41,557 bases of DNA, taken from Acidobacteriota bacterium (GTDB lineage Bacteria; Acidobacteriota; Terriglobia; 20CM-2-55-15). The stretch covers positions 1-41,557 of the forward strand of contig JAJEEE010000075.1 in assembly GCA_022821145.1 (NCBI GenBank), in the 5' to 3' direction. Below the pieces are notes generated by a model, which did not search any database, had not been told where the DNA came from, and saw only the letters and a program-made list of their open reading frames with translations. The translations under genes and the position numbers were made by a program. Of the stretch, positions 1-41,557 are shown one piece after another (position 1 is the stretch's first letter; each line of letters starts with the position of its first letter).

Positions 1-360
1 ACGCCGCGCGGCGACAGCGTGTGGATGTTCTCCCTGGAGGGAACCCTCGGGCCGGCGCCGCCGGCCCCGGCGGGTTCGGGAGGACGCGGCGGCGCGCCCC
101 CCGCCGCGGTCCCGGGCGAGCCGGAGGCGGTGGATCTCGCGGCGGGCCGCCAGGTCTTCGTCGAAGCCTGCGTCTTTTGCCATGGAGAGGGGGGCGAAGG
201 CGGACACGAGGGAATTCCGCTCGACGGCGCGTCGAGCGCGGCGGCGAACCGCGCCACGATCACGAACGGGAGCGGTTCGATGCCATCGTTCGGCAACCTG
301 CTGACGCCGCGGCAAATCCAGGACGTCGCGGCCTACGTGGCCGAAGCGTTGGCGCCGTAA
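1..360 (+). CDS. C-terminal end of a PQQ quinoprotein with fused cytochrome c domain (5' truncated by window edge)
   Basis: The reading frame is open from base 1, so the gene starts outside the window and only its last 119 residues are seen. The first residues (GDSVWMFSLEGTLGP) look like the end of a PQQ-dependent dehydrogenase beta-propeller. A Pro/Gly/Ala-rich linker follows, then a small cytochrome c domain with heme motif CVFCH and a likely axial Met in GSGSMPSF, ending in the usual C-terminal helix. Quinoproteins with such a tail oxidise alcohols or sugars in the periplasm and pass electrons to the fused heme. The next gene, a PQQ sugar-dehydrogenase homologue, is convergent 15 bp away, so the two are not co-transcribed. 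Substrate cannot be judged from this fragment. Confidence 0.8.
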   Translation, partial: TPRGDSVWMFSLEGTLGPAPPAPAGSGGRGGAPPAAVPGEPEAVDLAAGRQVFVEACVFCHGEGGEGGHEGIPLDGASSAAANRATITNGSGSMPSFGNLLTPRQIQDVAAYVAEALAP

Positions 361-375
361 CGCCCGGGGCCGTTC

Positions 376-1584
376 TCAGTCGGCCGGCTCGATCTTGAGC
401 AGCGCGGCGTCGTCTTCCTCGGTCAGCACGTAGAGGTTCCCGTCGAGGCCGTCCTTGACGTCGCGGATCCTCTGGCCGAGTTGCGTGAGCAGGGCCTCGC
501 GCCGCCGCTCGTTCCCGTTCTCGTCGAAGAAGATCCGGACCAAGTGGCCCGTGCCCTGGACCTGCCCGACGCGCAGGGCCCCGATGAATGCGCTGGTGTT
601 CCATTGGGGCATCCCCTCGCCGGTGTAGAACGCGAGTCCCGACGGCGAGATGCCCGGGACGAAGTGGGCCACGGGCAGCGTCACGCCCTCGCGCCAGGGC
701 AGCGCCGACTGGAACGGCCCGTCGTAGGAGCGCCCGAAGCTGATGTCGGGCCAGCCGTAGTTGGCGCCCGCGTCGATGATGTTGACCTCGTCGCCGCCGT
801 TGGGTCCCATCTCGCTGTTCCACAGCTCGCCGGTGACGGGGTTGAAGGCCAGTCCCAGCGTGTTCCGATGCCCCATGGAATACACCTCGGGCGCGTAGCC
901 CGCCCGGCCCTCGAACGGATTGCCGGGCGCGGGGTCCCCGTCCTCGGTCAGCCGCAGGACCTTGCCCCGCAGGTTCGAGGGGTCCTGGGCCGCGTTGCCG
1001 TTCGACGCGCCCGTCGTCATGTAGAGGTAGCCGTCATCCCCGAACACGATGCGCGAGGCGGAGCCGCCGTTGCCCGGCCAGGAATCGGCGACGAGGATGT
1101 CTTCCACGTCCTCCAGGCGGCCGTCGACGAACCGGCCGCGGGCCAGTGTCGTGGCGACTTCCAGCGGTTCCGGGTTCAGGTTCTTCGTATAGGTCAGGTA
1201 GACGGTGCGATTGTTCTCGAAGTCGGGGTGGAGCTCGATGTCCATCAGCCCGGACAGCCGGACCGCGTGCACGACGGGCGCGCCCGGGATCGGATCCGGA
1301 TCCAGGACGCCGTTCCGGACGATGCGCAGCTGGCCCCGGCGTTCGGTCACCAGGATGTCGCCCCCGGGAAGGAATGCCATGTCCCAGGGATGGAACAGGC
1401 CCTTCGTGACGACGGACACCCGGATGTCCAGGCCCCGCTCGGCCGTGGGGAACTCCCAGGGGCCGTCGCCCAGCGGCGGCACCGGAAGCGCGCCGCGCTG
1501 TGCGGGCGCCGACAGGGCGCCGGCGAGCAGCACGGCGGCGGCGGCGAGCCCCCGCATGGCGGGACGCGCGGTTCCTGAAGTCAT
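376..1584 (-). CDS. PQQ-dependent sugar dehydrogenase (sorbosone/aldose dehydrogenase family)
   Basis: A 402-residue secreted protein of the soluble glucose/sorbosone dehydrogenase family, a six-bladed beta-propeller that binds PQQ and oxidises aldose sugars in the periplasm. Residues 1-30 form a signal peptide ending at APAQR. Family segments in order are HPWDMAFLPGGDILVTERRG, the central GDDGYLYMTTGASNGNAAQDP, and GHRNTLGLAFNP followed by EMGPNGGDEVN. Length matches the family (about 350-400). The start at 1584 is chosen because AAGGAGG lies 8 bases before it; a longer frame to 1659 lacks a comparable site. It resembles Asd/YliI more than Ca-dependent sGDH. The exact substrate is unknown. 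Confidence 0.9.
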   Translation of the reverse strand: MTSGTARPAMRGLAAAAVLLAGALSAPAQRGALPVPPLGDGPWEFPTAERGLDIRVSVVTKGLFHPWDMAFLPGGDILVTERRGQLRIVRNGVLDPDPIPGAPVVHAVRLSGLMDIELHPDFENNRTVYLTYTKNLNPEPLEVATTLARGRFVDGRLEDVEDILVADSWPGNGGSASRIVFGDDGYLYMTTGASNGNAAQDPSNLRGKVLRLTEDGDPAPGNPFEGRAGYAPEVYSMGHRNTLGLAFNPVTGELWNSEMGPNGGDEVNIIDAGANYGWPDISFGRSYDGPFQSALPWREGVTLPVAHFVPGISPSGLAFYTGEGMPQWNTSAFIGALRVGQVQGTGHLVRIFFDENGNERRREALLTQLGQRIRDVKDGLDGNLYVLTEEDDAALLKIEPAD

Positions 1585-1677
1585 TATCGTGGCCTCCTTC
1601 GGGCGCGTAGCCGTCCGATCATATGACAACATCCCGTTCCGGCTGTAGCCTGAATTCATGTCCGAGACGCGCGCTCT

Positions 1678-2535
1678 TCACCCGCTTCGCGCCATCCGGG
1701 CCAGTCCGGCGACGTAGCGTTCCATCGCCGCCGGCGACTGGGCGAGATACAGGGACGGCTCGATGACCTCGACTTCGGAAACGCGCAACCGGCCGCCGAT
1801 GTCCCGCATCAGGTCGAGTCGCGCGTAGAAGACGTCGCCGGGAACGACGCCGAGGCATGCCTCGGCAATGGCGATTTCCTCGCCGGTGACGGCAAGGCCT
1901 TCCGATACGTGTTCGTCGTCGCCTTCGAATCGCGGCGCCTTGCGCACGGCGTGCGTCCAGGCGCCGTCGACGCCGATCACGGAACGCTCCCCCTCGCTCG
2001 ATTCCACGCTCCGAAAATAGGGTTGAACCATGACGTCCCCGTCCCCGACGAGGGCGTCGAGGAAGCGTTGCGCCCGGCCGGTCTCGCCGGGGCCGAAGCG
2101 CCGGGTGCGGAACGAAGCCGCCGAGACGGCCGGCTTGACGACGATGTCGTCCCAATCGCGCCCGTCCAGCAACCCGACGAGGTCCACGGGTTCGGTGCGT
2201 CGCAGGAACAAGGTCGGAACCACGGGGACGCCCGCGGCGTCAAGCGCCGACAGGTATCGCTTGTCGACGTTCCAACGCACGGCGGAGGCGGGATTCGTCA
2301 GCGTGGAGGCCCCGTCGGCCGCTTGGACCCACGCCAGGAACGCATCCGTCGCCTCGAAGTAGTTCCAGCAGGACCGGAAGACGCAGACCCTGTAGTCGGA
2401 CGGACGGTCCGACGGGTCGTCCCATGCGAGGAAGCCGGCCGAGAGGCCCGCCGCCTCGAGGGCGTTCGACAACAGCGCCGCGTCCGGGTCCGGCTCAGGA
2501 AGCGTGCGGCATGTGATGAGGCCGATGTCCTGCAT
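1678..2535 (-). CDS. ATP-grasp domain protein (RimK/DcsG-like ligase)
   Basis: A 285-residue cytoplasmic protein with ATP-grasp character. An N-terminal alpha/beta domain holds the segment VFRSCWNYFEATDAFLAW. The linker NPASAVRWNVDKRYLSALDAAGVPVVPT leads into the ATP-grasp core, with WDDIVVKPAVSAASF as the nucleotide-binding lysine strand and FYARLDLMRDIGGRLRVSEVEVIEPSLYL carrying the acidic Mg-binding residues. Such enzymes form amide-like bonds through acyl-phosphate intermediates. The N-terminal pattern is closest to the family of DcsG, the O-ureido-D-serine cyclo-ligase of D-cycloserine synthesis, but no other dcs-like genes are nearby. It is transcribed away from the SSS symporter, with 64 bp between their starts. 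The substrate is not known. Confidence 0.75.
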   Translation of the reverse strand: MQDIGLITCRTLPEPDPDAALLSNALEAAGLSAGFLAWDDPSDRPSDYRVCVFRSCWNYFEATDAFLAWVQAADGASTLTNPASAVRWNVDKRYLSALDAAGVPVVPTLFLRRTEPVDLVGLLDGRDWDDIVVKPAVSAASFRTRRFGPGETGRAQRFLDALVGDGDVMVQPYFRSVESSEGERSVIGVDGAWTHAVRKAPRFEGDDEHVSEGLAVTGEEIAIAEACLGVVPGDVFYARLDLMRDIGGRLRVSEVEVIEPSLYLAQSPAAMERYVAGLARMARSG

Positions 2536-2599
2536 GCTCGATTCCCGTGCGTCGGCATTCCGGCCGGCGTGTTAGCATCCTGCTTCCTCGGCCGTCACC

Positions 2600-4225
2600 A
2601 TGCCCACGTTGACCACCTTCGACTGGATCGTCATCGGCGTCTACTTCATCGCCGTCTTCGCCATAGCGTACCGCGCGACGCACGGCGAGGGCACCCGGGC
2701 CTCGGCGGGGAACTACTTCCTGGGCGGGCGGCACACGGGCTGGTTCGTCATCGGCGCGTCGCTGTTCGCCTCCAACATCGGGTCCGAGCACCTGGTGGGT
2801 CTGGCCGGGTCGGGCGCCGCCGGCGGCGTGGCCGTCGGCCAGTTCGAAGTCCAGGCGACGCTGGTCCTGTTGGTGCTGGCCTGGTTCTTCGTGCCGTTCT
2901 ACATCGGCAGCGGCGTCTTCACGGTGCCGGAGTTCATGGAGCGGCGGTATTCGCCGGCCGTGCGCTGGTACCTGGCCGTGATCGCGATCATCGGCTACGT
3001 CCTGACCAAGATCTCGGTCACCGTCGCCGCCGGCGGGATCATCTTCGAGACCCTGATGGGGATCGACTTCTGGACGGGCGCCCTGGTCGTCATCCTGGCG
3101 ACCGGCGTCTACACGGTGCTCGGCGGCCTCCGGGCCGTGCTCTACACCGACATGCTCCAGATGTTCGTCCTGGTCGGCGGATCGTTGACCGTCACGATCG
3201 CGGGCCTCCACGCGCTCGGCGGCTGGGACGAGATGCGGGCGATCGCCGGTCCCGAGTTCATGACGGTCTGGAAGCCGTCCAGCCACCCGGACTTCCCGTG
3301 GAGCGGGATCATCACCGGGGCGCCGATTCTCGGAATCTGGTACTGGTGCACCGACCAATATATCGTCCAGCGCGTGCTGGCGGCCCGCGACATCGACAAC
3401 GCGCGCCGTGGGAGCCTGTTCGGCGGGCTGCTGAAGCTGACGCCGCTGTTCCTGTTCGTCATACCGGGCGTCGTCGCCTACGCGTTGGCGCAACAGGGCC
3501 GGGTGACGCTCGATGCGCCGGACGCGGCGCTGCCCACGCTGATCGGCGCTCTGCTGCCCTCCGGTCTGCGCGGCCTGGTGGCGGCCGGCCTCCTGGCCGC
3601 GTTGATGAGCTCGCTCTCGTCGGTATTCAACTCGTGCTCGACGCTGGTCGCGTGGGACATCTACCGGAAGCTCCATCCCGCGGCGCGCGACTCGACGCTG
3701 GTCCGCGTCGGGCAGGTGGCGACGATCGCGCTGATCGGCGTCTCCCTGGCGTGGATCCCGATGATGGACCTGATCTCGGGGCAGATGTACCAGTACCTGC
3801 AGAGCGTGCAGTCCTATATCGCCCCGCCGATCACGGCCGTATTCGTCGTCGGTCTGCTGTGGCGCCGCGTGAACGCGGCGGGCGCCATCGTCAGCCTGGT
3901 GGCGGGTTTCCTGCTGGGCGCGGCGCGCCTCGTCGCCGAGCTCAACCAGGACGCGCTCGGGGACGGGCTCCTCTACCGGTTCGCCGACATCAACTTCCTT
4001 CACTTCGGCGGCCTGCTCTTCGCGGCGTGTTGCGTGATTCTGGCGGCCGTGAGCCTCCTGACCGCGCCGCCCTCGACGGAGCGCATCGCGGGCCTGACCG
4101 TGGGGACGCGGCGCCGCGCGGCTCCGGAAACCGACGGCGATCGGGCGTGGCGCCGCCGCGACGTGTGGCTGAGCGGGGTCCTGGCGGTCGGGGTCATCCT
4201 GACGTGGCTCTACTTCACCGGATGA
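2600..4225 (+). CDS. Sodium:solute symporter, SSS/SGLT family
   Basis: A 541-residue inner-membrane protein with about 13-14 hydrophobic helices, the usual size for the SSS family. The N terminus (FDWIVIGVYFIAVF, then NYFLGGRHTGWFVIGASLFASNIGSEHLVGLAGSG) shows the first helices and the conserved unwound first core helix. GVFTVPEFMERRY, YTVLGGLRAVLYTDMLQMFVL and WYWCTDQYIVQRVLAARD are typical of the sugar-type branch. These proteins couple Na+ entry to uptake of sugars, amino acids or related solutes. It runs in the same direction as the Rieske oxygenase 70 bp downstream, so the two may be co-transcribed and the transported solute may be what that pathway consumes. No clear ribosome-binding site precedes the ATG. 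Confidence 0.93.
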   Translation: MPTLTTFDWIVIGVYFIAVFAIAYRATHGEGTRASAGNYFLGGRHTGWFVIGASLFASNIGSEHLVGLAGSGAAGGVAVGQFEVQATLVLLVLAWFFVPFYIGSGVFTVPEFMERRYSPAVRWYLAVIAIIGYVLTKISVTVAAGGIIFETLMGIDFWTGALVVILATGVYTVLGGLRAVLYTDMLQMFVLVGGSLTVTIAGLHALGGWDEMRAIAGPEFMTVWKPSSHPDFPWSGIITGAPILGIWYWCTDQYIVQRVLAARDIDNARRGSLFGGLLKLTPLFLFVIPGVVAYALAQQGRVTLDAPDAALPTLIGALLPSGLRGLVAAGLLAALMSSLSSVFNSCSTLVAWDIYRKLHPAARDSTLVRVGQVATIALIGVSLAWIPMMDLISGQMYQYLQSVQSYIAPPITAVFVVGLLWRRVNAAGAIVSLVAGFLLGAARLVAELNQDALGDGLLYRFADINFLHFGGLLFAACCVILAAVSLLTAPPSTERIAGLTVGTRRRAAPETDGDRAWRRRDVWLSGVLAVGVILTWLYFTG

Positions 4226-4294
4226 CGTCCTCGGCGCGCGGGTTGCCGCCCGAGCCCATCCACGGTTAATCTTCGACGGAGGACGGCGCGGCCC

Positions 4295-5557
4295 ATGCTC
4301 TCGCACGCGGACAACCGGAAGCTGACCCAGGTGGGCGCGGGGACGCCCATGGGCGCGCTCCTGCGGCGATACTGGATGCCGGTCGCCGCCGTCGACGCGT
4401 TGGATTCCGAGCCGGTCCGGCCCGTCCGCCTGATGGGCGAGGACCTGATCCTGTACCGCGACCGCGCGGGGACCTTCGGCCTCGTCGACCGCCATTGCCC
4501 CCACCGGCGCGCCGACATGGCCCACGGGTTCGTAGAGGATTGCGGCCTCCGGTGTCACTACCACGGTTGGCTGTTCGACGAGACCGGGCGGTGCCTCTCG
4601 CAGCCGTACGAGGACATCGCCCACCCCGAGGCCAAGTTCAAGGACAAGATTCGCATTCTGTCGTACCCGGTTGAAATCAAAGCGGATTTGGTGTGGGCGT
4701 ACCTGGGTCCCGATCCGCCTCCCCTGATCCCCGACTGGGAGGTCTTCCACTGGGAGAACGGATTCCGGCAGATCGTTTTCGCCGAGGTGCCCTGCAACTG
4801 GTTCCAGTGCCAGGAGAACTCGATCGACCCGGTGCACTTCGAGTGGCTGCACCTGAACTGGTCCGAGCGGCTTCGGGAGACGGGCGGCGCGTACTCGCCC
4901 CGGCACCTGAAGCTCGGTTTCGAGGAGTTCGAGTACGGGCACGTCTACCGTCGCGTCCGCGAGGGTACGGACGAATCCCATCCCCTGTGGACGACCGGGC
5001 GCGTCTGCCTGTGGCCGAACGCGCTGTTCACCGGGACGCACTTCGAGTGGCGCGTTCCCGTCGACGACGAGAACACGTTGAGCGTGACCTGGTCGTATGC
5101 GAAGGTGCCCAAGGACCGGGAGCCCTATGTACAGCAGGGCACGATCCCGTCCTGGCGGGGTCCCGTCCGGGAGCCGGGCTCGGAGAGGTGGATCACCACC
5201 CACGTCATGAACCAGGACTTCGTCGCCTGGGCCGGGCAGGGGACCGTCGCCGACCGCACGGCCGAGCACCTTGCATCCAGCGACGAAGGCGTTCTGATGC
5301 TCCGCAAGCGGTTCCTGGAAGAGATGGACCGCGTCGAGCGGGGCGGAGAGCCGAAGGCGCTGATTCGCGACGCCGCGGCGAACCGCCGCGTGCGTCTGCC
5401 GGTGGCGGACCGAAAGGCCGTCGAGGAGGGAATCAGCCGCGAGGACATGCTCCGGCACCCGTTCATGCGAGGCTTCCTCGTCGACGGCTACCCGTTCCAG
5501 CAGGGGCAGCCGCCGGCGGTCCGGCGGGAATTCGAGCAGGCGATGGGGATCGGTTGA
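4295..5557 (+). CDS. Rieske non-heme iron aromatic-ring hydroxylating oxygenase, large subunit
   Basis: A 420-residue cytoplasmic oxygenase. The N-terminal Rieske domain has both cluster motifs, C68-P-H70 and C87-H-Y-H90, which bind a 2Fe-2S centre. The catalytic domain has ENSIDPVHFEWLH near residues 174-186, carrying the two His iron ligands (H181, H186). Length and layout match the phthalate 4,5-dioxygenase/vanillate demethylase-like group, which hydroxylates or O-demethylates aromatic compounds. No reductase or ferredoxin gene is adjacent, so electrons must come from elsewhere. GGAGG lies 12 bases before the ATG. The 38 bp gap to the next gene, a secreted protein, and the shared direction suggest one operon from 2600 to 6477. 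Confidence 0.92.
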   Translation: MLSHADNRKLTQVGAGTPMGALLRRYWMPVAAVDALDSEPVRPVRLMGEDLILYRDRAGTFGLVDRHCPHRRADMAHGFVEDCGLRCHYHGWLFDETGRCLSQPYEDIAHPEAKFKDKIRILSYPVEIKADLVWAYLGPDPPPLIPDWEVFHWENGFRQIVFAEVPCNWFQCQENSIDPVHFEWLHLNWSERLRETGGAYSPRHLKLGFEEFEYGHVYRRVREGTDESHPLWTTGRVCLWPNALFTGTHFEWRVPVDDENTLSVTWSYAKVPKDREPYVQQGTIPSWRGPVREPGSERWITTHVMNQDFVAWAGQGTVADRTAEHLASSDEGVLMLRKRFLEEMDRVERGGEPKALIRDAAANRRVRLPVADRKAVEEGISREDMLRHPFMRGFLVDGYPFQQGQPPAVRREFEQAMGIG

Positions 5558-5595
5558 CGGACGCCAGCCGATGTGTTGACAGGAGATTCGAACGC

Positions 5596-6477
5596 ATGAA
5601 GACTACGCCTATGGTTGTACGGAATCACCCGCGGGCGAGGGTCGCCGCGGCCGTGGTCATCCTGGCGCTGTGGACGATGGCCGTCCCGGCGCGGGCGCAG
5701 CGCGGAGGGGACGCCTTCGATCCTGCCGCCGCCGAACCGGCGCCGCGCCTGGAGGACGGCCGCGTCCAAATCGGCGCGCGGGCCGGCGAGACCGGGTTCT
5801 GGTTCCCCCTGGGCGGGGCCTGGGCCAACCTGGCCGACAACGACGACCTGTCGGGACCGTCCTACTCCGAGTCGTTCTTCCCCGGCCGTCCGACGTTCAG
5901 CCAGGTCCCCCTGCAACCCTGGGCGCGGGCCGTTCTGGACTACCGTAGCCTGAACCGGTTCGAGCCGCACGCGCGCTGCAAGGCGTCGGGCGGCGTTCGG
6001 CAGTTCCAGACGCCCTACGGCGTGGAGATCGTCGAACTCGATCACCTGGACCGGATCTACATCTTCGACGTGGGCGGACCCCATTCGTACCGCATCATCC
6101 ACATGGACGCCGAGCACCCCGACGACGTGCGGCCCACCTACTACGGCCACTCGATCGGGTGGTGGGAAGGGGATACGCTGGTCGTGGACACGATCGGGTT
6201 CAACGAGCGGTTCTGGTTCGACCGCCGCGGTTTTCCCCACACCGAGCGGCTGCACCTGGTGGAGCGCTTCACGCGGACGAGCCTGGAGCGGATGAGCTAC
6301 GAGGTCACGATCGAGGACCCCGGCGTGTATACCGAGCCGTGGACATCGGGCTTCTACCTGGTCTGGACGCCGGGGTGGGAGAACTTCGAGTACGTCTGCC
6401 AGGAGAACAACCTCGCCTCGGACCTGATGATCGGAACCGAGGACGCGGTGGACCGCGCCTATCGCGTCGTTCCCTGA
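5596..6477 (+). CDS. Exported protein of unknown function ('GWWEGDTLVVDT' family)
   Basis: A 293-residue protein with a clear signal peptide (charged start, hydrophobic stretch to residue 32, cleavage near ARAQR). AGGAG ends 9 bases before the ATG. The mature part contains GHSIGWWEGDTLVVDTIGFNERFWFD and HTERLHLVERFTR, motifs I recognise from a family common in Acidobacteriota and related environmental genomes, usually annotated only as hypothetical. YGVEIVELDHLDRIYIF and GGPHSYRIIHMDAEHP suggest a mainly beta-sheet fold. The alternation of aromatic and acidic residues could suit ligand or sugar binding, but that is a guess. It lies directly downstream of the Rieske oxygenase, and its stop abuts the stop of the convergent P-loop gene. 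Confidence 0.75.
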   Translation: MKTTPMVVRNHPRARVAAAVVILALWTMAVPARAQRGGDAFDPAAAEPAPRLEDGRVQIGARAGETGFWFPLGGAWANLADNDDLSGPSYSESFFPGRPTFSQVPLQPWARAVLDYRSLNRFEPHARCKASGGVRQFQTPYGVEIVELDHLDRIYIFDVGGPHSYRIIHMDAEHPDDVRPTYYGHSIGWWEGDTLVVDTIGFNERFWFDRRGFPHTERLHLVERFTRTSLERMSYEVTIEDPGVYTEPWTSGFYLVWTPGWENFEYVCQENNLASDLMIGTEDAVDRAYRVVP

Positions 6478-7026
6478 TCAGAGTTCCCGAAGAATCCGCT
6501 CGACTCTCCGCTCGACGGGCGCCGCGGGCACCGAAACGACTTCGTAGCCCAGGTTCCGGTACGCGGCGGGCAGTTCCCGTTCGAGCCGTTTCAATACCGC
6601 CGCGCTCTCCGTGCGCGCGTAGTCCCCGGCGTAGGGAAGGGGTTCCATGAAGAAGATCTTCCGGTACGCGTTCCCGCGGCACAGGCGACGCGCCTCGGCG
6701 GGATCGAGGCCGGCGATCGCGTGGTAGACGATGTTGTCGGGCATCGCGCGGTCGAAAAAAACGACCGCGTCGGTCGGCGTCCGCGACTCGGCCGCGAACT
6801 TTCGCGCCAGGATCTCGCGCTGGAATCGTGCTTCGTCGCCGCGTATCCGCTCGATGGTCCAGCCCGCGGCCACGCGCTCGTCGATAATGGAGCGCGCGGC
6901 TTCCGGGACCGTCCGGTAGCCGCGGGCCGCCAGCGCGTTGACGGTGGTCGTGATGCCCGAGCACGGACGTCCCGTCAGGACGTACCAGCCCGGCTCCGGA
7001 GCGCGATCACCGCCCGTTTGCCTCAT
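6478..7026 (-). CDS. P-loop AAA_28-type ATPase/kinase-like protein with altered Walker A
   Basis: A 182-residue protein of the short AAA_28-like P-loop group. Family marks are YVLTGRPCSGITTTVNALAARGY near the start, VPEAARSIIDERVAAG, FQREILARKF and the Walker B-like VVFFDRAMPD. The Walker A is unusual: in GRPCSGIT (residues 19-26) the invariant Lys is replaced by Ile (codon ATC). The rest of the fold looks intact and the codon usage matches neighbours, so it may bind nucleotide weakly, bind without hydrolysis, or be at the start of decay. Its role is unknown. It is divergent from the DUF1080 lipoprotein gene, and its stop codon touches the stop of the gene on the other strand. Confidence 0.75.
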   Translation of the reverse strand: MRQTGGDRAPEPGWYVLTGRPCSGITTTVNALAARGYRTVPEAARSIIDERVAAGWTIERIRGDEARFQREILARKFAAESRTPTDAVVFFDRAMPDNIVYHAIAGLDPAEARRLCRGNAYRKIFFMEPLPYAGDYARTESAAVLKRLERELPAAYRNLGYEVVSVPAAPVERRVERILREL

Positions 7027-7085
7027 GGGTTAGACTTCTCCGATATCCGGTGGAACGGATCATCGTAGTCGATCAAAGGAGACCC

Positions 7086-7688
7086 ATGATGAAACGTGCA
7101 TCCGCGTTCGCTCTGAGCGTGATGTCGCTGGGCCTTTGGGCCTGCGGCGCCGACGATGCCGCGGCCCCCGCCGAGCCGGAACGGACGGTCCTGTTCGACG
7201 GCTCCACCACCGACGGCTGGAACGTTACCGGCGAGGCCAACTGGACCCTGGATCCGACGGACGATTCGGTGATGGCCGACAACGGGATGGCCGGTTTCCT
7301 CGTCACGCCGGACTCGTACGCGGACTTCGAGTTGACGCTGGAGTTCTGGGTGGACGAACCCGCCAACAGCGGCGTGTTCATCCGGTGCCAGGAACCCGAG
7401 GCCATCAACGCCGAGAACGCGTACGAGGTGAACATCTTCGACACGCGGCCGGACCAGACCTACCGGACCGGATCCATCGTGAACTTCGCGCCGCCGTCCG
7501 AGGTCATCAACGTCGGCGGGCAGTGGAACACGTACGAGATTCGCGCGGAAGGTTCCCGGCTGACCGTGATCCTCAACGGGGTTCAGACCGTGGACGTCGA
7601 GGACGACGCCTACACCGAGGGTCCGATCGGGCTGCAATACGGTTCGGGAATCGTGAAGTTCCGCAACGTCGAGATTCGGGCGCTGTAG
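7086..7688 (+). CDS. DUF1080 (3-keto-disaccharide hydrolase domain) lipoprotein
   Basis: A 200-residue lipoprotein: the signal sequence ends in the lipobox LWAC (Cys 24), followed by GADDAAAPAEPE. The body is a single DUF1080/3-keto-disaccharide hydrolase domain: TVLFDGSTTDGW at its start, FELTLEFWVDEPANSGVFIRC in the middle, YEVNIFDTRPDQTYRTGSI, then WNTYEIRAEGSRLTVILNG and GPIGLQYGSGIVKFRNVEIR at the end. The fold is a concanavalin-like sandwich that acts on or binds sugars in the periplasm. AAAGGAG at 7075-7081 serves two adjacent ATGs (7086 and 7089); the second has the better spacing and the start could be either. The sugar-enzyme role is a family inference. Confidence 0.85.
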   Translation: MMKRASAFALSVMSLGLWACGADDAAAPAEPERTVLFDGSTTDGWNVTGEANWTLDPTDDSVMADNGMAGFLVTPDSYADFELTLEFWVDEPANSGVFIRCQEPEAINAENAYEVNIFDTRPDQTYRTGSIVNFAPPSEVINVGGQWNTYEIRAEGSRLTVILNGVQTVDVEDDAYTEGPIGLQYGSGIVKFRNVEIRAL

Positions 7689-7707
7689 CGAGCGTCCGGG
7701 CGAGGGA

Positions 7708-8997
7708 CTATCCCCGGCGCGGCCCCCGCGGACGGAAGCTGCGCCATCCGGACCGGGCCGAACGGGACGGCTTCCCGTTCCCGTTGTAGAGAACCGCGAT
7801 CGCGGACGAATGGTACGGTTGCGCCTCGATCACCTCGATGGCCGACTCCGTCGCCGTCCGGATCTCGTTCAGGAGCGGCACCTCGGAGACGTCGCAGAAG
7901 GACAGGGCGACGCCCGCGGCGCCGGCTCGGGCCGTCCGGCCGATCCGGTGGACGTAGTGCTCCCGGTTCGGCGGCATCTCGTAGTTGATGACGTGCGTGA
8001 TGTCGTCGACGTCGATTCCGCGGGCCATGACGTCGGTGGCGATCAGAACCCTCACCTTGCCGGTCGCGAACGCGTTGAGAGCGCGCTGCCGGGCCGTCTG
8101 GTTCTTGTCCGAGTGGATGGAGTCGGCGGACGCGCCGGCGGCGGCCACGTGCTGCAGCACGCGGTCGGCTTCCATCTTGGTGCGCGTGAACACGAGCGCC
8201 CGCTTCACCTCGGCGTCGTCCAGGACGTGCGTCAACAGCGCGCGCTTGTTCATCAGGGAGACGAACATCGCGCGCTGGGAAATGTTGTCGGCGATCTTCG
8301 CCGGCGGAGCGACCGACACGCGCACCGGATCGCGCAGCATCGAGCGGGCCAGGGAGAGGACCGCGTCCGACATCGTGGCCGAGAAGAACATCGTCTGGCG
8401 TTCCCGCGGCACGCGGCTGACGATGCGTTGCACGTCCTCGATGAACCCCATGTCCAGCATCCGGTCGGCCTCGTCCAGGACCAGAACCTCCACCGCGTCG
8501 AGCTTCAGACGGCCCTGGCGCATCAGGTCGAGAATACGGCCGGGCGTGCCGACGATCACGTCGGCCCCGCGCTTGAGGGCCGCGATCTGCCCCCGCTCGG
8601 GAACGCCGCCGACGATGACGGCGCCCTTGAGCCGAAGGTCGCCGGCATACCGCCGGAAGCTGTCCTCGACCTGGACCGCCAGTTCCCGGGTCGGCGTCAG
8701 CACCAGCGCCTGGGCGCCCTCGTGAAGCGTCTGGATCGTCGGCAACGCGAACGCGGCCGTCTTGCCGGTGCCGGTCTCGGCCGTCGCCAGCAGGTCGCGG
8801 CCCTGGAGCAACAGGGGAATGGCCTCCCGCTGGATGGGGGTCGGGCAGACGTAACCCTCCTCGTCGAGGGCGCCGAGCAGCCGCGGATGGATGCCGAGGC
8901 TCTCGAAGCTTTCCGTCGGCGCCGTCCCGTCGGTGTCGCTTTCGGGCGCCGTGCGCGGGGGCGAAGAATCGTCCGGAAGGACTTCAGTCAGGCTCAT
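7708..8997 (-). CDS. DEAD-box ATP-dependent RNA helicase (RhlE-like)
   Basis: A 429-residue helicase with every core motif: Q-motif region (FESLGIHPRLLGALDEEGY, then PTPIQREAIP), Walker A AETGTGKT, PTRELA, TPGR, DEAD in VLVLDEADRMLDMGF, SAT in FFSATM, ARGIDVDDI and HRIGRTARAG. Such proteins unwind short RNA duplexes in ribosome assembly, mRNA turnover and cold adaptation. The N-terminal 35 residues are acidic and Ser/Pro-rich. The C terminus is short and basic (RSGWRSFRPRGPRRG), as in RhlE-type proteins that use a basic tail for RNA contact. The ATG at 8997 is chosen; a GTG at 9033 would add 12 residues. The end is convergent with the DUF1080 gene, 19 bp apart. Confidence 0.95.
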   Translation of the reverse strand: MSLTEVLPDDSSPPRTAPESDTDGTAPTESFESLGIHPRLLGALDEEGYVCPTPIQREAIPLLLQGRDLLATAETGTGKTAAFALPTIQTLHEGAQALVLTPTRELAVQVEDSFRRYAGDLRLKGAVIVGGVPERGQIAALKRGADVIVGTPGRILDLMRQGRLKLDAVEVLVLDEADRMLDMGFIEDVQRIVSRVPRERQTMFFSATMSDAVLSLARSMLRDPVRVSVAPPAKIADNISQRAMFVSLMNKRALLTHVLDDAEVKRALVFTRTKMEADRVLQHVAAAGASADSIHSDKNQTARQRALNAFATGKVRVLIATDVMARGIDVDDITHVINYEMPPNREHYVHRIGRTARAGAAGVALSFCDVSEVPLLNEIRTATESAIEVIEAQPYHSSAIAVLYNGNGKPSRSARSGWRSFRPRGPRRG

Positions 8998-9236
8998 CTC
9001 CCACCAGACTAGCGCAATCCGGCGGCTTTTCACAACCGCCGCGGGCGGCCGCCGACGTTCGGCCGTTCCGTCTCAGGGATGCGGAGTGTGGCGTCTTGGC
9101 CATGGCCGTTCGGGTAGGCACACTGATTTTTTCCCGAAAAGCGGTGCTGTCGGCGGGGTTTTCGGGCGCGTTCGGGCTAACATCGTTCGTGGCCCTCACT
9201 GTGTTTCGCACGCGCCCTTCGACAAGGAGACCGACC

Positions 9237-12179
9237 ATGCGGCTGAATGCTACTGCTCTACGCCTCCGGCGCTTCGTTTCCGCCGGCGCCAAGACATCGC
9301 TAATCGTTCCGTTCCTCGCGGCCATCGGACCCGCGCCGCTGCACGCGCAGACGCCGCCGGAGGCGCAGACGTCGCCGGGGGCGCAGACGTCGCCGGAGGC
9401 GCAGACGCCGCCGGAGGCGCTGCCCGCCGAGGCGTTCACGATCGGCCTGGACGCGCCCGCGCCGTCCAGCCCCCGCGTCGTCGTGGGGGAATTTGCCAAC
9501 GGCTTCCGGTACTTCATTCGCGAGAACCAGGAACCGGAGAACCGGGCCGAGTTGCGGCTCGTGGTGGACGTGGGTTCCGTCGTCGAGGACGACGACCAGT
9601 TGGGTCTGGCCCACTTCCTGGAGCACATGGCGTTCAACGGGACCGCGAACTTCGAGAAGCAGGAACTCGTGGGATTCATGGAATCGATCGGCATGCGCCT
9701 CGGGCCGGGCGTCAACGCCTACACGTCGTTCGACGAGACCGTCTACCAACTGCAGCTCCCCACCGACGATGCCGGGAACATGGAGACGGCGTTCCAGATC
9801 CTCGAGGACTGGGCGACGGCGCTGACGCTGGACGCCGAGGAGATCGAGCTGGAGCGCGGCGTCGTGATCGAGGAGTGGCGGCTGGGACAGGGCGCGCAGA
9901 CGCGCATCCGCGATCAGCAGTTTCCCGTCATCCTCCGGGACTCCCGGTACGCCGAGCGGCTGCCCATCGGAACGCTGGAGAGCATCGAGAACTTCGAGCC
10001 CGAAGCCGTCCGCCGCTTTTACCGCGACTGGTACCGCCCGGAGCTGATGGCCGTCATCGCCGTCGGTGACTTCGACGCGTCGGAGATCGAGCGGCTGATC
10101 GTCGAGCATTTCGAGGACCTCCCGGCATCCGGCGACCCGAGGGAGCGGGTGCGGCACGAGGTTCCCGACCACGACGAGACGCTGTTCACGATCGCGACCG
10201 ATCCCGAGTTGCCCCTGACGCAGGTGGTCGTCTACCACAAGATGCCGCCCGAGGAGGACTGGACGATCGGCGGGTATCGCCGGCGGCTCGTGGAACGGCT
10301 CTACAACGGCATGCTCAACGCCCGGTTCCAGGAGCTCACGCTCGAGCCGGACGCCCCGTTCCTGACGGGTATATCGCAGCACGGCGCCCTGATCCGCCCG
10401 ATGGGCGGCTACATGCTGATGGCGGCGGTCGTGCCCGGCGGCGTCGACCGCGGTCTGGAGGCCCTGTTGGTCGAGGCCGAGCGCGTCGCGCGCTTCGGAT
10501 TCACCGAAGCGGAGCTGGACCGTCAGAAGACCGATCTGCTCCGCAACATGGAGCGGCTGTTCACGAACCGCGACAGCCGGAACTCGGGCGCGTTCGCCGC
10601 CGAGTACATCCGGGCGGTCCTGACCGGCGAGTCCATCCCCGGGGTCGAGTTCGAGTACGCGTTGTACCAGCGGTTCGTTCCGGGAATCACCTTGGACGAG
10701 GTCAACCGGGTCGGCCAGAACTGGATCCGCGACGCCAACCGCGTGGTGGCCGTCAGCGCGCCGGAAGACCCCGCCGTCACCGTGGCGACGGAGGCCGACC
10801 TGTCGGCCGTGATGGACGCCGTTGCGGGCGTCGAGATCACCCCCTACGAGGAAGACACCGTCGACGCGCCGCTGTTGGCCGAGGTTCCGGCCGGCTCCCC
10901 GATCGTCGCCGAGCGCGAGCTCGAAGGCGGCCTGACCGAGTGGAACCTTGCCAACGGCATCACGGTCGTGTTGAAGCCGACGGACTTCCAGCAGGACCAG
11001 ATCGTCTTCCAGGGGTTCAGCCCGGGCGGGACCTCCCTGGCCAGCGACGAGGACTACGTCGCCGCGGACACGGCCGTGACCGTGATCGCCGCGGGCGGCC
11101 TCGGTCCGTTCAACACGATCGACCTCCAGCGGGAGTTGACCGGCAAGGTCGCCAACGCCATGCCCTACGTCACCGACTACGAGGAAGGTATCCGGGGCAA
11201 CGCCTCGCCGGCCGACCTGGAAACGATGTTCCAGTTGATCTACCTGCGCGTGACGGAGCCCAGGGCGGACGAGGCCTTTTTCGGGCTCTTCCAGACACAG
11301 ATGCGGACGGTGCTGGCCAACCGCGACGCCGATCCGGGAGCGGCGCTGACCGACACGTTCAACCGCATCCTCTACCAGGACCACCCGCGCCGCCAGCCGC
11401 CGTCGGTCGAGATGATCGACGAGACCGACCTGGCCCGGTCGATGGCCTTCTACGAGGACCGGTTCGCCGACGCGGACGACTACACGTTCGTCTTCGTCGG
11501 CAACATGGACCTCGACGTCATGCGGCCGCTGGTGGAGACCTACGTCGGCGGCCTGCCGGTGACGGACCGGGAGGAGACCTGGCGCGACGTCGGCATTCGC
11601 AACCCGACGGGAGTGATCACCGAGACCGTGAACCGGGGAATCGAGCCGCAGAGCCAGACGCGCATCGCGTTCACGGGCCCGTTCGACATCGCCGACCAGG
11701 CCGAGCGCACCCGGCTGACGGCCACGGCGCAGTTGCTGCAGACGCGGCTGCGCGACGTCATGCGGGAGGAGCTCGGGGGCACCTACAGCGTGGGCGTGAG
11801 CCCGCAGCAGGCGTGGCAGCCGGAAGGCCGCTACACGTTGATGATCAGCTTCGGGTCCGACCCGGAGCGCGCCGCGGACCTGGCGGAGACGCTGTTCGCC
11901 GAGATCGAGGCGCTGAAGGCCGACGGGCCCGAGGCCGACGAACTGGCCGACACGCGCGAGGCGATGCTGCGGACCCACGAGACGCGGCTGGAGAACAACA
12001 ACTTCTGGCTGACGCAGCTCGCCTTCGCCTACCGGTTCGGAGAGGACCCGGGCGCCGGGGCGATCCTGTCGTACGCGGACTCGGTCGAGGCGTTGACCGA
12101 GGCCGACATCCAGGCGGGCATGCAGCAGTACTTCGACACGGACAACTACATCCACGTGACGCTGCTGCCTGAAGAGTAG
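9237..12179 (+). CDS. M16 family zinc metallopeptidase, two-domain, secreted
   Basis: A 980-residue protein with signal peptide (cleavage near LHAQ). AAGGAGA lies 7 bases before the ATG at 9237, ruling out longer starts. After the signal come four hexapeptide repeats (QT-P/S-P-E/G-A), probably a flexible linker. The first M16 domain has the inverted zinc motif H126-F-L-E129-H130 and the third ligand, likely E206, in ELERGVVIEEW. The second half repeats the fold (from about residue 560) but has no HxxEH, as usual for the inactive half of pitrilysin-like pairs. Its C-terminal part keeps GGTYSVGVSPQQ, the substrate-binding segment. These peptidases clear peptides in the periplasm. It appears monocistronic. 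Confidence 0.93.
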   Translation: MRLNATALRLRRFVSAGAKTSLIVPFLAAIGPAPLHAQTPPEAQTSPGAQTSPEAQTPPEALPAEAFTIGLDAPAPSSPRVVVGEFANGFRYFIRENQEPENRAELRLVVDVGSVVEDDDQLGLAHFLEHMAFNGTANFEKQELVGFMESIGMRLGPGVNAYTSFDETVYQLQLPTDDAGNMETAFQILEDWATALTLDAEEIELERGVVIEEWRLGQGAQTRIRDQQFPVILRDSRYAERLPIGTLESIENFEPEAVRRFYRDWYRPELMAVIAVGDFDASEIERLIVEHFEDLPASGDPRERVRHEVPDHDETLFTIATDPELPLTQVVVYHKMPPEEDWTIGGYRRRLVERLYNGMLNARFQELTLEPDAPFLTGISQHGALIRPMGGYMLMAAVVPGGVDRGLEALLVEAERVARFGFTEAELDRQKTDLLRNMERLFTNRDSRNSGAFAAEYIRAVLTGESIPGVEFEYALYQRFVPGITLDEVNRVGQNWIRDANRVVAVSAPEDPAVTVATEADLSAVMDAVAGVEITPYEEDTVDAPLLAEVPAGSPIVAERELEGGLTEWNLANGITVVLKPTDFQQDQIVFQGFSPGGTSLASDEDYVAADTAVTVIAAGGLGPFNTIDLQRELTGKVANAMPYVTDYEEGIRGNASPADLETMFQLIYLRVTEPRADEAFFGLFQTQMRTVLANRDADPGAALTDTFNRILYQDHPRRQPPSVEMIDETDLARSMAFYEDRFADADDYTFVFVGNMDLDVMRPLVETYVGGLPVTDREETWRDVGIRNPTGVITETVNRGIEPQSQTRIAFTGPFDIADQAERTRLTATAQLLQTRLRDVMREELGGTYSVGVSPQQAWQPEGRYTLMISFGSDPERAADLAETLFAEIEALKADGPEADELADTREAMLRTHETRLENNNFWLTQLAFAYRFGEDPGAGAILSYADSVEALTEADIQAGMQQYFDTDNYIHVTLLPEE
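9348..9419 (+). repeat. Four 18-bp in-frame repeats in the M16 peptidase gene
   Basis: Four tandem 18-base units read QTPPEA, QTSPGA, QTSPEA and QTPPEA. They differ by a few bases only and sit just after the signal-peptide cleavage site, so length changes would alter only the linker. Confidence 0.85.
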
Positions 12180-12187
12180 GCGTCACA

Positions 12188-12216
12188 GGCGGCGGGCCGG
12201 GTTCCGGCTCGCCGCC
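12188..12216. terminator. GC-rich hairpin between convergent genes, candidate bidirectional terminator
   Basis: GGCGGCG at 12188-12194 pairs with CGCCGCC at 12210-12216, and after one mismatch GCC pairs with GGC across a 7-base loop. It fills most of the 41 bp between the M16 stop (12179) and the stop of the convergent Rieske-fusion gene (12221). There is no U-tract on either side, so intrinsic termination is not proven. Confidence 0.45.
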
Positions 12217-12220
12217 GGCG

Positions 12221-13804
12221 CTATCCGAAATCCCGCGCCACCAGCGCGATCGCCTGCCGGGCCAGCCGGCGGACGTGCTTGCCCTTGATCGGGGAGTTCA
12301 GGAACCGGTTCAGTGCGGCCCGTAGCGCGTGCCCGCACGATGGGGACGCGGGCCCGGACTCGTCTTCCACCGCGGCGGCGGTCTTGAGGAGATGGACGGC
12401 GAAGATCGGCTCCCGCATGCCGTGGTCGAGAAGCTTCTCCCGGATGCTCTGGAAAAACGCGTCAGGATCGTCGACACGCCATTCCGCCGTGGACACGTCG
12501 GCGTCGATGAACCCGTGGTTGCGGCCGAGGAAACACGCCATCTGGAGCAGCCCGTGCGGCCAGAGGCGCGGATACCGGCTGCAGGTCCGGCGGACGGCGT
12601 TCGAGAACGTCAGCCCGTGCGTGAAGTCCAGCCACCCGACGTTGCGGCTGACCGGGTTGTCGTAGGCGACGCCGAAACCGGTGTCGAAGTGGAGCATGTT
12701 CAAGGCGAGCGCTTCCAGCATTGTGTCGTAGACCGCCTCCGGCGACGACGAGGACAGCGCGGCGTGTAGCCAATCGATCGCGGCCGGCAGGCTGGCCGGA
12801 AACGGTACCTCCGGACGTCGGTCCGCCGCCGCCGGTCGTGGAATGTCCCTCAGCGCCTCCAGCGCCGGAGCGTACGCCTTGAATTCGGGAATCCGGTCCT
12901 CGCGCGTCGTGTAGATCAGGTGGCGCGCCATCGGCAGCACGACGGCGCGCTCGATCCCGTCGCCCAGCATGTCGACCAGTTGCCCGGCCTTGACACAGTA
13001 GATCAGCGAGTGCCCGAAGTCGTTGTAGTGGGCCAGCGCCGCCCGCGCGAAGGCCTCTTCCATGTCCGCCCAGTGCAGCCCGTCGGCCAGGGCGCGCGCC
13101 GCCATGGACTCGGCCGCCGCCGCGTCCTCGCGCTCGATCGCGTCGACGAAGGCGTCGTCGTCGAAACGCGCGCCCGGCGCCGGATAGGAATACGTCGGCT
13201 GGCGCAAGCTGTCGAACGCCAGGTGGTCCACGGCTTCGGACAGACAGATCACGCGCGGCTCCAACTCGGGTCCCAGTGATCGGGAAAGACTCAGCCAATC
13301 GGCCGCGCCGGCCATGGCGTGGCCCGCGCCGAACTCGAGCCGATCTTCGGACCAGGCGAGCGCTTCACGCAGCGCGTCTTCCGGATCCAGCCCGTGGAAG
13401 TGCAGGCGCGCGATTTCGCGGCACGTCCGGCCGAAGTTCCGTTCGTCGAACGCCGTCCGAAGGCCGCGGAGCGTCTCGCGCCGAGCCTCATCGGCCGAGG
13501 GCGCGGTGAGGTCGACCAGCACGTGTCCGTCCTCGATCCGCGCCGGGTAGGCGCGCACGTTGTCGCCGCCCAGCACGCACTCGCCGTCCTCGAGCCGGAA
13601 CTTCCAGTTGTGCCAGTTGCAGGTCAGGACGCAGTCGCCGCCGACGTGGCCGAGCGAGAGGGGGTAGCCTTCGTGCGGGCACCGGTTGTCGACGGCGAAG
13701 ACCCGCGCGCCCACGCGGAACAGGCTGATCTGGAGGGGCGGACGGTGGAACACCAGCGGCCCGGCGTCCAGCGCGTCGACCGATGCGGCGCGGACCCAGC
13801 TCAT
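12221..13804 (-). CDS. Rieske 2Fe-2S domain fused to a large His-rich helical domain of unknown function
   Basis: A 527-residue protein without signal peptide. Residues 1-100 form a Rieske ferredoxin-type domain with C42-P-H44 and C62-N-W-H65, both pairs intact. The other 420 residues contain none of the iron-ligand motifs of ring-hydroxylating oxygenases. They look mostly alpha-helical and rich in His. A short motif recurs: FGAGHAMAG (H162), DFGHSLIYC (H265) and DFTHGLTFS (H396), suggesting duplicated helical units. These segments vaguely recall questin-oxidase-like proteins, but I cannot confirm it. A self-contained electron-accepting domain joined to a His-rich domain suggests a redox or metal enzyme. 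AAGGAG lies 9 bases before the ATG. It appears to be transcribed alone. Confidence 0.85.
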   Translation of the reverse strand: MSWVRAASVDALDAGPLVFHRPPLQISLFRVGARVFAVDNRCPHEGYPLSLGHVGGDCVLTCNWHNWKFRLEDGECVLGGDNVRAYPARIEDGHVLVDLTAPSADEARRETLRGLRTAFDERNFGRTCREIARLHFHGLDPEDALREALAWSEDRLEFGAGHAMAGAADWLSLSRSLGPELEPRVICLSEAVDHLAFDSLRQPTYSYPAPGARFDDDAFVDAIEREDAAAAESMAARALADGLHWADMEEAFARAALAHYNDFGHSLIYCVKAGQLVDMLGDGIERAVVLPMARHLIYTTREDRIPEFKAYAPALEALRDIPRPAAADRRPEVPFPASLPAAIDWLHAALSSSSPEAVYDTMLEALALNMLHFDTGFGVAYDNPVSRNVGWLDFTHGLTFSNAVRRTCSRYPRLWPHGLLQMACFLGRNHGFIDADVSTAEWRVDDPDAFFQSIREKLLDHGMREPIFAVHLLKTAAAVEDESGPASPSCGHALRAALNRFLNSPIKGKHVRRLARQAIALVARDFG

Positions 13805-14068
13805 CGCGTGTCGACTCCTTGCATGGCTGCCAGTCTACTTCCGTTGAACGGCGCGCCGAACGGCGCCCATCCGCGCCTGGCGGTCCGCCGCGGTTCCCGA
13901 CCCGAGGCGCCGCGTGTCGGCGGTATAGTATTCTATCGCGTGAGTTCGAGCGTGCCGGGTCGCGGTCACCAAGCGGCGGGGCGGGGGCCACGCCGGCGGG
14001 CTGGATCCAGGCTTCAATGATCGACGGCCGCCGGCGCCAGAGGCGTGGTGGCTGCAAAGGGGCTGGGA

Positions 14069-14290
14069 ATGAACAGGCGACTGACCGCGATCGTCGAACG
14101 CGAAGGGGACGGCTACGTGGCCTTGTGTCCGGAAGTGGACGTGGCCAGCCAGGGTGGCACGGTGTCCGAAGCGCGCGACAACCTGGAGGAAGCCCTGACA
14201 GCGTTCTTCGAGACGGCGTCGGAGGAGGAACTCTCCCGAAGGTTACGCAACGAGGTCTACGTGACGCACGTCGAGGTCGCGGTTGGCTAG
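14069..14290 (+). CDS. hicB: HicB-like antitoxin
   Basis: A 73-residue protein of the HicB/UPF0150 family. It starts RRLTAIVEREGDGYVALCPEVDVASQGGTVSEARDNLEEAL, the partial RNase H-like fold with the conserved GYVALCPE and the G-T-V-x-E-A-x-x-N-L motif. It would bind and neutralise the HicA ribonuclease encoded next, whose start overlaps the end of this gene. No C-terminal DNA-binding domain is present, so autoregulation by this protein alone is uncertain. AAAGGGG precedes the ATG by about 8 bases. Confidence 0.8.
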   Translation: MNRRLTAIVEREGDGYVALCPEVDVASQGGTVSEARDNLEEALTAFFETASEEELSRRLRNEVYVTHVEVAVG

Positions 14291-14456
14291 ATTGCGGGTC
14301 TTGTCCGGTGGGGAAGTTTGTCGAATTCTTGCATCGCACGGTTTCCGGGAAGTCAGACGGCGCGGCAGCCACGTCGTGATGCAAAAGGCCGAGGATGGCG
14401 GCACTATAACCGTACCCGTTCCTGACCATCCCGAACTGCTTTTTGAGTGGACCTGA
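14283..14456 (+). CDS. hicA: HicA-like mRNA interferase toxin, shortened at the C-terminal end
   Basis: A 57-residue frame starting at TTG 14283, overlapping the hicB stop by 8 bases. The N terminus MARLRVLSGGEVCRILASHG is typical of the YcfA/HicA group, followed by FREVRRRGSHVVMQK with the catalytic His in G-S-H, then TITVPVPDHPEL. At that point family members normally have a G-T-L-x-x-I-x-R-Q helix. Here it is missing and the frame ends LFEWT, with the last three codons including the stop lying inside the 3' end of tRNA-Ala on the other strand. Either about 17 codons were deleted internally or the 3' end was replaced at the tRNA. The dsRBD-like fold is probably incomplete, so the toxin may be inactive. 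Confidence 0.65.
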   Translation: MARLRVLSGGEVCRILASHGFREVRRRGSHVVMQKAEDGGTITVPVPDHPELLFEWT

Positions 14457-14520
14457 CGGGGATCGAACCCGTGACCTCATGACTGCCAGTCATGCGCGCT
14501 CCCAGCTGCGCCACAGGCCC
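14448..14520 (-). tRNA. tRNA-Ala, anticodon GGC
   Basis: The minus strand folds as a complete cloverleaf. The acceptor stem GGGCCTG (14520-14514) pairs with CAGGTCC and contains G3-U70, the alanine identity pair. The anticodon stem is CATGA/TCATG with loop CTGGCAG, giving anticodon GGC. The T arm is ACGGG-TTCGATC-CCCGT and the discriminator base is A. The 3' CCA is not encoded. Confidence 0.95.
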
Positions 14521-14606
14521 TCCGGACAACTGATCGTACCGGAAGCGTCCGGCCCGGTCAATTCGACCGCGGCGCTTCGCGGCTCGTATCGTGAAGGCCG
14601 GGCGCC

Positions 14607-14714
14607 ATGACCGTGATCCTCACGATCTTTCTCGTCGGTTTCGTCATCCTGCTCCTCTGGTACTGGATCGTCACGCGCACCGGGTTGCGCGGCGACGGGG
14701 ACGACGACGCGTGA
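14607..14714 (+). CDS. Small single-pass membrane protein, 35 residues
   Basis: Translation gives one hydrophobic helix (residues 2-22, ILTIFLVGFVILLLWYWIV), then a short basic stretch (TRTGLR) and an acidic end GDGDDDA. This order predicts insertion with the C terminus in the cytoplasm if the positive-inside rule holds. A weak AAGG lies about 9 bases before the ATG. It sits between tRNA-Ala and the pseudopilin gene, both on the other strand, and no partner is evident. I do not recognise the family. Codon third positions are GC-rich, which supports but does not prove that it is expressed. Confidence 0.4.
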   Translation: MTVILTIFLVGFVILLLWYWIVTRTGLRGDGDDDA

Positions 14715-14720
14715 GGGGCG

Positions 14721-15152
14721 TCATTCCGTCCGCACGCGGCCGCTGCGGCTCACGATGACGCGGCGGCTCATCCCGTCCCGGTTCGAGACCGTGATCGTGG
14801 CCGCCGGCGCCGCATTCCCCAACGGATGGAACTCCGGCCGATTGTTCGCGGTGATCGTCAGCCCGGCCGGAAGCCGGTGCGAGGCGATGGGGATCCAGTC
14901 CGCTTCCTCGCACTCGATCCGGTACGCCGTGTTCGACGTCACCCGCAGGCGGCAGTCCTGGTTCCGCGTCACCGCGAGGACGCGGGCCCGGTGGAGCTCC
15001 GTGCGCACCTGGCCGGCCGTGGCGGCGAGCCGGTAGCTTCGCTGGGCCTGCAGGATGGGCGGCGCCGCCGCGGCCAGGGCGGCGGCGATGACGGCCAGGG
15101 CCAGACACGTTTCGATCAGCGATGCGCCCCGAAGGCGCGCGGGATCGGGCAT
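14721..15152 (-). CDS. Type II secretion/type IV pilus minor pseudopilin (GspH/FimT-like)
   Basis: A 143-residue prepilin-like protein. The leader MPDPARLRG ends in Gly and is followed by ASLIETCLALAVIAAALAAAAPPIL: a prepilin peptidase site (G^ASLIE) with the conserved Glu at +5 and a long hydrophobic helix. The rest, with YRLAATAGQVRTELHRARVLAVTRNQDCRLRV and later GLTITANN and VSRSGRV, fits the GspH/FimT fold, including the region after the helix that marks H-type minor pseudopilins. Such proteins sit at the pilus or pseudopilus tip in the periplasm. No other pilus or secretion genes are in the window, so its machine is encoded elsewhere. Its promoter region is shared with the divergent kinase operon, 116 bp between starts. 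Confidence 0.82.
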   Translation of the reverse strand: MPDPARLRGASLIETCLALAVIAAALAAAAPPILQAQRSYRLAATAGQVRTELHRARVLAVTRNQDCRLRVTSNTAYRIECEEADWIPIASHRLPAGLTITANNRPEFHPLGNAAPAATITVSNRDGMSRRVIVSRSGRVRTE

Positions 15153-15216
15153 GGTCGTTTCTCGGTGGCAAAAGGGAAGGGCGTCATCGATACTACCCCT
15201 GGCCGTGCCGTCGGCG

Positions 15217-15246
15217 TTAGAACAATCTCGACGATCTCCCTATAAT
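15217..15246 (+). promoter_or_regulatory. Candidate sigma-70-type promoter for the CHASE2 kinase operon
   Basis: A perfect -10 hexamer TATAAT lies at 15241-15246, with TTAGAA (4 of 6 matches to TTGACA) at 15217-15222 and an 18-base spacer. In this GC-rich window a perfect TATAAT in the only intergenic gap before a four-gene operon is notable. Predicted transcription starts near 15253, very close to the AGGAG at 15253-15257, so the leader would be short. Confidence 0.45.
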
Positions 15247-15268
15247 CGGGCCAGGAGACGGACACCTC

Positions 15269-17668
15269 GTGGTCATAGACCGAATCAAGCCGGTGGCCCA
15301 GGCCGCGGCCGCTGCCGTGCTGGTGGTTCTGCTTTCCTGGCTGCCCCTCTTCTTCGAGACGGTCGAGGGCCTCGCCTACGACTTCACGCAGCGGTTGGCC
15401 GGGCGCGTCGAGCCGGAAAGCGGCGTCCTGATCGTGGCCATCGACGAGGAAAGCCTCGACCGGATCGGGGCGTGGCCCTGGCCCCGCGACATCCTCGCCG
15501 ACTTGGTTCGCAGTGTATCCGCCGGCTCACCGGCGGCGATCGGCGTGGATCTCCTGCTGGACGATCCGGCGGCGCCGGACAGCGACCGGGCCTTGGCCGA
15601 CGCGGTGGCCGGTGCGGGTGTCGCTGTCCTGGCCGCGCGCGTCGACGGCCCGGCCGGCGGCGAGGTCTGGCGCATGCCGTTGCCGATCTTCCAGGACGGC
15701 GCGCGGGGCCTGGGGCACGTGCACGCCGACCCCGGTCTGAACAACGTGATGCGCAGCATCGTCACCGCGAAACAGGCCGAAGGGACGGTTCGGTCGGCGT
15801 TCGCGGTCGAGGTGCTGAAGGCCGCTGGACGGCTCCCGGCCGGTTTCGAGCAGGACTTGGGCGGCATGGTCCGGATCGTTCCCGAAGAGGTCCGGATCCG
15901 ATTCGCCGGCGACCGCGGGACGTTCCCCGCCGTGCCGGCGTGGGAAGTCCTGGAGGGTCGCGTGGACGCGAACCGGTTCGAGGACCGGATGGTCCTGGTC
16001 GGCGTGACGGCGGAAGGGCTGGGCGACGACTGGATGACGCCGATGTCGGTTTCCGGACGGACGATGAGCGGCGTCGAGATCCACGCCAACACGCTGGATT
16101 CCCTCTATTCGGGCCGGAGCGTCGCCGAGGTTCCCGAATGGATCGTGTTCCTCGCGTTGACCGGCCTCTTCCTGGCCCTTCGATGGCTGGATGGACGCTT
16201 CGAGGGTTTCCGCTTCTACGCCGCGGCGCTCCTGACGCTGCCCGCCCTGGTGGCCGTTTCCTGGTTCCTGATGGAGCGCTCGCTGTGGTTGCCGTTCCCG
16301 ACGTTCTTCCTCGGTGTCGTCCTGGTGGTTCCCGCGCTTGCCGTCCGAAAGGTCGTGACTCTCAACCGCAGCCTCGACGAGCAGGTGGCGCGCTTGTCGG
16401 ACTGGGGCAACGAGCCCGAGGCTCCCGCGCCGTCCTCCGTGCCCCCGGAGCCGGCGCGTGACCTCGACGCCGCGCTCCAACGGCGATGGATCGAGGTCCT
16501 CGCGCGCCACGCCGAGGAGGGCGGGAAACACCGCGACCGCCGGGAGCGGCTGCTGGCGAGACGCCGCAGGGACGCGGCCTGGAAGCTGGACGCGGTGGAG
16601 TTCTCCAACGAGCAGCTCCACCGCTTCGTCGTGTTCAACGAGGCCGTGCTGGCGGGGATCGACGACGTCATCGTCGTGGGCGATCCCGCCGGCCGCGTGG
16701 TCTACCAGAACCCGGCGGCCCGAGGTCTGGCGCGTTTCTCGGACCGCCCGCCGCCGCTGTGGGACTACCTGTCGTCGCTTCTGGACGGACGGCCGCTGGT
16801 CGAGCCCGTGGTTCGCGCGATCGCCGAAGACGAAACGGGCCGGGTCGAGACCGTTCCCGATTCGACCGGGTCGCGTTGGTTCACCGTGACCCTCGGCCCG
16901 ATCGTGGGCCTGGGCGTCGTGGCCTCGCTCCACGACGTGACCGCGCAGCGCGAGTTGGACCAGGCCAAGAACGACATGGTGTCGCTGGTGTCGCACGAGC
17001 TCCGCACGCCGCTGACCTCGATCCGGGGATACGCGGACATGCTGGCGAAGTACGGGTTAGTGGACGAGCAGGGGCGGGACTTCCTCGGCTCGATCCTCGC
17101 CGAGAGCGCGCGGCTGAACGACCTGATCCAGTCCTTCCTGGACGTGGCCGCGGTCGAGTCGGGGCGCCGCCCGCTGGACGCGACGGAGTTCGAGGTCGCG
17201 CCGCTCGCGGAGGATCTCCTCACGAGCCTGGCGCCCGTCGCCGAACGCAAGCGGATCGTCCTGGAGAACGCCGTCGGGTCCGGCGCCGGCACGGTGCGCG
17301 CGGATCGGGCGCTCGTGTACCAGGCCCTTTCGAACCTGGTCTCGAACGCGATCAAGTATTCGCCCGAGGGGACGCGCGTCCGGGTCGAGCTGGAAGCCGA
17401 CGCCGGATGGGCGTGTTTCCGCGTCCGGGACCAGGGGTGCGGGATTCCGCCCGAGGACGGCCAGCGCATCTTCGAGAAGTTCTATCGCCGAGCGAACGCG
17501 GAAACCCGCGCCGAAACCGGATTCGGCCTGGGACTGCCCTTCGTGCGGGAGGTGGCCGAGCAACACGGCGGACGCGTGGACGTGGAGAGCGTCATCGGAG
17601 AGGGCTCGGTCTTTTCGTTCCGGATACCCGCGACCGGGCCGGAAGCGCGTGTGGGGACGGCGACGTGA
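15269..17668 (+). CDS. CHASE2-domain sensor histidine kinase
   Basis: A 799-residue membrane kinase starting at GTG with AGGAG 11 bases upstream. The order is: one transmembrane helix (about 8-28); extracytoplasmic CHASE2 domain, with VLIVAIDEESLDRIGAWPWPRDI near residue 53 and its end near 285; three closely spaced helices (about 290-365); a charged coiled stretch; a PAS-like region (about 460-560); HisKA with H576 in SLVSHELRTPLTSIRGYADML; and HATPase with N-box NLVSNAIKYSPEG, G1 DQGCGIPPED, F-box IFEKFYR and G2 GFGLGLPF. CHASE2 senses an unknown external signal. The stop overlaps the start of the response regulator gene by one base, so the two form a translationally coupled pair. Confidence 0.93.
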   Translation: MVIDRIKPVAQAAAAAVLVVLLSWLPLFFETVEGLAYDFTQRLAGRVEPESGVLIVAIDEESLDRIGAWPWPRDILADLVRSVSAGSPAAIGVDLLLDDPAAPDSDRALADAVAGAGVAVLAARVDGPAGGEVWRMPLPIFQDGARGLGHVHADPGLNNVMRSIVTAKQAEGTVRSAFAVEVLKAAGRLPAGFEQDLGGMVRIVPEEVRIRFAGDRGTFPAVPAWEVLEGRVDANRFEDRMVLVGVTAEGLGDDWMTPMSVSGRTMSGVEIHANTLDSLYSGRSVAEVPEWIVFLALTGLFLALRWLDGRFEGFRFYAAALLTLPALVAVSWFLMERSLWLPFPTFFLGVVLVVPALAVRKVVTLNRSLDEQVARLSDWGNEPEAPAPSSVPPEPARDLDAALQRRWIEVLARHAEEGGKHRDRRERLLARRRRDAAWKLDAVEFSNEQLHRFVVFNEAVLAGIDDVIVVGDPAGRVVYQNPAARGLARFSDRPPPLWDYLSSLLDGRPLVEPVVRAIAEDETGRVETVPDSTGSRWFTVTLGPIVGLGVVASLHDVTAQRELDQAKNDMVSLVSHELRTPLTSIRGYADMLAKYGLVDEQGRDFLGSILAESARLNDLIQSFLDVAAVESGRRPLDATEFEVAPLAEDLLTSLAPVAERKRIVLENAVGSGAGTVRADRALVYQALSNLVSNAIKYSPEGTRVRVELEADAGWACFRVRDQGCGIPPEDGQRIFEKFYRRANAETRAETGFGLGLPFVREVAEQHGGRVDVESVIGEGSVFSFRIPATGPEARVGTAT

Positions 17669-19029
17669 TGGCCGGGAAACCGCGCATCCTGGTCGTCGAC
17701 GACGATCCGTCGATCGGAAGGCTGCTGGAGTCGCTGTTCCGGTTGGAGGGATATCCGTGCCGCATCGTCGCGCGAGGCGAAGACGCCATCGACGCCCTGC
17801 GGTCGGACGCGTTCGACATCGTGATCAGCGACATCTACATGGACGGCGTCTCGGGGATGGACGTCCTGGATGCGGCCCGCGCGTGTCCGGCGGATGTCGA
17901 GGTCGTCATCATGACCGCCCACGGCTCGGTCGAGACGGCGGTCCGCGCCGTCCGCAGCGGGGCTTTCGACTACATCAGCAAGCCGTTCGAGGTCGATGAC
18001 ATCGTGGCCGTGGTCCGCCGGATCGAGGAGAAAGGCCGGTTGCTGGGGGCGGCCGCCCTCGGGCCGGAGGCCGCCGACGCGCTGCCGGATACCGCGATCG
18101 TGGGTACGAGCCGCGTCATGATCGACGTCTATAACCGGATCGCGCGAGTGGCGGCCATCGACGCGCCCGTCCTGATCTACGGCGAGACCGGGGCGGGCAA
18201 GGAGCTGGTGGCGCGCGCCATTCATCGGAACGGCCCGCGGTGCGAGGCGCCGTTCACGGTCATCAACTGCGGCGCCCTGACCGAGACCCTGCTGGAAGCC
18301 GAGCTTTTCGGTCACGAGAGAGGCGCCTTCACGGGCGCCGTCGGCTCGCGGAAGGGCCTGTTCGAGAGCACGGCGGGCGGCACCGTGTTCCTGGACGAGA
18401 TCTCCGAGACGTCGCTGTCCTTTCAGGTCAAGCTGCTCCGCGTGATCCAGGAGCGCGAAATCCGGCGCGTGGGCGGCAACGACACGATCGGCGTCGACGT
18501 CCGGACGGTGGCCGCCACCAACCGCGACCTCCGCGAACGCGTCCGGACCGGGCAGTTCCGCGACGACCTCTTCCACCGTCTGAACGTCGTCAAGATCTCC
18601 GTGCCGCCGCTCCGGGAGCGTCCAGGGGACGTCGCCGTGCTGGCCGCGTATTTTCTCAAGGTCTACGGCGAGGAATACGGGCGCGAGGCCCGCCTCCTGC
18701 CCGAGGCGATGAAGGCGATCGAGCGCCACGACTGGCCCGGAAACGTGCGGGAACTCAAGAACGCCGTCGAGCGCGCCGTCGCCTTCTCGGACGACGGCGT
18801 CATCGGCCCGGACGACCTCGACCTCGAGGACGCCGGAGGGGACCCGGTCGTCGAGACGGCCCCCGCGTCGGGGTCCCTGGAGCAGGTGGAACGGGATCAC
18901 ATCGTCCGGACCCTGCGCGCAACCGGTGGAAACATCAAGAGAGCCGCCGAGATCCTCGGCGTCGAGCGGCGGACGCTCTACAACAAGGCGAAACGTTTAA
19001 GTATTGATTTCAAGGATTTCCGGGCGTAG
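17668..19029 (+). CDS. NtrC-family sigma-54-dependent response regulator
   Basis: A 453-residue regulator with all three domains. The receiver (1-120) has acidic residues D11-D13, phosphoacceptor D55 in IVISDIYMDG, and K105. The AAA+ domain has Walker A GETGAGKE (172-179), the sigma-54 contact loop GAFTGA (219-224), Walker B GGTVFLDEI and the arginine region RDDLFHRLNV. The C terminus is a Fis-type helix-turn-helix, GNIKRAAEILGVERRTLYNK. It should be phosphorylated by the kinase just upstream and activate sigma-54 promoters. I found no convincing GG-N10-GC promoter element in the window, so its targets are probably elsewhere, or too degenerate to spot by eye. Confidence 0.95.
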   Translation: MAGKPRILVVDDDPSIGRLLESLFRLEGYPCRIVARGEDAIDALRSDAFDIVISDIYMDGVSGMDVLDAARACPADVEVVIMTAHGSVETAVRAVRSGAFDYISKPFEVDDIVAVVRRIEEKGRLLGAAALGPEAADALPDTAIVGTSRVMIDVYNRIARVAAIDAPVLIYGETGAGKELVARAIHRNGPRCEAPFTVINCGALTETLLEAELFGHERGAFTGAVGSRKGLFESTAGGTVFLDEISETSLSFQVKLLRVIQEREIRRVGGNDTIGVDVRTVAATNRDLRERVRTGQFRDDLFHRLNVVKISVPPLRERPGDVAVLAAYFLKVYGEEYGREARLLPEAMKAIERHDWPGNVRELKNAVERAVAFSDDGVIGPDDLDLEDAGGDPVVETAPASGSLEQVERDHIVRTLRATGGNIKRAAEILGVERRTLYNKAKRLSIDFKDFRA

Positions 19030-19102
19030 TCTGTTGTGGGTGGCGCGCGTGTTCCCGCGAGCGGCCCACGCGCTCCGGTCCGCACGCCGCCCGGAGGCGA
19101 TC

Positions 19103-19696
19103 ATGACCCGGTGGATATCCATTGTCGGCGCGGTGGGCGTCGGTCTTCTGGTTCAGGGTGTGGCCCGTTCCTCGGACCTGGACGCGAGCTTCGCGAACCG
19201 CCTGGATCGCGTGGTGCGGCAGCTCGACGCGGACGTGGCCGCCGATCCGGGATTCGCCGGCGTTCTGGGTATCCTGCTCGCCGGGGAATACGGTACGCCG
19301 CGGGCGGACTTCGAGTGGGGCGTCGCCGAGTCGATATCGTGGGGGCGCATGGCGGTTCTCTCGTATATCGGCGTGACCACGGGCCGTGATTTTCGGCATC
19401 TTGTGGTGGAGAACGCCCACACCGAAACCGCGGCGTATCTGACGCGAATGGAGATGAGTTCCGACCGAATGCTACTCTCCCTGGAGGCGCTCGCCGGCAC
19501 GGCCGAGCGTGAACGCAACTCGAGGATTCTCGACCGGCTGCGGTCCGCGCGCGCCGTCAACGCGCTCCCGGATCTGGGGGCCGGTTTCGGCCTGTTCCAG
19601 GAGGCGCTGGACTTTCGGAGGATCGCGCCGCCGGCGCCGATCAAGATCCACGTCGGCCCGGCTTTCCAGGATACGGCCGGTGGTGACAGGCAATGA
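19103..19696 (+). CDS. Exported protein of unknown function in the CHASE2/FecR operon
   Basis: A 197-residue protein with an N-terminal hydrophobic segment (SIVGAVGVGLLVQGVA, residues 6-21) that looks like a signal peptide. GGAGG lies 6 bases before the ATG. The rest is predicted mainly helical: LDRVVRQLDADVAADPGFAGVLGILLAGEYG, then GRMAVLSYIGVTTGRDFRHLVVENAHTE, MEMSSDRMLLSLEAL and SRILDRLRSARAVNALPD. I recognise no domain. It is 73 bp after the response regulator gene and overlaps the FecR gene by four bases (ATGA), which points to co-translation with FecR and a joint role in the cell envelope, perhaps as a partner or target of this signalling unit. Confidence 0.7.
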   Translation: MTRWISIVGAVGVGLLVQGVARSSDLDASFANRLDRVVRQLDADVAADPGFAGVLGILLAGEYGTPRADFEWGVAESISWGRMAVLSYIGVTTGRDFRHLVVENAHTETAAYLTRMEMSSDRMLLSLEALAGTAERERNSRILDRLRSARAVNALPDLGAGFGLFQEALDFRRIAPPAPIKIHVGPAFQDTAGGDRQ

Positions 19697-20508
19697 CGCG
19701 TAAACAGACTTGGCTGCTGGTGGCCCTTGGCGTACTGATCGCTCCGACGGTGATGTCCGCGCAGGGCATCCGCGTGACGTCGGCCCTCGGCCCTGTGGAA
19801 ATCGTCCCGGCGTCGGGTCCGGTCCTGGCCCGGGCGGATACGCGGGGAGCCCCGGAGTGGCCGCTGTTGCAGATCGGGGACGAGGTCCGGATCGGACCGT
19901 CCGGCCAGATGACGCTGGAGTTGGCCGACGGGTCGTACATGGTGGTGTACGAGAACACGACGTTCGTCGTCGAGCCGTACTGGGGGGCCGGCGAGCGGAA
20001 TCTCCTGCGCGTGCTGCTCGGCAAGATCCGGTTCCACGTTCAGAGGTTGGGCGGGTCTCCGAATCCGTACCGGATCCATACCCCGACAGCGCTGATCGCG
20101 GTGCGCGGCACCGACTTCGATGTGCGCGTCGACGCCCAGGCGGCCACCACCGAGGTCTGGACCCACGAAGGGCGCGTCACGGTCGAATCGCCCGGCCGGG
20201 ACGACCGTGAAGCCGTGCTCGACGCGGGTTACAAGACGTTGGTCCGCGCCGGGCAGCACCCGCTGAGGCCCGTCGTCCATGACGCCGAGTTCGGCGCCTC
20301 CAGGTCGCTCCAGGTCGTCCGCACCGACGTCGGGGGCAATCCGAAGGCCGTCGCGCGCGCCGTCCCGAGCCTCGAGTCGCTGGGCATCGACAACGACCGG
20401 CGGAACCGGATCGCCGATCCGCTGGCGAACCCCAACCTGAACGGGGCCGCGCCGCCGATTCCGCGCGCCAAGCTGAGCTATCCGAGCCCTTCCGGGAGTG
20501 GCCGCTAA
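19693..20508 (+). CDS. FecR-domain exported protein
   Basis: A 271-residue protein with signal peptide (cleavage near MSAQG, residue 24). The FecR domain covers about residues 30-160: EWPLLQIGDEVRIGPSGQMTLELADGSYMVVYENTTFVV, then LLRVLLGKIRFHVQ, and the diagnostic YRIHTPTALIAVRGTDFDVRVD near 120-142. The C terminus is rich in Pro, Asn and Arg and looks disordered. There is no transmembrane helix after the signal peptide, so this is not a classical anti-sigma FecR but the secreted form that probably binds an envelope ligand. It is the last gene of the unit led by the CHASE2 kinase. The start overlaps the preceding stop by four bases. Confidence 0.9.
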   Translation: MTRKQTWLLVALGVLIAPTVMSAQGIRVTSALGPVEIVPASGPVLARADTRGAPEWPLLQIGDEVRIGPSGQMTLELADGSYMVVYENTTFVVEPYWGAGERNLLRVLLGKIRFHVQRLGGSPNPYRIHTPTALIAVRGTDFDVRVDAQAATTEVWTHEGRVTVESPGRDDREAVLDAGYKTLVRAGQHPLRPVVHDAEFGASRSLQVVRTDVGGNPKAVARAVPSLESLGIDNDRRNRIADPLANPNLNGAAPPIPRAKLSYPSPSGSGR

Positions 20509-21439
20509 CGGGTTCGGTCCCGCCGCCGCCGCGAGCGCCGTCCCCGATCCGCGCCTCCGGCCCGGGAAACGGCTTCCGGCGCCCACCCGGCTCCGCCGGC
20601 ATCTGGACGGCTTTCTCGACGCATTTCCGCGCGAAGACCATGTCGCGATGGATCCCGTGCAGTTCGTCCACCGGTACGACGACGACGCGGATCGCGAGAT
20701 CGTGGGCTTCATCGCTTCGGCGTTCGCCTATGGCAACGTCCGCGGCGTGCTGGCCAGCGTCGAGTCCGTGCTGTCGGAGCTCGGACCGCGGCCGTCGGAG
20801 TTCGTCGTCCGCTTCGACCCCGCCGCCGGTCGCCGCACGTTCGCCGGCTTTCGTCATCGCTGGAACAACGCGCTCGACCTGACGGCGCTCGTCTGGATCC
20901 TGGGCCGGTTCGTCGAATCGTTCGGGTCGCTGGAGAACGCACTGACGCGGACCCCGGCCGAGGGGGACGATTCCCTCGCGACGCGCCTCGACGGTTTCTC
21001 GGCGACGGCGCTCGGATTCGGGCACGAACGGTTCTATTCCAGGCGGGATCTTGCCCGGAGACGGGGCGTCCGCTACTTCTTTCCCCGGACCTCGGACGGA
21101 AGCGCCTGCAAGCGCTTGAACCTGTTCCTGCGGTGGATGGTGCGTCCCGAAGACGGCGTCGACTGCGGCGTGTGGACGCGCGTCCGGCCTTCGGAGCTGA
21201 TCATTCCGCTGGACACGCACGTGGCCCGCATCGCGCGCTACATCGGTCTGACCGAGCTCTCGACGCCCGGCTGGGCCATGGCCGTGGATGTGACGCGCGC
21301 CCTCCGGACGCTGGATCCGGCCGATCCGGTGCGATACGACTTCGCGCTCTGCCACCTGGGGATCGCGCGCCATTGTCCGAGGAAACGGGACCCCGTCAAG
21401 TGCCGGGCCTGTCCGATCCGTCCCGTCTGCAGGCTATGA
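20498..21439 (+). CDS. TIGR02757 (DUF2400) family protein, HhH-type with Fe-S motif
   Basis: A 313-residue protein of the TIGR02757 family. Family marks are DPVQFVHRYDDDADREIVGFIASAFAYGNV, a central RRDLARRRGVRYFFPRTSDGSACKRLNLFLRWMVRP, and PLDTHVARIARYIGLT, resembling the helix-hairpin-helix and catalytic Asp region of endonuclease III-like glycosylases. The C terminus has a four-Cys motif (C-x8-C-x2-C-x5-C) like the 4Fe-4S loop of that superfamily. DNA repair is a reasonable family guess, but the activity is not established. The GTG at 20498 overlaps the FecR gene. The first 25 residues are low complexity and the true start may be slightly later, though before residue 40. The 3' end overlaps the convergent FAH gene by six bases. 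Confidence 0.85.
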   Translation: MAANGFGPAAAASAVPDPRLRPGKRLPAPTRLRRHLDGFLDAFPREDHVAMDPVQFVHRYDDDADREIVGFIASAFAYGNVRGVLASVESVLSELGPRPSEFVVRFDPAAGRRTFAGFRHRWNNALDLTALVWILGRFVESFGSLENALTRTPAEGDDSLATRLDGFSATALGFGHERFYSRRDLARRRGVRYFFPRTSDGSACKRLNLFLRWMVRPEDGVDCGVWTRVRPSELIIPLDTHVARIARYIGLTELSTPGWAMAVDVTRALRTLDPADPVRYDFALCHLGIARHCPRKRDPVKCRACPIRPVCRL

Positions 21440-22357
21440 CCCGCGCGCCGCGGTCGATGAATCCGCTTCCGCCGTCACGGGGTTCCGCAACGTGCCGATC
21501 CCGTCGAGTTCGATCTCGACCGCGTCGCCAGGCTTCAGGAACACCGGCGGCCGCCGCCTGAATCCCACCCCGCCCGGCGTTCCCGTGGCGATGATGTCGC
21601 CGGGCTCCAGCGTCAGCCCCTCGGAGACGAAAGCCACCAGTTCCGGAACCTTGAAGATCATGTGCCGCGTATTGGAGCTTTGCAGCGTCCGGCCGTTGAG
21701 GCGGAGACGGATATCCAGCCCGTCGCCCGCGCCCAACGCGTCCGGCGTCGCCAGGACGGGTCCGATGGGCAGCGCCGCGTCGAACGACTTGCCGCGGACC
21801 CACTGGCTGTCCTTCATCTGCAGGTCGCGCGCCGATACGTCGTTCACGATCGTGTATCCGGCGATGAAGTCTTCCGCCTCGGCGGCCGGCACGTGACGTC
21901 CCCTCCGGCCGATGACGATCCCCAGCTCCGCCTCGTAGTCGATGCGGTCGCTGAACGACGGTATGACGATCGGCTCCCCGGGCCCGACGACCGTGTTGGC
22001 CCACATGGCGAACAGGACGGGTTCGGCGGGCTCGTCCATCCCGAATTCTTCGGCGTGATCGCGATAGTTGAGTCCGATGCCGATGATCTTCTCGGGGCGC
22101 GTCACCGGCGCGCGGTAACGGACGGCGTCCCTCGGGACGCGGTTGTCCTCGATCACGCTGGACGAGAACCCCAGGACGATCGCCCGGAGCCTCCGCAACC
22201 CGCCCGGGGACCGGATCGCGTCTTCCAGACGGGGCCCCGGAGGCGGGTCGATCCGGCCTTTCTCGCCCGCGGCGGTCAGGTCGAGGATTCCCTCGGACGT
22301 TTCGACGCCGACTCGCGGGACGTCGTCCTCGGAGCGCGTAAAACTCATGAACTTCAT
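21434..22357 (-). CDS. Fumarylacetoacetate hydrolase (FAH) family enzyme
   Basis: A 307-residue cytoplasmic enzyme. Signature segments are KIIGIGLNYRDHAEEFG, DRIDYEAELGIVIGRRGRHV with the metal-binding acids, AGYTIVNDVSARDLQ, SQWVRGKSFDAALPIGP and the C-terminal GDIIATGTPGGVGFRRRPPVFLKPGDAVEIELDGIG. The group includes 2-hydroxyhepta-2,4-diene-1,7-dioate isomerase, acylpyruvase and oxaloacetate tautomerase, which cut or isomerise 2-oxo acids, often at the end of aromatic degradation. That fits a genome with Rieske oxygenases but is not proof. The start at 22357 gives the normal N terminus; earlier in-frame ATGs (22405, 22429) exist and no strong ribosome site decides. The IS110-family element lies upstream of its promoter side. 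Confidence 0.9.
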   Translation of the reverse strand: MKFMSFTRSEDDVPRVGVETSEGILDLTAAGEKGRIDPPPGPRLEDAIRSPGGLRRLRAIVLGFSSSVIEDNRVPRDAVRYRAPVTRPEKIIGIGLNYRDHAEEFGMDEPAEPVLFAMWANTVVGPGEPIVIPSFSDRIDYEAELGIVIGRRGRHVPAAEAEDFIAGYTIVNDVSARDLQMKDSQWVRGKSFDAALPIGPVLATPDALGAGDGLDIRLRLNGRTLQSSNTRHMIFKVPELVAFVSEGLTLEPGDIIATGTPGGVGFRRRPPVFLKPGDAVEIELDGIGTLRNPVTAEADSSTAARGS

Positions 22358-22490
22358 TTGCGTGTCCGTTGCCTCCGGTTCCGCAGGAAAAAGCGCCGCG
22401 CCCATTGACACGGCCCGGCCGGCTGCCATCTATTCTAGTTGAGTGGGCCGCCTGTTATCTTGAACTGACGCCTCGTATCTGGACTCCTCC

Positions 22491-22835
22491 GTCAAGGAGG
22501 CGAACCATTCCCTCAACCTATCAGAAGGTTTCTTCATGCTCCATCTCACCGGAGGCGCGCACGTCGCGGTGACGGGCCGGCTGGTACAGACTGCACTCGT
22601 ATCTTCGGCCTCGCGTGTGGGAGTCGGATGGCTCCCGGGCCATGATGATCTATCCGCGCGCGGGGAACCAAACGCTCGCGACGGCCTGTGATGGCCAGAG
22701 GCGTCATCGGCATCGCCCCGCGCCGGTCTGACCGGTTCGTCATCAGATCGAACCGTATGCGCAGCCAGCGGTGGAAACCTGTGAAGTGGACGCTAGGCGC
22801 TCTCCTTCATGCGTTCTGAGTATCGGATGCTCGGC
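22491..22835 (-). ncRNA. Structured 3' non-coding region of the IS element, candidate bridge RNA
   Basis: No convincing protein frame lies between the transposase stop and the downstream subterminal repeat. The minus strand has several short perfect stems: CGGTTCG/CGAACCG (22749-22755 with 22733-22739, 9-base loop), CCGGT-CAG-ACCGG, and GGCC-ATCACA-GGCC. IS110-family recombinases are guided by an element-encoded bridge RNA, and IS1111-type members carry it downstream of the transposase. The location fits, but loop sequences matching target and donor were not identified. Confidence 0.4.
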
Positions 22836-23885
22836 CTATGCCGTTTCGGGGGGCGCGGTCAAAGGCGGGCGGACCCGATACGCGTCGTTGCGCTTCCAGA
22901 CGGCCCAGGCGATGCGGGCGAGTCTGTTGGCGATCGCCACGGCCGCCTTGTTCGAGCCGCGGCGGTCCTGGACCTGGCGCCCCCAGTCATAGAGTCGATC
23001 GTCGCCGCGCCGGGTCGCGGCCAGCCGCAGTACGGCGCGGGCGCCATGGATGAGCAGGGTCCGCAGGTAGGTGTCCCCCTTCTTGGAGATCCGGCCCAGG
23101 TAGCGCCGCAGACCGCTGGAGTACTCCCGCGGGGTCAGGCCCAGATAGGAGGCGAAGTGCCGGCTCGAGGCGAATCGTTCGACGTCGCCCACGAAGGCCA
23201 CCAGCGCCGAGGCCGTCAACACACCCACGCCTGGAATCGAGAGCAGCCGTTCCATCACGGGGTTCTGTTGGACCAGGGCCTCGATTTGCCGTTCGACCTT
23301 CCGGATCCGGGCTTCCAGGTCACCGATCTCGTCGCACAGGTCGCTGAACACCTCCCGCGTCATCATGGGAATCTGCGTGTCGGCGTCCTGGATCAGCTCG
23401 CGGACTTCTGGAACCACGCGCTGGGCTCCCTGGGGGATGACGTAGCCCAGCTCCCGGAGCAACCCCCGCACGGCGTTGATCCGCGCGATCCGTGTGCGCA
23501 TCCAGCCGGCCCGCACCCGGTGCAGCGTCGTCATCTGTTGCTGCTCCGGCGTCTTCACCGGCACCGGGCGGATCGCCGCGTTGCGGTCGGCTTCCAGCAA
23601 CCCCTTCACGTCGCTCCGGTCCGTCTTGTTCCGTCCCACGTAGGGCCGCACCTGCAGCGGCGGCAGCAATCGCACCTCGTGTCCCTGCCTCTCCAGTTGC
23701 CGCGCCCAGTAGTGCGCCGACCCGCACGCCTCCATCACGACCCGCGCCGGCTCTTGCCGGGCCAGAAACGGCAGGAACTGACTCCGGCTCAGCCGGCGAG
23801 ACTTCTCAACGTGTCCCGGCCGCTGAGAAATCCCCACTTCAAACACGCTCTTGGCCAAATCGATCGCAATTGTCGTATTCTTCAT
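22836..23885 (-). CDS. IS110-family transposase (DEDD recombinase)
   Basis: A 349-residue recombinase. The N-terminal RuvC-like DEDD domain has D9 in IAIDLAKSVFEVG, E52 in VVMEACGSAHYW, and D89/D92 in RNKTDRSDVKGLLEAD. The C-terminal Tnp_20 domain has LLSIPGVGVLTASALVAFVGDVERFASSRHFASYLGLTPREYSSG, including the serine-bearing segment. Both halves are complete, so the enzyme is probably active. AAGGAGGGG precedes the ATG at 23885 by about 6 bases; a start at 23918 would lie across that site and is rejected. The ribosome site can pair with the upstream end repeat (see the leader stem entry). Confidence 0.95.
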   Translation of the reverse strand: MKNTTIAIDLAKSVFEVGISQRPGHVEKSRRLSRSQFLPFLARQEPARVVMEACGSAHYWARQLERQGHEVRLLPPLQVRPYVGRNKTDRSDVKGLLEADRNAAIRPVPVKTPEQQQMTTLHRVRAGWMRTRIARINAVRGLLRELGYVIPQGAQRVVPEVRELIQDADTQIPMMTREVFSDLCDEIGDLEARIRKVERQIEALVQQNPVMERLLSIPGVGVLTASALVAFVGDVERFASSRHFASYLGLTPREYSSGLRRYLGRISKKGDTYLRTLLIHGARAVLRLAATRRGDDRLYDWGRQVQDRRGSNKAAVAIANRLARIAWAVWKRNDAYRVRPPLTAPPETA

Positions 23886-23888
23886 CTC

Positions 23889-23972
23889 GGACCCCTCCTT
23901 GGGATTTCGATCGAACACTCGATCCCGTTGACTTTGGCACTACGATGCCGACCAAGTCACCAGGAGGGGTCC
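23889..23972 (-). promoter_or_regulatory. Leader stem able to mask the transposase ribosome-binding site
   Basis: On the minus strand GGACCCCTCCT (23972-23962) is the exact complement of AGGAGGGGTCC (23899-23889), which contains the transposase Shine-Dalgarno sequence. The 11-bp stem would close a 62-base loop and hide the ribosome site in transcripts reading in from outside. The distal arm is also the subterminal repeat of the element. Confidence 0.6.
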
Positions 23973-24064
23973 ATCTCATCACTGCGCGCGTTGTCCACCC
24001 GCGGCGAGGAGCGCCCCGGGTACCATGGGACAACCGCAGTCTGCAGCGTGGTATACGCATCGAT

Positions 24065-24844
24065 ATGAGCGATTACATCGAGTTCAGCGGCGTGTCGAAG
24101 GCCTTCGACGACCAGGTCGTTCTCGACGGCGTGACGTTCGGCGTCGAGACGGGCACGACGTTCGCGATTCTCGGGCCGAGCGGCGTCGGCAAGAGCGTTC
24201 TGCTGAACCACGTGGTGGGTTTCCTGGCGCCGGACGCGGGCGACGTGAGCGTTGCGGGGCGCAACCTGCGCGGTATGACCAACCGGGAGTTGTCCGAAGT
24301 CCGCAGGAAGGTCCAACTGGTGTTCCAGTCCGGCGCGCTGTTCGACTCGCTGACCGTGTGGGAGAACGTCGCGTTTCCGCTCATGGACACCGGCCTCGGC
24401 GACGACGCCGTCGAGGCGCGGGTCGCCGAGAAGTTGCGGCTCGTCGAGGTGGAGCCCCTCGCCGACAAGATGCCGTCGGAGCTGAGCACGGGCATGAAAC
24501 GGGCCGTGGCCATTGCCCGGGCGCTCGCGGCCGAGCCCGACGCGATCCTGTACGACGAGCCGACGACGATGGTCGATCCGCTGCTGTCGACGACGATCAA
24601 CAACCTGATCAAGAAGATGCAGCTCCAGTTGGGCCTGACCCAGATGGTCGTGACGCACGACATCGCCAACTGCGCCGAGAAGGTCGCCGACCGGGTGGCT
24701 CTCCTCAACCGCGGCCGCTTCGTTTTCGTCGGGACGATCGAGGAGCTCTATCGATCCGGCGATCCCGTGGTCCGCGAATTCGTCGACGACGACAGCTACC
24801 GTGTCGACAGGGAAGAGCCCGGCGTGGACACGAGAGGTCCGTAG
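24065..24844 (+). CDS. ABC transporter ATP-binding protein, MlaF/Ttg2A-like
   Basis: A 259-residue ATPase. It has Walker A GPSGVGKS (residues 35-42), Q-loop in VQLVFQSGALFDSLTVWENVAFPL, which is typical of the MlaF branch that powers phospholipid transport at the inner membrane, Walker B AILYDEP, and the switch His in VVTHD. The signature is LSTGM instead of LSGGM. No MlaE permease, MlaD or MlaC gene is next to it; upstream is the IS110 element and downstream a HAD phosphatase. The original operon may have been split or the partners moved. The ATG at 24065 fits the conserved N terminus but lacks an obvious ribosome site. A longer frame upstream runs into the IS and is not used. Confidence 0.88.
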   Translation: MSDYIEFSGVSKAFDDQVVLDGVTFGVETGTTFAILGPSGVGKSVLLNHVVGFLAPDAGDVSVAGRNLRGMTNRELSEVRRKVQLVFQSGALFDSLTVWENVAFPLMDTGLGDDAVEARVAEKLRLVEVEPLADKMPSELSTGMKRAVAIARALAAEPDAILYDEPTTMVDPLLSTTINNLIKKMQLQLGLTQMVVTHDIANCAEKVADRVALLNRGRFVFVGTIEELYRSGDPVVREFVDDDSYRVDREEPGVDTRGP

Positions 24845-24845
24845 A

Positions 24846-25487
24846 ATGAAGCCGCTCGTGATATTCGACCTCGACGGGACGCTGGCCGACTCCAAGCGGG
24901 ACCTGTGCGCGTCGGTGAACCGGGTCCGGTCCGAGTTCGGGATGGGACCCCTCCCGGACGACGACATCGCGGCCATGATTGGCGACGGCGTAACGGCCTT
25001 GATGGCGCGCGCGCTGGACGGGGCGCCCAACGGCGACGCGGACGCGGGCGTGTCGATGTTTCTCGCGGATTACCGGGACCACATGCTCGATGCGACCCGC
25101 CTCTATCCGGGAGTCGAGGCCGCCCTGGACGCGCTGGCCGGCTGCCCGCTGGCGGTCTTGACCAACAAGCCCTACCGGTTCAGTTGCCGCATGCTCGAGG
25201 GCCTGGGCGTGTACGACCGGTTCGCCGCCGTGTACGGGGGAAACAGCCTGCCGCGCAAGAAGCCCGACCCGATGGGCATCCTTCGAATCATCGACGACAC
25301 GGGCGCGGACAGGGCGTCGGCGTGGATGGTCGGAGACTCCGCCGTGGACATCCTCGCAGGCCGCGCCGCCGGCGTCCGGACCTGCGGCGTCACCTACGGT
25401 TACGCGGCCGACACGTTCGAGACGCATCCGCCCGATCGACGGATCGACGCGTTCTCCAAGCTTCCGGGGGTGGTTCTCGGCGCATGA
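24846..25487 (+). CDS. HAD-superfamily phosphatase, phosphoglycolate phosphatase-like
   Basis: A 213-residue cytoplasmic hydrolase. Motif I is IFDLDGTLADS (nucleophile D9, acid D11), motif II is LAVLTNKP, motif III is the Lys in PRKKPDPMGI, and motif IV is MVGDSAVDILAGRAAG. The cap domain between motifs I and II is helical, as in Gph/PGMB-type enzymes, and length matches phosphoglycolate phosphatase. The substrate is unproven. The start is one base after the stop of the ABC ATPase gene, so the two are probably co-transcribed although their functions look unrelated. The end is convergent with argS, 21 bp apart. Confidence 0.88.
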   Translation: MKPLVIFDLDGTLADSKRDLCASVNRVRSEFGMGPLPDDDIAAMIGDGVTALMARALDGAPNGDADAGVSMFLADYRDHMLDATRLYPGVEAALDALAGCPLAVLTNKPYRFSCRMLEGLGVYDRFAAVYGGNSLPRKKPDPMGILRIIDDTGADRASAWMVGDSAVDILAGRAAGVRTCGVTYGYAADTFETHPPDRRIDAFSKLPGVVLGA

Positions 25488-25508
25488 GGGCCCGGCGCGG
25501 CCGCCCGC

Positions 25509-27491
25509 CTACATGCGCTCGGGAACGGCGATTCCCATCAGGTCGAGCGCCCGGACGAGCGTGTCCCGGACGAACTCCACGACGACGAGCAGGCAGGCGC
25601 GCCGCCGCTCGTCGTCCTCGCTGATGACGCGGTAGCGGTGGTAGAAAAGGCTGAACTTCTGGGCCAACTGGAACGTGAACTTGGCCAGCGTCGCCGGCTC
25701 CAGCGCGTCGGCCGCCTGGCGGGCGACCTCGTCCAGACGCGACGCGGCGTAGACCAGGTCCCAGAGTTCGTCGTCGCCGGCGAGGAGTTCGCCGGGCGCG
25801 CCCGCCGCCGCGAACGCGGCCGTCCGGTCCGCGTCGAGGCCGCGCCCCTCCTGGCGGGCTTTCCGAAGGATGTTGTTGGCCCGCACCGCGGCATACTGGA
25901 TGTAGGGTCCGGTCTCCCCGTCGAAGCTGAGGGCCTCGTCGAAGTCGAAGGCGATGACGGCGGTCCGCGTGAACCGCAACAGGAAATAGCGCAGCGCGCC
26001 GACGGCCACCTGCCGGGCGATGTCGCTCTGCTCCGCCTCGGTGAAGTCCGGGTTCCGGACGCGGACCTCCGCGCGGGCCTTGTCCTCGAGCGCGTCGAGC
26101 AGATCGTCCGCCTTGACGCCCTGGCCCTTGCGGCCCGAGACCTCGATCCACGGGCGCGCGCGGTCTTCCGCGTCGAGGACGATCCCGAGCTGCTCGGCGC
26201 AGGCCGGCGTCAACGCGACCATCTCGTAGGAGAAATGCACGGACCGCTCGGCTTCGCGTTCGTACCCGAGAACGCGCACGCCTTCCTGGACGACGGTCTG
26301 GAGGTAGGACTGCCGCACGTCGATGACGTTGTAGACCGACCGGCCGTTGCCGAAACCCGGGCGCTCGGCTTCGCCGTCGACCGAATCGGTCACCCAGACC
26401 GGCCGTCCGTCGGCGTAGCGGTCGAACACGCGGTAGTGGAAGTCGCGCTCCAGCAGACCCAGCTTCCACAACTGGTAGGCGATGTCCTTGCCGACGTAGG
26501 TGACCGTGCCGTTGGAGCGGACGATGATCTTGTCCTCGTCGCCCGAGCCCGTGCGAACGCGCATCACCCAGCAGCCCGCGTTCGGGCCCCGGTCCTCGAA
26601 AAAGATCGCTTCGCGCTCCTTCAACAACGTGAACGCCCGGTCCCAGAACCGGAGTTGCAGGATGTCGCTCTCGCGGGGCAGGACGTCGTAGCGCACGCCG
26701 ATGCGGTCCATGGTCCGGAGGTGGCATGCGACGATGGCCATCGCGACGGCCTCGGCCATCTCGGCGGTCTCGTTTCCGCCGTCCTCGATGGCCCGGAGCG
26801 TCTCGGCGCGCAGCGCGAAATCGGGGTCGCGTTCCTGGTAGAAGGCCGACGCCCGCGCATAGAGGTCCCAGCAGTAGTAATCGAACTTTCCGTTCGAGTC
26901 CCGGATCAGCTCGCGGACCTCGGCCAGGGTGCGCTGTTCCAGGTGCAGGAAACCGACGATGACGTCGGCCACCTGGACGCCGGTGTTGTCGATGTAGTTC
27001 TGGACTTCCACGTCGCGGCCCGTGAAACGCAGGACGCGGACGAACGAGTCGCCGATGGCGGCGTTGCGCAGGTGCCCGATGTGGGCGGCCTTGTTCGGGT
27101 TGATGTTGGTATGCTCGACGATGACCTTGCCGCCGGTGACTTCCGCCTCCGCGTCCGCCTTCGCGGCGTCGTCCGGGTCGTTGCCGCCAAGCCGGGCGAT
27201 GGCCGTTTCCATCACGAAGCCGCGGTCGAGGTGGAAGTTGATATAGCCGGGGCCGGCGACCTCGATCCCGCGGACCCCGTCGATCTCCAGCGCCGCGGCC
27301 AACTCCTCGGCGATGGCGCGCGGCGGCTTCCGGAGCGTCTTCGCCAACCCCAGGCACATGGGCGTGGCCAGCTCCCCCAGCTCCAGCCGCGGCGTCTGGT
27401 TCAGAATGACGTCCGGCGCATCGACGCCCCACAGCGTCTCAACGGTCGAACGAACGGCCCGGACTATACGCGACTGCACGCCTCGAGGCAT
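25509..27491 (-). CDS. argS: Arginyl-tRNA synthetase
   Basis: A 660-residue class I synthetase that charges tRNA-Arg. The N-terminal additional domain (about 1-110) is followed by VEHTNINPNKAAHIGHLRNAAIGD with HIGH at 137-140, the YIDNTGVQVADVIVGF insert typical of ArgRS, DKIIVRSNGTVTYVGKDIAYQLWKLG, and SGRKGQGVKADDLLDAL in place of a KMSKS loop, as ArgRS lacks a canonical one. The C terminus has SFDGETGPYIQYAAVRANNIL and the DALR-type anticodon domain. It is longer than the usual 560-590 residues. It lies 15 bp downstream of the secreted TPR gene in the same direction. Confidence 0.96.
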   Translation of the reverse strand: MPRGVQSRIVRAVRSTVETLWGVDAPDVILNQTPRLELGELATPMCLGLAKTLRKPPRAIAEELAAALEIDGVRGIEVAGPGYINFHLDRGFVMETAIARLGGNDPDDAAKADAEAEVTGGKVIVEHTNINPNKAAHIGHLRNAAIGDSFVRVLRFTGRDVEVQNYIDNTGVQVADVIVGFLHLEQRTLAEVRELIRDSNGKFDYYCWDLYARASAFYQERDPDFALRAETLRAIEDGGNETAEMAEAVAMAIVACHLRTMDRIGVRYDVLPRESDILQLRFWDRAFTLLKEREAIFFEDRGPNAGCWVMRVRTGSGDEDKIIVRSNGTVTYVGKDIAYQLWKLGLLERDFHYRVFDRYADGRPVWVTDSVDGEAERPGFGNGRSVYNVIDVRQSYLQTVVQEGVRVLGYEREAERSVHFSYEMVALTPACAEQLGIVLDAEDRARPWIEVSGRKGQGVKADDLLDALEDKARAEVRVRNPDFTEAEQSDIARQVAVGALRYFLLRFTRTAVIAFDFDEALSFDGETGPYIQYAAVRANNILRKARQEGRGLDADRTAAFAAAGAPGELLAGDDELWDLVYAASRLDEVARQAADALEPATLAKFTFQLAQKFSLFYHRYRVISEDDERRRACLLVVVEFVRDTLVRALDLMGIAVPERM

Positions 27492-27506
27492 GAGGATCCA
27501 TCGTGA

Positions 27507-29063
27507 TCAGTCGTCGTTCGTCGAGGCGAGGAACCGGCGCGCCTCGGTGTAGCCCGGATCGTCGGCCCCGCCGATCCAGAAGCCGGCGAGCGCGGCGTAG
27601 CGCTCGCGGGCCGTGGAGCGATCCCCGGTGGCCGCGGCGGCGCGGGCCGCGCCAAGCAGCGAACGCATCCGGTTCGGCATGCGGAGCAGCGAGGTCTCGA
27701 ACTTCTGGAGCGCGTCGCCGGGGCGCCCGAGCTGCAGCAGGATCTCGCCGTACAGCTCGTACGGGGGCTTGACGGGGCTGGCCGCTCCGTTCGGCGGACG
27801 CAGCGTCTCGACGATGGCGATGGCCTCGTCCATCGAGGCGATGGCCGCCTCGGCGTCGCCTTCGGCCGCCTGAATCGAGGCGGCGACCTCCTTGTGCGCG
27901 ATACGATCCTGTACGCCCCCGTTCCTGGCCCGCGCCGCCAGCGCCGCCTCGGCCTCGCGCGCCGCGGCCAGGTCGCCGCCGCGGACCGCGCTGAGGCCCG
28001 TGGCCAGCAGCTCGTGCATCGAGGCGCCGTCCGTGATCGGCTCGACGCGCCACTGCTCGGTCTCCACCACGTAACGCGCGTTGACCAGGGGCAGCGTCGT
28101 GACGGCGCGCGCCTGCGAGTCGCTCTCGGCGATGAGCCGTTCCAGCCTTTGGATCCAGACCCGGGCTTTGTCGTAGTCCCCGCGCTGCAGGTCGCCGTAC
28201 TGGCCCCAGTCCAGCGAATGGACCGCGTCGCCGACGCTGTCGCCGGGCTCCCACAGGGCGATGGCGGCGTCGTGCGCCGACTGGTTGTGCTCGGAGACGA
28301 GGTCCCACATGCCGTGCTGGATGAAGATGTGCGTCGGCATGTGGCGCGCGTGCGAGACCGCCGGCGCGATCTCGGCGTAGCGGCGGGCCGCGTCGAGCGC
28401 CAGCGGGGCATGGAGCGGATCGTCGAAGGCGTGAATGGTGTAGTGCGCCGCTCCGGGATGGTCGCGGTTCTCGTTGAACACCTTCATGGCGATCGTGCCG
28501 GCCCGCACCTCGAGCCGCAGCGACTGATCGCCCAACGCGCGGGATCCGGCCAGCATCGAGAGCGCGTAGAACGTCGCCACCTCGTCGTCGTCGGGATAGC
28601 GCTCGTAGAGCCGCTCCATAGCCTCCATGTAGCCGACCCGCCGCTCGTCGTAGCTTCCCGCGTCGCCCCACAGGACCTCGACCGCCTCGAGGAAGCCCTT
28701 CTCGCGATCGGTCGGCGCCTTCGCGGCCCGCGCCGCCGGGGTCGGGCCGAGCCGCGCCAGCGCCGCGCGGGGGCTCGCCTCGTCCAGGTCGGGCCCGCCG
28801 CCGAACAGCGGGTGGTTGTAGCCGAGCGTCTCGCCCCAATACGCGAGAGCGAAGTCCGGCTCGACGGCCTGGGCGGCCTGGAACTGCTCCACGGCCTGCT
28901 TCCAGCCGAAGCTGTGCAGGATGGCGACGCCCCGCAGGAAGTGGCGCTGCGCCTCTTCCGAACGTGCAGACGTCGGAAAGTCCAGCGACCCGACCTCGGC
29001 GAACTGCGCGGCGGCGGGCGCGGCGAGCAGGAGCGTGACGGTCAGACAGACGGCAGCCTTCAT
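27507..29063 (-). CDS. Exported TPR-repeat protein
   Basis: A 518-residue protein with a signal peptide (MKAAVCLTVTLLLAAPAAAQ). GGAGG lies 6 bases before the ATG. Repeated helical units are visible: EEAQRHFLRGVAILHSFGWKQAVEQFQAAQAVEPDFALAYWGETLGYN, then YEAMERLYERYPDDDEVATFYALSML, and later DALQKFETSLLRMPNRMRSLLGAARAAAATGD. A conserved block HYTIHAFDDPLHAPLALDAARRYAEIAPAVSHARHMPTHIFIQHGMWD recurs in homologues I recognise only as TPR-containing hypothetical proteins. The many His in this block could bind metal, but that is a guess. It is transcribed toward argS and divergent from the TonB receptor gene. Confidence 0.85.
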   Translation of the reverse strand: MKAAVCLTVTLLLAAPAAAQFAEVGSLDFPTSARSEEAQRHFLRGVAILHSFGWKQAVEQFQAAQAVEPDFALAYWGETLGYNHPLFGGGPDLDEASPRAALARLGPTPAARAAKAPTDREKGFLEAVEVLWGDAGSYDERRVGYMEAMERLYERYPDDDEVATFYALSMLAGSRALGDQSLRLEVRAGTIAMKVFNENRDHPGAAHYTIHAFDDPLHAPLALDAARRYAEIAPAVSHARHMPTHIFIQHGMWDLVSEHNQSAHDAAIALWEPGDSVGDAVHSLDWGQYGDLQRGDYDKARVWIQRLERLIAESDSQARAVTTLPLVNARYVVETEQWRVEPITDGASMHELLATGLSAVRGGDLAAAREAEAALAARARNGGVQDRIAHKEVAASIQAAEGDAEAAIASMDEAIAIVETLRPPNGAASPVKPPYELYGEILLQLGRPGDALQKFETSLLRMPNRMRSLLGAARAAAATGDRSTARERYAALAGFWIGGADDPGYTEARRFLASTNDD

Positions 29064-29168
29064 GGAAACCTCCGTTCCCGGGCAGAGTAACACGATCGGG
29101 CTATACTCGTGGCCATGCGCCGGAAGCGATGCGCTTGGCGGCGCCGCATCCATCGTGGAGGGCTTCGA

Positions 29169-31832
29169 GTGGACACTCCCATACGTCATCGACCGTGGAT
29201 TCGAACGTGGGCCTGCGTGCTCTTCCTGCTTGCGGCCGGGCCCGCGGTGGCCCTGGCCCAGGAGGACCTGACCGACGCGCAGTACGCGGAGCTGGCCGAG
29301 GCCCTCGACATGACGGTCGCGGAAATCCGGGCCATGAACCTGCCGCCCGGCGACCTGCGGATCCTGCTGGAGGGATTCACCGAGGCGATCGTCGTCGTCG
29401 GCTCGCGCGCCGAACCGCGGACGGTAACGGCGTCCGCCGTGCCCGTGGACATCCTGTCCGCGTCCGACATCGCGCGCCAGGGGGCCTTGAACCTGCAGGA
29501 CCAGCTTCGCACCGTGGTCCCTTCGTTCAACGTCAACATCCAGCCGATCAGCGACGCCTCGACCGTTGTCCGGCCGGCGATGCTGCGGAACCTGGCGCCC
29601 GACCACACGCTGGTCCTGGTGAACGGCAAGCGCCGCCATCGCTCGTCCATCATCGACTGGCACGGCGGCAACGGCGTGGCCTACGGCTCGCAGGGCCCCG
29701 ACATCTCCACGATTCCCGCCATCGCCGTCCGTCAGGCCGAGGTCCTGCGCGACGGCGCCGCGGCGCAGTACGGATCGGACGCGATCGCCGGCGTCATCAA
29801 CTTCGCGCTGAAGGACGCGGACTCCGGCGGAACCGTGTCGTTCAACACGGGTACGTACCTGGAAGGCGATGGCGAGACCTACGCGGTGGCCGCCAACGTC
29901 GGCCTGCCCCTGGGCGCCGGCGGGTTCGCCAACCTCAGCCTGGAGTACGGAAGCTCCAATCCGACCGACCGGAGCGCGCCCCGCGCCGACGCCGTCGCGC
30001 TCCGCCGAGCGGGCAACGTCCACGTGGCCTCCGACACGCCGCAGATCTGGGGATCGCCCGACGTGGACGACGACTTCAAGTTCTTCGGCAACTTCGGATA
30101 CACGTCCGACACCGGCGTCCAGCCGTACGCCCACGCCAACTTGGCGCGCAAGCGCGTGACGGGCGGTTTCTTCTTCCGCAACCCGAACACCCGAAGCGGC
30201 GTATTCAGCAACGACGATGGGCAGACCCTGCTCGTCGGCGACCGGCGGTGGGCCGAGACCGGCGTCGCCGGCGCGGGTGGCTGCCCGGCGATTCCGATCG
30301 TCGACCACGTGCCCGACGCCGGCGCCCTCGCCGCTGTCGCGGCGGACCCGGACTGCTTCACGCTCCACGAGCGATTCCCCGGCGGCTTCACGCCCAACTT
30401 CGGCGGCGAGGCGCGCGACATGTCCGTCGTCGGAGGCATCCGGGCGTTCATCGGACCGCGTTTCAGTTGGGACGCGAGCGTTTCGGTCGGGGCCCACGAG
30501 ACGGATCTCTTCATCGCCGACACGGTCAACGCCTCGCTGGGATACGACACGCCGACGGCGTTCGAGTTGGGCAGCAACCGGCAGCGCGAGGTCGGACTCA
30601 ACTTCGACGTGTCCTACGCGGCGACCGAGATGGTGAACGTCGCCGCCGGCGCCGAATGGCGGCACGAGCAGTACCGGACCACCGAAGGCGAGCCGGCGTC
30701 CTGGACAGTCGGCCCCTACGGGCGCGGGCAGGGCTTCACGGCCGGGTCCAACGGCTTCTTCGGCTACGGACCGCTGGCCGCGGGCCTCTGGGGACGCTGG
30801 AACACGGCCGCCTACGTCGACGTCGAACTCAACGACGTCGATGAACGCTGGAGGGTCGGCGGCGCCGTGCGCTACGAGCACTTCGCGGACTTCGGCGGGA
30901 CCGTCAACGGGAAGCTCTCCGCCCGCTACGCCTTCGCGCGGGCCAGCGTGAGCCGCGGGTTCCGGGCGCCGACGCCCGGCCAGCAGAACGGCTTCAACAT
31001 CTCGACGGTCTTCGATCCGGCCATCGGCGACCTGGTCAACAACGGCGCCATCCCGCCCGGCTCGCCGGTCGCGGCGTTGCGCGGCGGCCGTCCGCTCGGG
31101 CCGGAACGCTCGGTCAACTACACGGCGGGCCTGATCCTCGACACCGGCCCGGTCGATCTGTCGGCCGACTACTTCCGCGTGAACGTCTCGGACCGCATCG
31201 GCATCACCCGCAACTTCAGCCTGACGGACGGCGAGATCGAGAGCCTCTTGGCCGGCGGCGTCGACAGCGCGCGCGACCTGAAGAATTTCCGGTTCTTCAC
31301 CAACGCCTTCGAGACCGCGTCGCAGGGCGTCGACGTCGTGACGACCTACACGCCCGTCGCGCTGCGCGGCAACACCATCGTCAGCTTCGTCTTCAACTAC
31401 ACCGACACGGAGGTGAGGGACAACGCGAAAGGGCTGCTCAATTCGCGCCGCCTGGCCGAGTACGCCTACGCGTTGCCGCGGACGCGGTGGCACGCCTCGC
31501 TGGACCAGCGGATCGGGCGGCTCCAGTTGCTCGGGCGCCTCAGCTACTACGGCGCCTGGTACGACTTCGACAGCGGGTTCGGCGAAGTCTTCGTTCCTTC
31601 CGGCGGCATCGGTCAGGGCTTCTTCGACGGCCGTCCGATCGTCGACCTCGAAGCCAGCATCCAACTCGACGAGAGCACGACGCTGGTCGTCGGCGCCCGG
31701 AACGTGATGGACACGTATCCGCAGGTCACGGCGCGGGCCGGCTCGGTCGGGGAGAAATACAGCGAGTACACGCCCTGGGGATTCAACGGGGCCTACTACT
31801 ATACGCGGATCGCATACACCTGGGGCCGATAG
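29169..31832 (+). CDS. TonB-dependent outer-membrane receptor
   Basis: An 887-residue receptor with signal peptide (WACVLFLLAAGPAVALAQ). The start is GTG 29169, with GGAGG 7 bases before it; an earlier ATG frame has no such site. After a helical N-terminal stretch comes IVVVGSRAEPRTV (possibly a TonB box-like region), then the plug domain with VPVDILSASDIARQG, NLAPDHTLVLVNGKRRH, IAVRQAEVLRDGAAAQYGSDAIAGVINFAL, and a 22-stranded barrel ending in YYYTRIAYTWGR with aromatic C-terminal residues. Such receptors import siderophores, cobalamin, sugars or other large ligands using TonB energy. No ligand can be named: neither iron-uptake nor SusD-like genes are adjacent. The gene is divergent from the TPR gene with 105 bp between. 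Confidence 0.95.
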   Translation: MDTPIRHRPWIRTWACVLFLLAAGPAVALAQEDLTDAQYAELAEALDMTVAEIRAMNLPPGDLRILLEGFTEAIVVVGSRAEPRTVTASAVPVDILSASDIARQGALNLQDQLRTVVPSFNVNIQPISDASTVVRPAMLRNLAPDHTLVLVNGKRRHRSSIIDWHGGNGVAYGSQGPDISTIPAIAVRQAEVLRDGAAAQYGSDAIAGVINFALKDADSGGTVSFNTGTYLEGDGETYAVAANVGLPLGAGGFANLSLEYGSSNPTDRSAPRADAVALRRAGNVHVASDTPQIWGSPDVDDDFKFFGNFGYTSDTGVQPYAHANLARKRVTGGFFFRNPNTRSGVFSNDDGQTLLVGDRRWAETGVAGAGGCPAIPIVDHVPDAGALAAVAADPDCFTLHERFPGGFTPNFGGEARDMSVVGGIRAFIGPRFSWDASVSVGAHETDLFIADTVNASLGYDTPTAFELGSNRQREVGLNFDVSYAATEMVNVAAGAEWRHEQYRTTEGEPASWTVGPYGRGQGFTAGSNGFFGYGPLAAGLWGRWNTAAYVDVELNDVDERWRVGGAVRYEHFADFGGTVNGKLSARYAFARASVSRGFRAPTPGQQNGFNISTVFDPAIGDLVNNGAIPPGSPVAALRGGRPLGPERSVNYTAGLILDTGPVDLSADYFRVNVSDRIGITRNFSLTDGEIESLLAGGVDSARDLKNFRFFTNAFETASQGVDVVTTYTPVALRGNTIVSFVFNYTDTEVRDNAKGLLNSRRLAEYAYALPRTRWHASLDQRIGRLQLLGRLSYYGAWYDFDSGFGEVFVPSGGIGQGFFDGRPIVDLEASIQLDESTTLVVGARNVMDTYPQVTARAGSVGEKYSEYTPWGFNGAYYYTRIAYTWGR

Positions 31833-32108
31833 TCCGACCCCCGAGGGCGGCGCGTTCCCGCGCGTCGCCGGCTCACCGTCGGCGGGCCTCGTCGATGGGG
31901 AACCCCCCTCGCAGGCGCCGCCATGACCCGCGCATCGGCGTCGTACGCCGCCCGCAGCCCCGTTATCGTCGATCGTTCACTCGGCGATCGCCGCCGCACG
32001 CGGGCGCGCGTCGAACAGGCGGAAGGCCCGGACACGTCCGTAACGGTCAAAGACCTGCGCGGCGATGTCGTCGGAGAGCTTGGACACCGTTGTGGTATGG
32101 TTTTCCAT
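31833..32108. other. Intergenic stretch before vapB
   Basis: No supported gene. The minus strand has a 43-codon frame (31977-32108) starting back to back with vapB within CATATG; it has no family match. No terminator hairpin for the TonB gene is obvious. Confidence 0.4.
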
Positions 32109-32345
32109 ATGAAAACGACCCTCAACATCGACGATTCCGTGATGCAGCGGCTTCGGGAGGAAGCGGCACGACGGGGAACGACCATGTCCACGCTCGTCGA
32201 AGCCGGACTTCGGCGCGTCCTCGCCGGTTCGGAAGCCGTGGACCCATCGGAGTCCCTGACTCCACTGCCGACATGGAACGGCGGAAGGGAACGGGTCGAC
32301 ATTTCAGACCGCGAAGCGCTCTACCGGGTCATGGAAGAAGAATGA
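32109..32345 (+). CDS. vapB: VapB-type ribbon-helix-helix antitoxin
   Basis: A 78-residue protein with an N-terminal ribbon-helix-helix: MKTTLNIDDSVMQRLREEAARRGTTMSTLVEAGLRRVLA, which binds operator DNA as a dimer. The C-terminal tail (PLPTWNGGRERVDISDREALYRVMEEE) would wrap the toxin. The toxin gene starts two bases after its stop codon, the usual antitoxin-toxin order. No clear Shine-Dalgarno precedes the ATG; the start lies in the palindrome CATATG and might be leaderless. The pair probably represses its own promoter in the preceding 100 bp. Confidence 0.85.
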   Translation: MKTTLNIDDSVMQRLREEAARRGTTMSTLVEAGLRRVLAGSEAVDPSESLTPLPTWNGGRERVDISDREALYRVMEEE

Positions 32346-32346
32346 C

Positions 32347-32787
32347 ATGCTCCTGTTCGACACCAACGTCCTGGTATATGCGGCCAACAAGGACTCCGAG
32401 TGGCATCGTAGATGCAGCGAGCGGCTTCGAGAGGCTCGACGCGACCCTGCGCCGACGTTCCTCACCTGGAGCGTCTGTTACGAGTTTCTGCGGGTGACCA
32501 CCCATCCCCGCGTGCTCGGCTCACCGTGGCGGTCCCAGGAAGCGTGTGGGTTCATCGTGGATCTGTTGGCCTCGCCCGGATTCGATCTGCTGGTTGCCAC
32601 GCCGCGGCACGCGGCCGTGTTGGCGCAAACCCTGTCGGAACTGCCCGAGCTTCACGGCAACGTGCTGCACGACGTTCACACTGCCGTGCTCATGCGCGAG
32701 CACGGCGTCAGCCGGATCTGCACGCGCGACTCCGGCTTCGGACGGTTTCCCTTTCTGACGGTCGTCGATCCACTGGACCCAGCCTGA
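32347..32787 (+). CDS. vapC: VapC-type PIN-domain ribonuclease toxin
   Basis: A 146-residue PIN-domain protein. The acidic catalytic residues are present: D5 in LLFDTNVLVYAA, a Glu in SVCYEFLRVTTHP, D in VLHDVHTAVLMREHG and D in CTRDSGFGRFPFL. VapC toxins cut tRNA or rRNA, stopping translation until the antitoxin is restored. The start is immediately after vapB, so the pair is coupled. All key residues are intact, so it is probably functional. Its 3' end overlaps a decayed cytochrome fragment on the other strand, which suggests the pair arrived by insertion. Confidence 0.9.
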   Translation: MLLFDTNVLVYAANKDSEWHRRCSERLREARRDPAPTFLTWSVCYEFLRVTTHPRVLGSPWRSQEACGFIVDLLASPGFDLLVATPRHAAVLAQTLSELPELHGNVLHDVHTAVLMREHGVSRICTRDSGFGRFPFLTVVDPLDPA

Positions 32788-33085
32788 CGGAGCTGTTGGA
32801 TGACCCGCCTCGCGTGCGGAAGGCGATGGAAGTCGCGCTTCCGCTTGACGAGTGCAGCGGGACTCCGGTCACGGTGTCGGTCCCGTCCAGCGCCCGTCCG
32901 TGGTGCAGATACGCCGCCGTGCAGGCGACGCCCCGGATCCGCGCCGTCGTGAACACGTTGTTGGCAATCACGCCGAAACAGGCCGTCTCTGCCAGGTCCG
33001 GCCCCATGGTGTGACGCTTCAGATCGGCGAACAGCGCTGCATGCACGCCTCCGTTCGGGGAATTGCGCGCCGCGCCGCCGATCCG
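32780..33085 (-). pseudogene. Remnant of a di-heme cytochrome c peroxidase-like gene
   Basis: The minus strand encodes about 65 residues (from 33085 to near 32882) that match the C-terminal region of di-heme oxidoreductase/MauG-like proteins: NSPNGGVHAALFADLKRHTMG, then FGVIANNVFTTARIRGVACTAAYLHHGRAL, where the family has T-P-x-L-R-G-V-A-x-T-A-P-Y-L-H-D-G-R-A. After GRALDG the similarity stops and the frame continues as Ser/Arg-rich sequence toward vapC. A stop codon (33086-33088) bounds it upstream and no start or heme-binding CxxCH is present. It is therefore a fragment. It accounts for most of the 334 bp between vapC and larC. Confidence 0.55.
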
Positions 33086-33121
33086 TTACCATGCACGGTT
33101 GCGCCTCCGGTGAGAGACGAC

Positions 33122-34399
33122 GTGAAAACCCTTTATTTTGATTGTTTTTCGGGTATCAGCGGCGACATGACCATCGGCGCCCTCATCGACGCCGGGGTCG
33201 ATTTCGACTACCTGAAGGCGGAGATCGGCAAGCTGCCGGTCGACGGGTTCGAGTTGCGGGCCGGACGCACGGTCCGGGCGAACATAAGCGCCGTGAAGTT
33301 CGACGTCGTCATCGAATCGGATTCCGGCCCCGGGCATTCCGATGCCCACGGCCCCGGGCATTCCAATGCCCACGGTCACGATCACGCCGGCCGGCATGCC
33401 CACGTCCACCGCAAGGCGTCGGAGATCATCGCCATGATCCGCGGCAGCGCGCTGGAACCGGCCGTGCGGCGGCGGGCGACGGCGATCTTCGAGAAGCTGG
33501 CCGTTTCGGAGGGGCGCGTCCACGACCTGCCTCCCGAGGACGTCGAGTTCCACGAGGTGGGCGCCATCGATTCGATCGTCGACGTCGTGGGCGCGGCCAT
33601 CGGGCTGGAAGCCATCGGCGTCGACCGGTTCGCGTGTTCGGCCATCAACGTGGGCGGGGGATTCATCCACTGCCAGCATGGCGTCTATCCCGTCCCGGCG
33701 CCGGCCACGGCGAACCTCCTGGTCGACGCCTCGGTCTACTCGCGTCACGTGGAGAAGGAGCTGGTGACCCCGACCGGCGCCGCCATCCTGGCGGCCACCG
33801 TCGATCGTTTCGGTCCGCTCGACGGGATGACCATCGAGACGATCGGCTACGGCGCCGGCACAAGCGACTTCGGGGAGTTTCCCAACTGTCTCCGGCTTTT
33901 CGTCGGGGATTCCCGTCCGGTGGATGCGCCGTCGGCGGACGATCGGGTCACGGTCATCGAGGCCAACATCGACGACATGAGCGCCGAGGCGCTGGCCTAT
34001 ACCGCCGAGCGGCTTCTGGCCGAAGGCGCGCTCGACGTCGTCACCGTGCCCGCCGTCATGAAGAAGGGGCGGGCAGGGCACCTCGTCCAGGTCCTGGCGC
34101 GGCCCGGCGACGAGACGCGGCTGTCCGGGCTGATGTTCGAGGAAACCACCACCATCGGCGTGCGCATGCGCGAGGCGGCGCGGCGGGCGCTCGACCGCGA
34201 AATTGTCGACGTCGAGGCGGCGGAAACGACCGTCCGGGTGAAGGTCTCCAGCCTCGACGGCCGCGTGGTGAGGGTCAGCCCCGAGTACGACGACTGCGCG
34301 CGCGCCGCCCGGGAGACCGGCCGGCCCTTCGACCAGGTGCGGGACGAAGCGGTGCGGAACTACAGGAAGGCGATCGAGGAAAGGAAATCCGATGGCTGA
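33122..34399 (+). CDS. larC: LarC, nickel insertion protein for the pincer-nickel cofactor
   Basis: A 425-residue protein starting at GTG 33122 with MKTLYFDCFSGISGDMTIGALIDAG, the family N terminus. LarC inserts Ni into the pyridinium thiocarboxylate nucleotide to make the cofactor of lactate racemase-type enzymes, using CTP. Other family segments are EDVEFHEVGAIDSIVDVVGAAIGLE, GVYPVPAPATANLL, TPTGAAILAA and IEANIDDMSAEALAYTAERLL. Between residues 68 and 95 is a His-rich loop (HSDAHG, HSNAHG, HDHAGRHAHVH), a plausible Ni store. The full-length protein is in one frame, unlike the frameshifted L. plantarum version. LarA, LarB and LarE genes are absent from the window. It overlaps metG by eight bases. 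Confidence 0.93.
   Translation: MKTLYFDCFSGISGDMTIGALIDAGVDFDYLKAEIGKLPVDGFELRAGRTVRANISAVKFDVVIESDSGPGHSDAHGPGHSNAHGHDHAGRHAHVHRKASEIIAMIRGSALEPAVRRRATAIFEKLAVSEGRVHDLPPEDVEFHEVGAIDSIVDVVGAAIGLEAIGVDRFACSAINVGGGFIHCQHGVYPVPAPATANLLVDASVYSRHVEKELVTPTGAAILAATVDRFGPLDGMTIETIGYGAGTSDFGEFPNCLRLFVGDSRPVDAPSADDRVTVIEANIDDMSAEALAYTAERLLAEGALDVVTVPAVMKKGRAGHLVQVLARPGDETRLSGLMFEETTTIGVRMREAARRALDREIVDVEAAETTVRVKVSSLDGRVVRVSPEYDDCARAARETGRPFDQVRDEAVRNYRKAIEERKSDG
33326..33373 (+). repeat. Two 24-bp tandem repeats encoding the LarC His-rich loop
   Basis: Units 33326-33349 and 33350-33373 differ at one base. Each contains an inverted repeat GGGCAT-N4-ATGCCC able to form a 6-bp hairpin. They encode G-P-G-H-S-D/N-A-H, so duplication of the unit doubles the His content. 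Confidence 0.85.
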
Positions 34400-36317
34400 A
34401 ACGTTCTACATGACGACGCCGCTCTACTACGTCAACGCGCCGCCGCACCTGGGCGGCGCCTACACGACGATCGTCTGCGACACGATCGCGCGCTACAAGC
34501 GCATGATGGGATTTGACGTCCGGTTCCTGACCGGAACGGACGAGCACGGGCAGAAGATCCAGCGGTCGGCGCGCGAGCAGGGAATCGCGCCCAAGTCGCT
34601 GGCCGACCGGGTCCACGCGCAGTACGAGGACCTGTGGCGGAGCTACGGGATCCGGAACGATCTGTGGATCCGGACGACCGAGGAGCGGCACTACCGGGCC
34701 GTCCAGGAGATCTACCGGAGGGTCCGCGAGAACGGCTTCATCTACAAGGACGAGTACCGCGGGTGGTACTGCGTGTCGTGCGAGGCGTATGCGCCCGGAA
34801 GCGGCGGCGACACGCCGGCGCCGTGCCCGGACTGCGGCCGAGAAACGGAATGGTTCTCCGAGGAGAGCTACTTCTTCAAGCTGTCCGAGTTCCAGGACCG
34901 GCTCCTCGCCCACTACCGGGACCATCCCGATTTCATCCGGCCCGAAACCCGCCGCAACGAGGTGGTGTCGTTCGTCGAGGGCGGCTTGCGCGACCTCTCC
35001 ATCAGCCGGAAAACCCTGGAGTGGGGCGTGCCGCTGCCCGACGACGCGGAACACGTCTTTTACGTCTGGTTCGACGCGCTTACCGGCTACATCAGCGGTC
35101 TCGGCTTCGCCTCCGACACGGACCGGTTCGAAAAGTACTGGCCGGCCGACGCGCACGTCGTGGGCAAGGACATCCTGCGTTTCCACGCCGTCTACTGGCC
35201 GGCGTTCCTGATGGCGGCGGACGTGCCCGCGCCCAAGTCCATCGTCAGCCACGGCTGGTGGCTGTTCAAGGACGAGAAGATGTCCAAGTCGCGGGGCAAC
35301 GTGTTCTCTCCCGCCCTGCTGCGGGACGTGATCGGAGTCGAGACGCTCCGGTACTTCCTGCTGCGCGAGATGGTGTTCGGCCAGGACTGCAACCTGAGCA
35401 TCGCGAGCATCGTCGAACGATCCAACAGCGACCTGGCCAACGGCCTGGGCAACCTGTTGAGCCGCACCGTGGCCATGGTCGGCAAGTACCGGGACGGCGT
35501 CGTCCCCGCCCCCGGGCGCGCCGACGGGGACGCGGACGTGCGCGACACGGCGGCCCGGGTGATCGCCGACTACGTCGCGAACTTCGACGCGTACCGGTTC
35601 TCGCGCGCCCTGGAGAACGTCTGGGAGCTGATCGCCAGGGTCAACAAGTACATCGTCGAAAACCAGCCGTGGGCGATCGCGCGCAAGCAGGAGGAAGCCC
35701 CGCGCCTGGACAGCGTGCTGTTCCATTGCTCCGAGGCCCTGCGTCTCACGGCGGCGCTTCTGGCGCCCGTGATGCCCGAGACGGCGCGCGCGGTCTGGAC
35801 GCAGTTGGGCCTGGAGGGCGATGTCGCCGACGTCCGGCTCGACGGGCTGGCGTGGAGCGAGTCGCCGATGGCCGGACGCCGGCTCGCGGGCGGCGACGTG
35901 CTGTTCCCCAGGGTCGACGCCAAGGCCGTCTACGCGAAGCTCGAGGCGGAACTCGCCGCTTCCGCGCCGCCGGAGGCCGAGCTGGCGCCGACGATCGGGA
36001 TCGACGACTTCGCGAAGGTGGATCTGCGGACGGCGACCGTGATCGAGGCCGAACCCGTCCCGGGCGCCGACAAGCTGCTGCGGCTGGTCCTCGACCTGGG
36101 ATTCGAGACGCGCCAGGTGCTGGCCGGCATCGCGAAGTACTATGCGCCCGAGACGCTCGTCGGCCGGAAGGTGGTCGTGGTCGCCAACCTCCAGCCCCGC
36201 AGGATGCGCGGCCTGGAATCGAACGGGATGGTCGTGGCCGCCTCGGTCGGCCCCGACGATACGCCCGTCCTGGTCGGGTTCGACCAGGACGTGCCCGACG
36301 GGGCGCGGCTGCGTTAG
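34392..36317 (+). CDS. metG: Methionyl-tRNA synthetase with C-terminal tRNA-binding domain
   Basis: A 641-residue class I synthetase charging tRNA-Met. The HIGH-equivalent is HLGG in NAPPHLGGAYTTI (a His to Gly change at the fourth position that also occurs in other MetRS). The zinc knuckle has CVSC and CPDC, and the KMSKS loop is intact in FKDEKMSKSRGNVFSP. WFDALTGYISGLG is typical of MetRS. The last 110 residues (from IGIDDFAKVDLRTATVIEAE) form an EMAP/Arc1p-type tRNA-binding domain with LPRRMRG-like NLQPRRMRGLESNGMV. The ATG lies within the last codons of larC, with AAGGAAA just upstream, so it may be translated by coupling to larC. Confidence 0.96.
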   Translation: MAETFYMTTPLYYVNAPPHLGGAYTTIVCDTIARYKRMMGFDVRFLTGTDEHGQKIQRSAREQGIAPKSLADRVHAQYEDLWRSYGIRNDLWIRTTEERHYRAVQEIYRRVRENGFIYKDEYRGWYCVSCEAYAPGSGGDTPAPCPDCGRETEWFSEESYFFKLSEFQDRLLAHYRDHPDFIRPETRRNEVVSFVEGGLRDLSISRKTLEWGVPLPDDAEHVFYVWFDALTGYISGLGFASDTDRFEKYWPADAHVVGKDILRFHAVYWPAFLMAADVPAPKSIVSHGWWLFKDEKMSKSRGNVFSPALLRDVIGVETLRYFLLREMVFGQDCNLSIASIVERSNSDLANGLGNLLSRTVAMVGKYRDGVVPAPGRADGDADVRDTAARVIADYVANFDAYRFSRALENVWELIARVNKYIVENQPWAIARKQEEAPRLDSVLFHCSEALRLTAALLAPVMPETARAVWTQLGLEGDVADVRLDGLAWSESPMAGRRLAGGDVLFPRVDAKAVYAKLEAELAASAPPEAELAPTIGIDDFAKVDLRTATVIEAEPVPGADKLLRLVLDLGFETRQVLAGIAKYYAPETLVGRKVVVVANLQPRRMRGLESNGMVVAASVGPDDTPVLVGFDQDVPDGARLR

Positions 36318-36403
36318 TCGACGCGCGCTGGTGGGTCCATGACGGAACGACGACCGTCTACTATGATGAATCCGCCCATCGATTCCAGGCAGGCGGGAAT
36401 CGC

Positions 36404-37246
36404 GTGAGACCCCGTCCGGAAATCCTGGATCGCCGTCAATGGATGGCCGCCGCCGGCGGTTTCCTCTTCGCCGCGCGCGGCCGCGCGCAGGCGCCGCTGT
36501 TTCCGCTGCGGACGACGGGCCTGGACCACCTGTCGATCACGGTGCCGGACTCGGCCGCGGCCGCCGCGTTCTACGGCCGGATCTTCGACCCGCAGGTGTT
36601 CCGAGAGCGGACGGGCGTCCAGCGTTACTACGTCCGGTTGGGCGCCGCGTACCTGGCGTTCGGCCCGCGGGAGGGCGTGACGCCGTTCATCGACCACATC
36701 GCGGCCGCGGTAATCGACTTCGTCGAGGACGACTTCGGCGGTCCGGCCATACAGGACCAGATCCGCAACGCCGGACTGACCTCGCCCGGCGGCGTCCTGC
36801 CGATGATGTCCGACCCCGACGGCTTGCGGCTGCAACTCGTCAACGCGACGCACGGCCTGTTCGACACGCTGATGCCCGGCGGGCGGGTGACGATCGATCC
36901 GCCCGTGCTCGTCCCGACGGGACTGGCCGACATCACGGTGTCCGTCTCGGACCTGGAGCGGTCCGTGGCGCATTACCGCACGCTCTTCGGGCCGGAATCC
37001 TCGCGCGACCCGGAGACGGGGCGCGTCTGGTTCCGGCTGGCCGACTCACGACTGGGTCTGGTGGCGGCGCTCCCGGGGCAGAGCCCGTCGTTTTCCGGAT
37101 ACCGCGTGCGCGCCGCGGGATTCGACCGCGCCGAAGCGATTCGAAGGCTGTCCGACCTGGGCATCGACGCGGAGCCGGGGAGCGGGGCCGGCGCGCTGCG
37201 GTTCGCCGACCTTCACGGCCTGCCGGTCGAAGTCGTCGGCGCGTGA
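36404..37246 (+). CDS. VOC/glyoxalase-superfamily protein with Tat-like signal
   Basis: A 280-residue protein starting at GTG 36404. Its N terminus has a twin-arginine-type signal, LDRRQWMAAAGGFLFAARGRAQA, so the folded protein is probably exported to the periplasm. Two VOC (beta-alpha-beta-beta-beta) modules follow: LDHLSITVPDSAAAAAFYGRIFD at about residue 45 with ending SDPDGLRLQLVNA, and ADITVSVSDLERSVAHYRTLFGPES at about 178 with a C-terminal FADLHGLPVEVVGA. The two modules would form one metal site as in glyoxalase or extradiol-type enzymes. The first has H in LDHLSI and a later Glu is not obvious, so enzymatic activity is uncertain. It lies 86 bp after metG and could share its transcript. 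Confidence 0.82.
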   Translation: MRPRPEILDRRQWMAAAGGFLFAARGRAQAPLFPLRTTGLDHLSITVPDSAAAAAFYGRIFDPQVFRERTGVQRYYVRLGAAYLAFGPREGVTPFIDHIAAAVIDFVEDDFGGPAIQDQIRNAGLTSPGGVLPMMSDPDGLRLQLVNATHGLFDTLMPGGRVTIDPPVLVPTGLADITVSVSDLERSVAHYRTLFGPESSRDPETGRVWFRLADSRLGLVAALPGQSPSFSGYRVRAAGFDRAEAIRRLSDLGIDAEPGSGAGALRFADLHGLPVEVVGA

Positions 37247-37906
37247 ACGGCCCATGGTACCGCCTTAACGAGTAGCCCGAACCCGATTCCTCGCGATGGT
37301 GCGGCTGAACCGCCATCCAACCTCCGTCTGACTCCGGGACAGCCCCGGGATCGGACTTCGGCGTACACCGTCGAAGCCAGATTCGATAGTTCTCAAGCCG
37401 CTTCGAATCCCCCGTCGAATCCCGCTCTACGAGCCGGCGTTCTCAAGACCTTAACGCTCGTCTACAGACCGGTGCGGCGGCGATTCGATCCAGTCATCGG
37501 CGACTTGGAGACAGCCGACAGGACGCACAGCATCGCCCGCGCGACGCCCATCAGCGTGTAGGACGGAATCGGGTCCGGCGACAAGCCCGGCACCCCGCAC
37601 GTAGTCGGGCAGGTCCGCGAGCCGGACCGGCCCCCGGGGCATTCCCGAAGTGCGCGAACAGCCAGCCGCCGTCCGTTCGACCAGGCGGCCGAAGGGACGG
37701 ACCGCTCCGAGCCGCCGGACACGGCGTGTTCATGATTTTTTATCGCGATATTGTCATGTTTCTGATCGCTGTAGTCGTCAAAATATCGTGTTTATTATGA
37801 GAGGCTTATGGCGCTCGTTGCCATAACGGGATAGAGAGTCGACATGCGAGACGAATATCGCATCGATGGGTCTCGTGGACCGAGGAAAAGGCGAAAGGAG
37901 AACACC
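37247..37906. other. Low gene-density region before the subtilase gene
   Basis: No convincing gene is seen in 660 bases. The minus strand between about 37451 and 37735 shows protein-like stretches split between two frames (TDGGWLFAHFGNAPG, then GPVRLADLPDYVRGAGLVAGPDS), possibly a decayed gene of unknown family. From about 37730 to 37830 base composition turns AT-rich, unlike its surroundings, and holds the upstream region of the subtilase gene. Confidence 0.5.
37806..37826. promoter_or_regulatory. Perfect inverted repeat upstream of the subtilase gene
   Basis: TTATGGC (37806-37812) and GCCATAA (37820-37826) are exact complements separated by 7 bases, about 80 bp before the start of the protease gene and at the edge of the AT-rich tract. 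It could be an operator for a dimeric regulator or a leader hairpin. Confidence 0.35.
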
Positions 37907-40537
37907 ATGTCGATTCCGTCTGGAGTTCTAACGGTCACAGCGGTGCTGACTTTAGCGTCAGGCGCCATGGGAAGTGCCGCTGCTGCGCGTCAGAATCCGC
38001 CGCCGAACGATTCGTTTTCGACCGCGACGGCTCTTTCCGGGGCGCGGGGAAGCACAACGGGCAGCAATGTCGGAGCCACGGACGAGACGGATGAGCCGGG
38101 CTCCGGGTCCGCTTCCGTCTGGTGGCAATGGCGAGCTCCCTCGACGGGTTCGGTCACCATCGACACGGATGGCAGCGACTTCGACACGATCTTGGGTGTG
38201 TACACCGGCGCAGCGGTCGGTGCGCTGACGCAACTGGCGGAGAATGACGACGCCGAGGGCGACGCCGAGGGCGAACTCGAGGACGACGGCGAGGACATCG
38301 GGCTTGCAAGCCGCGTGACGCTGAACGTGACGGCCGGGACGCTCTACAGCTTGCGGGTCGCGGGTTTTTCCGGCGCCACGGGAGCCATAGTCCTCAATTG
38401 GCAAATCGCGTCGACTCCCGGCGAATACACCATCCCGGAACAACCAACCCTGACCTATCCCAGGGCCGGCTCCGAGTTGGACGACATGATCGCCAGAGTG
38501 GCGAACGGCGAAATCTCGGCCGAGGCCGCAGCCGCGGAAGCCCCCCTGTCTCGGGGAAACGCGGTGGGGGTGACGCTCCAACTGTCCGGCAACGTGGCCG
38601 CGGTGGCGACGTTCCTGCAAAACAACGGCGTCACGCCCGACAACCAGGGCGACGACTACATCGAAGCGTTCGTGCCGATTCAGCTCCTGGGGGCTCTCTC
38701 GCAACAGTCCGGAGTTCTCCGGATGCGGATGATTCAGCCGCCGCAGCCGGACCAGATGGGAGTTGCCGGCAACGGACCTGCGGTCCACGGTTCGCCTGCA
38801 TGGAACAGCGCGATGTTCACAGGCGACCAAGTCAAAGTCGGAGTCATCGACGCCGGATTCACAGGTTTCAGTGCACTGATGGGAACCGAGCTGCCATCGA
38901 TCGTAAATCGTCGGTGTTATACGGGGCTCGGCGTCCACACCACCAACCTGGCGGATTGCGCAACAGACATTCACGGCACGTGGGTTGCGGAATCTCTCAT
39001 GGACATCGCCCCCGATGTGGACTTGTACATCGCCAATCCACGGTCGAGAGCCGACCTGCGAGCCGTGGTCGAGTGGATGGCCGGACAAGGCGTCCAGGTG
39101 ATCAACTACTCGATGTCTTGGACGTTCGACGGTCCCGGCGACGGCACTTCTCCAGACAGTGTCAGCCCGCTGAACACGGTCGATTACGCCGTGAATCAGG
39201 GAATCGTCTGGGTGAACAGTGCGGCGAATAGCGGTGAACTGACCTGGTTCACAAGTAATCCGTCCCTCCTCCGCTACACCAATCTCATCCGTTTCGACGC
39301 TTCGGACATCGGGAACGCCGTAACCGTGGGACAGAACCGGCCACTTCAGTTCGAACTGAGGTGGGACGGTGACTGGACGAACGGAGCGGCCATCGATCTT
39401 GACCTGTGTATCGGCGATCCGACCACCGGAACGATCCTCAAATGCACTGCCAACCCGCAAGTCGGTGTGGCTGGACAAGTTCCATACGAAAGATTGTGGT
39501 TCGTGGCTCCGAGCGCCGGAGACTATGAATTGTTGATAGTGCACCGGAGCGGCCCTCAGCCGAGCTGGATTCAGCTGACGAACTGGAAATATCGCCTGGA
39601 GCACCGCACCGCGAACGGCAGCATCGGCAGTCCCGCGGAAAGCTCCAACACGGGCATGCTGGCGGTGGGCGCGGCCAGTTGGAACCATGTCAATACGATA
39701 GACGCGTACAGCAGCCAGGGGCCGACCCCTGACGGCCGCGTCAAGCCCGACGTGGTGGCGGCGGCTTGTGGCAGCACGGCGACTTCGCCCAATTACCCGT
39801 TTTGCGGAACCAGCCAGTCGTCGCCCCACGTCGCCGGGATGGCGGCGCTGGTGCGCCAGCGTTTCCCGACGGCCACCCCCGCGCAGGTCGCCGCCTATCT
39901 GAAGGAGAACGCCGAGCAGCGCGTCGGCAGCCCGGATCCCAACAACACATGGGGCCACGGCTTCGCCGTCCTTCCGCCGATCTCAGCCCACACCATGACT
40001 TGCACCAACGGCACGACCGTGCCCGATCCGCTCGACAACCCTGGCCTCGTGCGGGACTGCGAAGCGCTTCTGGCCTCGCGGGACCCGCTGCGGGGGAGCG
40101 CCAGCCTGAACTGGGGCGCCAATCTTCCCGTCACCCAGTGGGAAGGAGTCGGGCTATCAGGCGATCGGCAACGTGTGCAATCCGTGTTTTTCCACACCAA
40201 AGGACTAACCGGGATCATTCCTCCTCAACTCGGCAACCTCACCAATCTTCGGACGCTGAGTCTCATAAACAACCAACTGACGGGGAACATTCCTGACCAC
40301 GGCTGTCCGGTTAAGGGTTTACAGGCGCCTCGTAACAGATTGAAAAGAGCGGACATAGATACGATTTCTGGATTTATCGATTTGAATTCGCCGGAGGCGA
40401 TTTTGGGCTGTGAGGGGCCGTGGGCCATGGTACGACGCATGAATGAACACCGGCCAGACCGTCTTCTCGCAGGTCATGGAACACGTGCCGCGATACGAAT
40501 TCCGCAAGTGCGTAGCCCGATACAAGGGCGATTATAG
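37907..40537 (+). CDS. Secreted subtilisin-like serine protease with LRR tail, truncated by IS4-family insertion
   Basis: The ATG at 37907 has AAAGGAG 6 bases before it. Residues 1-28 are a signal peptide. A PPC-like beta-domain (about 33-170) starts NDSFSTATAL and includes VWWQWRAPSTGSVTIDTDGSDFDTILGVYTG. The S8 domain has D315 (VGVIDAGFTG), H356 (DIHGTWVAESL), the oxyanion Asn in NSAANSG (about 441) and S636 (CGTSQSSPHVAGMAAL); a jelly-roll insert lies before the serine. A leucine-rich segment follows: DCEALLASRDPLRGSASLNW, WEGV, then LTGIIPPQLGNLTNLRTLSLINNQLTGNIP. After this Pro (base 40294) the frame runs 80 residues through the IS and ends at 40537. The protease is complete, but its LRR domain is lost. 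Confidence 0.88.
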   Translation: MSIPSGVLTVTAVLTLASGAMGSAAAARQNPPPNDSFSTATALSGARGSTTGSNVGATDETDEPGSGSASVWWQWRAPSTGSVTIDTDGSDFDTILGVYTGAAVGALTQLAENDDAEGDAEGELEDDGEDIGLASRVTLNVTAGTLYSLRVAGFSGATGAIVLNWQIASTPGEYTIPEQPTLTYPRAGSELDDMIARVANGEISAEAAAAEAPLSRGNAVGVTLQLSGNVAAVATFLQNNGVTPDNQGDDYIEAFVPIQLLGALSQQSGVLRMRMIQPPQPDQMGVAGNGPAVHGSPAWNSAMFTGDQVKVGVIDAGFTGFSALMGTELPSIVNRRCYTGLGVHTTNLADCATDIHGTWVAESLMDIAPDVDLYIANPRSRADLRAVVEWMAGQGVQVINYSMSWTFDGPGDGTSPDSVSPLNTVDYAVNQGIVWVNSAANSGELTWFTSNPSLLRYTNLIRFDASDIGNAVTVGQNRPLQFELRWDGDWTNGAAIDLDLCIGDPTTGTILKCTANPQVGVAGQVPYERLWFVAPSAGDYELLIVHRSGPQPSWIQLTNWKYRLEHRTANGSIGSPAESSNTGMLAVGAASWNHVNTIDAYSSQGPTPDGRVKPDVVAAACGSTATSPNYPFCGTSQSSPHVAGMAALVRQRFPTATPAQVAAYLKENAEQRVGSPDPNNTWGHGFAVLPPISAHTMTCTNGTTVPDPLDNPGLVRDCEALLASRDPLRGSASLNWGANLPVTQWEGVGLSGDRQRVQSVFFHTKGLTGIIPPQLGNLTNLRTLSLINNQLTGNIPDHGCPVKGLQAPRNRLKRADIDTISGFIDLNSPEAILGCEGPWAMVRRMNEHRPDRLLAGHGTRAAIRIPQVRSPIQGRL

Positions 40538-41461
40538 GAACCGGGGATTCTCCTGTTGGGAACAATTCCTGGCCATGGCCTTCGCCCAACTCACCTATCG
40601 CGACAGCCTCCGCGATATCGAAGCGTGCCTACGGGCGCTGGGAAGCAAGGGCTATCACATGGGCTTCCGAAACAGGGTGGCGCGCACGACCTTGGCCGAC
40701 GCCAACGAACGACGCGATTGGCGCATCTACGCCGATTTCGCGCAGGTGCTGATCGATCGGGCGCGCCCCTTGTATGCCCGCGACGCCATGGGCGTGGAAC
40801 TGGACCAGACCCTCTACGCGCTGGATTCGACGACCATCGATCTCTGCCTGTCGTTGTTCCCATGGGCTCGGTTTCGGCGAACCAAGGCGGCCGTGAAAAT
40901 GCACACCCTGTTGGATCTGCACGGCAACATCCCCGCCTTCGTCGACGTGACCGCCGGTAAAGTCCATGATGTCAACGTGTTGGATCACATCGTCCCGGAG
41001 GCCGGCGCCTTCTACGTCATGGACCGCGCCTACGTCGATTTCCAGCGCCTCTTCCTGTTCACCCTCTGCTCCGCCTTCTTCGTCGTACGCGCCAAGAAGA
41101 ACATCCAACTGCAGCGCCGATACTCCCGCCCCGTCGACAAGTCCACCGGCCTCCGCTCCGACCAGACCGTCTCCCTCGCCACGGCGCGTTCCGCCACGGC
41201 GTATCCCGATCCCCTCCGCCGCGTCAGCTACTACGACGTGGAGGTCGACAAACGGCTCACGTTTCTCACCAATAACTTCTCACTCCCCGCCTTGACGATC
41301 GCTGAAATCTACAAGTGCCGATGGCAGGTCGAACTCTTCTTCCGTTGGATCAAGCAGCACCTGCGCATCAAGTCCTTCTACGGCACCAGCGAGAACGCCG
41401 TCAAAACCCAAGTCTCAACATTGCTGTCCAAATTAGCCGATGTTGGACGGGTTCGGCGTTG
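40295..41461 (+). mobile_element. IS4-family insertion sequence, 3' part missing
   Basis: The left boundary is placed where LRR coding ends (after base 40294); the segment GGCTGTCCGGTTAAG at about 40301 is a candidate terminus. No inverted copy is seen before the window end, and the transposase loses family similarity near 41411, so the right end is missing or rearranged. It disrupts the subtilase gene. Confidence 0.65.
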
Positions 41462-41462
41462 A
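40443..41462 (+). CDS. IS4-family transposase (DUF4372 plus DDE domain), C-terminally altered
   Basis: A 339-residue transposase. The N-terminal DUF4372 region is NTGQTVFSQVMEHVPRYEF and SCWEQFLAMAFAQLTYRDSLRDIEACLRA. The DDE triad is present: D128 in YALDSTTIDL, D194 in YVMDRAYVDF, and E297 in YKCRWQVELFFRWIKQHLRIK. Family members continue after NAVKTQ with a hydrophobic helical tail (WIAVSVYVLVAI-type), but here the frame reads STLLSKLADVGRVRR and stops. The change at about 41411 suggests a deletion or second insertion removing 40 or more residues. The catalytic residues are intact, but the loss of the tail and of the element's right end make transposition unlikely. Confidence 0.88.
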   Translation: MNTGQTVFSQVMEHVPRYEFRKCVARYKGDYRNRGFSCWEQFLAMAFAQLTYRDSLRDIEACLRALGSKGYHMGFRNRVARTTLADANERRDWRIYADFAQVLIDRARPLYARDAMGVELDQTLYALDSTTIDLCLSLFPWARFRRTKAAVKMHTLLDLHGNIPAFVDVTAGKVHDVNVLDHIVPEAGAFYVMDRAYVDFQRLFLFTLCSAFFVVRAKKNIQLQRRYSRPVDKSTGLRSDQTVSLATARSATAYPDPLRRVSYYDVEVDKRLTFLTNNFSLPALTIAEIYKCRWQVELFFRWIKQHLRIKSFYGTSENAVKTQVSTLLSKLADVGRVRR

Positions 41463-41557
41463 ATCCATTGGACATACGGGCGCCGTAGGGGATTCCTGAG
41501 AAACAGGTCCCCGGTAGTGGGCGGGTCGGCGTGTGCGGATATTCGTCAGGTGCTGTC
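41463..41557. other. Unassigned sequence at the window end
   Basis: No frame resembling the lost LRR tail of the subtilase or the missing end of the IS4 transposase is seen in these 95 bases. Confidence 0.4.

What the first reader, a model, noticed from the sequence alone, without database searches (positions are those of the whole stretch)
22491..22835. Candidate bridge RNA downstream of the IS110-family transposase
The 3' non-coding region has at least three short perfect stems and no supported gene, and occupies the place where IS1111-type elements carry their guide RNA. Loops matching the flanks at about 22470 and 23980 would reveal target and donor recognition, and this sequence could represent a new specificity.
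Basis: inference. Interest (0 to 1): 0.5.

Follow-up and report, generated by a model that had tools for sequence, protein, structure and literature searches.

The report
Guide RNA of an IS1111-type transposon
The stretch holds what looks like the guide RNA with which a small jumping gene recognises both its own ends and its landing site, a palindromic repeat scattered through the same genome; this kind of RNA-guided transposon is already known, and this is a new, well-supported member with its own target.

Summary
The finding holds up. Window 22476-23981 is one IS1111-group insertion sequence: DEDD transposase on the minus strand, subterminal inverted repeats, and a 345-nt 3' non-coding region (22491-22835). 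Within it lies a 159-nt bridge RNA/seekRNA at 22587-22745 (-). A covariance model built from 34 homologues without the window finds it at 103.9 bits (E 7e-29). Across 35 RNAs (window plus 34) the helices covary: 172 double-change cells, 58 in shuffles, 0 of 500 as high. All four guide segments match their own element's ends and flanks better than those of others (0 of 20,000 permutations each). In the window the right target guide pairs 9 nt and the two donor guides match 6 nt each; the left target guide is weak (core plus 2-3 nt). The target is a dispersed REP-like repeat with empty copies in the genome. A decayed relative in the same genome keeps the donor guides but has changed target loops that fit the other arm of that repeat. 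Plain stem stability of the region is no better than chance. New member of a known kind; nothing is shown experimentally.

The parts
22476..23981 (-). whole insertion sequence, 1506 bp (transposase on minus strand)
   Evidence: both ends fixed by empty copies of the target repeat: left flank ...GCGSAG and right flank CGAGGCGTCAG... join in empty sites; terminal extensions read as 8 nt and 4 nt outside the inverted repeats
22836..23885 (-). DEDD transposase, 349 aa
   Evidence: Pfam PF02371 and PF01548; alignment with ISPa25 and ISKpn4 keeps D9, E52, D89, D92 and GLTPREYSSG (which residues are catalytic is recalled)
22587..22745 (-). bridge RNA / seekRNA, 159 nt
   Evidence: leave-one-out covariance model 103.9 bits, E 7.2e-29, at 22587-22746; covariation in 35 RNAs; exact ends chosen by eye
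22697..22708 (-). right target guide loop; 22698-22706 pairs with GAGGCGTCA of the right flank (22466-22474)
22669..22681 (-). left target guide loop; GAG plus core CG at 22673-22677
   Evidence: weak match (core plus 2 nt in this copy's flank, 3 nt in GCGGAG targets)
22642..22653 (-). right donor guide loop; 22643-22648 pairs with TGATGA of the left end (23976-23981)
22595..22606 (-). left donor guide loop; GATACG 22598-22603 equals the right end plus core
22480..22490 (-). right subterminal inverted repeat (GGAGGAGTCCA)
   Evidence: sequence
23963..23973 (-). left subterminal inverted repeat (TGGACCCCTCC), 10 of 11 complementary to the right one
   Evidence: sequence
23888..23899 (-). ribosome-binding-site arm (AGGAGGGGTCCG) that pairs with the left inverted repeat (23962-23973)
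   Evidence: folding and comparison of 38 left ends
22465..22475 (-). right half of target: core CG plus AGGCGTCAG
   Evidence: matches empty repeat copies
23982..24020 (-). left half of the target repeat
   Evidence: matches dispersed repeat copies

Best explanation
The 3' non-coding region of this IS1111-group element encodes a bridge RNA (seekRNA). The RNA has two internal loops. In the target loop the 5' side (right target guide) pairs with the top strand right of the insertion point and the 3' side (left target guide) is equal to the top strand left of it, around a CG core. In the donor loop one side pairs with the element's left end and the other equals its right end. With the DEDD transposase it joins the circularised element to a dispersed REP-like repeat, between GCGSAG and CGAGGCGTCAG. 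Shown here by computation: the RNA structure, the guide matches (the left target guide only weakly), the ends, the empty targets. Inferred from published relatives: transcription, binding to the transposase, the circle intermediate and strand exchange.
For: Leave-one-out covariance model: 103.9 bits, E 7.2e-29, next window hit 10 bits; in the whole genome only this place and a relic score well, third hit 15.3 bits, E 0.175. Covariation on 35 RNAs: 89.6% of 798 cells paired, 69.6 in shuffles; 172 double-change cells, 58.4 in shuffles; score 0.530 against 0.162; slid controls 0.067-0.114. Cognate guide matches against all non-cognate pairings: right target 6.65 vs 3.35 nt (n 31), left target 5.31 vs 3.34 (n 32), left end 5.31 vs 4.20 (n 32), right end 5.65 vs 3.37 (n 31); 0 of 20,000 permutations in each. 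Core dinucleotide in the left guide equals that in the right flank in 23 of 31. Guide order as published for IS1111. Empty targets: 20 exact copies of AGNGAGGCGTCAGNNCAAG, reversed control 0. Relic on C39: its predicted target AGTCGCGGCGTTC occurs 19 times, control 0. Against two repeat variants the window and relic loops score 14 of 14; the best of the 34 other elements scores 11, and random loops reach 13 once in 20,000 in each of two controls.
Against: No transcript or protein data. In the fixed register the window's left target guide matches its own flank only at core plus 2 nt (3 nt in GCGGAG copies); 14 of 28 elements with both ends have 5 or more, 10 of 28 have 2 or fewer, the window among them. 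In the same call the right guide match that starts directly at the core is 0-1 nt in 7 of 31 elements. The cognate match is the best or tied best in 22 of 31, 18 of 32, 10 of 32 and 27 of 31 for the four guides, so single elements are not always decisive. The plain fold of the region is not more stable than shuffles. RNA ends, loop columns and flank strings were chosen by eye; related elements are not independent. 15 of the 50 loci whose downstream region I read were not used.
Confidence: 0.94

Rival explanations
1. The RNA is real, but the target is recognised through the hairpin shape of the repeat by the protein, and the loop match is secondary.
For: The targets of this element and of its attC-like relatives look palindromic (my reading); the left target guide match is weak here.
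Against: Right target guides match their own flanks across 31 elements (0 of 20,000 permutations); in the C39 relic both target strands differ and fit another site of the same repeat.
Confidence: 0.04
2. The conserved RNA is a 3' regulatory element or terminator of the transposase mRNA, not a guide.
For: It lies directly 3' of the gene and is structured in homologues.
Against: A regulator would not need loops whose letters follow the flanking host DNA of each insertion; the matches fall in the four internal-loop strands.
Confidence: 0.01
3. The guide RNA is real in origin but this copy is decayed or inactive.
For: Only one complete copy in the assembly, one relic on C39, weak left target guide.
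Against: Open reading frame intact with the residues conserved in relatives; CM score within the range of related elements; four contigs end in 98-99% identical ends of the element, so at least two further copies probably exist.
Confidence: 0.1

Closest known systems
ISPa25 (IS1111 family; Pseudomonas aeruginosa plasmid NZ_CP137509.1)
   Same: closest named transposase in the plasmid list (49.6% identity over the full length); same RNA architecture, core CG, left inverted repeat complementary to the ribosome-binding site over 9 nt
   Different: per PMC11187229 it targets the attC site and its flanks here read GACCTTGAG ... CTTGTTAGCC; ours are a dispersed chromosomal repeat
ISKpn4 seekRNA (Siddiquee et al. 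2024, PMC11187229)
   Same: experimentally shown seekRNA in the 3' NCR, same order of guides; an ISKpn4 copy is among the 34 RNAs of the model that finds ours
   Different: targets attC; 47.7% transposase identity
ISPa11 (Siddiquee et al. 2024; P. aeruginosa REP target)
   Same: IS1111 element with seekRNA and a REP target, as described in the paper
   Different: I did not fetch ISPa11 or compare its REP with the repeat here
IS621 bridge RNA (Durrant et al. 2024, PMC11208160)
   Same: bispecific RNA with a target loop and a donor loop, core dinucleotide in the pairings
   Different: IS110 group: RNA in the left end and only short inverted repeats (passages seen)

Membership tests
IS1111 group of the IS110 family | DEDD transposase related over its full length to IS1111-group transposases | tested here: met
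IS1111 group of the IS110 family | GL-P----S(t)G motif in the C-terminal domain | tested here: met
   GLTPREYSSG in the window protein
IS1111 group of the IS110 family | subterminal inverted repeats, usually 11-13 bp, perfect or near perfect, with asymmetric extensions of 7 and 3 bp | tested here: met
   10 of 11 bp; extensions read as 8 and 4 from empty sites, one base more on each side than the published rule
IS1111 group of the IS110 family | long non-coding region downstream of the gene | tested here: met
   345 nt, 22491-22835
bridge RNA / seekRNA | conserved structured RNA in that region | tested here: met
bridge RNA / seekRNA | segment matching the top strand of the target, 5' in the RNA for IS1111 | tested here: met
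   9 nt
[quoted passage not shown]
   right place and same core, but only core plus 2-3 nt in this element; clear in the set as a whole
bridge RNA / seekRNA | donor loop matching both element ends | tested here: met
   6 nt each
bridge RNA / seekRNA | RNA is transcribed and co-purifies with the transposase | not testable with these tools
   no RNA or protein data
bridge RNA / seekRNA | required for transposition to the target | not testable with these tools
   needs an assay
integron attC-targeting group of IS1111 | insertion in attC sites | tested here: inconclusive
   the flanks are a dispersed repeat; that it is not attC is read by eye, no attC search was run

The most novel reading that the evidence does not exclude
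Within one genome a single IS1111 lineage has changed its target loops while keeping its donor guides, so that two elements address the two arms of the same dispersed REP-like repeat. In addition the left inverted repeat doubles as an anti-ribosome-binding-site arm: transcripts entering from the host fold and block translation, whereas transcripts from the promoter formed in the excised circle start about 7 nt inside that repeat and free most of the site, so transposase would be made mainly from the circle.
Probability: 0.35. Interest if true: 0.55.

Novelty: new member of a known kind. Interest (0 to 1): 0.36.

Why it matters
It adds a bridge RNA with a predicted target and without a match in Rfam 15, in a genome where occupied and empty targets can be read side by side. 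The pair of relatives in one genome is a natural experiment on how target loops change while the donor guides stay fixed, which bears on how modular these RNAs are.

Tried and rejected
Plain minimum-energy folding of the region: no signal. Rfam: nothing at gathering score except a tRNA elsewhere; at E up to 10, three chance-level matches on the other strand inside the transposase gene. Close relatives in viral contigs: none among 26 stretches. In genome contigs 6 relatives of 29 stretches, 38-51% identity in the best segment. At first I took the right end to be near 22515, because the C70 locus looked like an empty site; the repeat family showed that C70 holds a remnant of the right end (36 bp) and that the true end is 22476. 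Integron attC was considered as the target and set aside by eye. A RAYT link for the REP-like repeat was tried: one Y1_Tnp match in the genome, but neither GGACAACG nor GAGGCGTCAG in the 3.3 kb held around it, only one 8-mer GGCGTTCC at its edge. The four ORFs over the stretch have no Pfam match. Dropped rows: of 50 loci whose downstream sequence I read (22 with the window, 12, 16), 35 gave an RNA and 15 were left out: L024, L032, L037, L038 (contig ends), L033, L035 (incomplete), L036, L039, L050 (not recognised by eye), and L052-L055, L057, L058 (other type). The model later found an RNA in L039 (87.9 bits) and a weak one in L033 (48.5 bits). Of the 35, 31 had a usable right flank and 32 a left flank. 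The ribosome-site test used 38 left ends. Literature: searches. Of PMC11187229 I saw the outline with abstract, five named sections and passages; of PMC11208160 passages; all other papers only as listings. None of those listings showed a paper on the ribosome-site pairing, which is no proof that none exists.

Full report
What is there. The stretch 22491-22835 lies between the stop codon of an IS110/IS1111 transposase (22836-23885, minus strand) and an 11-bp inverted repeat at 22480-22490. Its partner at 23963-23973 matches in 10 of 11 positions. The element stands between a fumarylacetoacetate hydrolase-like gene and an ABC transporter gene.

Exact ends. A search of the own genome with the element gave 47 matches: the window itself, two pieces of a relic on C39, four contig ends at 98-99% identity, one piece on C70, and 39 short hits to the left flank only (query 1532-1581). 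The flank is a dispersed repeat: a search with one copy gave 107 matching pieces, and sorted copies read about GGCGTTCCTCGCCGCGG-TGGACAACGAGCGSAG-CGAGGCGTCAGTCCAAG. Occupied left flanks end in GCGSAG (3 of 3 seen: window, C78, C31) and occupied right flanks start with CGAGGCGTCAG (3 of 3: window, C82, C10), and empty copies join the two. The element is thus 22476-23981, with extensions of 8 and 4 nt outside the inverted repeats. The published rule is 7 and 3 (passage seen); with 7 and 3 the joined flanks would give a site that I did not see among the copies printed. All three left junctions carry TG where the empty sites mostly have CG, which I read as the element's own base (inference).

Homologues. 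The transposase was searched in 396 genomes of the phylum (141 with a match), in genome contigs (6 loci) and in plasmids (at least 5000 records, capped; closest named ISPa25 at 49.6%). I read the downstream region of 50 loci, the window among them, and cut an RNA from 35. Several relatives (for example L030, L031, L038) sit in flanks that look like integron attC sites; that label is mine, from recalled attC sequences, not from a call.

Structure. The 35 RNAs align over 193 columns with an RNAalifold structure in which 14 of 19 pairs have double changes. With a first hairpin added by hand, 89.6% of 798 cells are paired, 172 cells have changes on both sides (58.4 in shuffles, 0 of 500 as high), and the covariation score is 0.530 (0.162 in shuffles; 0.067-0.114 when slid). 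The number of pairs with a double change is less telling (16 against 13.1, 13 of 500 shuffles as high). The hand-added hairpin is the weakest helix (69.2% paired). The outer stem of the target loop has double changes in 7 of 7 pairs. A model built on the 34 others finds the window RNA with 103.9 bits, E 7.2e-29, and nothing else in the window above 10 bits. In 297 genomes of the phylum 20 have a match at E 0.001 or better, the own genome and several that supplied the model among them.

Guides. The four loop strands were compared with each element's own flanks and ends and with those of all others. Mean longest match, cognate against non-cognate: right target 6.65 and 3.35 nt (31 elements); left target 5.31 and 3.34 (32); left end 5.31 and 4.20 (32); right end 5.65 and 3.37 (31); no permutation of 20,000 reached the observed mean in any. 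The cognate partner is best or tied best in 22, 18, 10 and 27 of these. Related elements are not independent, so these are not strict probabilities. In the window: right target guide GAGGCGTCA 9 nt, right donor guide TGATGA 6 nt, left donor guide GATACG 6 nt. The left target guide carries the same core CG and then 2 nt (own flank) or 3 nt (GCGGAG copies); 14 of 28 elements have 5 or more and 10 of 28 have 2 or fewer. The core in the left guide equals that in the right flank in 23 of 31. In 7 of 31 the right guide does not match directly from the core on (0-1 nt), the longer match starting further out in some.

A retargeted relative. The genome model search gave one further strong hit, a decayed copy on contig C39 (103.4 bits). 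Its RNA differs from the window's in 21 of 159 positions: 9 of 25 in the two target strands and 12 of 134 elsewhere (Fisher p 0.001). The left donor strand has 0 of 12 changed and the right donor strand 1 of 12, outside the paired letters; five of the other changes lie near the tip of the donor hairpin. Read in the register of the window, its loops predict AGT-CG-CGGCGTTC. That string is the other arm of the same repeat family: 19 exact copies in the genome, 0 for the reversed control. Scored against two repeat variants, window and relic reach 14 of 14; the 34 other elements reach at most 11; random loops reach 13 once in 20,000 in each of two controls. The right side of the relic runs into CGCCGCGACTGGACAACG, the part of the repeat just right of the predicted site, so it may have been inserted there; its own ends are lost, so this is inference. 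I noticed the fit after looking at the repeat and chose the two variants then, which weakens it as a test; some changes may be plain decay.

Left end. The left inverted repeat also pairs with the ribosome-binding site of the transposase (12 bp with one terminal G-U in the window). Over 38 left ends the cognate match is 6.05 against 4.73 nt, 0 of 20,000 permutations. It is 7-12 nt in 12 of 38 (window, ISPa25, ISKpn4, ISPa21, L030, L031, L034, L037-L040, L117) and 6 or less in 26, some near relatives (L032, L033, L035) among them. The window has C-G where relatives such as L037-L039 have T-A in this hairpin, while its right inverted repeat keeps T. Folding predicts the site to be closed in transcripts from outside and still closed when 6 nt of the repeat are missing, and mostly open when 7 or more are missing (the last two G stay paired), so the prediction hangs on one base. 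The joined ends form a promoter-like pair, TTGACG-17-TGAGAT in the window (8 of 12, shuffle p 0.06, weak alone); over 28 elements the mean is 8.57 against 6.20, 19 of 28 at p below 0.05. With a start assumed 7 nt after the -10 box, it falls 7 nt into the repeat for the window and four relatives, 2 nt for 20 of 28. A promoter at the circle junction is published for ISEc11. That the hairpin limits translation to circle transcripts is my inference.

Verdict. It is a new member of a known kind. RNA-guided target choice, REP or attC targets and natural change of target are published for this family. What is added is this element, its target with empty sites, a same-genome pair aimed at two arms of one repeat, and the left-end idea.

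Noticed in passing
G000:C39:63194-63352 (L064, L127): Decayed relative with near-identical donor guides but changed target loops that fit the other arm of the same repeat family.
   Followed up: yes
window 23888-23899 and 23962-23973: Left inverted repeat pairs with the transposase ribosome-binding site; 7-12 nt in 12 of 38 left ends, with a compensatory C-G for T-A change in the window.
   Followed up: partly
L063:491-526 (G000:C70:8790-8825): A repeat copy holds only a 36-bp remnant of the element's right end.
   Followed up: partly
G000 C37, C58, C74; also C30, C31: The target repeat occurs in clusters about 130-260 bp apart, alternating in orientation on C37, C58 and C74 (like BIME/REP clusters), mostly in one orientation on C30 and mixed on C31; a single Y1_Tnp gene exists (C51:200172-200498) without a recognised repeat beside it.
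   Followed up: partly
G000 contigs C10, C31, C78, C82: Contigs end inside copies of this element (141-169 bases), so at least two more copies are probably unresolved.
   Followed up: partly
L042 downstream of the transposase: The 3' half of the bridge RNA and the right end appear twice in tandem.
   Followed up: no
L123: An IS5708-family element is followed directly by the left end of a second IS110-family element (annotated IS4321 family).
   Followed up: no
G000:C14:9763-9996 (L023): Fragment of a more distant IS110/IS1111 transposase (40% over 78 aa, one stop).
   Followed up: no
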